From Hexactinellida sp. DTS-2022 (taxonomy: Eukaryota; Porifera; Hexactinellida): a stretch of DNA of 64,000 nt. Location: contig JAPNXP010000013.1 of the NCBI GenBank assembly GCA_028753945.1, positions 1,178,001 through 1,242,000 on the forward strand, in the 5' to 3' direction. This document shows positions 1 through 64,000 of the stretch, one piece after another (the first letter of the stretch is position 1; the number at the start of each line of letters is the position of its first letter). The translations under genes and the position numbers were made by a program. A model generated the notes under the pieces. That model saw only the letters and a program-made list of their open reading frames with translations. It was not told the DNA's origin and searched no databases.

Positions 1-291
1 ATTATTATAGCATTTGAAAGCTATACGTTGATTATTTAGCAAGGGAATTTGCTAGTAGATCTGAAATACTTAGAAAGATCTATGGAAATTTCAGTCTACT
101 TTTGATATTATTTTTGAATTTTATCTTATTAATAAGTAATATAAAGTGTGGTACTTCATCCTCCCACTATTTACGGATTTACGGCCATGCAAATAGATAC
201 TTTGGATAAAGAATTCAGCAATGGATGCTAATTAGACACAAGGACCTTGCATAAATGATATTATTGAAACAATCCCTTTTATTTGAAAATA

Positions 292-456
292 CAGTGGATG
301 CCGGTTATAAGCACATCGTCGGGAACTGCACTTATGGTGCATATAACCGGCATGTGGTTATAACCAACACAAATTATACATGGCAAACGTTTTCCAACAT
401 AATGTGCTTATATCCGATATGTTCTTATAACCGGTGTGCATATCCGACATCTACTG
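292..456. mobile_element. pogo/Tc1-like MITE, copy 1 of a family
   Basis: The ends CAGTGGATGCCGG and CCGACATCTACTG are inverted relatives, and both are flanked by TA. The interior repeats 'ccggttataagcac'. A second copy in reversed orientation lies at 30202..30375. The short open frame here is repeat sequence, not a gene. Confidence 0.75.
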
Positions 457-802
457 TATTGAAGCATTATGGGTGTTGAAAATGCCGAATCAAAATTTCT
501 GGGTCTTTATGCCTTGTGCAGGAATATGGAACAATACATACCAGGGTTTTATACAGAGGTTGGGGCATCCTGGCATCGCCCCTATTTTCCTTGGCGAATA
601 GCAATAGCACTCTACTGCTGGATCTAGTACTAGTACTCTAATATTGTTACTGGCTTCCAGGGGCTTTGCCCCTGGATCCCACTGGAGGGCTAACAGCGCC
701 CCCCTGACCCCCAGTTGGCGATGTGATTGTTTCTAGGATGCTAATGAGTAATCATAGGAAACTTTTCTGTATAAAATCCTGCATACTTTTTAATATTTAG
801 AG
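457..802. other. Non-coding, GC-richer patch
   Basis: No gene seen. It includes a short palindrome (ccaggggctttgcccctgg, near 658) followed by a C-rich stretch, probably the eroded end of another repeat. Confidence 0.4.
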
Positions 803-955
803 CAGGGTTTTTTTTAAGGCCGATCTTGGTGTAAAATTTGCACTAAGATTTTTTGGAGTTACACCACGATTCGGGTCGGCAGCAGCCTCTGCAGTGTTGA
901 GTTACACCAAGGCCGCGCTGAGTTGCACCAAGGTCTCAACCTTAAAAAAACCCTG
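803..955. mobile_element. hAT-like MITE with perfect 8-bp target duplication
   Basis: The ends CAGGGTTTTTTTTAAGG and CCTTAAAAAAACCCTG are inverted repeats. ATTTAGAG lies directly on both sides (795-802 and 956-963). An 8-bp duplication with a CAGGG terminus fits the hAT superfamily. There is no coding capacity. Confidence 0.85.
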
Positions 956-1910
956 ATTTAGAGTGTTTCTAATAGCAAAAGTCGCACTCAGTACGCAGAG
1001 CCGAGAAAACAAGGTATCACTCGATATGGCTAGTAGCAATTTTGAGATCGGAATGTTACAACATTCCTACTGTTGCACTGGAATAACGAAGAATAATTTC
1101 CCCAAATATAGTAAATATTGCCCTCAAATGCTGGAAATTTAGTGCTGAGGACGAATCTGACAATATACAGTCGAAATGAATGCATTTGAATGGTCTATCC
1201 TTGGTTCATACTGCCGGAGAATTCCATTGGGCACTAATCTTTGACCCCCTGAATATTTCATTTTTCCATAAATTGGGCTATGCGCAATAGCTAAAGGTGA
1301 TCAGTAGCTAAAATGCAACAACTGTACATAATTGGGTGCTTTTATCTCAAAAATGCACAATCTTTTCACCAGACATATTGGAATATATGTATCGGTGGAT
1401 TATTGTCGTATATTTACTAAGTATTAGTCTATATTATAGTTCCGAAAATTGCGAAAACGTGTGTACGTCCTTTGCGGAAGTTATTTATAACATGCATAAG
1501 GTCAACATAATAATTCAAATCGAGTAAAGTGACGTTTGTCGTGATAAACAGCTGAATCCCTCGAAAGTAAATTTATGATGACGTCATAAACAAAAATACA
1601 GATGACGTCTGATTAAAATAATTTATACATCAATCGATAGGTTTTCTTACGCCCTATTCAAATATACAACTTTCATGTCATGGCGACATATAGATCAATA
1701 GTTATTACCGATAGTATGAAAAATTAGTCGTGTGATGACGTCACCGTTTGTGTGAAAACCAACAATTTTCAAAAATGTTGTCTGGGCTTAAACTATTCCT
1801 AGTGACCTAAAGTATCAATTAAAACCTTAAAAAGTTTGGTTAGGCACTTCCTTAGATGGTTAGGGTTTTTACCCTGTATATATTCATGAAGATTCATGAA
1901 CAAATACAAA
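956..1910. other. No gene recognised
   Basis: AT-rich sequence with no supported coding region. It contains several 'tgacgtca'-type 8-mers (near 1577, 1603 and 1735), which I do not interpret as regulatory without other support. Confidence 0.3.
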
Positions 1911-2098
1911 TACAGGTAAACCTCCCAAAGCGGCACCTCCGAGTAGCGGCAACCTCCGAGAAGCGGCACAAAATAATTCTCCCGATGGGTGCCGCTTTGG
2001 GAGTTTTACCTTACGAGCAACCTCCCAAAGCGGCAACCTCCGAGAAGCGGCACAAAATTATTCTCCCGATGGGTGCCGCTTTGGGAGGTTTACCTGTA
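1911..2098. mobile_element. Dimeric Tc1/pogo-like MITE
   Basis: It starts TACAGGTAAACCTCCCAAAG and ends with the reverse complement before TA. Inside, a hairpin unit of about 95 bp ('cctccgagaagcggcacaaaat') occurs twice in the same orientation, so the element looks like a head-to-tail dimer. Confidence 0.75.
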
Positions 2099-2522
2099 AT
2101 TATTAATTAACTATACCAACAAATAAATAAGTAAATTTCGCAATTCCATTAGTATAAACGAATGCTTCTTTCCTTCCCACTATCAAATTGATATAAAACT
2201 TTATCAAAATTTATGTTCTGTGTATACTTTTGAGTTTTGACCCAAATGCGAGAAAACCCAAGTTTGATCGGTGAGTATTCAAAATGGATCTTTCAGTTCC
2301 AACTAATTCATATCAAAACTGATAATTAAGGTTCACACAACAGCCAAAAGTTACTACTGTTGCAAACAAATTATATATGTTCTTATGATATGAGCTGAGG
2401 CCACCAACTAGTATGAAGCGATTCAGGCGGTTCATTGAACCAGAGGCCCCCAAGGGTTCCAAAATTCCCCATATGCGGATATACTTCAATCATAATTCAT
2501 GATAACAGTTATGTTATTTGAT

Positions 2523-2747
2523 AAGTATTTGTACACTCCCCGGCCAAAGGTACAACAAAATTTTTATAGTAACAGAAACGGTTTTTAGCATAAATATTAC
2601 GTTTGTAGATGCTTCTACTTGGATATTTATATTTTAAGTATTTGTACACTCCCCGGCCAAAGGTACAACAAAAATTTTATAGTAACAGAAACGGTTTTTA
2701 GCATAAATATTACGTTTGTAGATGCTTTTACTTGGATATTTATATTA
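2523..2747. repeat. Direct tandem duplication of the element's left end, period about 113 bp
   Basis: The block beginning 'aagtatttgtacactcccc' occurs at about 2523 and again at about 2636 with very few differences. The Tc1-like terminus is therefore duplicated head to tail. Confidence 0.85.
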
Positions 2748-2801
2748 ATTAAACGAAATGTTCAGTACGATAAAATAGCAAATTTTTGTCATTTGAATTT
2801 T

Positions 2802-3305
2802 ACTAGCGCGCTTCGCTTGGTAGGTCGCTTCGCGACAGAACACAACCACACACACCAACCGCTTTGCGGTTGTTGTGTGGTTTAAGCACTTCTAACTTTA
2901 TTATAAAGCGTAAATAGGCCTAAATAGTCAAATTTAACAATGTGTAATTCTAATGATTACGTCATCATGCGATAATGAGTTAGCATATTGGTAATCTGGT
3001 TTGACCAACATGTCCGCATCATTTAATGTACATGTTCTATTAAATTTTCCGATTTTTATCTCTTAGAGAGCGCGTATTATGTGCGATTAAGAGGCTTTTC
3101 AGGGTTCTCGAAATGTGACAATGACGTCATAACTTGTCGAGGTGTGAGAAATTTTGAGTAGAAACCTCAACTTGTTGGCGGGTGCCAAAAGTTATCCCTA
3201 TATGCCAAAAATCACATTTGGAAACCGTCCAGTTTCTTCAATCAACTCGGAACATACAAACAAATATATATACACACCCACCCTTGTGTTTTAATAGTAT
3301 AGATG
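2802..3305. mobile_element. Helentron-like non-autonomous element (short form)
   Basis: It starts with the GC-rich hairpin motif 'actagcgcgcttcgcttgg...gtcgcttcgcgacag', followed by 'aacacaaccacacacaccaaccgctttgcggttg'-type palindromes. It ends near 'tgttttaatagtatagatg'. Related 5' blocks occur near 14642, 31357 and 43904. Placing it with Helentron/HINE elements is inference from architecture. Confidence 0.5.
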
Positions 3306-3333
3306 TAGTAAGCTCATTAACTATATGTTGAGC

Positions 3334-3605
3334 CATAGCATTCTATACATAAGGCAATGGTACGCACTCAAATTTCTGGACCAGGGATTAACTAGTATAG
3401 TCAACTAAATAGATGCTCAAAAAATATGCGTCTTGTATATGACTACCTAACTGTCCTTTATAAAAAAACAATTACATAAGTAGAAGCACCCTGGATTAGT
3501 TATTTCGAAGAATAATTGAGTTGCATCTATTTAGTTGACTATACTAGTTAATCCCTGGTCCAGAAATTTGAGTGCGTACCATTGCCTTATGTATAGAATG
3601 CTATG
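3334..3605. mobile_element. Foldback MITE with long, nearly perfect arms
   Basis: The arm starting CATAGCATTCTATACATAAG at 3334 is repeated in reverse complement ending at 3605. Arms are about 85-90 bp with a loop of about 100 bp. GTTGAGC flanks both ends (3327-3333 and 3606-3612), a 7-8 bp target duplication. Confidence 0.85.
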
Positions 3606-3873
3606 GTTGAGCTAATTAAATATTTAATTTCGGATACTCATGAGGCATTTAGAATATACAAATTATGATTTCCAATTTGAATAGCACGGGTCCAATTACT
3701 CTAGGTGATAAATTTCTAATCATTAGGATTATTTTCTACTGAGATACAGACACATTCCAATTTCTGATACTTGTGCCACAAGTGGCACATGGCAGGGACA
3801 CTTACGCCACTTCACTGTTATTGGATAAAAATGATCTGGAATCACAATCTTTAAAAATTCCTAAATATAGCAA

Positions 3874-3979
3874 TATAGTCGACTCCGCTTAATACAGTGA
3901 CCTCGGGACCACGTTAATTTGACCCGATTGAGCGGAGAAATCTATTAATCGGTGGCTCTATTAAGCGGAGTCGACTGTA
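3874..3979. mobile_element. pogo-like MITE, about 106 bp
   Basis: The inverted ends TATAGTCGACTCCGCTTAAT and ATTAAGCGGAGTCGACTGTA include the TA dinucleotide. This family (CAGTNGACTCCGCTTAAT) recurs at 55808, 62775 and elsewhere in the window. Confidence 0.8.
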
Positions 3980-4523
3980 TTTAAACTTTAAAGTCATTTC
4001 AAGATAGTAAAATGACCCTTAATACGCTGTAAGAAGATTATTGTGTCTGCATTACAATGCCAGTTGTTCAAATACTTTTGGCCAGGGAGTGTACATATAA
4101 ATATTTGTTTATTATCCGGATTTTTTTTTTTAACATTTGCATATTTTTAGAAAATGTTTACAAGCAGCAGTTGGCTTCAGCATATTTACCAGAGCTTCAC
4201 AAACTTTGAAACTGAGGGTAGGCATACATAATTTTAATGAGAAAAACTCGTCGAGATCACCTTGGCGTACTTACTTGTTATTCTTTCGGGGGCGTGCGTG
4301 ATCGCTCGATAGTCACGCCAAAGAACGGGAAACGGACATCTCGGTTCAGGACAGATTGGTACAAGACAGTTCGGTACACAATGTTATTCTTATATAATGT
4401 AACCACTGTACATGGACTGTTACTCTCTATATATACTTAAGTATTTACTCAAAACTTTTATCCTTTGTCCCGTAACAACTTTATATATGGGTTTAAACAC
4501 CCAGAGGCGTTCATGGCATGGCT

Positions 4524-4653
4524 AAAAAAATCCAAAATTGCAGCTGTGCCGATAGCATTTTCCTTTGGAGGCACTATCAATTAACCAACCACCAAATTAT
4601 AGTGCCTCCAAACGAACATGTGTCGGCACAGCTGCAATTTTGGATTTTTTTAA
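4524..4653. repeat. Hairpin repeat, copy 1 of 3
   Basis: The arms 'aaaaaaatccaaaattgcag' and its complement enclose GCTGTGCCGA and CTTTGGAGGCACTAT stems. Other copies lie at 48651..48758 and 63288..63413. The long stem could fold as RNA, but its spread in copies argues for a MITE. Confidence 0.75.
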
Positions 4654-4763
4654 AGTTCCCAAGCGAGCTTTTAATATTATTTCTGTTCCCCTAATATCAA
4701 CTTCGCCTATAAAACAACCAAATTTCATGCAAAATTCGAGTTGCTAATAAAGCAATTCCACTG
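4654..4763. mobile_element. Right half of a CAGTGGAATTGC-type MITE
   Basis: It matches the right part of the complete copy at 47865..48200, from 'aagttcccaagcgagctttt' to 'gcaattccactg'. The left half is replaced by the hairpin repeat. Confidence 0.65.
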
Positions 4764-5091
4764 TTTTTATATATTTATCGTTGAATTGTATTTGCATTCA
4801 TACAACAGATATTGATAGAAGCCTGTATATGTTAAACTTATTTGCATCCATATTAAATGTGTATAAAAATAGAACATATTTTCAATTGCGGCTAAGGTAA
4901 TTATATATAACAGTTCATTTTTGCCAGTTACTACCAAATGGAAACAATTCTCATCTAAGCTAAGTGAAATGTAATATGTACCGAACTGTCTGGTATTGGA
5001 TGTCCTTGTACCGAATCTTACGTACGAATGGTCTGTACTGAATTGTCCATGTACCGAGATGTCCGTATCTCCCCACGAACAGAATAACAAG

Positions 5092-5280
5092 CATGTCAAA
5101 GGAGATGGTGGTGCTGTGGAATTAACTGAAGCTCAACTCAGCTTCTACGATGGATGGTATTGGGACATAAAGTTTCGCGGGTCATTGCTGGGTTTGAGAT
5201 TGAACAATATGTCATAAGAAATAAGAAAGGTCCAGGTGCTCTCCGCTACGAGGAAGTCCATAGTGTATACACAGCAGAGG
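5092..5280 (+). pseudogene. Possible coding remnant with a frameshift
   Basis: Frame 1 reads about 40 residues ending in DGWYWDIKFRGSLLG before a stop. The neighbouring frame continues FEIEQYVIRNKKGPGALRY, then EEVHSVYTAEVLNR. The two halves read like one protein interrupted by a one-base shift near 5190 or by a missing intron boundary. The copy ends where a hAT-type terminus (CAGAGGTTCTCAACC) begins. I do not recognise the family. Confidence 0.3.
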
Positions 5281-5446
5281 TTCTCAACCGGGGGGGAAAT
5301 CCTTAACAGGGAGGAATTTCACATAAACCTAGATGTTCACTTAGAATTAGAATATGTACCACTTAGTTCTAATAATACTTGGTTCTAATAGTTCTAATAA
5401 TTAGAACCACTGCCTTAGACATCAGGATGTGCAGGGCTGAATATTG

Positions 5447-7203
5447 TCACTTGATGAGCATCTCTCCTACGTAACACATGTGATGCTTTAATGAAGGAGT
5501 CAGTTGTGCCAGCATTTGCTGTGTTTGCTTGGTCAATTGCACTTTTCCCAAATCACTTCCTTCTAGCAAATCTCCCAAGGTTCGTAGTGCTGCCATTTCT
5601 GTGTGTAGTCCTCCAAGCATGATCATTTCCATTATATATTGGTAGCAAGCAACTACAGGTATTTGGCCTGGAATAAGAAATTGAACCAAACGGTTTACTA
5701 TGTTCATTGAATGCAGAATCATTTTCTTCTTGGAAAAGGGTAAGCAAAATCGGAATGTCTGATGGGATCTTTCGAGTGTCTGCAATTCTAATTGCATGGA
5801 ATGCTATCCATAACACACACATATCCTGTAGCTCTTCTGCAATATCACGCTCCAGTATTTCTTTGACGTGATTAAACCACTGGTATTTAACTGATGGATC
5901 TGCACAAAGGTATTGGAATTGTTGTTGGAGGAAAATAAGGTTGATTTTCCAAGGCTGCACCGGGGGTATGCCAGGGTTGCCAACCCTCCCGCTTTGTTGC
6001 CTTTTTTTCTCCAATCCTCCCGAACTCCCGCCAAACTTTTCAAACTCCCGCTTTTTTGGAAATTGTTTCTATATTATTGTTTTATGATACATAAGTAAAT
6101 AACTGGATTTTTTGCTAAAATTAGTCAAGATACGAGTACCAAGGTTTGTTCTATGTAAGTTAGTTAAGATTCTTTAGCCCCTTATTAATACACTGTAATT
6201 CGAATTTGGAAGAAATTCTTAAAAATATCCCTGATGGCCTTCCGCTTACTTCCTCCAGAAAGTAGTTACGTATACTAGATACGATGCTGAATTTTTTATA
6301 GTTTAGTTTATATGTCGATCTATGCAACCACGGGTGGATTAAGTTTACAACACATTTTACAAATCTGATGGCCTAATCGTCATGAAATTCCTAGAAATCT
6401 AAAGAAAAATGTCGATAAATTACGAGAACTTTCGAAGATATTTAAACTGCTACATCTACGATTCTACGTTTATCTGATAAAAAAACATAATTTGTAAAAA
6501 ATTATAATTCATTCATCTAGCTATTTCGTTTTTGTTGTATTATTGCATAGATTTGGTGAATACGAGATACGCGGGAAAAATTTGATAGATACAACTATAA
6601 AAATAAGCGTTTCCTAATTGTAGATATTCAAACATAAAAAATAATCATTCTGTTTCGTTCTATTCATGATAGATTCAAAGAAATGGCATATATTTTAAGT
6701 CTCCCGCTTTTCTCCCGTTTTTTCATCTTCGACCTCCCGCTTTTTTCGTAAAATTCCCGCCAAAATAGCAAAATCTCCGCTTTTTTGTGTTTTCAGAGGT
6801 TGGCAACCCTGGGATATGCCAGTGTATTCACTGGGTAATGGGATATACCTTTGTCAGACTGGCACAGAACATGTGGTATAAGTGTTCTCGCCTGGCCCAT
6901 GTTATCATTAGTTGGATGCTGAAAAAATGAGCTTCCGGTGCCATGCAAGAAACCTCTCGCAGTTGTAGAACTAGGATTGTGGTCGATAGTGTCGACAGCA
7001 TTCGCTGTAAACAATTTTTTCTTAAGATTTCTAAGCCATACAAGCGTTTCCAGCTTCAAACCTTTCCTATTTTTCAAGTCTGTATAAATTTCCAGAACTT
7101 TACTGTAAAATATTGATAAACTAAAATTACAGAGTTTGTCAATTATACCTCTTTTCTTGGTTATCCGTGTAAAAGAAGGCAATAGTATATCGGAACATAA
7201 ATC
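5447..7203 (-). CDS. 3' end of an unrecognised helical protein gene (three exons)
   Basis: Three exons on the minus strand fit together in phase: 7203..6832, 5954..5699 and 5667..5447. The 5' limit is a candidate acceptor before GATTTATG. The first exon ends ...ISHYP and the second starts PWKINLIF. The third carries CYQYIMEMIMLGGLH and ends GEMLIK then a stop. The sequence is Leu-rich and helical, with no signal peptide or membrane segment and no motif I can assign. The introns would be 29 nt (before a MITE landed in it, now 877 nt) and 31 nt. Both have GT...CAG borders and both are needed to keep the frame. If such short introns are not spliced in this organism, the alternative is a frameshifted pseudogene. 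Upstream exons were not found. Confidence 0.55.
5972..6811. mobile_element. hAT-like element inside an intron
   Basis: The ends CAGGGTTGCCAACC and GGTTGGCAACCCTG are perfect inverted repeats. Flanking 8-mers are GGGTATGC (5964-5971) and GGATATGC (6812-6819), a target duplication with one change. The subterminal sequence is rich in 'cccgcttttt'. No transposase is present. Confidence 0.85.
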
Positions 7204-8160
7204 CTGTATTATTCCTTTCTCACTTCAATCGAATTCGGATAAACACACCAGGGGCGTCGATTTGAAAAGAAGATTGGGGGCGAACATCATGTTGTCTCAT
7301 ATTAGTGAAACGCGTAGTTTCGCCCTGAGATGGAATCGGTCATTAAGTTAGGGTTGCCAGATTCCAAAATGCACGAACCCGGACAAAATTTAGACTTTAC
7401 AAAATATTCATGTTACTTTAACTAAAAAGTGGCGTATCTCTCTGAAACTGGGGGGCAAGCCTAAATATTTGAGGCACGATTATCTTTCACGAGATAATAA
7501 GTCGTATTTTAAATGAAATTTGTTTGCCAATAGAAGAACTTGCTATTAGTGGTACATAACTAACATTAAATGTTTGATTTTTGATAGAAAACAACTTGCT
7601 AGTGGAAATAATGGGAATACATAACCTACCTATAGTGGGTGGGACAATTTGTATTTTGCATTGGTTGAAGCAATGAAAGTTTCTTCACAGATTATTTTGT
7701 TGTACAGACAGGCCCGGCGGAAGCAAAATTAAGGTAGTACGGCAAAATTCTACAGAGGAAAAAACTGGTACCGTACGGCAATTTTCCACGCCTGCAAATA
7801 GGTAGCTATAACAATTCTGAAAAATCTATGTTGACTAATTCATTGAATAATTCCCGTAATAATGAATAATTCATTAATAATTCAATAATTCCTGAATTAT
7901 TCATCTTATGAAAAAAGTGGTACGGCAATTGCCGTACCTGTCGTCAGAGTCGTAACAAGAAATTATAGCGCCCGGGGCCAGAAACAAAAAATGCGCCCCT
8001 AAATAGATTGGCTTTTAGGCACTGGAATGAGATTGCAATATTTACATACTATTTACATGCTTAAATCTAAATACCGTTCTCATATATTTTGGATCTTATG
8101 ATAAAATATTTCATTAATATATTTCTAAATTGTTAATAATTTGGATTGTATACTGTAAAC
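7204..8160. other. No gene recognised; MITE debris
   Basis: Between about 7730 and 7950 lies an inverted pair of 'gtacggcaattgccgtac'-like motifs, probably an eroded MITE. The rest is AT-rich and carries no supported feature. Confidence 0.35.
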
Positions 8161-9127
8161 AGAGGGTCCGAATAGATCGGAACCCGTATCCATATAGGCT
8201 AGAGGTGCACCGGATCCGGATCCGGCCGGATTTCCCGATTTGTGGTGGACTCGGGATCCGGCCGGATCCGAGATGAGGTTACCGGATCCACCGGATCCGA
8301 ATCTGTACGCGTAGAAAATGTTTAATTGATTTTATTAATCAATAAGTAGCCTCTAATTACTTACAAAAACTATCCAATAGTGACATACTCTACGCCATTT
8401 CAAATTTATTTTAATTTTATGAAGTAATAGGAGACATAAACTATTTAAATGTCTTTGATTGGCAGATTGAGGAAAATATGGATAAGAAACTTCGAACTCA
8501 CGTTTGATCTGGATTGCTTAAAAAATGTATTATTTTGAATAGACAATTACTTACAGTGGAACTCGCTTAGTTGCTACTCGGCTTAAGACGTACTCTCGGA
8601 TAATACGCACTATTCTCTAATTTCGAATTTTCCCCCAATCAGATGTATTATAAATAATTCGGTTAATAACTAATCGGATAAGTTCTTCGGATAAGACCTA
8701 CCGATTTTTATTCTCTAGTAAAAATATATCTATTATATTTCGGTTGGTACGTACTTAAAAACTGTCAGCTGGACTCAGTTAGTAATTTGATTAAGTGTGT
8801 ACGTGACAACTATAATTCTTTAATCTTATCGTAAGATTTGTTAGAGTCTTTTATTCCCTACATCGTGTTCATTTCATCTAACAAGTCCGTATTAGACTGA
8901 TGGAATATGCGAAAGCGGATCCGGATCCGGTAAATCCGGTTCCGGCCGAATCTGTAGATCCAGGATCCGGCGAGATCCGGATCCGGCCGGAACCAAAAAA
9001 GTGGATCCGGTGCATCTCTAATATCCGCTCCAAAATCCATTTCATCTAGAATAAAAATTCCAAATCCGTTCCATACCGTAAATTACGAATTTGAAATCCG
9101 TAAATCCGTAATCAATACGGACCCTCT
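8161..9127. mobile_element. Outer MITE with AGAGGGTCCG ends
   Basis: The left end is AGAGGGTCCGAAT and the right end is ATACGGACCCTCT. Interior fragments repeat 'aaatccgtaaatccgtaat'. A related right end occurs at about 10655-10672. It hosts the inner element at 8200..9020. Confidence 0.6.
8200..9020. mobile_element. hAT-like element with CCGGATCCGG-rich ends
   Basis: The ends TAGAGGTGCACCGGATCC and GGATCCGGTGCATCTCTA are inverted. Flanking 8-mers ATATAGGC and ATATCCGC match at 6 of 8. Both subterminal regions are dense in GGATCC and GGCCGGAT palindromes, while the core is AT-rich with no transposase. Confidence 0.7.
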
Positions 9128-9404
9128 CTACATTGCTGATTTTTAAATCTAATAAATCTTAATGAATTCCAAATCCATACGGATTTCCTGATTCAGAAGA
9201 CTTTGCAAAATGCAAATCCCTATATGGATTTCCGAATTCCATTCGAATTTCCAAAATTTAAACGTTGCCCAATCCATTTTTAATTGCATATGCATACAGA
9301 TATCTAGATGCAGATGGTTGATTTAGAAGTCTTTCTAGTATTTATCATGTGTATATTTGTTTAAATTTAGGAGGTACAAAGTACATTCTCAATCCAAAAA
9401 CCAT

Positions 9405-10492
9405 TACAGTGGAGCCTCCCATAACGGACACTCCAAATAGCGGACAACCTCTAAATAATAGGGCTGTACCGGATATCCGGTTCTAATCCGGTATCCGGCT
9501 GAATCCGGCCAGTTACCGGATATCCGGCCGGAACCGGATATGAACAACTATCCGGCCGGATAACGGTCCCAATTGCATTTGTGTATGAATTAAAGAATAA
9601 CTATCTCTCCGAATATAAAGTGAATTTCCATAGCTCTAGGGTCATTAACTGTCCATTTCTTCTGTCGTTCTAATGTCTGGTACAGGTTTTCTTGTATAGA
9701 TATTCTTGGAGTAGAATTTAGATAATGTGTAAAAGCAGAACTAGTTGATTGAAAATATTATGATCACCTTGTTGTAAATTTCTACCAGAGGATTTTCATT
9801 ATTGTTTTTTTTTTGTAAATTTCTGGATGTGAATGTTTTATGTGGTTCCTCAGTGGTGACGTGCTATATATTTTAGGATTTTACCACGTGATATATGTAT
9901 TGGCATCACATTCATTACAGTGTGCTCTGAAAGAATCGTTCTTAGATAGTGAAAAAAATGCCAAATTCACTCACTCTGGGATTGATAAAAAATGCAATCT
10001 TTCAAGCTGATAGGAACAGCGATCAAAAAAAATATATAGGAGTCGAAAATATATATGTTATTGAAAATATCTTATTTACCAAAGGTGAATGCGATTGAAA
10101 GTATATTCATATAGTACTGTATCAATTGTGGAATCACATAAATTATTTTAGAAGTCTCGCTAAAAAAACACAGCTTAGTGTATGTACAAATTAATCAAGA
10201 CTAAGCAGAACTTGTTCTTGATGTGATATTATGGTATCATTTGTCAAATACATATTTAGCCGGATATCCGGCCGGATAACCGGATAATTGAGCACCGGAT
10301 ATCCGGATCCGGCCGGAGTAGAGAATCTCTAATCCGGTACAGCTCTACTAAATAACGGACAACCCTCGTGGCACGGATTTATTTATTTAGCATATGTCTA
10401 ATAGAAAAGCAACCTCTAAATAGCGGACAACCTCTAAATAACGGACAACGGTTCCGGTCCTAAGGTGTCCGTTGTTCAGAGGCTCTACGGTA
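9405..10492. mobile_element. Outer pogo/Tc1-like MITE, interrupted
   Basis: The left end TACAGTGGAGCCTCCCATAA pairs with the right end 'ttcagaggctctacggta'. Repeats of 'ctctaaataacggacaac' sit at both ends. An 889-bp element splits it. Confidence 0.7.
9459..10347. mobile_element. hAT-like element with CCGGATATCCGG-rich ends, perfect 8-bp duplication
   Basis: The ends TAGGGCTGTACCGGATA and the inverted CCGGTACAGCTCTA are flanked by CTAAATAA on both sides (9451-9458 and 10348-10355). Subterminal zones are packed with CCGGATATCCGG and GGCCGGA. It shares this style with the element at 8200..9020 but has a different terminal core. No ORF. Confidence 0.85.
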
Positions 10493-10674
10493 TAACATAT
10501 TACCATAAAGCATTTTTGATAAATTTGAGAATAATTTCAAAATCAATTAAAAATCCAATATTTACGGATTTTGGAACGGATTTGAGATTTTTTTCAAATC
10601 CGTTCCAAAATCCGTAAATTACGGATTTTGACGGATTCAAAATCCGTAAATCCGTAATCCATCCGGACCCTCTG
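10493..10674. repeat. ACGGATTT-rich repeat fragment
   Basis: It holds an inverted pair of 'ttacggattttggaacggat' and ends CATCCGGACCCTCT. This matches the right terminus style of the element at 8161..9127, so it is probably a truncated copy. Confidence 0.5.
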
Positions 10675-10758
10675 ACTGTAAACATTGGATTTAACGTCAT
10701 AGGCTTTATCGACAAATCGATGATAACTACTTTTCTCTTGCCCAGAGGTAAGTAACAG

Positions 10759-13395
10759 GGGATACAGACTTTTCGTGACAAGACTTTTCGTGACGAGACA
10801 TTTCGTGACGGACTTTTCGTGACACGACTTTTCGTGACAGGGACTTTTAACAGGGGATACAGACTTTTCGTGACAAGACTTTTCGTGACGAGACATTTCG
10901 TGACGGACTTTTCGTGACAGGGACTTTTCGTGACAAGACTTTTCGTGACAGGGACTTTTCGTGACAAGACTTTTCGTGACAGGGACTTTTCGTGACAAGA
11001 CTTTTCGTGACAGGGACTTTTCGTGACAATACTTTTCGTGACAAGATGGGTACTCTTTACACATGGATATCCATGTAATAATTTAATATTCTACATGGCC
11101 GTATCAAGTTCATGAAAACACTTCCGGCCATCATCAGTATAGCTGCCCTTCAACAATATAATTAACATTGTTTAATATATAACTGTTCCGGCAATTTCCG
11201 GACCGCAGATCTCTTGCTACGGCCCTGTTCTATAATTGTTGTGGTTAATGAATCAAGCTTATATAACAAGAGATGTAAGACAAAGTCATGATGATTTTAT
11301 TGTGAACATAAAATATAAGTGATATTATTTGTAAATATTTCTAACCCTTGCTAAAAGAAATATAAATAATTATCCCTACGTAAGGAACTCTTCAATCATG
11401 AAAAGTAAAATGATAGGAAACTCCCCTTAAGAACTCAAACTTTGGCCGCAGTAAATAGCTCTCAACTAAATTTTCTAACGCTTTTTCTCTATCTTCAAAA
11501 TTTCTGCGTTTCGATGGATTGCGCCCACTTATATAAAACGCCTGTTTTACTTCAACCAACCCCTGTTCTCTCTTAAGTATGGTTAGAAAACGCCATACAG
11601 AAGGATGGTGACAAGACATGTGACAAGCAAATGAGCGGTGCCATGCCTCAACTGCATTATTTGTCCTTGGTAACCCATGCTGAACCATGAAGTGGTTGTT
11701 CCACATTTCCATTGGAAATAATGGTGATGACAAAAGGGGGGAATTAGCGATATGTCTACCAATATAAGTCGCTTCAAAGTATAGTGCCAGATCGTAAGCT
11801 TCCACAGGTAGTTGCAAGAAAAGGTTGTTGAAAAGTTCGGGTATGTCAGTAGGAGTTGCAAACGCGAGTGCAGGTAGCATTCGCACTTTTATTGCAAATT
11901 CGACATCTTGCTTGTATCTTGCTGCTAGTCCAAAATGTTGAACTTTACGCCAGACATTTTGGCATAGGTGAAAAAAACAGCCCTGAACCTTTGTAGTTGG
12001 GAAGTATTGTGAAAATGCATTAATCGAGGCAATTTCAAAATCCACAATTAGATGTGTCGGGCAAGCGGTTGGACATAAATCAAGTACTTTATTCCACTTG
12101 TTTGAATATGTTTGCTGGGTCTTGTTCGGTAGCAATATGTATAAACTTGGAAAAATATGACCGGTGAAAATCAAATCAGGACCTCCTTTCAAAGCATGTA
12201 TCACGTAGAGTTGATAAAACAAGCTAGGCACTGTTTTAAAGGTGCCATCAGCTAGCCAAACAGTTGCAGATGAGAGTAACTCCACATTAGCCTGAGTTCC
12301 GAAGATTACAATCCTCTGATTTCCACTTTCCGCACCAGAATCGTAGAGCAAAAATTGTTGGTCCTTTTTTGTTTTAGTATAGCTTTGTGGTATAGAGAGA
12401 TGATGTAGTGATAATGGTTCAGGCGGAACATTCTCGGCTTTTCTTCTGCTTCTCACTATAGTTCTCTTCAGGCTATTGATTTTGGGTAGATGAACAGCAG
12501 ATTGATCATTCAATTCGCTAATAGAAGCTGTCATGATTGAATGCGTTGCTTCCTGACTTTCAGAAGCTTTGCGTTTCATTCCAGCTTTAGCCTGACTGTT
12601 GAAAAATATATGAGGATTACACTCATGAGAATGTATATTCTTTCTGGCTATTACTTCATTTCCCCTTGTGTGCAACCTTGCTTTGCAGTAATCTCTCTGA
12701 ACACACTGCCATTGTGTAACATCTCCGGTAACACGGTGTTTAGAATAAGAAAAATCGCCTTCTAACATCATCAATCCACCCTTAGATGTTTCACAGAACG
12801 CTAGTTCAGTAAGTGTAGGATTACCTATGTAACTATCTAACTCATCGTAATCTTCGTCGTCCACAGATTCGCATGAAAGTGAAACAGTAGGTGTAGAGTG
12901 ATCTGGCGAAAATGGATCCGATAAATTGACGATTTCGTCATCTTCAGGGGAAACTGAAAACACTGACAATGGACCTGGAGGTAAATCATATGTGTCACTA
13001 GAACCATAGTCTGTTAATGTTGAGTGCATTGGATTGTAATGTACAGGGTCGTTCTCTGGCGAATTGTTACCAGTAGGCGGGCATTTAGTATAACTCATAA
13101 CGAATACTCTTACGTTAACGAATAAATAATATATTTAACGATATACACCATAAATATTTGAACTCCCTACTTATAGAAAATTGTAAGCTTGATTCAGTAA
13201 CCCCACGATTATAAAATTATTACATGTATCCATGTGTAAAGAGTACCCATCTTGTCACGAAAAGTCTTGTCACGAAAAGTCCCTGTCACGAAAAGTCTTG
13301 TCACGAAAAGTCCCTGTCACGAAAAGTCGTGTCACGAAAAGTCCGTCACGAAATGTCTCGTCACGAAAAGTCTTGTCACGAAAAGTCTGTATTCC
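10759..13395 (-). mobile_element. Complete FLYWCH-MULE DNA transposon
   Basis: The element starts GGGATACAGACTTTTCGTG and ends with the inverse of GGAATACAGAC. A perfect 9-bp duplication AAGTAACAG flanks it (10750-10758 and 13396-13404), in the 8-10 bp range of Mutator-like elements. The terminal regions are arrays of a 12-15 bp unit (gtcacgaaaagt): about 300 bp on the left and 180 bp on the right. The left array also contains a second copy of the terminus near 10848-10865. One intact transposase gene lies inside. Confidence 0.9.
11392..13098 (-). CDS. MULE transposase with FLYWCH-type zinc finger
   Basis: This intact 568-residue, intronless protein is the transposase that cuts and pastes the surrounding element. 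The first 95 or so residues are acidic and low-complexity. A FLYWCH-type finger follows at about residues 110-180: a GDFSYSKHR core, Cys in QWQCVQRDYC, and paired His in NIHSHEC. The MULE DDE core follows, with D284 in ADGTF, D353 in IVDFEIA, the family's CFFHLCQNVWRKVQ block, and E484 in RTNNAVEAWH. The start is the first ATG after an upstream stop region and lies about 110 bp inside the right array. The gene reads towards the longer left array. With matching terminal arrays and target duplication, it may be recently active. Confidence 0.9.
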   Translation of the reverse strand: MSYTKCPPTGNNSPENDPVHYNPMHSTLTDYGSSDTYDLPPGPLSVFSVSPEDDEIVNLSDPFSPDHSTPTVSLSCESVDDEDYDELDSYIGNPTLTELAFCETSKGGLMMLEGDFSYSKHRVTGDVTQWQCVQRDYCKARLHTRGNEVIARKNIHSHECNPHIFFNSQAKAGMKRKASESQEATHSIMTASISELNDQSAVHLPKINSLKRTIVRSRRKAENVPPEPLSLHHLSIPQSYTKTKKDQQFLLYDSGAESGNQRIVIFGTQANVELLSSATVWLADGTFKTVPSLFYQLYVIHALKGGPDLIFTGHIFPSLYILLPNKTQQTYSNKWNKVLDLCPTACPTHLIVDFEIASINAFSQYFPTTKVQGCFFHLCQNVWRKVQHFGLAARYKQDVEFAIKVRMLPALAFATPTDIPELFNNLFLQLPVEAYDLALYFEATYIGRHIANSPLLSSPLFPMEMWNNHFMVQHGLPRTNNAVEAWHRSFACHMSCHHPSVWRFLTILKREQGLVEVKQAFYISGRNPSKRRNFEDREKALENLVESYLLRPKFEFLRGVSYHFTFHD

Positions 13396-13496
13396 AAGTA
13401 ACAGTATTAGAAGCTACTTCGGATTTGGTGACATATCTGCTATAGTGACCTTTTTAGCTTGTCCAAACGAGTGTCGTTAAATCCAATGTTTACTGT

Positions 13497-14639
13497 ATAT
13501 TGTATGAAATTTGAAGCAGCTTACATGAAATATAATTGTAAATGAAGATTAGTTGAAAGTGTGTATAAGCAATATTATTTCAAATTCATCTTTTTTGCTT
13601 TTATTGATGCAAATTTATCAAATATATCGTTAAATTCATACTTGAAAGGATTGACGAAACAAAAACTGACAAGATTAATATTTCACAACAAGAATTTAAT
13701 CATTAGACCCTCCCCAATTTTCAAACTTACCCCCTGAATATCTTATTAAATTCTTGGAAAAAACGTAATAAAATACCTGTCTCACTTGTATTACCGGTAT
13801 TTCCATTATCTTTATTCCATTCCGATATTAAAAGGTCAATCTTAGTCCTTGCATAATGGGGCGCCCCATTTGCCTGGACTTTCCTGAAATTTTTGCGCCC
13901 CATAGTTATTTAGCGCCCGGGGCATATGCCCCGCTTGCCCCCCCCTTGTTACGGTACTGCCTGTCGTACGACCAGCTGCGCATCCCTGTTGTAGCATGCA
14001 ATTTAACAATACAACCCGTGTTTCATACAGGATTTGCATACAAGGGGGGCAATCTGGGTTATGTAAATTCTCAAGGGAGTCACTCTGGGATATGTATGTT
14101 CTTAAGGGGGGGCACAAATTAAACTTCGTAGTGTAAGTGGTTTTTCTATGGGGGGCACTTGAAGGAGCAGAAATGCCCCCCCTACAACCCTCTGTATGAA
14201 ATCCTGCAACCGAGCGAGCGTTGCGAGCGGGCAAACTTTTTAGACGTTCAAGCCCTAGAGAACCTATAACAATTAACATCATTGAAACAAATCATATGTT
14301 TCATAGTTGTATTTTGGGTTTTGTCTTATCACGGATTATTAATAAATAACTTCACGACACCAATAAATTACTAATTTAGTGGAAATAAAAATGTAAGGTG
14401 CGCCAAATAATGGGGGGGGGGGGGGCGAAATGATACTCTCGCCCCCCCTGGATCGACGCCCTTGAAACACACATATAATAACACAGCAAACAAACAATTG
14501 AGTTATAATAGTGTAGATTTGCTTGAAAGTTTTATGAGCTATGCTCAATTAAATTTTAATTAGATTTGACTATAATAATTGAATACAATGCCCTCAATAT
14601 ACCAGATAAACAATTTGGAAGTCTTAATTAATAAGTTAA
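13497..14639. other. No gene; G/C-run MITE debris
   Basis: Two zones contain 'ggggggc'/'gcgcccc' runs (13855-14180 and a 13-base G run at about 14411). They end near 'gatcgacgccctt', resembling eroded CATAGGCGTCG-type hAT MITEs. The open frames here are short and built from these repeats. Confidence 0.4.
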
Positions 14640-16113
14640 ACTAGAACTAGCGAGCTTCGCGGCAGAACACAACCACATAACAAGATATTCGCGCTTATTG
14701 TGTGATTTAATACTTCTGACGTTAATTATAACGTTAATTAAACTCAAGAAATTGTGAATGTTAATTATTCGATAGTAAGTAAATTGATAATCTGGTGTAA
14801 CCGACATGTCCGCATCACATGTATTTAAAATTTTAAGACATGTATGAGTTGTATCTCCTAGAGGGTGTGAATTATGATCGAATAAGTGTATTTTCTCGAA
14901 AAACGAGATTGACGTTTTAACTTGGAGAGGAGTGGGCAATTTCGAATGGAAACCTCAACTTGTTGTGGGGACAAAAGTTAGTCCTTATTACCAAAAAAAG
15001 ATTTTGAAAGCTTTCATTTCTTTAATTAACTCAGAACATATATATAAACGAGCCCTTCGGTCTCGGTCGCTTTGCGACAGATCGGTGCTACGCACCTCAA
15101 GTTAACGGCCGCTGTGCGGCCTTACTCCTCACATTTTCTACCATGGAAATGGTAGATAGGGACGTTATGATTTGGATTTTCATTAATTTGTTTACCTATT
15201 TGTGTAAACAACAACAACAACAAATACTCATATTAGAATTTTATAAATGCGAAATTCGTGTTCAGCACACTTGTTTACTTATAATACCTATTGAAGGTGA
15301 ACTTCTAGGTTGATTTTGAATTTTCATTAAATTGTTTAGCTATTTTGAGTTAACAACAACAACAAATATTCATATTAGAAAATTTAAACGCGAAATTCGT
15401 GTTCAGCATACTTGTTTACCTACAATACCCGTTGAAAGCTAACTTCTAGGTTGATTTTAAATTTTCATTTTTTTGTTTACCTATTTTGTGTAAACAACAA
15501 CAACAAATATTCATATTAGAAAATTCTAACCGCGAAAATCGTGTTCAGCATACTTGTTTACCTATAATACCCGTTGAAAGCTAACTTCTAGGTTGATTTT
15601 GAATTTCATTAATTTGTTTACCTATTTGTGTCAACAACAACAACAAATATTCATATTATAAATTTATAAACGCGAAATTCGTGTTCAGCATACTTGCTTA
15701 CCTATAATACCCGTTGAGAGCAAACTTCTAGGTTGATTTTGAATTTCATTAATTTGTTTACCTATTTGTGTCAACAACAACAACAAATATTCATGTTATA
15801 AATTTGTAAATGCGAAATTCGTGTTCAGCATACTTGTTAACCTATAATACCCGTTGGAAGCAAACTTCTAGGTTGATTTTGAATTTCATTAATTTGTTTA
15901 CCTATTTTGTGTAAACAACAACAACAAATATTCATATTATAAATTTGTAAATGCGAAATTCGTGTTCAGCATACTTGTTTACATTATATAACATTTGAAA
16001 GTAGGTGAATATCTCATATATTAATGCGGTTTCTATCCCCCCGTCACTTTAATACAATCCGGACAAACAAACACACACATACACAACAATCGAGATTTAA
16101 TAATATAGATATA
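14640..16113. mobile_element. Helentron-like (HINE-type) element with tandem core
   Basis: The 5' part is the 'actagcgagcttcgcggcagaac' block. It is followed by 'acgagcccttcggtctcggt', a tandem core at 15160..15990, then a tail 'acaaacacacacatacacaa' ending 'atttaataatatagat'. A unique head, tandem core and short AT tail resemble DINE-1/pearl-type Helentron derivatives. That placement is inference; no Rep/helicase is present. Confidence 0.5.
15160..15990. repeat. Tandem repeat, period about 115-125 bp, about seven units
   Basis: Each unit carries 'gtttacctatttgtgt', an (aac)n run, 'aaatattcatatta', 'cgaaattcgtgttcagcata' and 'taatacccgttgaaag'. Single or partial units recur at 52670-52960, 61080-61160 and 61890-62275. 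Confidence 0.85.
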
Positions 16114-16888
16114 TATGTACACAGCCCTGGGTTTAATAATTAGATTAACACTTTTAATTGAACTGAAGTGTTAGTAAACAAAGGAAATAAGCAACTCAAT
16201 TATTTTTTCTTGTTGTGATATTAAATAGGTGTTGAAATGTTTCCCAAAAATATTAATAAAAAATTGTGACCTATCCTGAAAATTTCAGCTCTTAGTTAAA
16301 TAATTAGGCTCTGTTCTGTGGAGATGATCTGGACTAAATAACAGCCAAGGCAGTGACAGTAAATTTCTTGTAATTTAATAATATACAAGTATATTGGAAA
16401 ATTTAAATGGAAAAACGACTCAAAGTTGGGACTTACAACTTGAGAATGGATATACCAAGTTATCATAATAAGTTATAAAGATTAAGTTACAAATGAATTC
16501 AACGTGTGTTAGTATGCATAATTATAAAATAAAGCTATTAAGCATGAAGAAACAAGCACTATTAGTAATGGCACAACAATTAAAAAATAAAACTGTCCGG
16601 TAAGCTTAAAGATTAGGGCACAGACGAATATACAGATCTTATTATATCTTGGAACTGCTTACGAAATCAATAACAATATCTAAGTATAAATATTACTTAC
16701 AGGGACATAACATTATGTTGACTTGCAATAACCAGTTTAACACATCAGTGATATAATTAAGTAATTTTTCATTAAGCATTCAGTATACTCATTAACTACT
16801 CATTAACAAACTTTATACTCATAGTGATTATATTGAATTCCTTGAATATAAAGTCAGGTTATTAATCGTACAAGTAAATAATTTTTCA
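16114..16888. other. Upstream region of the first RhoGEF gene
   Basis: AT-rich, with no gene. It presumably holds the promoter and 5' UTR of the gene at 16889, but I see no element that can be named with confidence. Confidence 0.3.
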
Positions 16889-18994
16889 ATGGCAAATAAG
16901 GGTGATACATTATTTGAGAGTAAATTATTTTGCGATATGTTAATAAATTCACTGTACAATGAAAAGGATATTCTGAGATCACCACAGCAGGAAGAAGCAA
17001 AATTATCTTTTAACGGACAACCAATTTCTTCCAAGACCTCTTGGAATAGGAAACTTAGTGTTCGACGAAGAAACGCAGTTTCTCTTTATACAAAATATAA
17101 TGAAGTGCCAGTTGGATGTGAGTCAATAGAAATAGATATAAATAACCAAACAAAAGTTAGCGTAATCAGATCGCAATCAAATAAAGAGGTGGAGAATAAA
17201 ATTGGAAATAATGATAAGGGCTCTGAATCATTGCCAAACATAGTAGTGGAAAATGAAGAAATATTAAAAGAATTCCTTAATATTAGTGGGAAAGAAGAGC
17301 CAATTGAATGGCTCGAGGATACAAAGATTGACGTTTCCCATTGGACCGATTGGATATCAGAAGAACAGGTGCAAGCACTGACAAGAAAACAGATACAACT
17401 ACAAGAATCATTATGGGAATTTATCACGAAGGAATCAGACTTTCTATCAAATCTCAAAATAATACTAACCCTCTTCGCAACTAGGCTAGAATCTCTCAAA
17501 CACCTCCACCTGCTAGAAAATATACAGCCAGAGAATATATTTGGAGGAATCAGAGAGATATACCAGTCTCATTTATTTTTCTGGAAGCAATGTCCCAAAA
17601 AGTGCCTGCTTGAAGCACAATCCAACAAACAACTCCTATCTGAGTCCTGTTTGATCAGTAGTTTCCCTGACAAGTTTGAAGAACAGTTCGAGGTTTACTT
17701 CTCACACTGTCTGTTTGCCTCGAAGTACCAAGAAGCCCTATTCAACGCACAGAAAGATGAGTCATTCAAAGACTACTTGAAATGGTGCCAGAAACAGGAA
17801 TGTTCCAATCGGAGGAGTCTAGCAGATTTCCTGATTCAGCCCTTACAGCATATAATGAGGTACACACTATTACTGAAGGCAATAGAGTCGCATACCGGTT
17901 GCAAGGAAAACAAAGTGAAACTCACTCAACTGGTGGAGACCATTGAAACATTCTTAGGCCAAATCAACTTCAAAGTACGCGAGCAAGAAGAGATTGAAAT
18001 TGTACAGCAGATAAATCAAAAGTTGAACTGGTCTACATTTCTAGAGGGCTTTGCTCCCGAAGAGAAGTTTATCGCCAAATATCTCAAACTGGATTTACTG
18101 GCTCCAATGCCTAGTCTACCGTTTAGTATGGCGAGAATACTACTGAAGCATAGCAGGCTTAAGATGCGAGATCTTAGCAGCATTATCTCTCTCGGGTTAA
18201 GAACATCCTTCATCCCTCATCGTCAAGAAACGCACGCTAGGTTCATTTCCGTTAATGTGTACCTCTTTACAGACATTCTGCTGATTGCCAAGCATAAGAA
18301 GACTGATTCGTTTGCACTGTTGAAGCATCCAATTCTTTTGGGAGACATCGTTCTGGAAAAGCATTTACAGGATCAATTCTATCTCATCTCTCAATCAGAG
18401 TTCAACATGCCAAGGGAAATACTTTGCTTCAAAACCTCGAAGCCTGAAGTTACAGACTCGTGGGTTAGAGCAATAAAGAGCGCTTCTGACAAATTTATCC
18501 AAGCGAAGCATCAGTACGTTAACCAGAGGCACTTTATGCAAGAAATAGTGGAAAGCAAAGCAAATTATTTAAATAGTCCGAGTAATATTTCTGCGTCAAG
18601 TTCAATTTCATCTAACATGAGATCAGATTCCAGTTATGAGTTCACAAATGCAAATTCTTCTGAAATTCTTCAGGAACATTCTCGTTTAGAAATACTTCAA
18701 AACAACAGAATATCTGATAAAAGTCTCGAAATTAGCATGAATATATATGGCAACGATTCTACTCATATTCGAATTGAAAAGATGGAAGAAAAGCCCAAAC
18801 AGACAAATATGCTGCAAATATCAAAGAAGGATGCTTTCAAAAAAAGATTTTCGATAAGAAGGAAAAAAGCTGGAGAAAATCCAGAATTAAATGAAGTGGA
18901 ATTTGAAAGAGATAATGCCCGTCTAAAACCACGTGTACATTCTTTCTCTTATTTTCATCGCTTCCTTCGGAGGGACAACTCGTTGAACAGCTAG
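16889..18994 (+). CDS. DH-PH Rho guanine-nucleotide exchange factor, PLEKHG5/6-like (copy A)
   Basis: This 701-residue intronless ORF starts MANKGDTLFE. A diverged N-terminus (to about residue 139, with the SLYNEKDIL and RRRNAV motifs) precedes a core that starts EWLEDTKIDVSHWTDW. The DH (RhoGEF) domain lies at about 160-365, from RKQIQLQESLWEFITKE through LADFLIQPLQHIMRYTLLLKAIE. A PH domain lies at about 430-530, including VNVYLFTDILLIAKHKK and SWVRAIKSASDKF. The C-terminus is Ser-rich, then basic (KKRFSIRRKK). DH-PH proteins load GTP on Rho GTPases at the membrane or cortex. The DH style resembles the PLEKHG5/PLEKHG6 group, though those have multi-exon genes and longer proteins. Residues from about 140 to 565 are identical to copy B on the other strand. 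Confidence 0.85.
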   Translation: MANKGDTLFESKLFCDMLINSLYNEKDILRSPQQEEAKLSFNGQPISSKTSWNRKLSVRRRNAVSLYTKYNEVPVGCESIEIDINNQTKVSVIRSQSNKEVENKIGNNDKGSESLPNIVVENEEILKEFLNISGKEEPIEWLEDTKIDVSHWTDWISEEQVQALTRKQIQLQESLWEFITKESDFLSNLKIILTLFATRLESLKHLHLLENIQPENIFGGIREIYQSHLFFWKQCPKKCLLEAQSNKQLLSESCLISSFPDKFEEQFEVYFSHCLFASKYQEALFNAQKDESFKDYLKWCQKQECSNRRSLADFLIQPLQHIMRYTLLLKAIESHTGCKENKVKLTQLVETIETFLGQINFKVREQEEIEIVQQINQKLNWSTFLEGFAPEEKFIAKYLKLDLLAPMPSLPFSMARILLKHSRLKMRDLSSIISLGLRTSFIPHRQETHARFISVNVYLFTDILLIAKHKKTDSFALLKHPILLGDIVLEKHLQDQFYLISQSEFNMPREILCFKTSKPEVTDSWVRAIKSASDKFIQAKHQYVNQRHFMQEIVESKANYLNSPSNISASSSISSNMRSDSSYEFTNANSSEILQEHSRLEILQNNRISDKSLEISMNIYGNDSTHIRIEKMEEKPKQTNMLQISKKDAFKKRFSIRRKKAGENPELNEVEFERDNARLKPRVHSFSYFHRFLRRDNSLNS
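17305..18584 (+). repeat. 1,280-bp inverted duplicate, arm 1 (gene-conversion tract candidate)
   Basis: The arm runs from TGAATGGCTCGAGG to AATAGTCCGAGTA and matches the reverse complement of 20206..21485. I found no difference wherever I compared, third codon positions included. Just outside, the sequences differ at once. Confidence 0.9.
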
Positions 18995-19497
18995 GAATGT
19001 ATTGTTTACGTTCCAAAATTAACTTGTAGTTGGTTTCTTATGTATGTAAGTATATATACAAGTGTCTCTTTGCATTATGAGACTCGAGTGCGAACTTTTA
19101 TCCTAAAATTATTGTTACCTTTGATTTTTCAATTACTCATACAGTATGCTAATTAGTTTTGTATAATAAATACACTTAGTTCTTGTTTTGTATAAAAGTT
19201 TGTATTTGTAACAGGTCTATGAGAGACAAAGTTAAAATAAGTTCGGGTTTTTCGGGTTCTGTAAAGCTTTGATGGGGTACAAATCTGGTAGACTACCAGT
19301 GTAAAGTTACAGAATGCATTAGTTCTCCCATCCGTTCAGATTTTGTAGTTAATTTATAACTATACATAATCTTAACAATACGTAATACGTAGCTCAATAT
19401 TAACTTAATGATTGTTCTTGGAACCATTTTTTTATAGGGACCAATTTTTCTAAAACAATAGTCTTGATAAATTAATCTCAATATATCTGATTATTAT
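18995..19497. other. Copy A 3' flank
   Basis: No gene. It contains the candidate polyadenylation signal AATAAA at 19165..19170, followed by AT-rich DNA. Confidence 0.4.
19165..19170 (+). promoter_or_regulatory. Candidate polyadenylation signal for RhoGEF copy A
   Basis: AATAAA lies about 170 nt after the stop at 18994. It is the first match on the plus strand downstream of the gene. Confidence 0.4.
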
Positions 19498-19695
19498 TAC
19501 AGTCAGGTTCTTTTATTATGAACATTCAAAGGACTAAAAATTGTGTTCATAATAGAGAGACTTCATAATAAACGAACTCAACTTAATACAAACCCTATGT
19601 AAGTTGTTAAATTGGGCCCGTAGGGTTTGTTCATAATAAAAAATCTTCATATTAAGCAGACGAAATCTTGTTCATAATAAGCAGACCTGACTGTA
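19498..19695. mobile_element. pogo-like MITE between the RhoGEF genes
   Basis: The ends TACAGTCAGGTTC and GCAGACCTGACTGTA are inverted and carry TA. The interior repeats 'tcataataa' motifs. No coding capacity. Confidence 0.75.
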
Positions 19696-19858
19696 TTATT
19701 ATTACTAATGAGGAAATGGGATGCTGGTCGGGTTCTGAAAAGTGGACCGATTCCAACTCTGGTCTATGAATTGCTTAAATATGATAACAATTTGATATAT
19801 TTCTGGAATATGAGAAATCTAAATAACATAATATACTACTTTTAACTTTTCCAAATTA

Positions 19859-21871
19859 TCATTTTAGACACCAAAAATAGGATAGTAACTGAGAACGTTT
19901 AATTTTGTGATCTTTTTTCACCAGATTGTTTCCATCGGGTACTAATTCCTCAATTGACTTTTTCTTTGTCCTATTCTCATTTCTAAATATCCGCATTATG
20001 GACCATGTAGTCTCAGATTTTTGCACATCCGCTTCCTGTCTATCTCCAAATGGAATGGCTGATGGATCAATCGTTTCAATCTGAATTTCCGTATTTTCAG
20101 ATAATTTTGAGTCATAATTACCTCTAATAACATTGTTTATCATCGGTACTGGAAATGTATATAAGAAAACTGAAGTTTTGCTTGATGAAACTGAAGTAGA
20201 AATAGTACTCGGACTATTTAAATAATTTGCTTTGCTTTCCACTATTTCTTGCATAAAGTGCCTCTGGTTAACGTACTGATGCTTCGCTTGGATAAATTTG
20301 TCAGAAGCGCTCTTTATTGCTCTAACCCACGAGTCTGTAACTTCAGGCTTCGAGGTTTTGAAGCAAAGTATTTCCCTTGGCATGTTGAACTCTGATTGAG
20401 AGATGAGATAGAATTGATCCTGTAAATGCTTTTCCAGAACGATGTCTCCCAAAAGAATTGGATGCTTCAACAGTGCAAACGAATCAGTCTTCTTATGCTT
20501 GGCAATCAGCAGAATGTCTGTAAAGAGGTACACATTAACGGAAATGAACCTAGCGTGCGTTTCTTGACGATGAGGGATGAAGGATGTTCTTAACCCGAGA
20601 GAGATAATGCTGCTAAGATCTCGCATCTTAAGCCTGCTATGCTTCAGTAGTATTCTCGCCATACTAAACGGTAGACTAGGCATTGGAGCCAGTAAATCCA
20701 GTTTGAGATATTTGGCGATAAACTTCTCTTCGGGAGCAAAGCCCTCTAGAAATGTAGACCAGTTCAACTTTTGATTTATCTGCTGTACAATTTCAATCTC
20801 TTCTTGCTCGCGTACTTTGAAGTTGATTTGGCCTAAGAATGTTTCAATGGTCTCCACCAGTTGAGTGAGTTTCACTTTGTTTTCCTTGCAACCGGTATGC
20901 GACTCTATTGCCTTCAGTAATAGTGTGTACCTCATTATATGCTGTAAGGGCTGAATCAGGAAATCTGCTAGACTCCTCCGATTGGAACATTCCTGTTTCT
21001 GGCACCATTTCAAGTAGTCTTTGAATGACTCATCTTTCTGTGCGTTGAATAGGGCTTCTTGGTACTTCGAGGCAAACAGACAGTGTGAGAAGTAAACCTC
21101 GAACTGTTCTTCAAACTTGTCAGGGAAACTACTGATCAAACAGGACTCAGATAGGAGTTGTTTGTTGGATTGTGCTTCAAGCAGGCACTTTTTGGGACAT
21201 TGCTTCCAGAAAAATAAATGAGACTGGTATATCTCTCTGATTCCTCCAAATATATTCTCTGGCTGTATATTTTCTAGCAGGTGGAGGTGTTTGAGAGATT
21301 CTAGCCTAGTTGCGAAGAGGGTTAGTATTATTTTGAGATTTGATAGAAAGTCTGATTCCTTCGTGATAAATTCCCATAATGATTCTTGTAGTTGTATCTG
21401 TTTTCTTGTCAGTGCTTGCACCTGTTCTTCTGATATCCAATCGGTCCAATGGGAAACGTCAATCTTTGTATCCTCGAGCCATTCAGTTGAATATTTCCTA
21501 CTGTAACATGTTTTCCCTGATGGTAATGATGATTCGAGTATTTCCCCGCTAATTATTTCATCTTGCTTTTTAATATTTGTCTCAACGAATGTCAAACATC
21601 TTGGTTTGCGTGTCCCGCCTAGCTGTTTCAATCTTAAATTAGTTGACCATTGAAGATCCACATCCGAAATGCTTGTGACATTTTCAAAAAGAGCATTTCT
21701 GCGTTTTTGATTAGATCTAATTTGCAAAAATCGCTTGGGACAATTTGGCTCTGATAGGTCGATATTAGCCTGCAGTGGTGCATTTAAGATGTCTTTTTCT
21801 TTGTATAATGAGTCTTGCAAAATATTGGAATAACATTCACTACCGGAAATTTTTAAACACATATTTGCCAT
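19859..21871 (-). CDS. DH-PH Rho guanine-nucleotide exchange factor, PLEKHG5/6-like (copy B)
   Basis: This 670-residue intronless ORF starts MANMCLKISG. It lies tail to tail with copy A, about 860 bp away. The N-terminal 129 residues are a diverged homologue of copy A's (shared SLYxEKDIL and RRNA). Residues from about 129 to 555 contain the same DH and PH domains, identical to copy A residue for residue. The C-terminal 115 or so residues differ (IETIDPSAIPFGDRQEAD...). The role should be the same as copy A, with target choice or regulation possibly differing through the termini. Both frames are intact, so neither copy looks like a pseudogene. Confidence 0.85.
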   Translation of the reverse strand: MANMCLKISGSECYSNILQDSLYKEKDILNAPLQANIDLSEPNCPKRFLQIRSNQKRRNALFENVTSISDVDLQWSTNLRLKQLGGTRKPRCLTFVETNIKKQDEIISGEILESSLPSGKTCYSRKYSTEWLEDTKIDVSHWTDWISEEQVQALTRKQIQLQESLWEFITKESDFLSNLKIILTLFATRLESLKHLHLLENIQPENIFGGIREIYQSHLFFWKQCPKKCLLEAQSNKQLLSESCLISSFPDKFEEQFEVYFSHCLFASKYQEALFNAQKDESFKDYLKWCQKQECSNRRSLADFLIQPLQHIMRYTLLLKAIESHTGCKENKVKLTQLVETIETFLGQINFKVREQEEIEIVQQINQKLNWSTFLEGFAPEEKFIAKYLKLDLLAPMPSLPFSMARILLKHSRLKMRDLSSIISLGLRTSFIPHRQETHARFISVNVYLFTDILLIAKHKKTDSFALLKHPILLGDIVLEKHLQDQFYLISQSEFNMPREILCFKTSKPEVTDSWVRAIKSASDKFIQAKHQYVNQRHFMQEIVESKANYLNSPSTISTSVSSSKTSVFLYTFPVPMINNVIRGNYDSKLSENTEIQIETIDPSAIPFGDRQEADVQKSETTWSIMRIFRNENRTKKKSIEELVPDGNNLVKKDHKIKRSQLLSYFWCLK
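20206..21485 (-). repeat. 1,280-bp inverted duplicate, arm 2
   Basis: Partner of 17305..18584, with equal length and matching end points. The spacer between the two arms is about 1.6 kb. Confidence 0.9.
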
Positions 21872-22457
21872 GATTAGAATAAACGAGAAGTTTATTAATA
21901 GTTCAGAAAAAAATATTTTTAATATAAATACATAAAATTTGTTTCTGTAATCAGTATTTTTGCTAATTTGCTTATTTCAATTTTAATAGGATGCACAGTA
22001 TTCCATTTAATTGAGTCCATCAGCATATCTCATGGATAAACAATTATAAATTTATACCTACAATATAAGTATAATGACCACTTCTGCTTAATTTAAAGTA
22101 AATCAAATAATAAGGAAAAGGAGCGTGGTCAAATTTAATAAATTCTGATAAATAAACTGTATTGGTAATATAGGATGCACGCACATTTGTATTTGCCCAA
22201 ATATTATTGGTATATTTCTGGTATTTACTTTTTATAGCGTATTATGTTTATATCAATGTCCAGTGGTATAAATAATAAAAAGTATTGTTACAATTTAATA
22301 AATATATAATAATATACATTTATAATTAATAGTTTACCACAATGAATAGTTAAATGAAAACTACATCTAATGACATGCAAATGTTATGAATATCAATAAT
22401 TGCTAACTTATTGCTTAAATAATAAGCAACTTAGTCAAAACAAATAATGAGAAAATA
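21872..22457. other. Region between RhoGEF copy B and the split membrane-protein gene
   Basis: Very AT-rich with no coding signal. It would hold the 5' flank of RhoGEF copy B and the 3' flank of the membrane-protein gene. Confidence 0.3.
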
Positions 22458-22574
22458 TTAACTAATATGTACAAGTCCTCCAAATACTCTGTGCTGTCCA
22501 ATATTTTTCTTCAATTTAGAATATATTAATCCTATTGAAATCAATATATAAGGGATAATAAGCAACAACCACCC

Positions 22575-22862
22575 CACGGGTGTAATTATTGGAAGATAAA
22601 ATGGGAAAAATTCCCAACGTGGATGACCATATATGCTCACTATTTTTGACCATGTGGAATACGAATTTGATGTTCTTCAATCTATGTGACGTCCAAAAAA
22701 ACTTTTATCAACAAAATTAGTCCGCCTGTCCCAAAAAGATTTGCAGAAATATTTTCAAAATAAAAATTTGGTGTTTTTTTTTGATTAGTAAAATTTCAAT
22801 TCACATTTATAGCACACTATTTGGTGCTAATTTTTTCTTCGTTCTTCGTGATATTTTACATG
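22575..22862 (+). repeat. Left terminal inverted repeat of the RAG1-like transposon
   Basis: Runs from CACGGGTGTAATTATTGG to 'gtgatattttacatg'. It pairs with 26798..27086. Differences include G/A near position 51 and homopolymer length changes. Confidence 0.92.
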
Positions 22863-22877
22863 CTTTCTGACTCGAAA

Positions 22878-23444
22878 TACACTAACCGGCCAAAAGTATT
22901 TGAACAGCAATAATTGTATTCAGACATTTCAGTTTATACCAGGATTATAACAATGGTAGATTCTACAAAATGGCTATTTACATGAAACGATATGTAAAGT
23001 ATGTTAAAACAGCAAAATTTCCGAATATACCTTTTTATGGAGGCGTTAAACTCATTAAATATATAATTAGCTCATTAAATAATTAATTTGTGATAATTAA
23101 GATGCAATGTTAATATATTAATTCTGGTAGCAGATTTGAATTCCACATAGTTAAATTACTCTAAGTGCATAATTTCAAATCAATCCGAATATTTTCTACT
23201 GTGATACAGCCACATTTCCATTTGTGCCACTTATGCCACAAGTGGCATGTGGCAGAAACACTTATGCCACTTCGTGAATATTTTCTAAATTTAATTGAAA
23301 TCACAATATTTTCATATCTATATCTATAATAAGTTATTTATAGTCATTTCAGAGTAGTTTAGATAGCCGTTAATAAGATAGCGGATGAATATTGTGTGTG
23401 CATTAAAATCCCTATTGTTCAAATACTTTTGGCTGGTCAGTGTA
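22878..23444. mobile_element. Tc1-like MITE nested in the RAG1-like transposon
   Basis: The ends TACACTAACCGGCCAAAAG and CTTTTGGCTGGTCAGTGTA are inverted and carry TA. The interior shares the 'tgccacaagtggca' motif with the element at 2532..4093. It lies 15 bp inside the left terminal repeat. Confidence 0.8.
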
Positions 23445-24112
23445 CATATTTATTGACTTTTTCCGAATATATCCCTTGTCACTCAGAGAATAATTTTTGT
23501 ATCTATTTATCAATTTATCAGAACTCCAATTTTGTTAGTTAAACTTCCCTCAAGATTATACACTGCTATGGGTGAAATATCGCCATGGCATGTGATGTTT
23601 ATAAAGTTTATCAGATCGTTCAAAATGTACTCATTTTGATAATTCTCGCGTTTTAATATGTGTTCTAAATCTCTTGATTTCTTTGAAATAATGAATTTGA
23701 GCAATTCAACACCTCTAAAGTTGGCCTACACCATACTTGTATAGTGTGAATTACATCTAAAATGCCAAAACCATGAAATTAGATTCTAATAACATAGAAA
23801 TAACAAATATTTCACCTCACATTTAAATGTTAGTGTGAATATAAGACTTCATCATAATACGCTATGTGGTAATCGACGGTGCTTGACGTATAGAATTTAT
23901 GTTGATATATTAATTAATTACCACCATGTAGCTTATGTATGTTTATTTCGTAATTTTTTGGTGGTTAGGGATGAATTTTATGGTGGCGCTAACCATCAAA
24001 CCACCGCATTTGTCGAGCCCTGGTAATCTATTGTTATTATGTGTTAACCATATCCATACTATTTATATAAAAGAGGCACAAAAAGTTAATTCTTCATTCA
24101 GTTTTCAGCTAC

Positions 24113-26392
24113 ATGTCTTGTTCATTAGTAATACCAGATAATGTTTTAAACATTTGGGATGAGTATCACGTAGATTCACTCTACAAAGTATGCCGATTCT
24201 GTTATATGCGGCTATCGCCAAAAGATTTGCCAAAGAAGAATTTGCGACTGACTCCTACTAATCTGGTGATTGACAGAGCTTATAAGTTTTACAACATAGA
24301 TCTTCGCGCGGAAATAGTGGACCTTTATAAGCCAAAGATATTTTGTAGTAGTTGTAGGTCACGGTTATCAGACTTAGAAAGTGGTAAACTTAACAAACAA
24401 AAATGGCATTTTGATAGATCAAATATCGAATCCAACCAAAATGTCGAAATTCCTTATAACGTTACTCGTAAGGCGATTCTCTGTACCCATACAGATCGAT
24501 GTTATATATGCAAAATATACTCGTCCTCCATAAATAATTATCATTCAAAACTCAAGACTCAAGGTCCTAATCCTGGTAGGCCTATAGAACAATCCCCTGT
24601 CAGACTAATGTGCAGCAAGTGTGGAGTGAGTGATGATATTCATGATATCGACTTTTGCAAACGAGTTATGAAACGCCCACAAGTTTCTCAGCAAGCTGGA
24701 AAACTTTTCGCAGAGAGGGTGGAATCTCGTGGATACACTAAATATCTCACTGCTAACTTCCTGGTAAATACCCTCGAAGGTTCAGTTAGTGACAGTAGCC
24801 TTATTACTCCATTAAATACTCTATCATTACATCATCCTTTCGATTCGAATAATCAATTAGCTGTAACTACAGTTCCGTATAAGAGTGCAAAATACAACAA
24901 CAATAGTAAACATGTTTTGAGCAGAGAGGCAGTTCGAGATATGCAGAGGTTAGGACATCTTGGCTTGGGTAAAAAGTCTTATTTTGAACTTGGAAGAATT
25001 CTTCGCAAAGAAGGGATTTGTTTTCCTATGGGGGGAATAAAAGGAACATGGGACGAAAAATGGTCTATATTTGGAGATATATTCACTTCAGTATCCATCA
25101 AGATCAAGCGTTCAGCAACAGAAAACTTTGAACTAATTCCAATTGGAATTTGTACTGATGTTGAAAGATTATTGAATATTATCACGCATGAACAGTCAAA
25201 TAGAATCTCCAGACTTAAAGTACAGCTTGATGGCGGCAAACAATTCCTCAAACTGTCTGTCAATATCGTTTCAATGCTTCCGAATAGTCTGTATCTACCA
25301 AGTCCTAATAGCGTTCTTTCAAATTTTATAATTGCGATGGGTCACGCGTCTGAAAATTCAGAAAATCTGCGTTCAATGCTAAATTTCACATCAATTCGAA
25401 ACATCTTTAACTTAGGTATCCCTATCCAAATTGCTTGTGATTTTAAAGTGGCTGCAATGCTCGTTGGAATTCAGCAGGCATCCAGCAAGTACCCCTGCCC
25501 ATTCTGTACATGGCGGAAGAACACAAAATGTACTGGAACACCTTCTCGTGCAAGAATATATAAGGAATTAATTAAAGACCTTCATTCAAAAAACTATAGC
25601 GTTTCCCATGAACCAATTATCCGGTGGTCAGATTCACCTATGGAAATACTTGCTCTTGCTCCTCTCCATATACTTCTAGGTCTCGTAAATCGGTTGTATG
25701 GTGTGGCTAGGCCATCCCAAAATGCGACTAACCGATATGACCGTTTACTATATAAACAACACTGTCAAGCTTTACAAAGATGCAAAGTATATCGATCTGA
25801 GTACTGGGATGGCGCTTTAGAAGGAAATTCTTGTTCTCGACTTTTGGATAATTTAGATATTATACCATTCCCTAGCCATCATACCTCCCTGATAAATGCA
25901 TTGAAATCGTTAAAGATGGTAAAAGACAGGTGTATGGGTCTTTTTAGAATGCCTGGTTGGGAAGAGAGTATTTGTCTATTCAGGGAGTCATGGAATGCAA
26001 CCGGCTTACCTTGGTCATTGAAGTCACACATACTTTGCGACCATTATACGGATTACTTCCTCCTTTACGAACCTCAATCAACAGCAGGGGCAGCAATAAG
26101 TTCAGAGCAGAGCGGAGAGATGTTGCATTCCAGAATGCAAACTCTTTGGGAACTTAGATTTAAGACTAATGTAGAGCACGAGTTATACCCACAGCGATTG
26201 GTTGATTGTATGGTGACGTATAATTATAATTTACGGTGGGATGATGCAGAAAGGCTAGTATCTAAAGAACAGGGGAATATATTTTCTGATGAATGTAGAG
26301 ACTGTCATGATGAGGAGAGTTATGACAATATTGAAAGGGTAGAGCTCCATAATTGGGACACAGATGAAGAATCTTGTGATATTGATTACTAA
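24113..26392 (+). CDS. RAG1-like transposase: N-RAG zinc region plus DDE core
   Basis: This 759-residue intronless protein shows a Cys/His order in its first 135 residues that matches the RAG1 N-terminal region. C27xxC30 is followed by FYNIDLRAEIVDLYKPKIFC with C78xxC81, then H126TDRC130YIC133. RAG1 has the same order ending HTxxCxxC. In the core, D373 (QLDGGKQ) and D443 (ACDFK) are candidate acidic residues. C462xxC465 follows D443 by 19 residues, the spacing between D708 and C727 in human RAG1. H639 and H644 are five apart, like RAG1 H937/H942. E665 or E669 (SSEQSGE) could complete the triad. The tail is acidic. The probable role is transposition of the surrounding element. Family knowledge: N-RAG-TP elements of molluscs combine an N-RAG region with a transposase. 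Whether this core is RAG/Transib or Chapaev-like is open. Confidence 0.82.
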   Translation: MSCSLVIPDNVLNIWDEYHVDSLYKVCRFCYMRLSPKDLPKKNLRLTPTNLVIDRAYKFYNIDLRAEIVDLYKPKIFCSSCRSRLSDLESGKLNKQKWHFDRSNIESNQNVEIPYNVTRKAILCTHTDRCYICKIYSSSINNYHSKLKTQGPNPGRPIEQSPVRLMCSKCGVSDDIHDIDFCKRVMKRPQVSQQAGKLFAERVESRGYTKYLTANFLVNTLEGSVSDSSLITPLNTLSLHHPFDSNNQLAVTTVPYKSAKYNNNSKHVLSREAVRDMQRLGHLGLGKKSYFELGRILRKEGICFPMGGIKGTWDEKWSIFGDIFTSVSIKIKRSATENFELIPIGICTDVERLLNIITHEQSNRISRLKVQLDGGKQFLKLSVNIVSMLPNSLYLPSPNSVLSNFIIAMGHASENSENLRSMLNFTSIRNIFNLGIPIQIACDFKVAAMLVGIQQASSKYPCPFCTWRKNTKCTGTPSRARIYKELIKDLHSKNYSVSHEPIIRWSDSPMEILALAPLHILLGLVNRLYGVARPSQNATNRYDRLLYKQHCQALQRCKVYRSEYWDGALEGNSCSRLLDNLDIIPFPSHHTSLINALKSLKMVKDRCMGLFRMPGWEESICLFRESWNATGLPWSLKSHILCDHYTDYFLLYEPQSTAGAAISSEQSGEMLHSRMQTLWELRFKTNVEHELYPQRLVDCMVTYNYNLRWDDAERLVSKEQGNIFSDECRDCHDEESYDNIERVELHNWDTDEESCDIDY

Positions 26393-26797
26393 TCTTGTTA
26401 ATTATAATATAATAGATAGTATACTTAATCAAATGGCTTGGAAAATAACTCAAATAAGGAAATTCTAGGTTAGGGTATATCTATATCAATAATTTATTGC
26501 TATCAGTCTGTTTGTCTGTATTTTTGTCCGAGTTTGAAAATTAATTATGGTTGCATTTACTACCAATATACGTAGATAATCAATAAAACTTTATTGCAAT
26601 TAATTTTTCGCTAGAATGAGCATAGTAAATATTTCCTACGTGTAACATTATATTTTTTAGTGAATTCGAAGGCCGCGCCTTATTATGAAGTATACTATTG
26701 AGTAAAGTATAATTAAATCTTAGACCAAAATGTTGATATATCATATGTAAACATTATGATCAATAAATTCGTCAAAATGCCAACAAATATGTGAATT
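26393..26797. other. 3' flank of the transposase inside the element
   Basis: Non-coding AT-rich DNA. It includes a candidate polyadenylation signal AATAAA at 26582..26587, about 190 nt after the stop. Confidence 0.4.
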
Positions 26798-27086
26798 CAT
26801 GTAAAATATCACGAAGAACGAAGAAAAAATTAGCACCAAAATAGTGTGCTATAAATGTGAATTGAAATTTTTACTAATCCAAAAAAAACCAAATTTTTAT
26901 TTTGAAAAATATTTCTGTAAATTTTTTTGGGACAGGCGGACTTATTTTGTTGATAAAAGTTTTTTTGGACGTCACATAGATTGAAGAACATCAAATTCGT
27001 ATTCCACATGGTCAAAAATAGTGAGCATATATGGTCATTCACGTTGGGAATTTTTCCCGATTTATCTTCCAATAATTACACCCGTG
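26798..27086 (-). repeat. Right terminal inverted repeat of the RAG1-like transposon
   Basis: Reverse complement of 22575..22862 with about 95% identity by eye. It is followed at once by ACCC and then the host exon. Confidence 0.92.
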
Positions 27087-28084
27087 ACCCTAGGGCCATA
27101 AATGCTGGTTCAATCGAGCTCACGAATAAGTCATAGTCTGCAATAATTTCTTTATAAGTCAATGGTAGTATATCATTACCTCCATGTCTACCTCCAGACA
27201 TAATTATTGTAATGAAAGAGTATGGGTTGGTAAGAACTAACATGATCAGGGAGTGAAATATTAAAATTGAGTAAGACAACAAATGGAAGAAAAACGAGGC
27301 ACCGAGCAAAATAGAACCAATTTTGAAGTGTTGATAAGCTCTCTTGTAATATAGGATAACTGATTTGCTTTGATTTTCAAAGAAGTAAGCATCGAAGTAA
27401 CGTGTGTAAATATTTCTACGCAGCTGTTTGCTTGCGATTGAAAACTTCATGAATTCAGTGGTCATTACTACTATGAAACCGATGAAAAAAGGAAATGTGA
27501 ATATAGGAACTAAACCAAGTATGTATAATATTGATAAAACGAAGCTCGATTTAATGATCTCTCTCTTAATATTATTTTGAATTGGATAATGACTGTAACA
27601 GTTCGAAATATATTCAGTTAAGATTCGAGAGGGCAATACACTGCGAGAAATAAGATCAAGAAGAGACTCGCAAGTCAAATGATGCATATCCTTGGAACAC
27701 ACCATAAAAATGAACTTCTGGTAGCCATCCTCCGAAATAAAATGATTTATTGGAATGTTTAGAATAGAATAAGATAGTAACCAATGCTAGGTAAATTGAA
27801 ATAATAAATCCACATTCTGAAACACAAATAACTAGTAGAAACTTATTCCTCACAATCTGTAATCGACAATTCTTGACTTGAACTGACCACTTAAAGAAAG
27901 GTAATTGACCTTTTAAGCTAACATAATAACTTAGTGTCTTATTTATGTTTATTAATGACAAGATTAAGTAAAAAGACCAAAAGAAAGAAAGAACAAACAA
28001 TAGGGTCAACTCAATCAATATTGTGAGAATATAACCTTTGACAAAAGAATGGTAAATTTTCCAAATAATTTGATTCATTTTCAA

Positions 28085-29188
28085 TATTTAGCACTAGTCA
28101 TTATTGATGTTGCATTTATACCTTTTGTTGTGTTTTATTTGATAATATGTATATGTTAATTTAATTAATTATTAATTTTCTAATCACATGCTCCAATCCA
28201 GCAAATATAATTTCTGGAAAGGCATAACTCATTGCATAAGAGTGTATGGCATAGGTTATATCATGTAAGGCGAATTAATTAAATACAGTACTGATACAGA
28301 TTTAAACTAATAATTACATAATACTTTTCAGCTATTATTAATAATGAACTAATATAAACTAATAGTCAATAAGAATTACAGTAATGAGTTTGTACAAGTA
28401 TATGGAAACTACTTTTTGGTATAAAGTAAGATCAAGTTATCGTCAAAAGGTATCTCATAAATGGTTTTCATTAGTATCTATGTAATACTGTATTAGAGTT
28501 TCTAGGTGGAATTCGGTAGCGTACAGATTAACTAAAATTTAACTGAAAATACAAATTCCAATTTGATTACAAACTGCGTTATAATTAATTATTGAATAAG
28601 ATTGAATACAGTAGAACCTCGTTAGTACGAATACGATTACGTCATTGTGGTTAAATCCGATGAGAAATCATTCTCAAAAGTATTTTAGATGTTTCCAGCG
28701 TATTTGAAAACCTAAGTTCAGTTTATTCCATGACAATAGGTAATTTATTTTACGAGCAATTAGAAAGTAAACACTGGCCTGGAAATAAAATGGCAAATAC
28801 TTGACTTATCTAGCCGTATTATATAGTAGGCCATGGTACAATCAATTGGTAAGTAATAAATTTGATGATAAGCTGAGAAAGTAACTTGTACTTTGCACTG
28901 GGTTGTGCTACATTCCATTCGAGTTATCTGGTATCCTAGCAGAGCTGTCTCTACGAGAACAGGTGTGATATTATTTACAATTAAAATATCTCCTTTCATC
29001 TACATTCCTGACAGGATGGAGTCACCATGTCCATCAGGAGGGTGCGTCATATAAACAAATGCCTAATGTCACATTCAACACAGTTCCACCACCTAACTCT
29101 CTTATAAGATACGAGCACATTCTCTTTAGCATTCTCCTAGCAAACAAATTTCATTTTTGTAGCAACTAACTTGTAACTAACAAACAAA
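28085..29188. other. Intergenic; weak small ORF
   Basis: AT-rich 5' flank of the membrane-protein gene. A pogo-type half-terminus (ACAGTAGAACCTCGTTAG) sits near 28613. A 79-codon minus-strand ORF (28760..28999, start MKGDILIVNN) has a protein-like composition but no recognisable domain and no support as a gene. Confidence 0.3.
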
Positions 29189-29471
29189 ATGGCCGTTCGA
29201 TTCCCTGACCCAATACACCCCGTAGATCCTGTCGAGTTGGAAATAAACCAACTATTCGACCACCTGATTATTTGTCTCCAGCAGCGACGAGTGGCACTCC
29301 TAACCAACATACCGTGACACACGCGATCAAATAGCCGCTAGACCCATAGCCCGCGCGCGAAAAGAAGAACTAATCGCGCTGAAAACCGAAACCGAGGCTC
29401 GTCTCCAAATGAACGAATTGAGAGACCCAGGTCCCAGGAGCGAATCCAAGCCGAACCAGGCACGTAGCTAG
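29189..29471 (+). pseudogene. Coiled-coil fragment resembling TRIM-like proteins, frameshifted
   Basis: It starts MAVRFPDPIHPVDPVELEIN and reads a helical segment (HLIICLQQRRVALLTN). A stop follows, and the next frame continues YRDTRDQIAARPIARARKEE and TETEARLQMNELR. This is a one-base break near 29313. The 'xxRRxxLL' start of a coiled coil resembles the helix after the B-box in TRIM/NHL proteins such as the one at 33057..34224. The base composition is more GC-rich than its surroundings. It ends where a G-run repeat starts. Confidence 0.5.
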
Positions 29472-29752
29472 AGTATGTAATTTAGGGGGGCAAGTTTTAA
29501 GTCGGGGGGGCAAGTGCAGGGAGTCGGGGGGGCAAGGGGGAAACGATTCGATTGCGACCTCGAATTACATACACAAGCAGTAAACTTGTAAATAGACGTC
29601 TAAATAAATTAAGGCTAAGTTCCTTCTGGAATTGAAAACCTAACTATCTTCCTTAGCTTGTATTTTATTTACCTTCTTTATTAGCTATCATTTAAAACAA
29701 AGTTTGGCTCTCTAGCTCATATACATTCTGAGTTACAGTCAGGTATTTGAAT
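29472..29752. repeat. G-rich MITE fragment
   Basis: It contains runs of 'ggggggcaag' and an inverted pair around 'gtatgtaattta'/'cgaattacatac' (29476-29575). It is an eroded hAT-type MITE such as those ending CAGTRGCGTAGC. The rest is AT-rich without a gene. Confidence 0.35.
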
Positions 29753-29905
29753 ATGGAACTAAATGACGTTAGTATAGATATAGCAGTAATGTCCAAATTG
29801 ACCACAAAAGAAAGAGGTCAAAAGCGATTAACTGCATATTTCCATCCTTCAAGAAGCAAGAAGTGCATTGGTAAGCAAATGTTGTTTGGAAAGGATGTTA
29901 TATAA
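29753..29905 (+). CDS. 50-codon ORF with a PIP-box-like motif
   Basis: The ORF starts MELNDVSIDIAVMSK and contains QKRLTAYF at residues 23-30, exactly the PCNA-interacting pattern Q-x-x-[LIM]-x-x-[FY]-[FY]. Basic residues follow (HPSRSKK). It could be a small protein or a first exon, since GTAAGC after the codon for Cys-Ile could be a splice donor at about 29871. PCNA-binding peptides of this type occur in DNA replication and repair proteins and in p21-like inhibitors. The motif could arise by chance in this much sequence, so function is not claimed. Confidence 0.3.
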   Translation: MELNDVSIDIAVMSKLTTKERGQKRLTAYFHPSRSKKCIGKQMLFGKDVI

Positions 29906-30201
29906 AGGGATAGAAAGAAACGTGGAAAGTAAGTTCTTGTATTGTAGAACAAATCTAATCAAATGGTTGTATATAATCAGTAAATATGATATTACAGTAT
30001 AATTGTAATATAGTAAATCGGCTTATAACTAATATTTCATTTATATTTGCATTACGTATTGACAATTTACAAAATCTCATGCTAACCATAGTTAATATAT
30101 CCTATCTCACATACCCACCAATTCCTAAGAAATCTCACAACCTTCACATAATGCACATAATCCCCACGGAACTCCAATAAATCCTTAATTAATAAGTGGT
30201 A

Positions 30202-30375
30202 CAGTAGATGTCGGATATAAGCACACCGGTTATAAGAACATATCGGATATAAGCACACTATGTTGGAAAACGGTTGCCATATACCCTGTATAATTTATGT
30301 CGGTTATAAGAACATGTCGGTTATAAGCACATTAAGTGCAGTTCCCGACGATGTGCTTATAACCGGCATCCACTG
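30202..30375. mobile_element. pogo/Tc1-like MITE, copy 2 (inverted relative to 292..456)
   Basis: The ends CAGTAGATGTCGGATATAAG and CCGGCATCCACTG are each flanked by TA. The interior matches the copy at 292..456 in reverse orientation. Confidence 0.8.
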
Positions 30376-30600
30376 TAATAATTACCAATGGGTTCCAATG
30401 GGTGATGAGCTCATTTGTATCACAAATGGTCCAAAAAGCATTACATGGGGAGGGGCGATGTCTAATTTTACTGTAATTTTGCGTTAGGTTAGGTTTGAAC
30501 GACCCCAATGACTATTTATAAAATCCCATGATTTGCTATAAAGAATCTAAGATTTCCAGAAAATGTACAAAATAAATATTTAAACATAATTTCAAATAAA

Positions 30601-30756
30601 TACAGTAGAAACCGGTTTTTTCTAACTAACTATATATTCTAAATCTGTAAGAAATTCTAGTTTTGTTTTATTTTCAATCGGTTTATTATAACTATCGGAT
30701 TTTTCTTACTTTATTTCCATGCATAGAATTGGTTAGAAAAACCGGCTTCGACTGTA
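30601..30756. mobile_element. pogo-like MITE
   Basis: The ends TACAGTAGAAACCGGTTTTT and AAAACCGGCTTCGACTGTA are inverted and carry TA. No ORF. Confidence 0.75.
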
Positions 30757-31628
30757 CTAGCAAATCCTGGTTGGTAAAGGACGGTCTGCCGCTGTAACTG
30801 GTCCGGCCGTTCCATCCATGGCAGCCGTGGATGGTCCCCTTATTAATATTGAAGATTTCACTCAAATTTTACTGGGAGCAACCCCCCTAAAATTATTTGA
30901 ATAGTACCACTTTGTGTTAGTCTTGTTAGTAATATAGGGGCAGCGTAGTCAGTTCAATAGTGGCCAGTCAATAGCCTGACTTGTGCCGCCCATGTTTTAG
31001 TTTAGTACTACTTTGTAGTAGTTTTGTTAGTTCTCTATAATTTGACAAATGAGGCGAAGCAAGACGCATTGTCTAGAGATTAACTTGCGGCGCCGATAAA
31101 ATCCGGAGTTATATACATTACACGGCAGATTAGAGTCAGAGCATCCCGGTGGTTCCGGGGGACCATATGCGGCGCCATAACTGGTCCGGCGGACTAACCG
31201 TAGGGGGACCATATATGGCATGACAGGATAACTTATTCAACAGAAATTAATCTTTTTGTTTGTTATTTTTCTGTTCAGGGTTGGATATTATGAAATAGTG
31301 ATTGGTCACCTAGCCTTAGACTAATTAAATGAGAACCATCGATTGCTATTCAATTTAACTAGCGCTTCGCTTGCTAGGTCGCTTCGCAGCAGAACACAAC
31401 CACACACCAACCGCTTTGCGGTTGGCGTGTGGTTTATATACTCCTAATATTGATTATAAAGCGTAAATAGTATAGATATTCATAGAAATAGACTATAATA
31501 TGTAATTCATAAATTCAAATGAACTTTGTTACATTGGATGGAAGATATCAAACAAGAATCTACAAATAAATTAACTAAAATCAATAAGTGTTAGAATTAC
31601 GGAAACTGTCTATGTAGAATCAGCAATA
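30757..31628. other. Repeat remnants upstream of the oxidoreductase 3' end
   Basis: Two related GC-rich patches (30770-30840 and 31080-31215) share 'taactggtccggc' motifs and probably belong to one repeat. A truncated Helentron-like head lies at 31357..31475. No gene. Confidence 0.35.
31357..31475. mobile_element. Truncated Helentron-like head
   Basis: It carries 'actagcgcttcgcttgctag', 'gtcgcttcgcagcag' and the 'ccgctttgcggttgg' palindrome, as at 2802 and 43904, then breaks off. Confidence 0.55.
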
Positions 31629-32771
31629 TTACTGTTTCTGTACAGAATCAGTTATAGCCCAAGATAGCTTGTAAGTCTCCAACGCATCAGAGTAAGGAGA
31701 GGCGATGAATGAAGGGTCTTTTTCCCGAACAGCACGCACGAACGCCTTGTCTTCTTCCAGGTAGCAGTCCGCATCTGGGAATGTATAAACTTCTTCCGTG
31801 TCGGTGTATCCCTTCCGAACTCTGAGACGACACAGGTCATTGAAATACGGTTCTTCCAACGATATTCTCAACCCATCACCCCATATATCAAGACAGGCCT
31901 CGTACCGCTTGGCCTGTAGAGTCAGTCCGTGTGTGAGAGATCCGAGAGCCCCGGACTTGAAGTAGAAGTGGGACACAGTAACGCGAGGTGGTCTGTCTTC
32001 CAGTGGGAGCTTGTCTTCCTTCACAACTTCCGGAACAGTTGATAGGTAACCGATCTGTCCCTTCTCTCCGGCCGGGACGGTCTTACTAGTGACGGAGTCC
32101 AAATTAACCTCGCCGCCAAAGAATCGAATCAAATCACAAAAGTGAGTCGCCTGCTCAACAATGGGACCGCCGGACTGCTTCTTGTTCCACCAGAAGGGAT
32201 GGTCTAGCTCAGAATAAGCGCAGTTGTAACGAGCGTTAACCATTAAAATCGGGTGTTCATGAGATTTTATAATCTCTCTAGCTTTGACGACAGCTGGGTG
32301 ATATCGGAACATATAACCCACGGAAAATACCGGTTTTCCTGGCCCGGTAATTTCTTTGGTTATCGCATCAGAATAAAGAGACACGCTCTTAACTGGGAAT
32401 ATACTGATTGGTTTCTCCATAAACACGTTTATTCCCTCTCTTAAGCATCTCAGTTCCAAATCCCTACCTGCCTCTAGAGTGCCATGCACGAATGGAGGGA
32501 CCCCGATCCAAATAGCGTCTATGCCCCCCTTCAGCTGGGCTAGCATCTCCTCCAGACTGGAGAAGAGCTTGCACTCGGCGTATTGGGAGGCTGATGGGCC
32601 TTTCAGTTTGTCAGCCAGCACTTTCTCAGCCTTTGGAAGGTCTACGTCCATAATAGCAACGATTGATATGTTCTGAATCTGTTCTAGCCGCGCGGAGTGG
32701 TCCCAGGGGCCCTCTGCGCCCCCGAAATTAACCGCGCCGCAGCCAACGAAAGCTACTCTCAGTGGGTTCAT
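31629..32771 (-). CDS. Gfo/Idh/MocA-family NAD(P)-dependent oxidoreductase
   Basis: This intact, intronless ORF of 380 residues has the usual length for the family. The Rossmann nucleotide-binding motif is at the N-terminus (AFVGCGAVNFGG, about residues 8-19). The family EKP motif is at 119-121 (NVFMEKPISIF), with Lys120 as the conserved lysine. The C-terminal domain starts near YMFRYHPAV and includes SGGPIVEQATHFCDL, which carries the family histidine. The enzyme should oxidise or reduce a sugar-like or polyol substrate with NAD(P); the substrate cannot be told from sequence. The coding region is visibly more GC-rich than its flanks. From memory, its long motifs resemble fungal and bacterial members more than animal glucose-fructose oxidoreductase-domain proteins, so horizontal transfer is possible. 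Confidence 0.88.
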   Translation of the reverse strand: MNPLRVAFVGCGAVNFGGAEGPWDHSARLEQIQNISIVAIMDVDLPKAEKVLADKLKGPSASQYAECKLFSSLEEMLAQLKGGIDAIWIGVPPFVHGTLEAGRDLELRCLREGINVFMEKPISIFPVKSVSLYSDAITKEITGPGKPVFSVGYMFRYHPAVVKAREIIKSHEHPILMVNARYNCAYSELDHPFWWNKKQSGGPIVEQATHFCDLIRFFGGEVNLDSVTSKTVPAGEKGQIGYLSTVPEVVKEDKLPLEDRPPRVTVSHFYFKSGALGSLTHGLTLQAKRYEACLDIWGDGLRISLEEPYFNDLCRLRVRKGYTDTEEVYTFPDADCYLEEDKAFVRAVREKDPSFIASPYSDALETYKLSWAITDSVQKQ

Positions 32772-33056
32772 ATGCTATATCAACTTCAGCATAGAATTAG
32801 ATAAATTCAGTCTAAATAGATTATACTAATTCTGAATTAAATTGGCCGATTCAAGAGCTCTCAATTCGAAAGATTAAATATTAAAATTTCTTTATTCAAT
32901 TTCAAACAGGATTTAATGAGTTAATTAAACTAAAAATAAAACAATTCTGTGATATTGGCCGCATAAAATAAATTACTTGTTTATCATCCATCTTTTTTGA
33001 GAAAATTGGGACGGGAGGCGGCATTTTATTTTTATTTATTAAATATTGGCTAATAT
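32772..33056. other. Spacer between the oxidoreductase and the NHL-type pseudogene
   Basis: AT-rich, no gene seen. It presumably carries the promoter of the oxidoreductase. Confidence 0.3.
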
Positions 33057-34224
33057 TTAATTGTTCATTAAGTCCTCTCTTCTTTTGTCCTCACTTCTTA
33101 ATACGTGTAGCAACTCTCCCTTAGGGGAGATTATTCTGATAGAATTATTGGATGAGAATAGCATGTTATCGCTTCAGTCAAAACAGAACCATGTAATGCA
33201 ACTAATATCTCCATATTCTGGTAGATTCCCTAAGTGATCTCCTTGCTTGCTAAATAGGTGTAGCTCCTTGGAATTATCCTTAATAATAACTCTATCTTCG
33301 TGAATTTGAATTAAAATAGGAGCTTTTAAAGTTTTTGTTCCAAAAACTCTCTTATAGAAGAGATTTGAATCGAACACGGAAATCGTGTTATTACCTTTAT
33401 CAGTTACGAATAGCTCATCTTCTGACGAGATTGCAATACTTTTAAATTTACAAGTTTCGCAATTTGATCCTCCTGTTACCTCTAGTTGCTTTATCGATTG
33501 AAATGTGTCTTTGGTAAACTTGTTTATTACAGGAATATACCAACCGTAACGATTGTGAGTCTGAAAATTGTAAAACAATGACTCTTTGTTGTCGCTATTG
33601 CATATACGTAGGTTAGTATTCTCGAACTTATAAGTGCCCTTCAATTCCCAATTGGTTGTATAATATATTCTGGATAACTTCTTCATAACCAGCTACATAG
33701 AGATGTTCATCATCAATATGAATATAATACACATCTCTTACATCGATTAAATATTTAGCCATGCGTTTGCTGGTGTAATCAGCTAATTTTCCTTCGAAAT
33801 CTAACATTCCCATCTCCCCTATCATATCCTCTAATATTTGAGTTTGGCATAAGAATTGTATGTTTGGAGGCTGAATTAGGGCAGCTTTTATATCTGAGAT
33901 CTGTTTTTCGATTGGAGCTAAACTTAACTGAAGGAAATTGGATGTCGTATTTTCCTTTTGACTCATATCTTGTAGCTGAACACAGATTTTTTCGAAATCT
34001 TTTAGTGTAGTATTTTGAGATTTAAGATTTTTCTCAAAATCCATCTTTAATTTCCGTATTTCTTCAAGTAGCACATCTCGTCTTGCTATAATCCGTTGAA
34101 TGAGACTCTCGGATGTAACCACTACGTATTTGTTGTTGTACTGTTTCGAAGATATCGGAATTTTCTCCCTTTGGAATTGGGTTAGCAGTTGCCATAGCGA
34201 TTTAGAGATTCTTGCAGAATGCAT
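33057..34224 (-). pseudogene. TRIM/NHL-like gene lacking RING and B-box, with a frameshift and a stop
   Basis: It starts MHSARISKSLWQ. A coiled coil (about residues 40-120: RRDVLLEEIRKLKMDFEKNL onwards) is followed by NHL/beta-propeller-like repeats (for example EHLYVAG, SSEDELFVTDKGNNTISVFD and NNSIRIISPKGELLHVL). Two lesions break it. A one-base shift near 33655 moves VAGYEEV into KKLSRIYYTTNWELKG. An in-frame TGA at 33174 interrupts WFCFD, after which coding-like sequence continues to TAA at 33057. TRIM-NHL proteins are ubiquitin ligases or RNA-binding regulators. This copy has no RING. The MITE at 34234 begins 9 bp before its ATG. Confidence 0.7.
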
Positions 34225-34233
34225 GTTCTAAGA

Positions 34234-34808
34234 CAGTGGTTCTCAAACTGTGGTACGCGTACCACTGGTGGTACGCGAGCTCCTTATAGTGGTATCCGGA
34301 GCTATAGGCGGAGGGAGGAGTCAGGGGAAGGGGGGGGGCACTTGCTCCTCCCCTAATTCAGCCATTTGAATTGTTGGCAGTTTATTGTTGATATAATTCA
34401 ACACCGTCAATACCTTCAATTCTCTAATGTTGTTAGAGTACACATTCTAAATCAATTGTATTTTGTTTTTGTTAGCAAATTATGCTTCCTGTAGGTAGAT
34501 TAGTAGTTAACATAAACTCTGCAAAGAAAATCCTGGGGTATACTCCCCAAACCCCCTTAGGTCGCTCGCTGCTTGTACCTTTGACCGTGCAGAGACTTTC
34601 TCCTAGCTATGCCCTTGAGAGGGGGTAGATCATTATACTTTAAAAATACATCAAAATTGAAATGTTATTAAATACAATGGAAATGTACTTTAGTACGATA
34701 TGCTGTACGCGTTTGCCAGGGGTGTATTTAAATATCGATCATTATGGTGGTACGCGGAGACCCTAATATTTGATGAGGTAAGCGCTGTGAAAAGTTTGAG
34801 AACCACTG
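34234..34808. mobile_element. hAT-like MITE with CAGTGGTTCTCAAAC ends
   Basis: The ends CAGTGGTTCTCAAACTGTGG and GTTTGAGAACCACTG are inverted. The interior repeats 'gtggtacgcg'. Flanking 8-mers are TTCTAAGA and TTCTAATC. This terminus type is widespread among animal hAT elements; another copy lies at 61351. Confidence 0.8.
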
Positions 34809-35355
34809 TTCTAATCTCTTTCATATCTTGTTAAAATGGTTGTATACTAATAATCTAGCGCCGATCAACATAAATTCGCTCAAAACTCCCTTTATCCGGG
34901 CACTGTTGTCAGTTGGGTGCCGTAACTGGTATTTTCCCGGATCTCAGAAAGGCTAGTGTAGTGCAATCCTAAAGTGTTTAATCCATAATTTCTAGATTCA
35001 TTCAAAAATCAAATTAATGTTTTATCGGGTTGTGGATTATTCAAGATAAATATTTCAATGGGAACCCAACTAAACACAATTGTAAACAAATAAAAGTAAA
35101 GTAAAGATTAGGAATTCGTTTATAACTACACTTTTGTAAATCTATTCATTTTGAAATATTTCAGTTCAAATCTTGTCTCATTCCCAGATATCAAGTTTGC
35201 CATCAGTTGACGGAATCATATTTGAAGGTATTTCGGATATAAATATTTATATGAAAAAATGTATAAAATCGATTTACTGTGACAGCTAACGTTTTACAGA
35301 GATGATATTCTCTTTCCGGGGCCATTCAATATAATATTTGTTACATACGTTTGAA
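34809..35355. other. No gene recognised
   Basis: AT-rich intergenic DNA without supported features. Confidence 0.3.
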
Positions 35356-35519
35356 CATAGGCGTCGTAAATGCAAAGTTAAATCCTTTGGGCCGCCCGGA
35401 AATCCCGGGTAAACTCCGGGTATAGTATTAGTAGCATAGGGGCAACCCTTCCGGGCCGTCCGGACATTTCCGGGCCGTCCGGACATTTCCGGGCACCCGG
35501 GCGGGTTACGACGCCTATG
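35356..35519. mobile_element. hAT-like MITE with CATAGGCGTCG ends
   Basis: The ends CATAGGCGTCGTAAATGC and GTTACGACGCCTATG are inverted. Flanking 8-mers CGTTTGAA and CGTTTGAT differ at one base. The interior has tandem 'gggccgtccggacatttcc'. A relative lies at 45316..45471. Confidence 0.85.
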
Positions 35520-36109
35520 CGTTTGATACTTACGTATAGTAAATGATACGTATTATACGTTATGCGAGCTTAAATTCACGAATTAATGCCCCCTCACCAT
35601 GAATATTCTTTATTTATTATATTTTATTGCTCGTACTATTTATATAGACATTGGTTTACTATGTTATAACGGGAACGCTGCATTAGGTCGAATTCTGATG
35701 TTGTCGATAGATCGAAAATAGCATGTTGTTGATAGATCGAATTTATTTTAGCGATAGATCGAAATTAATTTAGTTATGTAGTCGATAGATCGAATTATTT
35801 AGTTGTGTTGTCGATAGATCGAATAAATTTTAGCTATGTTGTCGATAGATCGAATTTATTTTAGAAGAATTATGTTGTCGATAGATCGAATTAATTTAGC
35901 AATGTTGTCGATAGTCGATAGGTGGAATTTAATCTAATGACTGAATAATAAATAAATGAAAAAAGAACAAGTAAATGAAAAATGAATAAGTAAAGAAAAC
36001 CGTCTAAATAAATGAAAACCTGAATAAATGAATGAATGAATGAAGTGGATGAAATAGTAAATATCTCTCAAATATAAATTTGGAATCTACTTTCAATTCT
36101 ACAACTACA
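35520..36109. other. Minisatellite and AATGA-rich low-complexity DNA
   Basis: It includes the minisatellite at 35698..35930 and an 'aataaatgaa'-rich stretch at 35940-36060. No gene. Confidence 0.5.
35698..35930. repeat. Minisatellite, about 35-bp unit, about seven copies
   Basis: The core 'gtcgatagatcgaa' is followed by variable 'ttaatttagttatgtt'. Units vary in the AT spacer while the core is conserved. Confidence 0.85.
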
Positions 36110-36791
36110 CAATGGACAGCATTGGTTTAACTCTACAATCGTATTACTGCAGGTTGTGCAAAAGGTTGCGTGTCTGCATGGCATAAATATCCACGTTTCT
36201 TTGCGTGGTCCCCAGCATACTGTGCAATTTCCTTGATTTACCGTAATTTATCATCTTCGTCATCATCTGAAATATCCGAAAGCTGTGTCTCAAGTGAAAG
36301 TATGCTACTAGTTCCAATAGTTCTACTGATTGCTGCCAAATATTCTAGAGGTGTAAATATGCCATCTTGTAGCTTTTGTTTATATTCTTCGCGCTGCTTT
36401 GATTTTAGAATATATATATTTTCTTTGTAGGCCTGGATATAGTTTTACCAAGTTTTATTCGGTTCACATCATTATCTGTGTCCTCGATTACATTATTCAA
36501 TGTGGAAAGGAAATTCCAAATTCTTGGATGAGGTCTTTACAATTGACTTCAACTTTGCGTGGTAACTTTCAGCAGCGTTGTTTGTCGTCGCTTGAGTGTC
36601 AAAACAGAAAGTTCTTCAGGATCTATCTGCGATATCCATCTTTTTTTGAAATACTTAATTAGTATTTCAAGTTTTGGTCTTTCATATTCTGAGACATCAG
36701 GTTGTAGTAGAAGATTAAATGTAGAATGGATAAGTGACGCAGGAAGGAAAGGAATTGACATCAATGATCGTATATATTGGGATACTCCAGC

Positions 36792-37501
36792 CATAGGCGT
36801 CGACCATGTCGGGGCGGCCACTGTTCCGCCCCGGCATAAATCTGCAGAAATTGGGTGATATTTTGGTGGTGTTTCGTAATAATTTGGATGGATCTACCAT
36901 GTATTGCTATTTTTATTGATTCTGAACTCTTTTGAGCAAATTTCCTGCATGTTTGGACCCACTGCGAACATCGCTGGAGAAGCTAGAAGTAATCATACGT
37001 ATAGTTCGACATGTACCTATTTGGTTCGGATGAACATATTTAGACTTAAGTTAATTCGAGTGGGACCCAATAAATTTGGTTCGGCTGAACTAAAAATTCT
37101 AAATCGATCCATATTACCTTTTCTCGAAAAGTAATTAATTTCCACAAATCGGTGACAGTCGAAATTCACAAGCGGGAAAGTTTTTTTGCGCCTTTTTCAG
37201 CACGAACCTTTTTGATTCGGATGAACCTATTTAGTTCGTCTAGAACTATACTAATTAGGTTCGGCCGAACTTAATTCGATCCGTTAAATTAAAGAATACA
37301 ATGTATGTGTTGTGTCAGAAAGTTTAATAGAAAGCGATTTAGCGGGAAATTTTCATCAAGGTAAATCGACTTTTTGGAAAAAGGTTACGCAAATGGCAAA
37401 CATCTTTTTCGAAAAACATATTTTATACTAGGTGAAATTTAAAAAATTCATTACTCGCTCCGGCATGATTTTCCGAAAAATGGAAAAGTTCGACGCCACT
37501 G
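36792..37501. mobile_element. hAT-like MITE in the decayed MULE, perfect 8-bp duplication
   Basis: The ends CATAGGCGTCGACC and TTCGACGCCACTG are inverted. ACTCCAGC flanks both sides (36784-36791 and 37502-37509). The interior has repeats of 'ttcggatgaacctattta'. Confidence 0.88.
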
Positions 37502-38069
37502 ACTCCAGCATTAGATTTAAAACTATGTGTTAACCTGTCTTTTGAACATTGGCCCAAATCCTTTGTGTGAAATGAAACCAACACCCATGGATTTTTATTT
37601 CTGGGTAATTGCTTTTAAAAACTTTGCGTGGTGCTAATTCCCAATCGGATATTGCCATTTCAGGTCGAAAGTGAGTAATTTTAGTACAAAATACAATCCA
37701 AAATAGAATTATAAAGCCTCTGATCTTTTGAGGTCATCAGACAATGGATTGCGGGAAAACACATTGTACCGACAGTGACAAATATTGTCCATATTTGATA
37801 AAATTGAAGTGGAACAGTGTAAAAGTCCCATCAAATTGGATATGGATAACTTCAGACAATAAATTCACCATTTTGTGAGACGCAAATACGACAGCTGTGT
37901 TATTATCTATTGAAACAGTGAATTTATGATGTTGATCGAAACTAGAACCTGGTAATACTTGAGAGAACTCATCCGCTGTTAGAGGGATCTTAGGCTAAAT
38001 CCTCCTCCTAGCGCGATTCATGGAAGACTCAACTTCATAAAATGATATTACAGATGCATAATAACTATT

Positions 38070-38376
38070 CAGGGCCATGCCACTAATACAAACTGACCAG
38101 GTCAAACCTGGGCAGAATTTTTCCAGACCAGGTTCTGACCAGGTTGACTTGGTCATTTAACCAGATTCTCACTAACTTGATGAGTTTAAAACAATTAATA
38201 AGATAATATTTAAAGTTTAAACTAGTATAATTTTCTAGCGAAAACTCAAATAAAGGAAACATGATATCAAGATTTTAAGAATTAATAATAGAAGATTTTT
38301 TTTACAATGGGTAGCAATGATGCTTACTCTAGTTAGGTTTCACCTGGGCAGGTATTAATAGGCTCGCACGGCCCTG
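38070..38376. mobile_element. hAT-like MITE with CAGGGCC ends
   Basis: The left end is CAGGGCCATGCCACTAA and the right end is GCACGGCCCTG. AACTATTC occurs on both sides (38063-38070 and 38377-38384), the left copy overlapping the terminal C. The interior has 'gaccaggt' repeats. Confidence 0.8.
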
Positions 38377-38987
38377 AACTATTCCTAATTGTATCGTCAA
38401 ATATTTCCCTTAAGCTTCCTTGCTTTCTTTGGGCCATTTTCTTGCATTTGGCCTTCAATTCATGCAGGTCTGAATTGTAATAAAATTCGACCTTTGATTT
38501 TGGGGTGATTTAGGAGTTACTAGGTTCGATTCGTTGTTCAATATACTTGTCCCCTTACATCCTTTCTTAGTAAGTACACATCGTAAATACGTTTTGTTCC
38601 CCATTACTTTGTACCTAAGAAACTTAAACCCATCTCTAGTCGTAAAAACTTTTCCATTACTTCGACAAAATGATCTAGTTTGTACTCCATACAAATAGAT
38701 TACTAAGTATTAAGAAAATGATGAACTAATACTGTATTAGGTTTTATAGTATTAACTACATTTGTTTACCTTTCCGCACGAAACCAAACAAAAGTGTGGC
38801 TAAAATACTTCACTATTCAAAGACATGGTTTATACCATAGGCGGCGCAAGCACTGCGAGCAATGCGAGCATGCTCGCATCTATATTTTCTCAGACAATTG
38901 GGCCTAACTATTTTTAAGGGCATCAACTGCATTTATAACATCAGTGATCATAATATTCAGATATTCTATTCGGGTTAATTAAATAGA

Positions 38988-39185
38988 TACAGTAGACTAC
39001 GGTAATAGAGCAACTGGTTAATCGGATCAACCTGACTAATCGGGTCACTTGGCTAGAAATAGAAACATGTAAATAGTGTTAAATTACTCCGGTTAATCTG
39101 ACCAACAGCTTTATTCCGCTTAATTGGCTCAAAATGGCCTGAACCCGACTCCCGAATGTGACCCTATTAAGCGGAATATACTGTA
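38988..39185. mobile_element. pogo-like MITE
   Basis: The left end TACAGTAGACTACGGTAA pairs with the right end 'attaagcggaatatactgta'. No ORF. Confidence 0.65.
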
Positions 39186-39371
39186 AATTCTGTAATTACT
39201 ATATTAATAGTCACTTATGCAGCTATTATTTGGGCCTTTTTTAAAATTACAAATGATTTTGGCACATTAGTTTTTTTTTTAAATAGTTTTAAATGAATTT
39301 ATCGCAAAGAAGAGTTACCGGTCACAATTGCAATTGTTTGCGAATTTCTAATTGTATTAATCATGAAAATA

Positions 39372-39531
39372 CAGGGCCGGATTTACCATTAGGCTAAGTA
39401 GGCTATAGCCTTCGGGCCACTACAGGACCAATGTACAGGACACTACAGGACCACTACCGACCAATGTCGATCATGTTCGGGGGACTTGTGTGGTTCAGCC
39501 TTCAGGCCACTCAAGGGTAAATCCTACCCTG
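39372..39531. mobile_element. hAT-like MITE with CAGGGCCGGATTTACC ends
   Basis: The ends CAGGGCCGGATTTACC and GGTAAATCCTACCCTG are inverted. Flanks TGAAAATA and TGAATATA match at 7 of 8. Confidence 0.8.
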
Positions 39532-40419
39532 TGAATATACTATAAGTAATTATTTAAACCTACTTAGAACTCTTACTGTGTGTTTCGTGTATTACAAAAT
39601 CTGAATTACAAAATTTGAAATATATTGCAATTATTTATTAAAAGAAAATTAATTTAAAGAACTAAAGATATCGTATTAAGACGGTGGATATTCGGTTAAT
39701 TGTGTCAAGTAAGTACCTAAACCTATTTATATATCACTCATGCAAATAATATATATATATAGACATTCATATACTGGCGATACCTTAAATAACATATTTT
39801 CGGTTTATCGAGTTCTCCGCATAATTTTGTCAATTATCCTCGGGCCAAAGTGACCCGATTTAGAGGAATTGACTTTATTAACAAATGATAAAGTGAAAAC
39901 ATACCTTATTAGCAGAGAAGAGAAGTTAATTTAACTCAAGCTCAATACCAAACTCATCAGCTGTTTCCTTGAGTAATGAGATAGGATCTCTGTCAGGTTC
40001 AGATAGTTCATTGACTATCAGTGTTTCCAGCTGTGAGACAGTTGGAATATGGTTAGTTAGAGGCTCACAGGATAGAAAAGTCAGCTCACAGTGTAATAGC
40101 TTTAGACTCCTAATAGCAGGATGGTATATCAGGCCTTCACAGAGAGATACTAATCCTGTGTCATAGAGGGAGACATACAAGAATTCCAATTCAACTAGTG
40201 ACTTCATTTTGTTAACTGCTCTACTCCAGTGAGTGACGTCATTATATGGTATAGTAACGAACCATAGCTTTAGCTGAACTAAATTAGTGCAATGTTCAAA
40301 ACAATTGAGAAGTAAACTCCAATTATTCAATCCAATTATGTGCATATACCACAATTCGATTCTTCTCAAGGAGTGTCTGTTGCCATAAATAATCTGTAAC
40401 AAATAATCACAGAGAGTTG

Positions 40420-41156
40420 CATAGGCGTCGAACTTTCCAATTTTTCTGAAAATCTGGGGGGGGCAGCCAGAGAACATTTAAAAGACATTTATTTTATTTT
40501 GCAATTAATACGCAAAAATCACGCATAAATAGTAAATAAATAACGTAAGTGAGATGTAAATTTACTGAGAAAGCTTTATGCAACTTGAAATTTTTGGCAA
40601 ATTAAAAAGCTGTTATCCTCCACTGTTTCAACTAATTTTCATGAGAAACGCCAGCTGAGGGGACGAAATCATACTTGCCAAACCTACAGGGATTTAAACA
40701 TTTTGGCGTTTCAGTACAGGCGTACAGGGATTTTTAATTTACTAATTATGTGTTAAATAATGCCTAAAAATGTCTACAGTGATGATAGTATATTCTGCCA
40801 TGCATTCTGCATTGACCACATAAAGGCACAACTGGTTTATATATATATATATATTCAAGCATTCAGGGATTCCCTATACAATATATAATTCAATGCTTTC
40901 TCCTTTCCAAGTACTAATTTAGCAATGTAAGTGAATAGTAATTCCTTGGACGAGCGAGCGCAGCGAGCGAGAGATTTTTGGGAGGTGTACATGGATTTTG
41001 GCCAATGTACAGGGGAAAATTGGAGCCCTGTACAGGGACATGACTCAAATAGGTTGGCAGGTATGCGAAATCTGGGGGGGGCGAGACCTATGCTGCCCCC
41101 CCGACATTTTACCGGGGGGGCAGGCCCCCCCCGCCCCCCCTGCAACGACGCCTATG
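40420..41156. mobile_element. hAT-like MITE in the NLR gene, perfect 8-bp duplication
   Basis: The ends CATAGGCGTCGAA and ACGACGCCTATG are inverted. GAGAGTTG flanks both sides (40412-40419 and 41157-41164). Subterminal G/C runs border it. It lies between the two LRR blocks, apparently in an intron, and carries another element inside. Confidence 0.9.
40670..41065. mobile_element. Nested MITE with CATACCTGCCAACC-type ends
   Basis: The left end CATACTTGCCAAACCTACAG pairs with the right end 'ataggttggcaggtatg'. The interior repeats 'cctgtacaggg'. The same family recurs at 44408..44747. Confidence 0.75.
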
Positions 41157-43754
41157 GAGAGTTGTGTCTTTTGTTGTACGATCTCGTGTCTGTAGATAAG
41201 TTATATTTGACAAATGACTAATGGCAGGTAGTAATTATTGAATGAAATCTCTTGCAGCTTAGAGAACTGAGGTAGCACAGCTGTTAGGCTAGAAATGTGT
41301 TCAGAAGGAATGTTATAGAGGTGTAATACTCTTAATTGTGTCGCCTGACACAGAGCTGGTACCATAGTGTCGTAATTAGCTTCATGTTCTTCAACATTTA
41401 AGTGTTGAATAGCAGAGAATTGGTTGGTTAATTCCAGAAGTGCTGAATGTGAATATTCATCCCTAAATAGGTACAAGCCGTCTATAATCTGATTGGTTGG
41501 TGTAAGAAGGAGATTAACATCTGTCTCAGCACTCAAATTACACTCGAATAGCTGAATACTAATTTTGGTGTCAAACTTCATTCCTGTCTCACTAATTGTA
41601 TCTGAATAGGATAGGACTGTAGTGGAATCTTTCTTTTCAAAACGCAAAGCCAACAAATTAACTGAACAAATTCCCATTTCCTGCATCAATAATTTGAATT
41701 GAGTTGGATTAATGAGTGTCGATATAAATGAGTTGAATTCGACAAGAAAGTTTGAGAGTCTGAATAAAACAAATCCACTCATTAGGAGAGATGGATTCTC
41801 GTACATACAGATACACTGACATCGGAAAGTATTGTTTGAAGTTATTGAACCATAATGGAATGTAATCTGAGTTAGTTTCAAACAAATTTGGGGCTAATAG
41901 GAAATAGATTTTGGTAAATAAATTCCAACCTTCATGGTGATAACAACGGCAGTAGTTAAGTTGATAGCTCATAGGCATATCGATGAATGGGCTGAGGAGT
42001 CAGGTACCTGTATAGGATGGAGAGAAGAGCAGCTGCTTTATCAGACAGGAGTCCACAGAGGGACCTGACTACCATTCGGAACAGAGAGAAGTTAGCCTCG
42101 GAGTGTGAAATATACCTAACAGTGTAGCACTGCTTAATCCAGGTAGTGTGTTCTAAATAGAGGGCAGATACGAACTCCTGCATAGTCAGGTGGACAAATG
42201 TCCACACTTGTTTCATAAGTCCAACGGATTCCTTTCGATAGTGTCGTGAGCTAGACCTAAGCACTGGCTTGGATATTCTTCCTGTCCCAAATTGAGAGTT
42301 ACTGTCTCTTCCGATACCAGATCTCTGTTTGCCACTCCGAGGATTGCTATGAATCCTATTCTATGCAGGCAGGCTAGTATTCTGTGTGGAGGTTTGAAAT
42401 GCGTGAGACTCGAGAGTATTCTTTTAGGCCCATTCTTATTAGTTCTCTCCTGATCATATATAGTACTAATTAGTATAGCTTGGTTAGCGTGTTAATGGAG
42501 GTAGAATCCTCTCCTTTCATTAGTGCCGCGAATAACGATGCGTTCACAGGGATTAGGGATCCATCTCATCGTGTGTCTCCATCAATAGCTTACATTTGTT
42601 CAGTTTGGTCTCGTTTGTTATCTGTATTTGGAAGTAGAGGTCTCGGTTCTTTGGCGAGAATCCCAGCACCTGGTAGTATCTGTCTACCTTTAGTTCGTGT
42701 GCAGCGGATAACACAGTCCATGCTCCGTGTCGACTTGTTAGAATTATTGTTGCTCTTTTTAGTGTTTGGCGAGTGAGCATAAAGCACAAGAACGTATCTT
42801 GGAACGGGGCCTTCTTTGTGAACTCGTCCAGTCCGTCGATTGGCTAGATCCTTCGACCAACTTGACCCGATAGGCATACCCAAATACAACCACCTTTGTA
42901 TGAACTCAGAGTCCACTTCTGTCTTCTTCGTGGCGTGTGGTCTCCATTGCGTGCCAGTCCGAGTGGCGACATGGGATCGTTATGACGTATGACATTTCTA
43001 GCTCCCGTATTCCGAACCCCAGGGCTGGTTTTTTGCATAGGAAAGTCTTGCCGCATTCGGGGTTTCCGATAATGCACCAAATATCTGGCGTTGTGCAGTC
43101 ATAGTTGCTCAGTTCATCTTGAAATTTTACAGGAATTATTTCGACTTCTTTGTTGGCTATTTTCCTTAATTTCATGGCGCGTTAATTTCCTATAATAAGG
43201 TATTCAATATTCAATTACCATCGATGCATTATACGATTATACGTTATACGTTCGGGGAGCGTATAATGGACCATATATCGTTAAAATCGTTATACGTTAT
43301 CACGGACTTCTAGAATACCCGGACGGGAAACTCGCAAAGTGTTGAAAAAAAACTGGAGGCTGAGAGGCTCCAATTTTAAAAATTGAAAAAGCATTAGGTT
43401 TCCGGTTTCCAAATGTGATTTTTGGCATATAGGGGTAACTTTTGGTACCCGACAACAAGTTGAGGTTTCCACTCGAAATTTCTCACACCTCGACAAGTTA
43501 TGACGTCATTGTCATATTTCGAGAACAGTGAAAATTTTCTTAATTGCACATAACTCCCGGCCTCTAAGAGATAAAATATGAAACTTTAATAGAACATGTA
43601 CATTAATGATGCGGATAGGTTGCTCACACCAGATTGCCACTATGCTTACTCATTATCGCATGATGACGTAATCACTATTGTTAAATTTGACTATTTAGGC
43701 CTATTTACGATTTATAATCATAGCGCGCTAGTCTATATGGATATAATACTGGTA

Positions 43755-43882
43755 GCATCTATCTATATAGATATTCTGTGCCATCAATCTATATAGATAT
43801 TCTGTGCCATCAATCTATATAGATATTCTGTGCCATCAATCTATATAGATATTCTGTGCCATCAATCTATATAGATACACTG
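43755..43882. repeat. 26-bp tandem repeat in the foldback loop, five units
   Basis: The unit 'tatctatatagatattctgt' plus 'gccatcaa' repeats nearly exactly. Each unit contains the palindrome TCTATATAGA. Confidence 0.85.
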
Positions 43883-44407
43883 TAGCATCAATATATATAC
43901 ATACTAGCGCGCTTCGCTTGCTAGGTCGCTTCACGGCAGAACCCAACCACACACAACCGCTTTGCGATTGGTGCATGGTGTATGGTTTAGATACTTCTAA
44001 CAATGATTATAAAGCGTAAATAGGCCTAAATAGTCAAATTTAACAATGTGAAATTTTAGTGATTACGTCATCATGCGATAATGAGTAATCATATTGGCAA
44101 TCTGGTGTGACCAACCTATCCGCATCATTAATGTACATGTTCTATTAAAGTTTCATATTTTATCTCTTAGAGGCCGGGAGTTATGTGCAATTAAGTAAAA
44201 TTTCACAGTTCTCGAAATGTGACAACGACGTCATAACTTGTCGAGGTGTGAGAAATTTTGAGTGGAAACCTCAACTTGTTGTCGGGTGCCAAAAGTTACC
44301 CTTATATGCCAAAAATCACATTTGGAAACCGGAAACCTAATGCTTTTTCAATTTAAATTGGAGCCTCTCAGCCTCCAGTTTTTTTGCAACTCTTTGCGAG
44401 TTTGAAC

Positions 44408-44747
44408 CATACCTGCCAACCTATTTGAGTCGTATCCCTGTACGGAGCTCCAATTTTCCCCTGTACATTGGCAAAAATCCCTGTACACGCGAAATTTTTT
44501 ATCTTGCTCATGTTGGGAAATTACCCTAAATGAGCCAGACAAACACTATACGCTTGATTAGGAATTGTTACTTTAACAAAATGCTACATTTTGAGAGTAA
44601 AGACATTTTTAAGGTGTATTGACTTACAATCATTAATTTTGTCCCGAAATAAAATCCCTGTACAGAACAGCAGAATGGTTAAAATCCCTGTACTGTACAG
44701 GGAATCCCTGTACTGTACAGGGAATCCCTGTACGGTTGGCAGGTATG
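44408..44747. mobile_element. MITE with CATACCTGCCAACC ends inside the foldback arm
   Basis: The ends CATACCTGCCAACC and GGTTGGCAGGTATG are perfect inverted repeats. The interior repeats 'atccctgtactgtacaggga'. AGTTT occurs on both sides of the insertion. Confidence 0.85.
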
Positions 44748-44888
44748 AGTTTCCCGTCCCGGTATTCTAGAAGTCCGTGACGTTATACGTTGTATGATGC
44801 TTATACGTTACGTATGATGGCATTATACGTTCACCTAGCACCTATCGTATAATGGTACCATATATACGTTATACGTTACGTATAATGC

Positions 44889-45152
44889 AACTATGTCAAT
44901 TACAGGTGAAAACTATTCGATTAATAAAGTAAACTTTCGGGATGCAGTATGTATCTACATATAAGATACATGAGCCCTTCGGTATCGGTCGCTCCCGGTC
45001 TCGCGTTTCCAATTATAATTAAAATACGACTATGTAAGTATATATTTTTGTATGAATACATAAGTCTATCTTCAGTACTATGTGATATTAGTTACTGCAA
45101 AGAATAATTTAATATTGAATACGTAAACATGACTTAATTCATTCGTTCAATA
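44889..45152. other. No gene; fragment of Helentron-type internal block
   Basis: Near 44970-45005 'tgagcccttcggtatcggtcgc' matches the internal block at 15043 and 51720. The rest is AT-rich. Confidence 0.35.
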
Positions 45153-45218
45153 ATACCAAACAGAAATAACAACAAATATTAATACATATCAATATTTGTT
45201 GTTATTTCTGTTTGGTAT
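45153..45218. repeat. Perfect 28-bp-arm palindrome
   Basis: The arms 'ataccaaacagaaataacaa'... and their exact complement are separated by a 10-bp loop (aatacatatc). Confidence 0.92.
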
Positions 45219-45315
45219 GATAGTAGGCTATGTTCATGATAGTAGGCTATGTAGGCTATGTTCATGATAGTAGGCTATGATAGTAGGCTATGTTCATATG
45301 AACATAGCCTACTAT
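45219..45315. repeat. Tandem and palindromic GATAGTAGGCTATGTTCAT units
   Basis: Several direct copies of 'gatagtaggctatgttcat' (some shortened) end in an inverted copy (atgaacatagcctactatc), which abuts the MITE at 45316. Confidence 0.85.
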
Positions 45316-45471
45316 CATAGGCGTCGTAAACCGCCCGGGTGCCCGGAAATGTCCGGGCGGGCCGAAGGGATTGTCCCCATGCTACTAACACTATACTCCG
45401 TGTTTACCCGGACATTACCCGGAATTTCCGGGCGGCCCGATGGATTGACCTTTGCATTTATGTCGCCTACT
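45316..45471. mobile_element. hAT-like MITE, relative of 35356..35519
   Basis: The left end is CATAGGCGTCGTAAACC and the right end is 'catttatgtcgcctac', more eroded. The interior contains 'gcccggaaatgtccgggcgg'. Confidence 0.7.
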
Positions 45472-45619
45472 CCTGATTGAATACTATTATTGTGCCCAAA
45501 TAGGCTTCCAATCTACTTGATAGACATGATATATCCTTTCAAACTAGTTGCACATCTGAAAATATATAGCTCGGAAGTTTGTCATCCTTTATACTTTTGC
45601 TAAATACGTAGCAGGAAAT

Positions 45620-46207
45620 TAAGGTCATGGAAATTAACGCTCCATGAAATTAACGCGAAGGAAATTAATCGGGACACCGGTTAATCGGTTTCTCCGCTTA
45701 ATAGGGTCAAAATTTCACCGGATTTTGGGACGGAATTACAGTTTTGCTTAAAATATTTTCGGTTAATCGGTTTCTCCGCTTAATCGGGTCAAAATGACCT
45801 GGTCCCGATGTGACCCAATTAAGCGGAGTCGACTGTATATACAAGTACAGTAAATGGTCAACTGATATAATACGGAAATATTAAATATATGGGCAAGAAA
45901 TATTAACATGAGCTATCCCTGACAGTTACTATTATTGGACTTGCTATTTTTAAGAAATAGGTCACCAAATTTGAAATAAAATACTAGTAACACAATTTTC
46001 GTTTCCCGCCGGCGATCGCATCCCTGGTCCAAATTTCATACTTTACTGTGAGGCCTTATGTATAGTAGGCATATTAATAATCCTGAATTTTTTTTATAAA
46101 ATTTATTCGCGTTAATATCATGTACGTATTTGAAAATGTTCAGCTCCAATTCGCGTTAATTTCATGGAGCGTTAATTTCCTTCGCGTTAATTTCCTATAA
46201 TAAGGTA
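45620..46207. mobile_element. MITE with GGAAATTAACGC ends and a nested pogo-like MITE
   Basis: The left 'ggaaattaacgctccatgaa' pairs with the right 'ttcatggagcgttaatttcc' in inverted orientation. Between about 45665 and 45838 lies pogo-type sequence ending 'aagcggagtcgactgta'. The same right-end motif occurs near 43172, just inside the NLR start. Confidence 0.6.
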
Positions 46208-47048
46208 ATAAATATACTTATACATTTTTTGAAATCCAAAATAACCCAGATACCCATACTAGTTTGATTTCAATGAGTAGGAGATAATAAGATTTAATTA
46301 ATTTAATGTAAACATAAAGTAATATTAAGAAACAGAGACACGGGCGTCGCACGGCTCTGAAAACTCTCCGGCCAAACAGTTAAAGTGATCGGGCCAAAAC
46401 CGGACCCTCCTATATAATATAGTATAATAAATGAAAACCAGCCGGACCGCGTGCTACGCCAATGAGAAAGTATATTATATGTAAGTATATTTTATGCTTT
46501 AAATGTAAAATCCGGGCGCACTTTATGTGGATTGTTATGGCGCACTTGTTATAGTAGGCTCCGGCGCAGTAGGTAAAGTGGGCTCCGGCGTACTTGCTCT
46601 GGTAAGCTCTCTCCTTTCAATTAGGATAATTGTCTCTTTTAATTTGGAGAGGTCCTCTAGCTGACGGATCTCCTAATAATGGAAGTTATATTTTTGAACA
46701 GTTAGAGCATAGTATGAGTTTACGAAAACTTACATGATATTTTCTCATCTGTTTGAGCAAATTATGTTGTTTCAAATATCTGAAAACTTCACTGTTCTTT
46801 ACGTAGTTTTTTTAATTATTGGACTTGAAACCTCTTTTGGGGTTTATAGTTTGTTTTCGTTGACCTATTAAAATAATTATTAACAATATACCCACCCACC
46901 CATACATAGCATAAGTTAGGGATCAATATACTTACAAGGAAGTTGCCGCAACTATGAATAGTGTACTTCTAGATTTAGTGATTTACATTTCGTTATGGCA
47001 ACCAATATTACATATACCCAGTTTATTTTATAACAACAACAACAATTT
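46208..47048. other. No gene recognised
   Basis: AT-rich DNA with a GC-richer patch at 46340-46600 containing short repeats ('gtgggctccggcg'). It leads into the remnant at 47049. Confidence 0.3.
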
Positions 47049-47429
47049 CTCGAGAAAATTATACTAAATTTGGAAGAAAATCAAAAGGTAAAACAACTAG
47101 AAGAAGAAGTAAAAACACTCAAGATTAAGCTGCAACATGTAACAGCCTACTCCAATAAACAGTATGCTCAATTTCTGCAACAAATTAAAGTTTAGAAGAG
47201 GGATATTACAGCTAATCGAGAGAAGATAGAAACAGTTTGTGCAGAAGTATCATTATTTGAACCCTCTTCACAAATGTTAGACAACATTCACAATACATCT
47301 CTAGAGGCACTAGATCCAAACGAAGCTAGTTCAAACACGGTGGGAGAAGAAACTGGAAATGCAGTAATAGAAGAAAGTGACATAGCAGGAGATGATAGTG
47401 TAAATTTAGGAGAGATGGACGAATTATAG
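47049..47429 (+). pseudogene. Coiled-coil coding remnant with one internal TAG
   Basis: One frame stays open for about 127 codons except for TAG at 47193-47195. It reads LEKIILNLEENQKVKQLEEE, then KIKLQHVTAYSNKQYAQFL, and after the stop KRDITANREKIETVCAEVSL. It ends acidic (SVNLGEMDEL then TAG). The composition (heptad-like, then Glu/Asp-rich) is typical of real protein. It could be the last exon of a decayed gene or of a transposon protein. No family recognised. Confidence 0.5.
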
Positions 47430-47864
47430 TCTGCATGGTTTAACTTTATTATAGGAAAATATCTTATTAGGTCATTGAATTCATCTATATTTTCATTCTC
47501 TTGTTCTTCTAATCAATCATTTTTATTATATTTTTATTATTTTATACTCCTAGTCTAAATTCTTGTTATATTCTTTTCATTAAATCAAACTCAGTTTTAC
47601 ATTGTGATGTAATCTAGCTTAGTTATTAGGAAATACAGACTAAGTATTCATCTTCAAGTATGAACTATCTCCATTAATAGTTTCTATACCGAATATACCT
47701 TGGTATAGTGGCCTAACATGTTCAGTCCGTTTTTTCTAACATACACGATGTAACTTTGTTGCATCGTGTATGGTGGGCTTAAAACAAATGCTTCCAATTT
47801 GTTTATTAATGGTTATCGAGTGTGCGGAATTGAAATATGGTAGCCAAATTAATTTTATTTACTA

Positions 47865-48200
47865 CAGTGGAATTTCTTTATTAGCAAATCCCCTATTAGC
47901 AACTTATTTTAAGTTCCCAAGAGAGCTTTTAGTGTAATTTCCAGTAGCGTAGCCATATTTTTTATTCGGGGGGGCCCAAGGTAGTTCCAAACCCATTGTC
48001 CCTTCGGTTTTCCACTAATTTGGATATATATACATGTATATATAATTGTAACTAATGAGCAAATATTTCGGGGGGGCCATGGCCCCCTTGGCCCCCCCCT
48101 GGATACGCCACTGGTAATTTCAGTTCCTCTAATAGCAACTTCGCCTATTATCGACCAAATTTCATGCAAAACGCGAGTTGCCAATAAAGCAATTCCACTG
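47865..48200. mobile_element. CAGTGGAATT-type MITE, complete but interrupted
   Basis: The ends CAGTGGAATTTCTTTATTAG and 'caataaagcaattccactg' are inverted and flanked by TA. A hAT-like MITE sits inside. A half copy lies at 4654..4763. Confidence 0.8.
47942..48113. mobile_element. hAT-like MITE with CAGTAGCGTAGCC ends, perfect 8-bp duplication
   Basis: The ends CAGTAGCGTAGCCA and GGATACGCCACTG are inverted, with G/C runs inside. GTAATTTC flanks both sides (47934-47941 and 48114-48121). Confidence 0.9.
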
Positions 48201-48650
48201 TATTTATAAAAAATAATTATACTCAATAGATTTAAGTTGCCATTGAATTTGGTGATAAATTATTTAATAATTTTAATAATATTTATACTAATTTGCTAAA
48301 TGAAATTAATCTCAGAGATTATACAAGATAGAAACAAACTTCCAATTTATCAATTGATCCTTATGCAATGTAACACCTCTACAAATGGGTCCTAACACCC
48401 TGAGGTGATGATGACATCGTTAAAAAAATGTGTTTTTACAATTTTGTGAATTATATAATTCGAATGGGTTGGTTGGTGTTGGGTGATCACCCAACACGCA
48501 CATAAAAAATGCTGAGTCATCAACTATCAACTATTCAACTGAAACTTGAATATCTCTAAAATTAAGTGAGCTAAATGGAAACTTCCACCACTCTAAGGGT
48601 CGATGCCTTCTGAAATAATTTAACATCTTCATGGTGATGATGACATGGCG
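48201..48650. other. No gene recognised
   Basis: AT-rich spacer between repeats. Confidence 0.3.
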
Positions 48651-48758
48651 AAAAAAATCCAAAATTGCAGCTGTGCCGACAGCATGTTCCTTTGGAGGCA
48701 CTATCAATAAACCACCACCAAAATAGCATGCGTCGGCACAGCTGCAATTTTGGATTTT
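48651..48758. repeat. Hairpin repeat, copy 2 of 3
   Basis: The arms 'aaaaaaatccaaaattgcag' and its complement enclose GCTGTGCCGACAGCATG. This is the same family as 4524..4653. Confidence 0.8.
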
Positions 48759-48778
48759 AATTCTTATATATTTCGAGG

Positions 48779-49188
48779 TAACAAAAAGTACACAGATCAT
48801 GATCCTTAGAAAGTACACAGATCGTACACCATTATAGGCTTGTCACGAAATATTCGGTCCGGCCGGACCAAATATTTCAGATATTGTTGGTCCAGGTTTA
48901 CCCCCCAAGACGAAATATTCCTAAGTTTTTGGTCCGATTGTATATTATGTGTTCAATAGGGTAATATATTCTAGATTATGAGAGCAATATTTCTAATAAT
49001 TATGCGTTTTCTTAAACAGATAAATACAGAGGGTTACATTTTGGTCCGGCCGGACCAAAAACAACACGGACTGAATATTTCGTTACAAGCAGACGTTCTG
49101 TGTACTTTCAAAGGATCATGATCTGTGTACTTCCTAAGGATCATGATCTGTGTACTTTCTAAGGATCATGATCTGTGTACTTTTGTTA
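48779..49188. mobile_element. Non-autonomous element with tandem-repeat terminal arms
   Basis: The left arm has two copies and the right arm four copies of a unit of about 24 bp ('aaagtacacagatcatgatc'), facing each other. Between them an inner inverted pair TCACGAAATATTCGGTCCGG / GGACTGAATATTTCGTTAC brackets 'ggtccggccggacc' palindromes. The arm design recalls the FLYWCH-MULE at 10759..13395, with a different unit. Confidence 0.7.
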
Positions 49189-49496
49189 TATGAAATTTCT
49201 GTAAATATATTTATAATTGTTTTGCTAAATCAGTGTATTTAATAAATTACCTATTTTGGCATACATTGCATTCAATAAAATTATTGATATATTTGCCACA
49301 TACAGGGTTTAGAAATGTTCAAAATCCCTTAACTCTGAGTATAATAATCAAGCGAGGGTCGAGAGAAATTATTTCATAGATTAACAACATTTTTCAGGAT
49401 ACATAATAATATCGTGAACTCATTCAACTAATAGAAAAGAGACGTAATATTGATAAGTACTGTACTTGTGTGCATCTAATCACAGTAACGAAATGA

Positions 49497-49503
49497 GTTT
49501 ATT
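49497..49503 (-). promoter_or_regulatory. Candidate polyadenylation signal for the kinesin gene
   Basis: AATAAA on the minus strand within this interval, about 36 nt past the stop codon at 49539. Confidence 0.45.
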
Positions 49504-49538
49504 AAGAATTTAAAATGTTGCGAATTCAGTAGGGATGT

Positions 49539-52500
49539 CTACTTTCTTGGACGCAGTCTTCGTAGCGGATTATCCGCTGAAGCGGAAGAATGAGTTATTT
49601 CGAGGGGAGCCGATATTTCTGACTTCTGAAGCAATTTCTTTTTGGATTTTAATTTCGATTTTTCCCTTGAAAATAAAGAGAGAGAGACAGGGGTGCTCAG
49701 CTTCTCCTCTGGAGTGCTATTCTTCGCTTTCTTAAAAGAATGAGCACCAAAGAACTGAAATCCCTTTTTAGGTGTGTCGGATTCAGGTATCGGGGATAAT
49801 ATTACTTGTGTACAATTTTCTTTTTTAATTTGTTTCTTACTATTCCTCTCAGCTGTGCCCTTCTTAACAGTATTTCGTTTTAATATATTATTTGTTCTAG
49901 TTCGTTTTTTTGCTGGGGGACTGGGTGTGTCCCCGTGCTGAGATTTTCTCTTTCCCTTTAATAGAGGTCGTATATTCACTGTGTGTGTGCACCTATTCTC
50001 TGCAGAGTAACTGGGTTCCGCCAGTTCTGAGCTACCGCTGTCGCGTCCAATGAAGAGGTTCTGGTAAATCGGTTCGGATGAGACAGCTAGGGAGAGACCA
50101 TTATAATACAAACAAATCAAGATAGTAGCCTGAGTAAGAGTCTAGTTCTATAGTTATATACAATCTAGATTGGCCAGAAGGTATTATGGATAATTATTGC
50201 CAATTTGGAATTTGCAAACAACAAACTCTACTTAGGATACACGATTTTGTAAACATCAACCGGTATACTTAATAAACAAAGTATATATAAACGGTATGAC
50301 CTCTGTATTGAAACAACATGGGCCCAAAAATTGTTCCTTACAGAGAGTTGTCCTTTAATAAGAGAAAACCAAATATTAAAATTCTGATGAGGAAATTAAG
50401 GAACCGAAAAAATGTTGCCTACCACTAGCGGTGTTTTGTATAATAGTTAATAAGTATTAATTAATTGAAGACTCTGCACTCTAAGCAGAGTTACGAATAA
50501 CGAATAAACCAACAGTGCAAAATCATATTAACAATCGATATTACGAATTATACAAAGTACTAAAGCAATACAAGAAATAAGCCAAACAATTATTATACTA
50601 TATATACTACTAGTACAGGGTAGGCAACTCTTTGAGCCTGCGGGCCAGATTGGGTCATTTAACGCATTATTCGGGCCAAGCAATCTACCGTCCTTTTGTC
50701 TTACTCGTAATCTACCCAATGGAGAAATGTTAATTATCAGAAAATATGTTGCAATGACTTATCTTTAATAATGTTACCATACTGATATTTATTTAAATAT
50801 TTTGGATTTCAATTGAATCACCCAATCGAAGGTCACAATGAGCATATTTATAGAGAGAGCCGCGGGCCAGATCTGGCCAGCGCCCGGGCGTTGCCGACCC
50901 CTCTATGAGTATATACAGTACCCGGACAAAAGTATTCGACCACCTAACATTTTCCCATTGAAAATAGTACTACTGTAGGCCTAATAATATTTTGTTCAAT
51001 GTATTTAAACTTTATGACATATTGCTATTTTGATTTCAGATTCGTATTCTACGCATTCGAATTACCCATTGTAGATGCTTTCAAATTGATTAGATATTAA
51101 TTTGGTTGAAAATCATCATCAAATGGCACCATGTGCCACCTGTTCCCATCTCTCCCATAGTGGCAATTTGGGAAAAGTGGTGCACAGTGGCACAGGATGA
51201 TAATTTTTAACCAAATCAAAAAGGGATTGAATTGAAAGCTTCTACAATTATTAATTCGAATGCGAAGAATACGAATTTGTATTTTGTAATCGAAATAGCA
51301 ATATCTCATGTTATTTGAATACACTATCTTCCATTGTTCAACTTACTATACTATATTCAATGGGAAAATGTTGGGTGGTCGAATACTTTTGTCCGGGTGG
51401 TGTATGTATATAGATATATATGTGCTACAGACCTGCTAATCTGTTGGTTGAGGCATAACTATCGAAAGAGTCTTCCCTATCCGCGACAGGGAGGATGTGC
51501 TCCTTGGTTACTGGAGCTACGATAGTTGCATGTGAAACATCCTAAAAGTACAATAATGTTCAAATTGGCGGAACTGGTCCGCATAATACATATTACACAT
51601 GGATGTAAACAGCTAAGATGTTAACAGCAAACAATAAAACGAGGCTGCTAAGTCTATCTACCATAGCAAACGGCCAAAAATGCTACTAACAGCATACTCA
51701 CCATCCCTAATAATACACAACGAGCCCTTCGGTCTCAGTCGCTTTGCAACGGATCGTTGCTACGTACCTCAAGTTAACGGCCGCGATTCGGCCTTACTCC
51801 TCACTAAACCATTGATTATAGTATAAGTTAGTAAATATTTGTCATAGTTATATACATCCCTTTCTACCATTTTCCATACTTTTCTAAGTTGATTAATACG
51901 CGTATTGCTTATAATACGTATTATAAAGTGGAACCTCGTTAGTCGTTAGTTCTTTTATCTATGTTGTACAGTAAACCTCCAAAAGTGAACACCTTCAATA
52001 AATGAACAACTCAAAAATATGAACACTTTATCTCGGTCGCGAATTTTCTCAATGTTTTACATAGTGTTTACCCTCAAAATTTCTGAACACCTCTAAAAAG
52101 TGAAATGTGAACACCTAATCTGGTCCCAATTGTCAAAATTGTATAGGATATGACCTCTTAAAATGAACAAAGGATATTTAGAGGATTTTTTAGCCATGTT
52201 GGAGGGGTGGGTGGGTGTGTTATTTGATCTGCTTGTGATGGAGTTTCTGGAGGCTAACTGGCAGCTATGTTTTTGTGAATGCACATATAATTAATGATGT
52301 GGCTATGTGATAACATATAAGTTACTATTGGAGGTAGAATCTGGACAAAACACTTTAAGATAAATCATGAAAAGTGAACACCTCTCAAAAGTGAACATTT
52401 TGGCTGGTCCCCAGGGTGTTCACTTTCTGAAGGTTTTACTGTATTATTATTGAGGAGTATTTTTTCAAAATAGATCTAAATTGGTATAAAGATAATTTCC

Positions 52501-55500
52501 CATCACTATATATAATGGATTATTTATCAATTAAAATTTAAAATGAATATAGTATAGCTTCCACATTAATGAAGTTATAATCCTTAAATTTAAAATTGGG
52601 ATATTAATCATATTATTGATGTTCTGAATATAATTTGGTACAATTAAATAACTAAGATACTTTTTAAGTTGTTTACCAATAATACCCGTTGCAAGCTGGC
52701 TTCTGGGTTCATTTTATTTGAACAATTTATTTCCCTATTTTTGTAAACAACAACAACAATAAATATTCATATTATAATTTATATATGCGAAATTCGTAAT
52801 CAGCATACTTGTTTCTCTATTATTTTGAAGTTAATTTATATCTCAAATATAAATGCGGTTTCTATTCCCACATCACTGTAATACAATCCGGACAAACAAC
52901 ACATAATGAAGCGGATAAACAAACACACAAACAAACAAACACAACAGTCGAGTTTTAATAAGATAGGTAAGCAATGGCGGCGCCAGGGGGAGGCCATGAG
53001 AGGAGGCAACAGTTCTCCTTCAGGGATACATTTTTCATTCTTAGTTGCATACCTAATATGATAAAAGGAAAATTGTGGACGATTTGGAAGGCTAGCAAAT
53101 CGTAGAATTGTTCTTTATTAACAAATTTTATGAAAGTTTAAAGAATATATTGTTAATTGCGAAAGATTTAGCGACAGTTATAATAATATTTTCCATCGTT
53201 AATTCTTTCACCTTCTAAATAGCTTAATTTTTCAGATGTCCTTAGTTTAATACGTTATACGTAAAGGGGTAGAATTTAAGTATTATACTTAGTATAACTT
53301 TGTTTTCAGGTTATGTGAACTCGTTATCACGAGGTTTAAGGAATCTTTAGTTTACTTGGATAAAAACGGAGTTAATAAAATGTGGAGTAGATTCGTTTTA
53401 TCCGATATTGTTAAAACTGGAGTCTACTAAACTATAGCAACTGCATACTGCATACTGCATAACTTCAAATGTTGGCCGGTACATAACTTTTGGATAATAT
53501 TAAGCTAACAAATTACTTGTAGCATTGAGGAGTGGATACTCTCGTAGTGAGGAGAATCGCTATCCTTCATAGACACGTATGTGTGACTAGAAATACGAGC
53601 TGGTTTAAAAACATCGGAGTCGAAGCTAGTCTTTTGTACGACAGAGCCGGGAGGTACAAAGCTTCTCTGTTTGAGCTCTACCTCTAATTGACCAATCCGC
53701 TTCTCGTAACTAATCTTATCTTCAAAGAGCTGTTTATTAGCGCTCATAAGCTCGGCTTTCAACTGAGCACACGACTCCTCACTCTTTTGGGATAGACAGT
53801 ACCTCTCTCCCAATTGAGAGATCTTAGATTCATAATAGGCTGCTTCTCCGTCTCGAGCTGCCTGTTCGGCTTGTATCAGTGTGAGTCTCTCCTCGGTACT
53901 AAAGTAAATAAACGTGTGGATGATTGAACTGAATAAATCTCGGTTGTTAGCACCTGGGTTAACAACTTAATTTGGTTTAGTACTTAAATTATTTTAAATA
54001 CATTAAAGCTTGTCATTTACGACCACCCAGCGTTCCAAAAAAATGGGTCGTAAATGCAAGTGGTCGCTAATCGCATGTCAAAAGGAATGTTATACTCTAT
54101 TATTCACACTGCGAACTCATCAACAATTGTTAAGAATTCCCACACATTGACTCATTTCCCTGGGCATATTTCTAGAGGGCTCGAACGTAATAATATATTA
54201 TGAATGTCGTCCATTTGGTTACTATTAAACAATATTATTAGAAAACAAATGTAAATGTCCAGGTGAAAGAAAATAGATGTCCAGGGGTACTTGGACGCAT
54301 GAATAATTTCAGGTAATTTGACAAACCAAGATGTATAACGATGCGATGAATTTAAAATTGTTCCAACTAAAGATCCCTGGACGGTAGTCAGGTACTGAGA
54401 TGGGTTCACCTCGAATTACTTAATTCCTTACTACTTATAGAAATTTGGGATTTAAGTCCCATTTCCATTCCTTTAGTTTGAGATGTTAAAATTAAATCCT
54501 AGTCCCATGCAGAATGGGACTGGGATTGAACACTAAATATTAATAAGGATTTGGCCATATCTCTGGTCAGATATAACAGTATACTATCCGTGGTAGAAAA
54601 GTGGTCGTAAAAGAGAGTGACAGGTGTAGTACAATACAGGTACCACTGTACAATATATGTATTTCAATGGTAGGTTAATTCGGTTAGCATGTATTTTTAT
54701 CGTTTGATCCAGGTGTTATTACAAGCTTAAGGTACGATGTCGATCATAAGATTATAATAGTAACAACCTTGTAGCTTGCTTTCTGAGGTTAGAGATTGTA
54801 GTCTTGTGTTCCCTGGTTTCATTCTCTAGTTCGGATATTGTTGTGTCCTTTAATAGCAATACTTGATTATTGTCATGTAGTAGGGCATTATTCTTTGTAA
54901 TTTCATTCTTTAGCTCAACCATCTGCTCGCTTAGTTTGCTGTTCTTCTTCAAAAGAGAATCGTTCTGTTTTTGTGTTGAAATTAACCTTTTATTTAGTGA
55001 TCGGGTTTCTACTCCAAGTCTATTAATCTCTGATTGCAAAGAAGTTTTTGTAAATTCAAATTCTTCTTCAAGCGACTTCAGTGTTGTTTGGGTTTTCAAT
55101 AAATCGCTGCATTTCTCATTTATTTCCGATGAATGATCTTCAATCTTTTGCTCCATAACTAAAAAGGCATTGAAAAGCACTCACACATATGACTTCACGC
55201 TCTATATACAAGTAGATTATCATTAATAATTCGCTTTATATGTGTTTTCATTAACGAGGGTCTACTGATTATGTATAAACTGCTAAAACGATTTTTGCAA
55301 GATTCGGAAATTTTGTTTGTCCAGACTCTAGAGGACTAGCTATAATGCCTATATTAATGTGAAGAAATGGCTTTAATTAACCAATTAAGTTTGCTAAAAG
55401 ATATATAAAGAGTATATAATTCATTAGATCGGGAACTTCTCGATTAGATATATAATCCATAGTATAAGAAAACACTATAAATCAATTGAAATAAGTTGTA

Positions 55501-58500
55501 AAGTTGTAATACCCGAGTAAATTAAGATACTAACACTTATTTTCCTGTTCCAATTCGTTTACTCTCTCAAGTTTCGTAGCTGAATTGTTGGAAGATTCCA
55601 TCTCGTGTATGTGCGGAGTTGTTATTTGTTGATTTTCCTCTTCTTTGTTTGATTTTTCTATCAATAACTGTTGTTGTACATCGGATAATTGACATTCTAA
55701 TTCTTTAACCTAAAAACAAAACAATTTAAAAAAAATCACATCAAAATCCAAGTAAAGAATATAAATTACTTAAATATGGAAACATATATTGTTTAGGTTT
55801 AGTCAATTACAGTATACTCCGCTTAATTGGGACACCGGTTAATCGCGACAACCGCTTAATTGGGACAACTCCCCAAGAACCGAATCCTTTGTTTCAATTG
55901 AAGCTAATATTTTAAAAATTCGGTTAATCGGGACAAACTCCTCTTAATCGGGACAGACTCCGCTTAATTGGCACAAGCTCAACAAATTGATTACAAAATT
56001 GGTGCTCGCTCAATGAAAAATTAATATTGATCAGAACAAATTCTAATAATTTTGATGCATTCTGATAATCTACAACAGAATGTCGAGTCTACATGATTTA
56101 TTAAAATCTCAATTTACCAGATATTATGATCTAGTGGTTCACGGACAGTTCCAAACCGTTCACAGAATATTAATGCTAATACTATGGGTGCGAGTAGCCT
56201 CAAGGGTCTGTAAGCTGTCGAGGAATTGTTATAACAGGTTTAAAAACCCAAATTGTAGTAAATCACTACTAGAACGCAACTAGAAATTTTTCGGTTAACT
56301 GAGATCTCCGCTTAATTGGGACAAGAGGTCTGAAACAAACGTGTCCCAATTAAGCGGAGTAGACTAATTTAGAACACTTGGTATGTAATTACAATTTTTA
56401 TGAATTTTCCATTTGCAAAACATTTTTCGAAACATCATAGTGTTTCGAAAGTATTCACATAATTTTAATTCATGAATTAATTAAATAATATAAATATAAA
56501 TAATTAACCAATTGATAAGTCTACGCATTCTATAATCGGTAGCACAATACTTACCAATATGTACAGCTCTTCTTTCTGTGCAAGTGCAATTCTAAGCTCA
56601 GCTCCCAATCTGGCTATTTCTCTCTTGGACTCAATCTAGTGTATCAATAAATACTATAATAAAGTCAAATTAAACAATATTATTAGCACTTCAAACATAA
56701 AAACTTATGCAAATGTGGATCAAATGGATTAATTAATGAAAATGAGAAAAGTGCAATATTCACAGACAATATTGTGGTATAAGCTCTAACTCGGATAATA
56801 AACTTATTTATAATGAGCAATGGAGGCCTTGTCTGGATGTGAGGAATGGGATTACGTATCTTATGGGTACATCAATTCAAAAAAATAAATAATACTGTAT
56901 TAATTAATAATAAATGTCGATTATATTATTGCAAAAAATAATAGAGTAAATACTAGTTAGTGGAATCAAGCTTTAATAGTTAAAAGCTACCTTAATTATA
57001 AAATAATAAAATAATTGAAATGGATATAATAACTAAACCTGCCTTATCCTCAGCAGATTGTTGAGAATCCAACAGCTTGTGGTCATACTCGGAACACATT
57101 TCTCGCAAGTCTCGTTGCACATCTTGTAGTCTATCCTGTGTGGATTCCAATTGCGCGCTGATCTGAGCTTTTTCCTTCTGGAGACAAGCTAGCTGCTTAA
57201 GATTATCTCCGTACTCAAGTCTCAATGCAGAGATATCTTCGTTTAGTTTGTTGATGGTACATTCAGCAGAGTTTAACGCATCGTGCAGCTTGTCACTAGT
57301 GAGATAACTTACTATAAAGATACAGATGTGAAGATGAACTTCCGATAAAAACACATAGAAGAATACATACATAGAGATCGGCTTTAAAATTGCTTTGGGT
57401 ATAACTGTGAAAGCTATATAATTTCATTGTACCAGTTTAAGTTAATCATCTAATATAACTCACCATACTGTTAGGTCATGAACTCCAATAATTGAATCAA
57501 TACCAGGAGTTCTAGTTTTGGAAGCAAAGCATATGCTCAAAAAATATAATTAAGGTTTCGCATTAAATTATAACTCAACACTACCAAAGTAAAGTCTATT
57601 ATATCAATGATTTGTCCTGCTAAATAGATTATAGTAGTGGCAGACTTGTTAATTCGATTTTCGCTGTAACATTTTCGAAAGTTCAATAAATTAGGAACAA
57701 GCAGAAGACCTGAATATAACGAGGTTTCGTTCTAACAACCGCTAATACAAATCAATTTAACAATCAGATCAGTGCATGCCGAAGAGAAGTTTCTTATTTA
57801 TTTATTAAATTATCATCTGAAATCATATGTGGCGTTATATAATAAGTCTGGTATAAAGAATTCTATAATTCTCAACTTTCAGTCAGATCAGTTGCATCAA
57901 GAGAATTTTAGTTATTAAGAGCATTAAAGAACTGTTAAATAAATCCGGAGAGAGCCTGAACTGAGGCTTATTACTCGCCTGGTAGCTCCAGTATTGATTG
58001 TATCCATAGTTTCCATAGTTTCCATAGTGTCAATCGTATTATCCATGGTGACAATGGTATCTACAGAACGGGAGCGTCTCATTCGAAGTCTCCTGTCTTT
58101 TTTAATAGAATGCTGGAGAATGTTCATTCGTGTCTCGTGATAAGTGTTGATATTCTCTATTGCTTTCATTTGCTTGTTAGCTTCTCTAGACTTTATAGCG
58201 TGGAGTTCCAGAGAGAACTGCAAAGAAAGCTCCTTTCTGATCCGTTTTTCAATTTCCAGAGCCTCCACTTTCAAGTTAACCACCTATTAAACAGTTATGT
58301 TTATAAGCTGAATGGATGTTTTATTCAAATATAATATTTTTTGCCAAATAGTTAAGGGTAAGAGAAACAAATAACAAATGAGGAATTGGCTTACACAATC
58401 AGTTAAATCTCAAATATCTTAATTAATACTGTGGAGAAGTTCATCTTATCACAGTAATACAATTCATAAATACTGTTGTAATGTCTTCTCTATGTAAATG

Positions 58501-61500
58501 TAATTGTATCCACAATATCCTAATGTAATTTTATCTTTACACATTTCCACACAGTTCATCCAGGTGCGTTACTACATTAAAAGTATAGGCAAAACTAGCT
58601 ATTCTGTGATGATAATATGTTAGGAATTCACTTAATTATTCAAACTATATTCAGTATGACTTCTATGATAATAATATCGAATTACGTTAGATGTAAATTT
58701 CAAAACTTGATTATTAATACACACTATTTTAATTAAATAGTTACATTGTGATGTTAGAAGCTGTAACCAACTTGTCCAATAAAGCGGTATAAACTATAAT
58801 TCTAATATACCAACCATTTCTATGAGAGAATCTTTCTGTCTCTCCAGCTCGCCACAATATGTCCTCATTTGAAATTCATCAAGTTGCTCTATATCCATTG
58901 TGGTAATGCTGAACTCATTTATAGTTTCCTCTAATATGGTAGTGCGCTCTTTGAGATCTGAGCCCTTATCAGAATGGATAACGGGACGAGATACCTCTAT
59001 CGTCAGTGGAATCACCTCTCGAGCCACCGCGGAAAACTTGAGACCATGGCAAGTCTCGTCGAATGTGTCAGCAGTCTATCATCAGTTTGTATAATTTGAT
59101 ATGTCTCTCAAGTAATATTATTAATTAATTGATTTATAAGGCGTTTTATAAGTGGAGTAGTGCAATAGTTTTATGTTTAGAAATTTTTCCTTAATAAAAA
59201 GGTGAGTTGGGTTAGATTATATGTTGATTGTTTTAGGGCTGAGATCATGACTGAATATTAGAGTGGGAAAACAATAATTCAATTGAACTAATGTTTAGAC
59301 AAGTCTAACATCTTCTTTCGAAATAAAATAAACTCCCGGCGCTCGCAATTCTGATTCATATATAAATTTTACAAAACACAATTAACAATTTAACTCAATG
59401 TTAATTTTTCCTAATACAAATTGATCTGAACAGGCCAGAACCGATTGTAATTTCTGAAATATAATCCGGCTGGCAAATTAATGTACGATTTATTTATAAA
59501 ACCAAACTTTGGTAGAACTTTCCCGCTCCATATTAGTTAAGCAGCTTTTATATAATTAAATTACTGAAAATATTAACCTCAACAAAATAATAGTTGCGAT
59601 TAGTAAATTTGTATTAATTAACTTAATGAGTGCTACAGACAATAACAACCTGAGATATATTCACAATCATTGTGAGCTTTCCTTCATAGCCTAGTTCACT
59701 TCGACCAACTAGGTAGGATTGGAAAATTCGAGTGAGCTTACTTTCTCTAAATGGAACGATTTTGAGAGTGGTTGTGTTCTTGTTTTGGTTATGTCGCATC
59801 ATCTCTATGCACCTCCCAAGCGTGAGGAGCGACATGTTGATATTCCCAGCTTCTTTCAGGCGCTCTCCCTCTGCCTTAGTACCCACCTACGGTGTACACT
59901 TATAACTGAGTAAACATATATCAAGCCCTAAATAAGGGGGTTCTAGTGGATATATTAATTATGATTACTTGTGTAAGTGAAGCTGCTTATGACTACAGTA
60001 AATTCATATTTACATAGCATATGAATTATTAACATTTATGTGGATATTAATGCACAATAATCGATTTATTGTGGCAGCTAACATATAATATTACAATTAT
60101 AATCATATTATCCGTCGTCATGCAAAATAATATTTGACCATGTGTTTGTACTTATGTATTGACAACGTATGAGTATGCGCGAGGGAGAATTCGTGTATTA
60201 TATGTTTAATATATATAAATTTGCCCTACTTAATACGTATTTACTAATTGTTTCAGTATATTTAGGGAAGAGGAATATCAAATATAGATTTGATTAAGAT
60301 TTGTTTAAATTACAAAGCTGTTGTACCAGGGTGGGAATTGGAAATTATTTAGCCTATGGGAATCCAATGGGTATCATTGGAGTTTATACAAATCATCCAT
60401 TTCATATCTCACCACTTCGATGAAACAGCATAAAGAATTAATATGTACAAGCTGTAGTTTGGAATACTAACCTGTCTCTCAGACCCAGCTAGATCTACCA
60501 GACTGAGCGTGTTGATACGAGAAGGAGATCCATTCACGTCGATCCGTATACATCTGAGAGAGAATATAATATGACTGCGAGAGGAGTTAAGGTTCAACTT
60601 AGTCTCTCCTACTTTTCGCTGTTGTTCTCCAAGTAGGAATAAGTGTAGAGCTTCCATTGCAGTATTGCAGCCTATCTAATGTAACAAATATGAAATACAG
60701 TAGACTCGTTAATCGAACACCAGGGGACCGTCACATTTGTTCGTATTATCCGGAAGTTCGTATTAACCTGAGTCACTCGAAAGTATTTGTATAGGCCAAG
60801 GGAATTAAACTGTGTCCTCCTTTTAATCGATATTACGTATAATCCATGTTCGTAAAACCAGAGCCTACTGTATACAGATACGAACGTTTTACTAATATAC
60901 AACCGAAAAACAAACAACCAATACTTTCTCACTTCATCATCATGTTTGGTAATTTTATTAAATAATAAATTTGTAAGTATGATACAAGTATATTACTTGT
61001 TTGTTATAATTACAGTTGGTGCTGGTTTCTAGCTTAATTAGTATTTTCACCAATTGCTTATCTATTTAGACATTAATAATATACGTACATATTAGTAATT
61101 TGTAAACACCAAATTCACCAGCATACTTGTTTACCTATTATAACAATTGTCTGTAGCTCAATATCAAATACAAATGTATGAATTTCGCAATCTGTATAAT
61201 ACATTCGAAATCATAATTGATTTTGATAATATAACAACATTGAGTATTTAGAATTGGTCCGGATAACAGAAAATTTGTTACATATTTTATACTATTTTTA
61301 TTATTATAAGGTCTGACATGACGTAACTTGGTTCAACCGAGACTCTAAACCAGTGGTTCTCAACCTGGGGTCCGCGAAATATTTTAAGGGGTCCGCCGCG
61401 GTACCTATCACGATAATAGTATCATATTATTTGACATGTTTTTGGTCGCTTAGTATATGTTTTGGGTCGCAAGATATTTTTAATACAACCAGGGGTCCGT

Positions 61501-62551
61501 TAATTTGAAAAGGTTGAGAACCACTGGTCTAAACGTACATAGAAAATTAAGAAATTTAAGGCTGATAATAAACTGATACTAGCCAGAATCTAGCATTTTC
61601 ACTAGGAACTAAACTGTGATAATTATTATCGATTAATTATTTAATAGTTTAATTAACTCAGATAACCGAGATCATAAAATCATGTAACTTCGTATACAGA
61701 ACTGTAATAAACATTATGTCAACTTATTAATAATTACCATCAAAAAGTAGATCAGTAGATAATTTTTTTCAGTGTATGCATAAAATATTATATTAGACCG
61801 TCGAAAGATAATATTTTGGTGAAATATAATAATAACAGCTTGGATACCTATTTGGTCACAAATACTAAAATATTAAAATAATATTGAAAGTTTATTAAGG
61901 CGAAATTGGTTTTCAGCATACGTACTTGTTCCCCTATTATGACATTTGGAAATAAGTCTCCAACTTCATTTTGAAATCTCAATAATCGGGTGTCTATATT
62001 TGTAACAACAACAATACAATAAATATTCATATTAGAAAATGTAAATACGAAATTCGTGTTCAACAAACTTGTTTACCTATAATATCCAGTGGCGGCGCTA
62101 GCATGGGGCTGGATGGGGCGCTAGCCCCATCACATTTTTTCTTAGCCCCATCAGTTGATGGGAAACTGATGGGGCAAGGTTGGCTTAGCCCCATCAAGAA
62201 CCCGGGTTAGCCCCATTCAATACGCAGGGCTAGCGCCGCCACTGATAATATCCGTTGGAAGTTAGTCTTTTATGAATTATAAAGTAGTTTGTAAATTGTA
62301 ATAATTTAATCTGAACTCAAATCAATGTATAAATTAAATTCATATCTACAGTGAATTTCACAAAACATACCTCTATAATATCCTTAATGAACACATTCCC
62401 ATCCTGGTCATCCGCTAGCTTGAGAGGAACCTTTCTAGTGTGTCCCAGTTTCAGAGTTCCGTCTAGCAGATCGTATATAGATTCGTTATGAATCTCTACG
62501 AAAGAGACCCAGATGGAGTAACTGGTTTCATCCTGTTCCATCTCTATAGAA
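49539..62551 (-). CDS. Kinesin-6 (KIF20A/KIF20B-like), eleven exons, 5' end not resolved
   Basis: Exons that join in phase: 62551..62371, 60675..60472, 59886..59650, 59075..58815, 58283..57979, 57295..57043, 56635..56555, 55709..55535, 55158..54768, 53898..53517 and 50129..49539. The motor part holds [20 protein letters not shown], switch [12 protein letters not shown], switch [14 protein letters not shown], then [20 protein letters not shown] and [13 protein letters not shown]. It ends [20 protein letters not shown] and FSAVARE. A long coiled coil follows. The last exon encodes a basic tail ([22 protein letters not shown]). Kinesin-6 motors act on the central spindle in cytokinesis. The match to KIF20B is slightly better (MIVNISQ) than to KIF20A. 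Two introns seem to need GC donors. The P-loop exon was not found. Confidence 0.85.
50616..50902. mobile_element. hAT-like MITE with CAGGGTAGGCAAC ends
   Basis: The left end CAGGGTAGGCAACTC pairs with the right end GTTGCCGACCCCT. The 'gcgggccagat' motif occurs at both ends. The terminus type is common in animal hAT elements. Confidence 0.75.
50914..51404. mobile_element. Tc1-like MITE
   Basis: The left end TACAGTACCCGGACAAAAGT continues into TATTCGACCACC. The right end is its inverse apart from CACC for AGTA. The interior has symmetrical copies of 'aaattgaaagcttctacaat'-like sequence. Confidence 0.85.
51967..52443. mobile_element. Tc1/pogo-like MITE with AGTGAACACC ends
   Basis: The left end TACAGTAAACCTCCAAAAGT pairs with the inverted right end that begins TACAGTAAAACCTTCAGAAA. 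'gtgaacacc' recurs inside. Confidence 0.8.
52670..52966. mobile_element. Helentron-like 3' part with one tandem unit
   Basis: It has 'aatacccgttgcaagc', one (aac)n unit, 'cgaaattcgtaatcagcat' and the tail 'aaacacaacagtcgagttt' plus 'taataagatag'. It matches the end of the element at 14640..16113. Confidence 0.6.
55808..56366. mobile_element. pogo-like MITE in a kinesin intron
   Basis: The ends TACAGTATACTCCGCTTAAT and ATTAAGCGGAGTAGACTA are inverted. 'ttaatcgggacaa' repeats inside. No transposase. Confidence 0.8.
60696..60872. mobile_element. pogo-like MITE in a kinesin intron
   Basis: The ends TACAGTAGACTCGTTAATCG and 'taaaaccagagcctactgta' are imperfect inverted repeats with TA. Confidence 0.65.
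61351..61526. mobile_element. hAT-like MITE with CAGTGGTTCTCAACCTGGGG ends
   Basis: The ends CAGTGGTTCTCAACCTGGGG and AGGTTGAGAACCACTG are inverted. Flanks CTCTAAAC and GTCTAAAC match at 7 of 8. It lies in a kinesin intron. Confidence 0.88.
61880..62275. repeat. Helentron-like tandem units, interrupted
   Basis: One to two of the units of about 120 bp ('aacaacaacaatacaataaa', 'cgaaattcgtgttcaac', 'ttacctataatatc', 'cgttggaag') are split by the MITE at 62087..62244. A partial unit also lies at 61080-61160. Confidence 0.65.
62087..62244. mobile_element. hAT-like MITE with CAGTGGCGGCGCTAGC ends, perfect 8-bp duplication
   Basis: The ends CAGTGGCGGCGCTAGC and GCTAGCGCCGCCACTG are perfect inverted repeats over 16 bp. 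ATAATATC flanks both sides (62079-62086 and 62245-62252). The interior repeats 'ttagccccatca'. Confidence 0.93.
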
Positions 62552-64000
62552 CTAAATAAACATAAATAGGGATAATAAATGGTGTAATGCTGAAGTACAA
62601 TATCTCTTTCATAGTATTTAACCAAAATAGTAGAAATACTTCTTTCTACAGTTTTTCCTATAAAAACAGAAGAAACAACAAAAATACTGTATTTCCTAGA
62701 ATTGTAGCCCCTCGATTATAACCCCACCTTAGGAACTAATGAAAGCTAAAAATCTGAGTAAATAAGGAATTATAGTTATAGTCTATTCCGCTTAATCGGG
62801 TTATTTTGGTCCGAGGATAATTTAACCTGATTAAGCGAAGAACTCAATTAACCGAAATTTACTACAGTAGAACCTCGTTTGTACGAACACAGTTAATACG
62901 AATTTCCGGATAAGACGAACAAACAGTTCCACAAAATCAGGTTCATACAATGGCTATTTAATGGGTAATACTCCGGTTATTACGAACTCCGGATAAAGCG
63001 AACAGATTTTTACCGTCCGTTGGCGTACTACTGTTTAATTTGACACAATTGACAGAATATTTATCCAATAAATCTTTCTAAAGCCAATATTGAGTCAAAA
63101 TAACCAAGTTTTGCCTCAAATCTCATAATTTTGACACGATTAACCGAAAATCCTTTGTATTAGCTTCTATTGGCATGATTCTTTATGGAATAATTACCCC
63201 ATTCAGCGGAATTTATTATAATCAAATCTGTATCAAATTACTATCAATTACATATGACATGTCTCATATACAGTTGCAACAAACAAAGAAAAAAAATTGC
63301 AGCCTGAGCGGACGCATTTCCCTTTGGAGGCACTATATTTGGTGTGTGCGTAACTAGTAGTGCCTTCAAATAGAAATACTTTCGGCACAGGCTGCATTTT
63401 TTGATTTTTTTAACATCTTATGAACGTCTAGAGGTATTTAGACTCATTTGTCAAATAGTAACGAGCCACAAGGAACGAATAAGTTTGTTTCTGTTCTTAA
63501 ACCATCTTGCGTTTAATGGCAATCATTAATTATATATAGGTAATATATTATAAAATTTTATAAATAGTTAATTATTTTAGCATTGTAATCCACGGTGAGT
63601 TGAGTTAAGTCAACAAATTCCTTATTATATTTAATTTAATTTAATCCATTGTGTAGTAATATACGTATCACAATTAAATAGAACCAACTCGAATTCATAA
63701 GTTAAATCAATATAATTATCGCAAGTTGATTCAATAGAGTAAGATTTAACAAGTCAAGTCATTATAATTTTAACAAGTTGAAACAATGGAAATTGATTTA
63801 ACAGTTTTACTGAATCTGAAGTATCAGGAAATAATGGAGATTTGCACCCCAATTATGGCACAAACTTAGCCCAAATTCAACATTTGTGATTTGCCAAAAG
63901 GTGTAGAATTTAATTAACTATCCAAATATGTAAAATTTATCAAGCTCACTATTAAGTATTTAATGTTATGAGCCATAATTAGCTAAAATAGGTGTTAAAA
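62552..64000. other. Upstream kinesin region, MITE remnants, no resolved exon
   Basis: A candidate acceptor near 62655 precedes a short frame reading ERSISTIL, which might be a motor exon but does not join in phase. Pogo-type ends occur at 62775-62860 and 62871-63130. The hairpin repeat is at 63288. The remainder is AT-rich without coding signal. Confidence 0.35.
63288..63413. repeat. Hairpin repeat, copy 3 of 3, diverged
   Basis: The arms 'aaaaaaattgcagcctgagc' and 'ggcacaggctgcattttttg' enclose CCCTTTGGAGGCACTA and TAGTGCCTTCAAA. It is the same design as 4524 and 48651 with a changed stem. Confidence 0.65.

Follow-up and report, generated by a model that had tools for sequence, protein, structure and literature searches.

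A probable Chapaev transposon in a glass sponge genome, with an N-terminal zinc region of RAG1 type and a core distantly related to Transib

Introduction

A protein whose cysteines and histidines recall both the N-terminal region and the catalytic core of RAG1 is encoded in a 64,000-nucleotide stretch of the genome of Hexactinellida sp. DTS-2022 (hereafter the window), and the locus raises the question of what kind of element this is and whether its likeness to RAG1 bears on how RAG1 was put together. An earlier note, made from the letters alone, had read the protein as a transposase uniting both halves of the RAG1 plan. Our analysis points to an autonomous Chapaev DNA transposon, a reading to which we give a probability of roughly 0.93.

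Chapaev DNA transposons were reportedly treated by Kapitonov and Jurka in 2007. They are described in passages of PMC4411706 and PMC4079192, the latter listing as hallmarks CAC/GTG ends, 3- to 4-bp target duplications, a DDE triad, and the motifs C(2)C, LH, and H(4)H. We placed the element by such hallmarks, that is, against published descriptions of Chapaev and not reference sequences.

Results

The open reading frame lies inside a complete element, bounded by inverted repeats and by a duplicated target site, with the following parts:

22571..22574, no strand: left target site duplication, ACCC; the same four bases occur again at 27087-27090
22575..27086, forward strand: whole transposon, 4,512 bp with a nested MITE included; inverted repeats, ends CACGGGTGTAAT...ATTACACCCGTG, ACCC on both flanks
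22575..22862, forward strand: left terminal inverted repeat, 288 bp; 95.9% identity in a gapped alignment with the reverse complement of 26798-27086
22880..23442, no strand: nested MITE with 29-bp inverted ends; TA at 22878-22879 and 23443-23444
26798..27086, reverse strand: right terminal inverted repeat, from the gapped alignment with the left repeat
27087..27090, no strand: right target site duplication, ACCC, matching the left

The termini of the window copy are CAC...GTG. Just inward of the left repeat sits the nested MITE, 563 bp long with TA on each side; at least 39 further near-full-length copies of it were listed, at 93-97% identity, and it is missing from both copies of the transposon that show the two sides of the site, L010 and L005. 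By eye, the MITE looks Tc1-like.

Matches to the transposase amount to at least 66 pieces, several to a copy, across the 112-Mb, 18-contig genome. The closest copy among six loci compared at the DNA level is L010 (one and the same copy as L002), with 99.4% identity over 3,634 aligned bases. Target sites were scored at 20 loci, namely L009 to L024 (16 loci) and the copies on C16, C10, C11, and C3, and nine of these were two-ended: L016 was left out for a mutated last base and L018 for one extra base ahead of CAC, while one or both ends of the other nine loci were missing under the patterns used. An exact 4-bp duplication flanks eight of the nine (ACCC, TCGG, ATGT, CTAC, CCTG, ATGT, AACT, and TTAT); the exception is L013, and the C3 copy, with the duplication CCTG, starts with CAT in place of CAC. 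The transposon of the window has been recently mobile and has spread recently.

An intact frame whose key residues are constrained among relatives would also suit a RAG1-like host gene, domesticated and no longer mobile. The window copy itself, however, is bounded by complete inverted repeats and a target duplication, and close copies lie elsewhere in the genome, several with stops and, in the two-ended set, nearly all with duplications of their own; a host gene is scarcely credible here.

Two observations concern other copies. In L016 and L017, the frame is broken at a nearly identical place, at about transposase residue 455, shortly past D443; either a frameshift passed on by descent or a small intron could account for this. 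A remoter Chapaev relative, L061 (G000:C1:3242300-3245300), has a 709-aa open reading frame, inverted repeats (99.7% identical) that extend for 319 bp or more and run into the end of the locus, and an N-terminus that looks especially RAG1-like by eye. Outside this genome, searches for relatives gave 44 pattern matches in viral contigs and 91 in genome contigs, none of which was confirmed, and found none in phages.

The transposase and the two regions that recall RAG1 are as follows:

24113..26392, forward strand: transposase open reading frame, 759 aa, ATG to TAA, with no internal stop
24167..24661, forward strand: N-terminal zinc region ("Chapa" or N-RAG type), residues 19-183; H19, C27, C30, C78, C81, C130, C133, C167, C170, and C182 invariant in six of six proteins; best PDB match 21wb; aligned to RAG1 by hhalign
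25229..26119, forward strand: catalytic core, D373 to E669, with D443, C462/C465, H519, and H639/H644; assigned by hhalign to the Transib alignment A2, shuffle controls, and residue mapping to RAG1

The motifs that the earlier note had named are all at the residues it gave: C27xxC30, C78xxC81, H126TDRCYIC133, D373, D443, C462PFC465, H639ILCDH644, and SSEQSGE, the last with E665 and E669. FYNIDLRAEI stands ahead of the second cysteine pair in the translation, and in the window protein D443 precedes C462PFC465 by 19 residues. In an alignment of six proteins (A5), consisting of the window protein and five relatives that are 57, 56, 24, 22, and 21% identical to it, the invariant residues are H19, C27, R28, C30, P74, C78, C81, C130, C133, C167, C170, and C182 on the N-terminal side and D349, D373, D443, C462, C465, H639, H644, E665, and E669 on the core side; C167, C170, and C182 form an extra CxxC...C cluster present in all six. 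H519 of the LH motif is found in five proteins, the sixth (L062) being deleted in that part. Given this invariance across six aligned proteins, the motif pattern can be taken to exceed chance.

The same alignment removes two details from the RAG1 comparison. H126, put forward as part of a shared HTxxCxxC, is S, V, G, D, or P in the other five proteins, so this histidine is peculiar to the window copy; and the 19-residue D-to-C spacing, put forward as a RAG1 mark, shortens to 17 in two of the aligned six and to 15 throughout the 14 Transib proteins and is therefore not diagnostic. The N-terminal signature that is shared reads H-x7-C-R-x-C ... P-x3-C-x2-C ... C-x2-C. A PGRP motif stands directly past the zinc pairs (window residues 152-162) in five of the six aligned Chapaev proteins, and the GRP within it is reminiscent of the one that a passage of PMC9435367 mentions for the nonamer-binding domain of RAG1.

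Taken by itself, the window protein had no family match in Pfam, DUF1280 (Chapaev) and RAG1 included, and no match in PDB; its single-sequence AlphaFold2 model had a mean pLDDT of 31.8 and was unusable for judging whether D373, D443, and E669 meet in an RNase-H fold. Profiles were more informative for the N-terminus. A profile of six Chapaev N-termini (A4) had its best PDB match in 21wb, the N-terminal domain of RAG1 (sequence E 0.0061, best-domain E 0.033), and this match spans the first two cysteine pairs only; second was an unrelated viral glycoprotein (E 0.098), and third was 7pok (E 0.43), an insect zinc protein that we take to be of ZAD type. Aligned by hhalign with human and mouse RAG1 (residues ~101-247; the letters of the human sequence are provisional), the N-terminus scored 31.8 (E 1.8e-4, probability 48%). 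The top score among 200 shuffles was 22.2, and among 200 shuffles with C and H fixed it was 26.5, the latter leaving no wide margin. By eye, that alignment retains in RAG1 all nine invariant positions of the first 140 residues (H19, C27, R28, C30, P74, C78, C81, C130, and C133). The 21wb match and the hhalign result bear out the proposal of a RAG1-type zinc region, and the case that this part of the transposase is related to the corresponding part of RAG1 seems to us good but not overwhelming. The Pfam model of the RAG1 N-terminus, PF12560, gave nothing above cut-off over the genome, its one sub-threshold match (E 0.74) lying away from the window locus.

A ZAD kinship of the N-terminus was also considered and dropped: the zf-AD model had one weak genome match, at none of the listed Chapaev matches, and the literature listings contained nothing about such a kinship.

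For the core, the comparison that carried weight was with Transib. The Chapaev profile aligned over 445 columns with A2, a set of 14 Transib proteins from this genome, at an hhalign E of 1.9e-9 (probability 96%), and a smaller Chapaev set gave E 1e-7; the core alone scored 81.4, where no column shuffle out of 100 exceeded 27.6 and the reversed alignment scored 22.4, and the N-terminus alone gave no alignment with A2. By its PDB matches (HzTransib, E 9.9e-55; lancelet RAG1L, 1.9e-27; RAG1, best 1.1e-19), A2 is a genuine Transib set. Chained through A2, D373, D443, and E669 map to D603, D711, and E965 of RAG1, and C462, C465, H519, H639, and H644 map to C730, C733, H798, H940, and H945. These positions (D603, D711, C730, H940/H945, and E965) are in the numbering of a provisional human sequence, for which only non-identical chains, of 1040 residues, were found. 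The mapping makes E669, and not E665, the counterpart of the last RAG1 glutamate, and the RAG1 numbers labeled human in the earlier note look like mouse numbering.

Compared directly with the RAG1 core, the core gave an hhalign E of 0.54, which is not significant, so the RAG1 connection passes via Transib only. A five-sequence profile (A3) run against PDB returned no RAG1, only ribosomal-protein noise, and the Pfam model of the RAG1 core, PF12940, did not match the window protein, whose locus is absent among the 68 genome matches listed. The core is thus a distant Transib relative, RAG1-like only at one remove. The RAG1-like catalytic layout that had been proposed holds insofar as the residues are in register via Transib, and it fails as a direct match to the RAG1 core; a core that matched Chapaev/CACTA alone and lacked any significant RAG1 or Transib match had been named in advance as grounds for rejection, and what we found lies halfway, with Transib significant and RAG1, compared directly, not. 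In the same manner, the idea that one protein unites both RAG1 halves survives for the N-terminal zinc region and for the Transib relationship of the core, but not for a direct relationship of the core to RAG1.

The PF12940 search listed 68 genome matches up to E 1, and 15 of these exceeded the curated cut-off. From these we fetched 18 Transib loci (L032 to L049), 14 of which were aligned as A2 (L036, L038, L046, and L048 were left out); the frames of L035, L037, L047, and L049 are almost or entirely without an N-terminal part. Of the 10 aligned proteins that do include one, none showed the Chapa profile there, and the top Transib score with that profile, 6.9 bits for L039, came from the fourth Chapa cysteine cluster set against the C-terminal zinc tail. 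CACAGTG ends, which we take to be the RSS heptamer, were found with an exact 5-bp duplication in 3 of the 18 loci. A tail of the form C-x2-C-x3-G-H-x(3-6)-C is present in nine of the 18. The stretch ahead of the final C is five residues long in seven of these, three long in L041, and six long in L049, and in none is it exactly four; the RAG1L tail is given in a passage of PMC7204232 as C-x2-C-x3-G-H-x4-C. The Transib tails resemble it and might alternatively be a plain zinc knuckle (zf-CCHC_6 scored E 0.17 on L039), and a passage of PMC9435367 already describes a RAG1L-type tail in Transibs of subgroup I. Several open frames of ~700 aa were seen in the Transib set, for example, at G000:C2:2732500-2737500.

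These data bear on whether the window element could be a strict member of the RAG1-like/Transib family, a RAGL or ProtoRAG relative minus RAG2 that owes its RAG1 likeness to close descent. Both the N-terminal zinc region and the core are related to RAG1, and the element ends start with CAC, as such descent would have it. Transib and RAG-like elements make 5-bp duplications, however, and those found here are of 4 bp; the window protein has no PF12940 match in a genome where that model finds many; the RAG1 core is not directly similar; and the genome's own Transibs stand apart as a set, three of its 18 loci showing CACAGTG ends and 5-bp duplications. As for a RAG2-like partner, only one open reading frame of at least 100 aa lies between the repeats in an unspliced reading, and a PF03089 search of the genome, run without a positive control, gave no match. 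The 4-bp duplication and the separate Transib set largely refute such close descent, which we consider quite improbable.

The assignment to Chapaev draws on the CAC...GTG ends of the window copy, on the 4-bp duplication, within the published range of 3 to 4 bp and exact in eight of nine two-ended copies, on a DDE triad with C(2)C, LH, and H(4)H (D373, D443, C462/C465, H519, H639/H644, and E669), and on a Chapa zinc domain recognized from the pattern invariant in six of six proteins and from the alignment to the RAG1 N-terminus. DUF1280 (PF06918) is the Pfam family assigned to Chapaev in a passage of PMC3985635. It scored over cut-off at two loci tied to the window family through L018, only with neighboring pieces added, and below cut-off at L061 and, with 19.9-21.5 bits, at the Transib locus L032; since it also scores on a Transib locus, it does not separate Chapaev from Transib here.

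According to parts of PMC4411706 and PMC4079192, respectively, the Chapa domain is also present in Chapaev3 (Merrow, Garfield, and Conan), and Chapaev3 makes 3-bp TWA duplications. The window element is like Chapaev3 in its Chapa domain and core motifs; Chapaev3 was excluded by the 4-bp duplications, which are without a TWA pattern (ACCC and others).

A third reading would make this a CACTA/EnSpm or Mirage element that is zinc rich at its N-terminus by chance. CACTA/EnSpm elements have CACTA ends and 2- to 3-bp duplications; here, the termini are CACGGGTG (CACGG) and the duplications are of 4 bp. CAC ends would fit, as would the core motifs, which an excerpt of PMC12730594 describes as common to the whole CACTA-Mirage-Chapaev-Transib group. 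Against chance in the N-terminus stands its alignment to RAG1, at 31.8 versus 26.5 in the shuffles that preserve C and H, if by no wide margin, and relatives reached via L018 attain the DUF1280 cut-off, though that model touches a Transib locus too. We hold a CACTA or Mirage identity to be most improbable and keep to Chapaev.

Discussion

The window element shares with Chapaev its CAC/GTG ends, its 4-bp duplication, a DDE core with C(2)C, LH, and H(4)H, and a Chapa domain corresponding to the N-terminal part of RAG1, and it differs in having long inverted repeats (288 bp in the window copy and 785 bp in L018) and in the lack of any Pfam match, RING included, for the window copy. With Transib it has in common CAC ends and a homologous core in which the catalytic and zinc-type residues are in register, whereas the Transibs of this genome have 5-bp duplications and CACAGTG ends at the three of 18 loci where these were found. 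Its likeness to vertebrate RAG1 consists of the N-terminal H-x7-CRxC ... P-x3-CxxC ... CxxC signature and of core residues matched via Transib; unlike RAG1 and the RAG1L of ProtoRAG, it has no RING match, no second open reading frame for a RAG2 partner, a 4-bp duplication, and a core without direct profile similarity. N-RAG-TP of Aplysia (Panchin and Moroz 2008), as told in a passage of PMC8355894, consists entirely of N-terminal-like sequence. By that description, it likewise carries a RAG1 N-terminal-like region on a transposon, but the N-terminal-like part stands alone there, whereas the window protein has it joined to a complete DDE core.

The earlier note saw in this union a bearing on whether RAG1 was assembled from two transposons or received its N-terminus together with its core. 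Both the union and the inference had been published: in PMC4411706, Kapitonov and Koonin (2015) report a RAG1-type N-terminus (the Chapa domain) fused to a Transib-related core in Chapaev, and they also draw the conclusion on the ancestry of RAG1. The element is therefore a good fresh example and no new kind. Our analysis contributes a group of Chapaev elements whose N-termini are of RAG1 type, including an intact and recently mobile one, alongside RAG1-related Transibs in a single genome; a sharper N-terminal signature, usable for finding more relatives; and the finding that neither the HTxxCxxC histidine nor the 19-residue spacing is diagnostic. A literature search on Chapaev with Amphimedon listed a single paper, a review, which is weak evidence about sponges.

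It is conceivable, though we think it unlikely, that the zinc N-terminus and the DDE core of RAG1 were inherited as one unit from a Chapaev/Transib ancestor, RAG1 having kept both and most Transibs having lost the N-terminus. If so, a fusion of two transposons would be unnecessary. The Transib findings from this genome are compatible both with such inheritance and with RAG1 having acquired its N-terminus from a Chapaev. A genome that holds both Chapaevs with Chapa domains and Transibs, some of the latter with RSS-heptamer ends or a RAG1L-like zinc tail, offers a good test ground for such joint inheritance.

As to mechanism, we propose cut-and-paste transposition by the encoded protein. Its dimerization and its binding of the long inverted repeats may be aided by the N-terminal zinc region together with the invariant cysteines that follow, an RNase-H-type center of D373, D443, and E669 would make the cuts at CAC/GTG, and the CxxC ... 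HxxxxH ligands may hold a zinc-stabilized insertion, as in RAG1 and Transib. The freed ends would then be joined to target strands 4 bp apart, which would account for the 4-bp duplication.

Other features of the window lie upstream of the transposon. Two genes, at 16889-18994 (forward strand) and 19859-21871 (reverse strand), stand in inverted orientation, the second matching RhoGEF in Pfam; they have 1,302 bp in common (17301-18602 versus 20189-21489; 99.6% identity), with differing gene ends, which suggests a recent duplication or gene conversion. At 11392-13098 on the reverse strand, a 568-aa open reading frame has, by eye, the look of a FLYWCH/MULE-type transposase.
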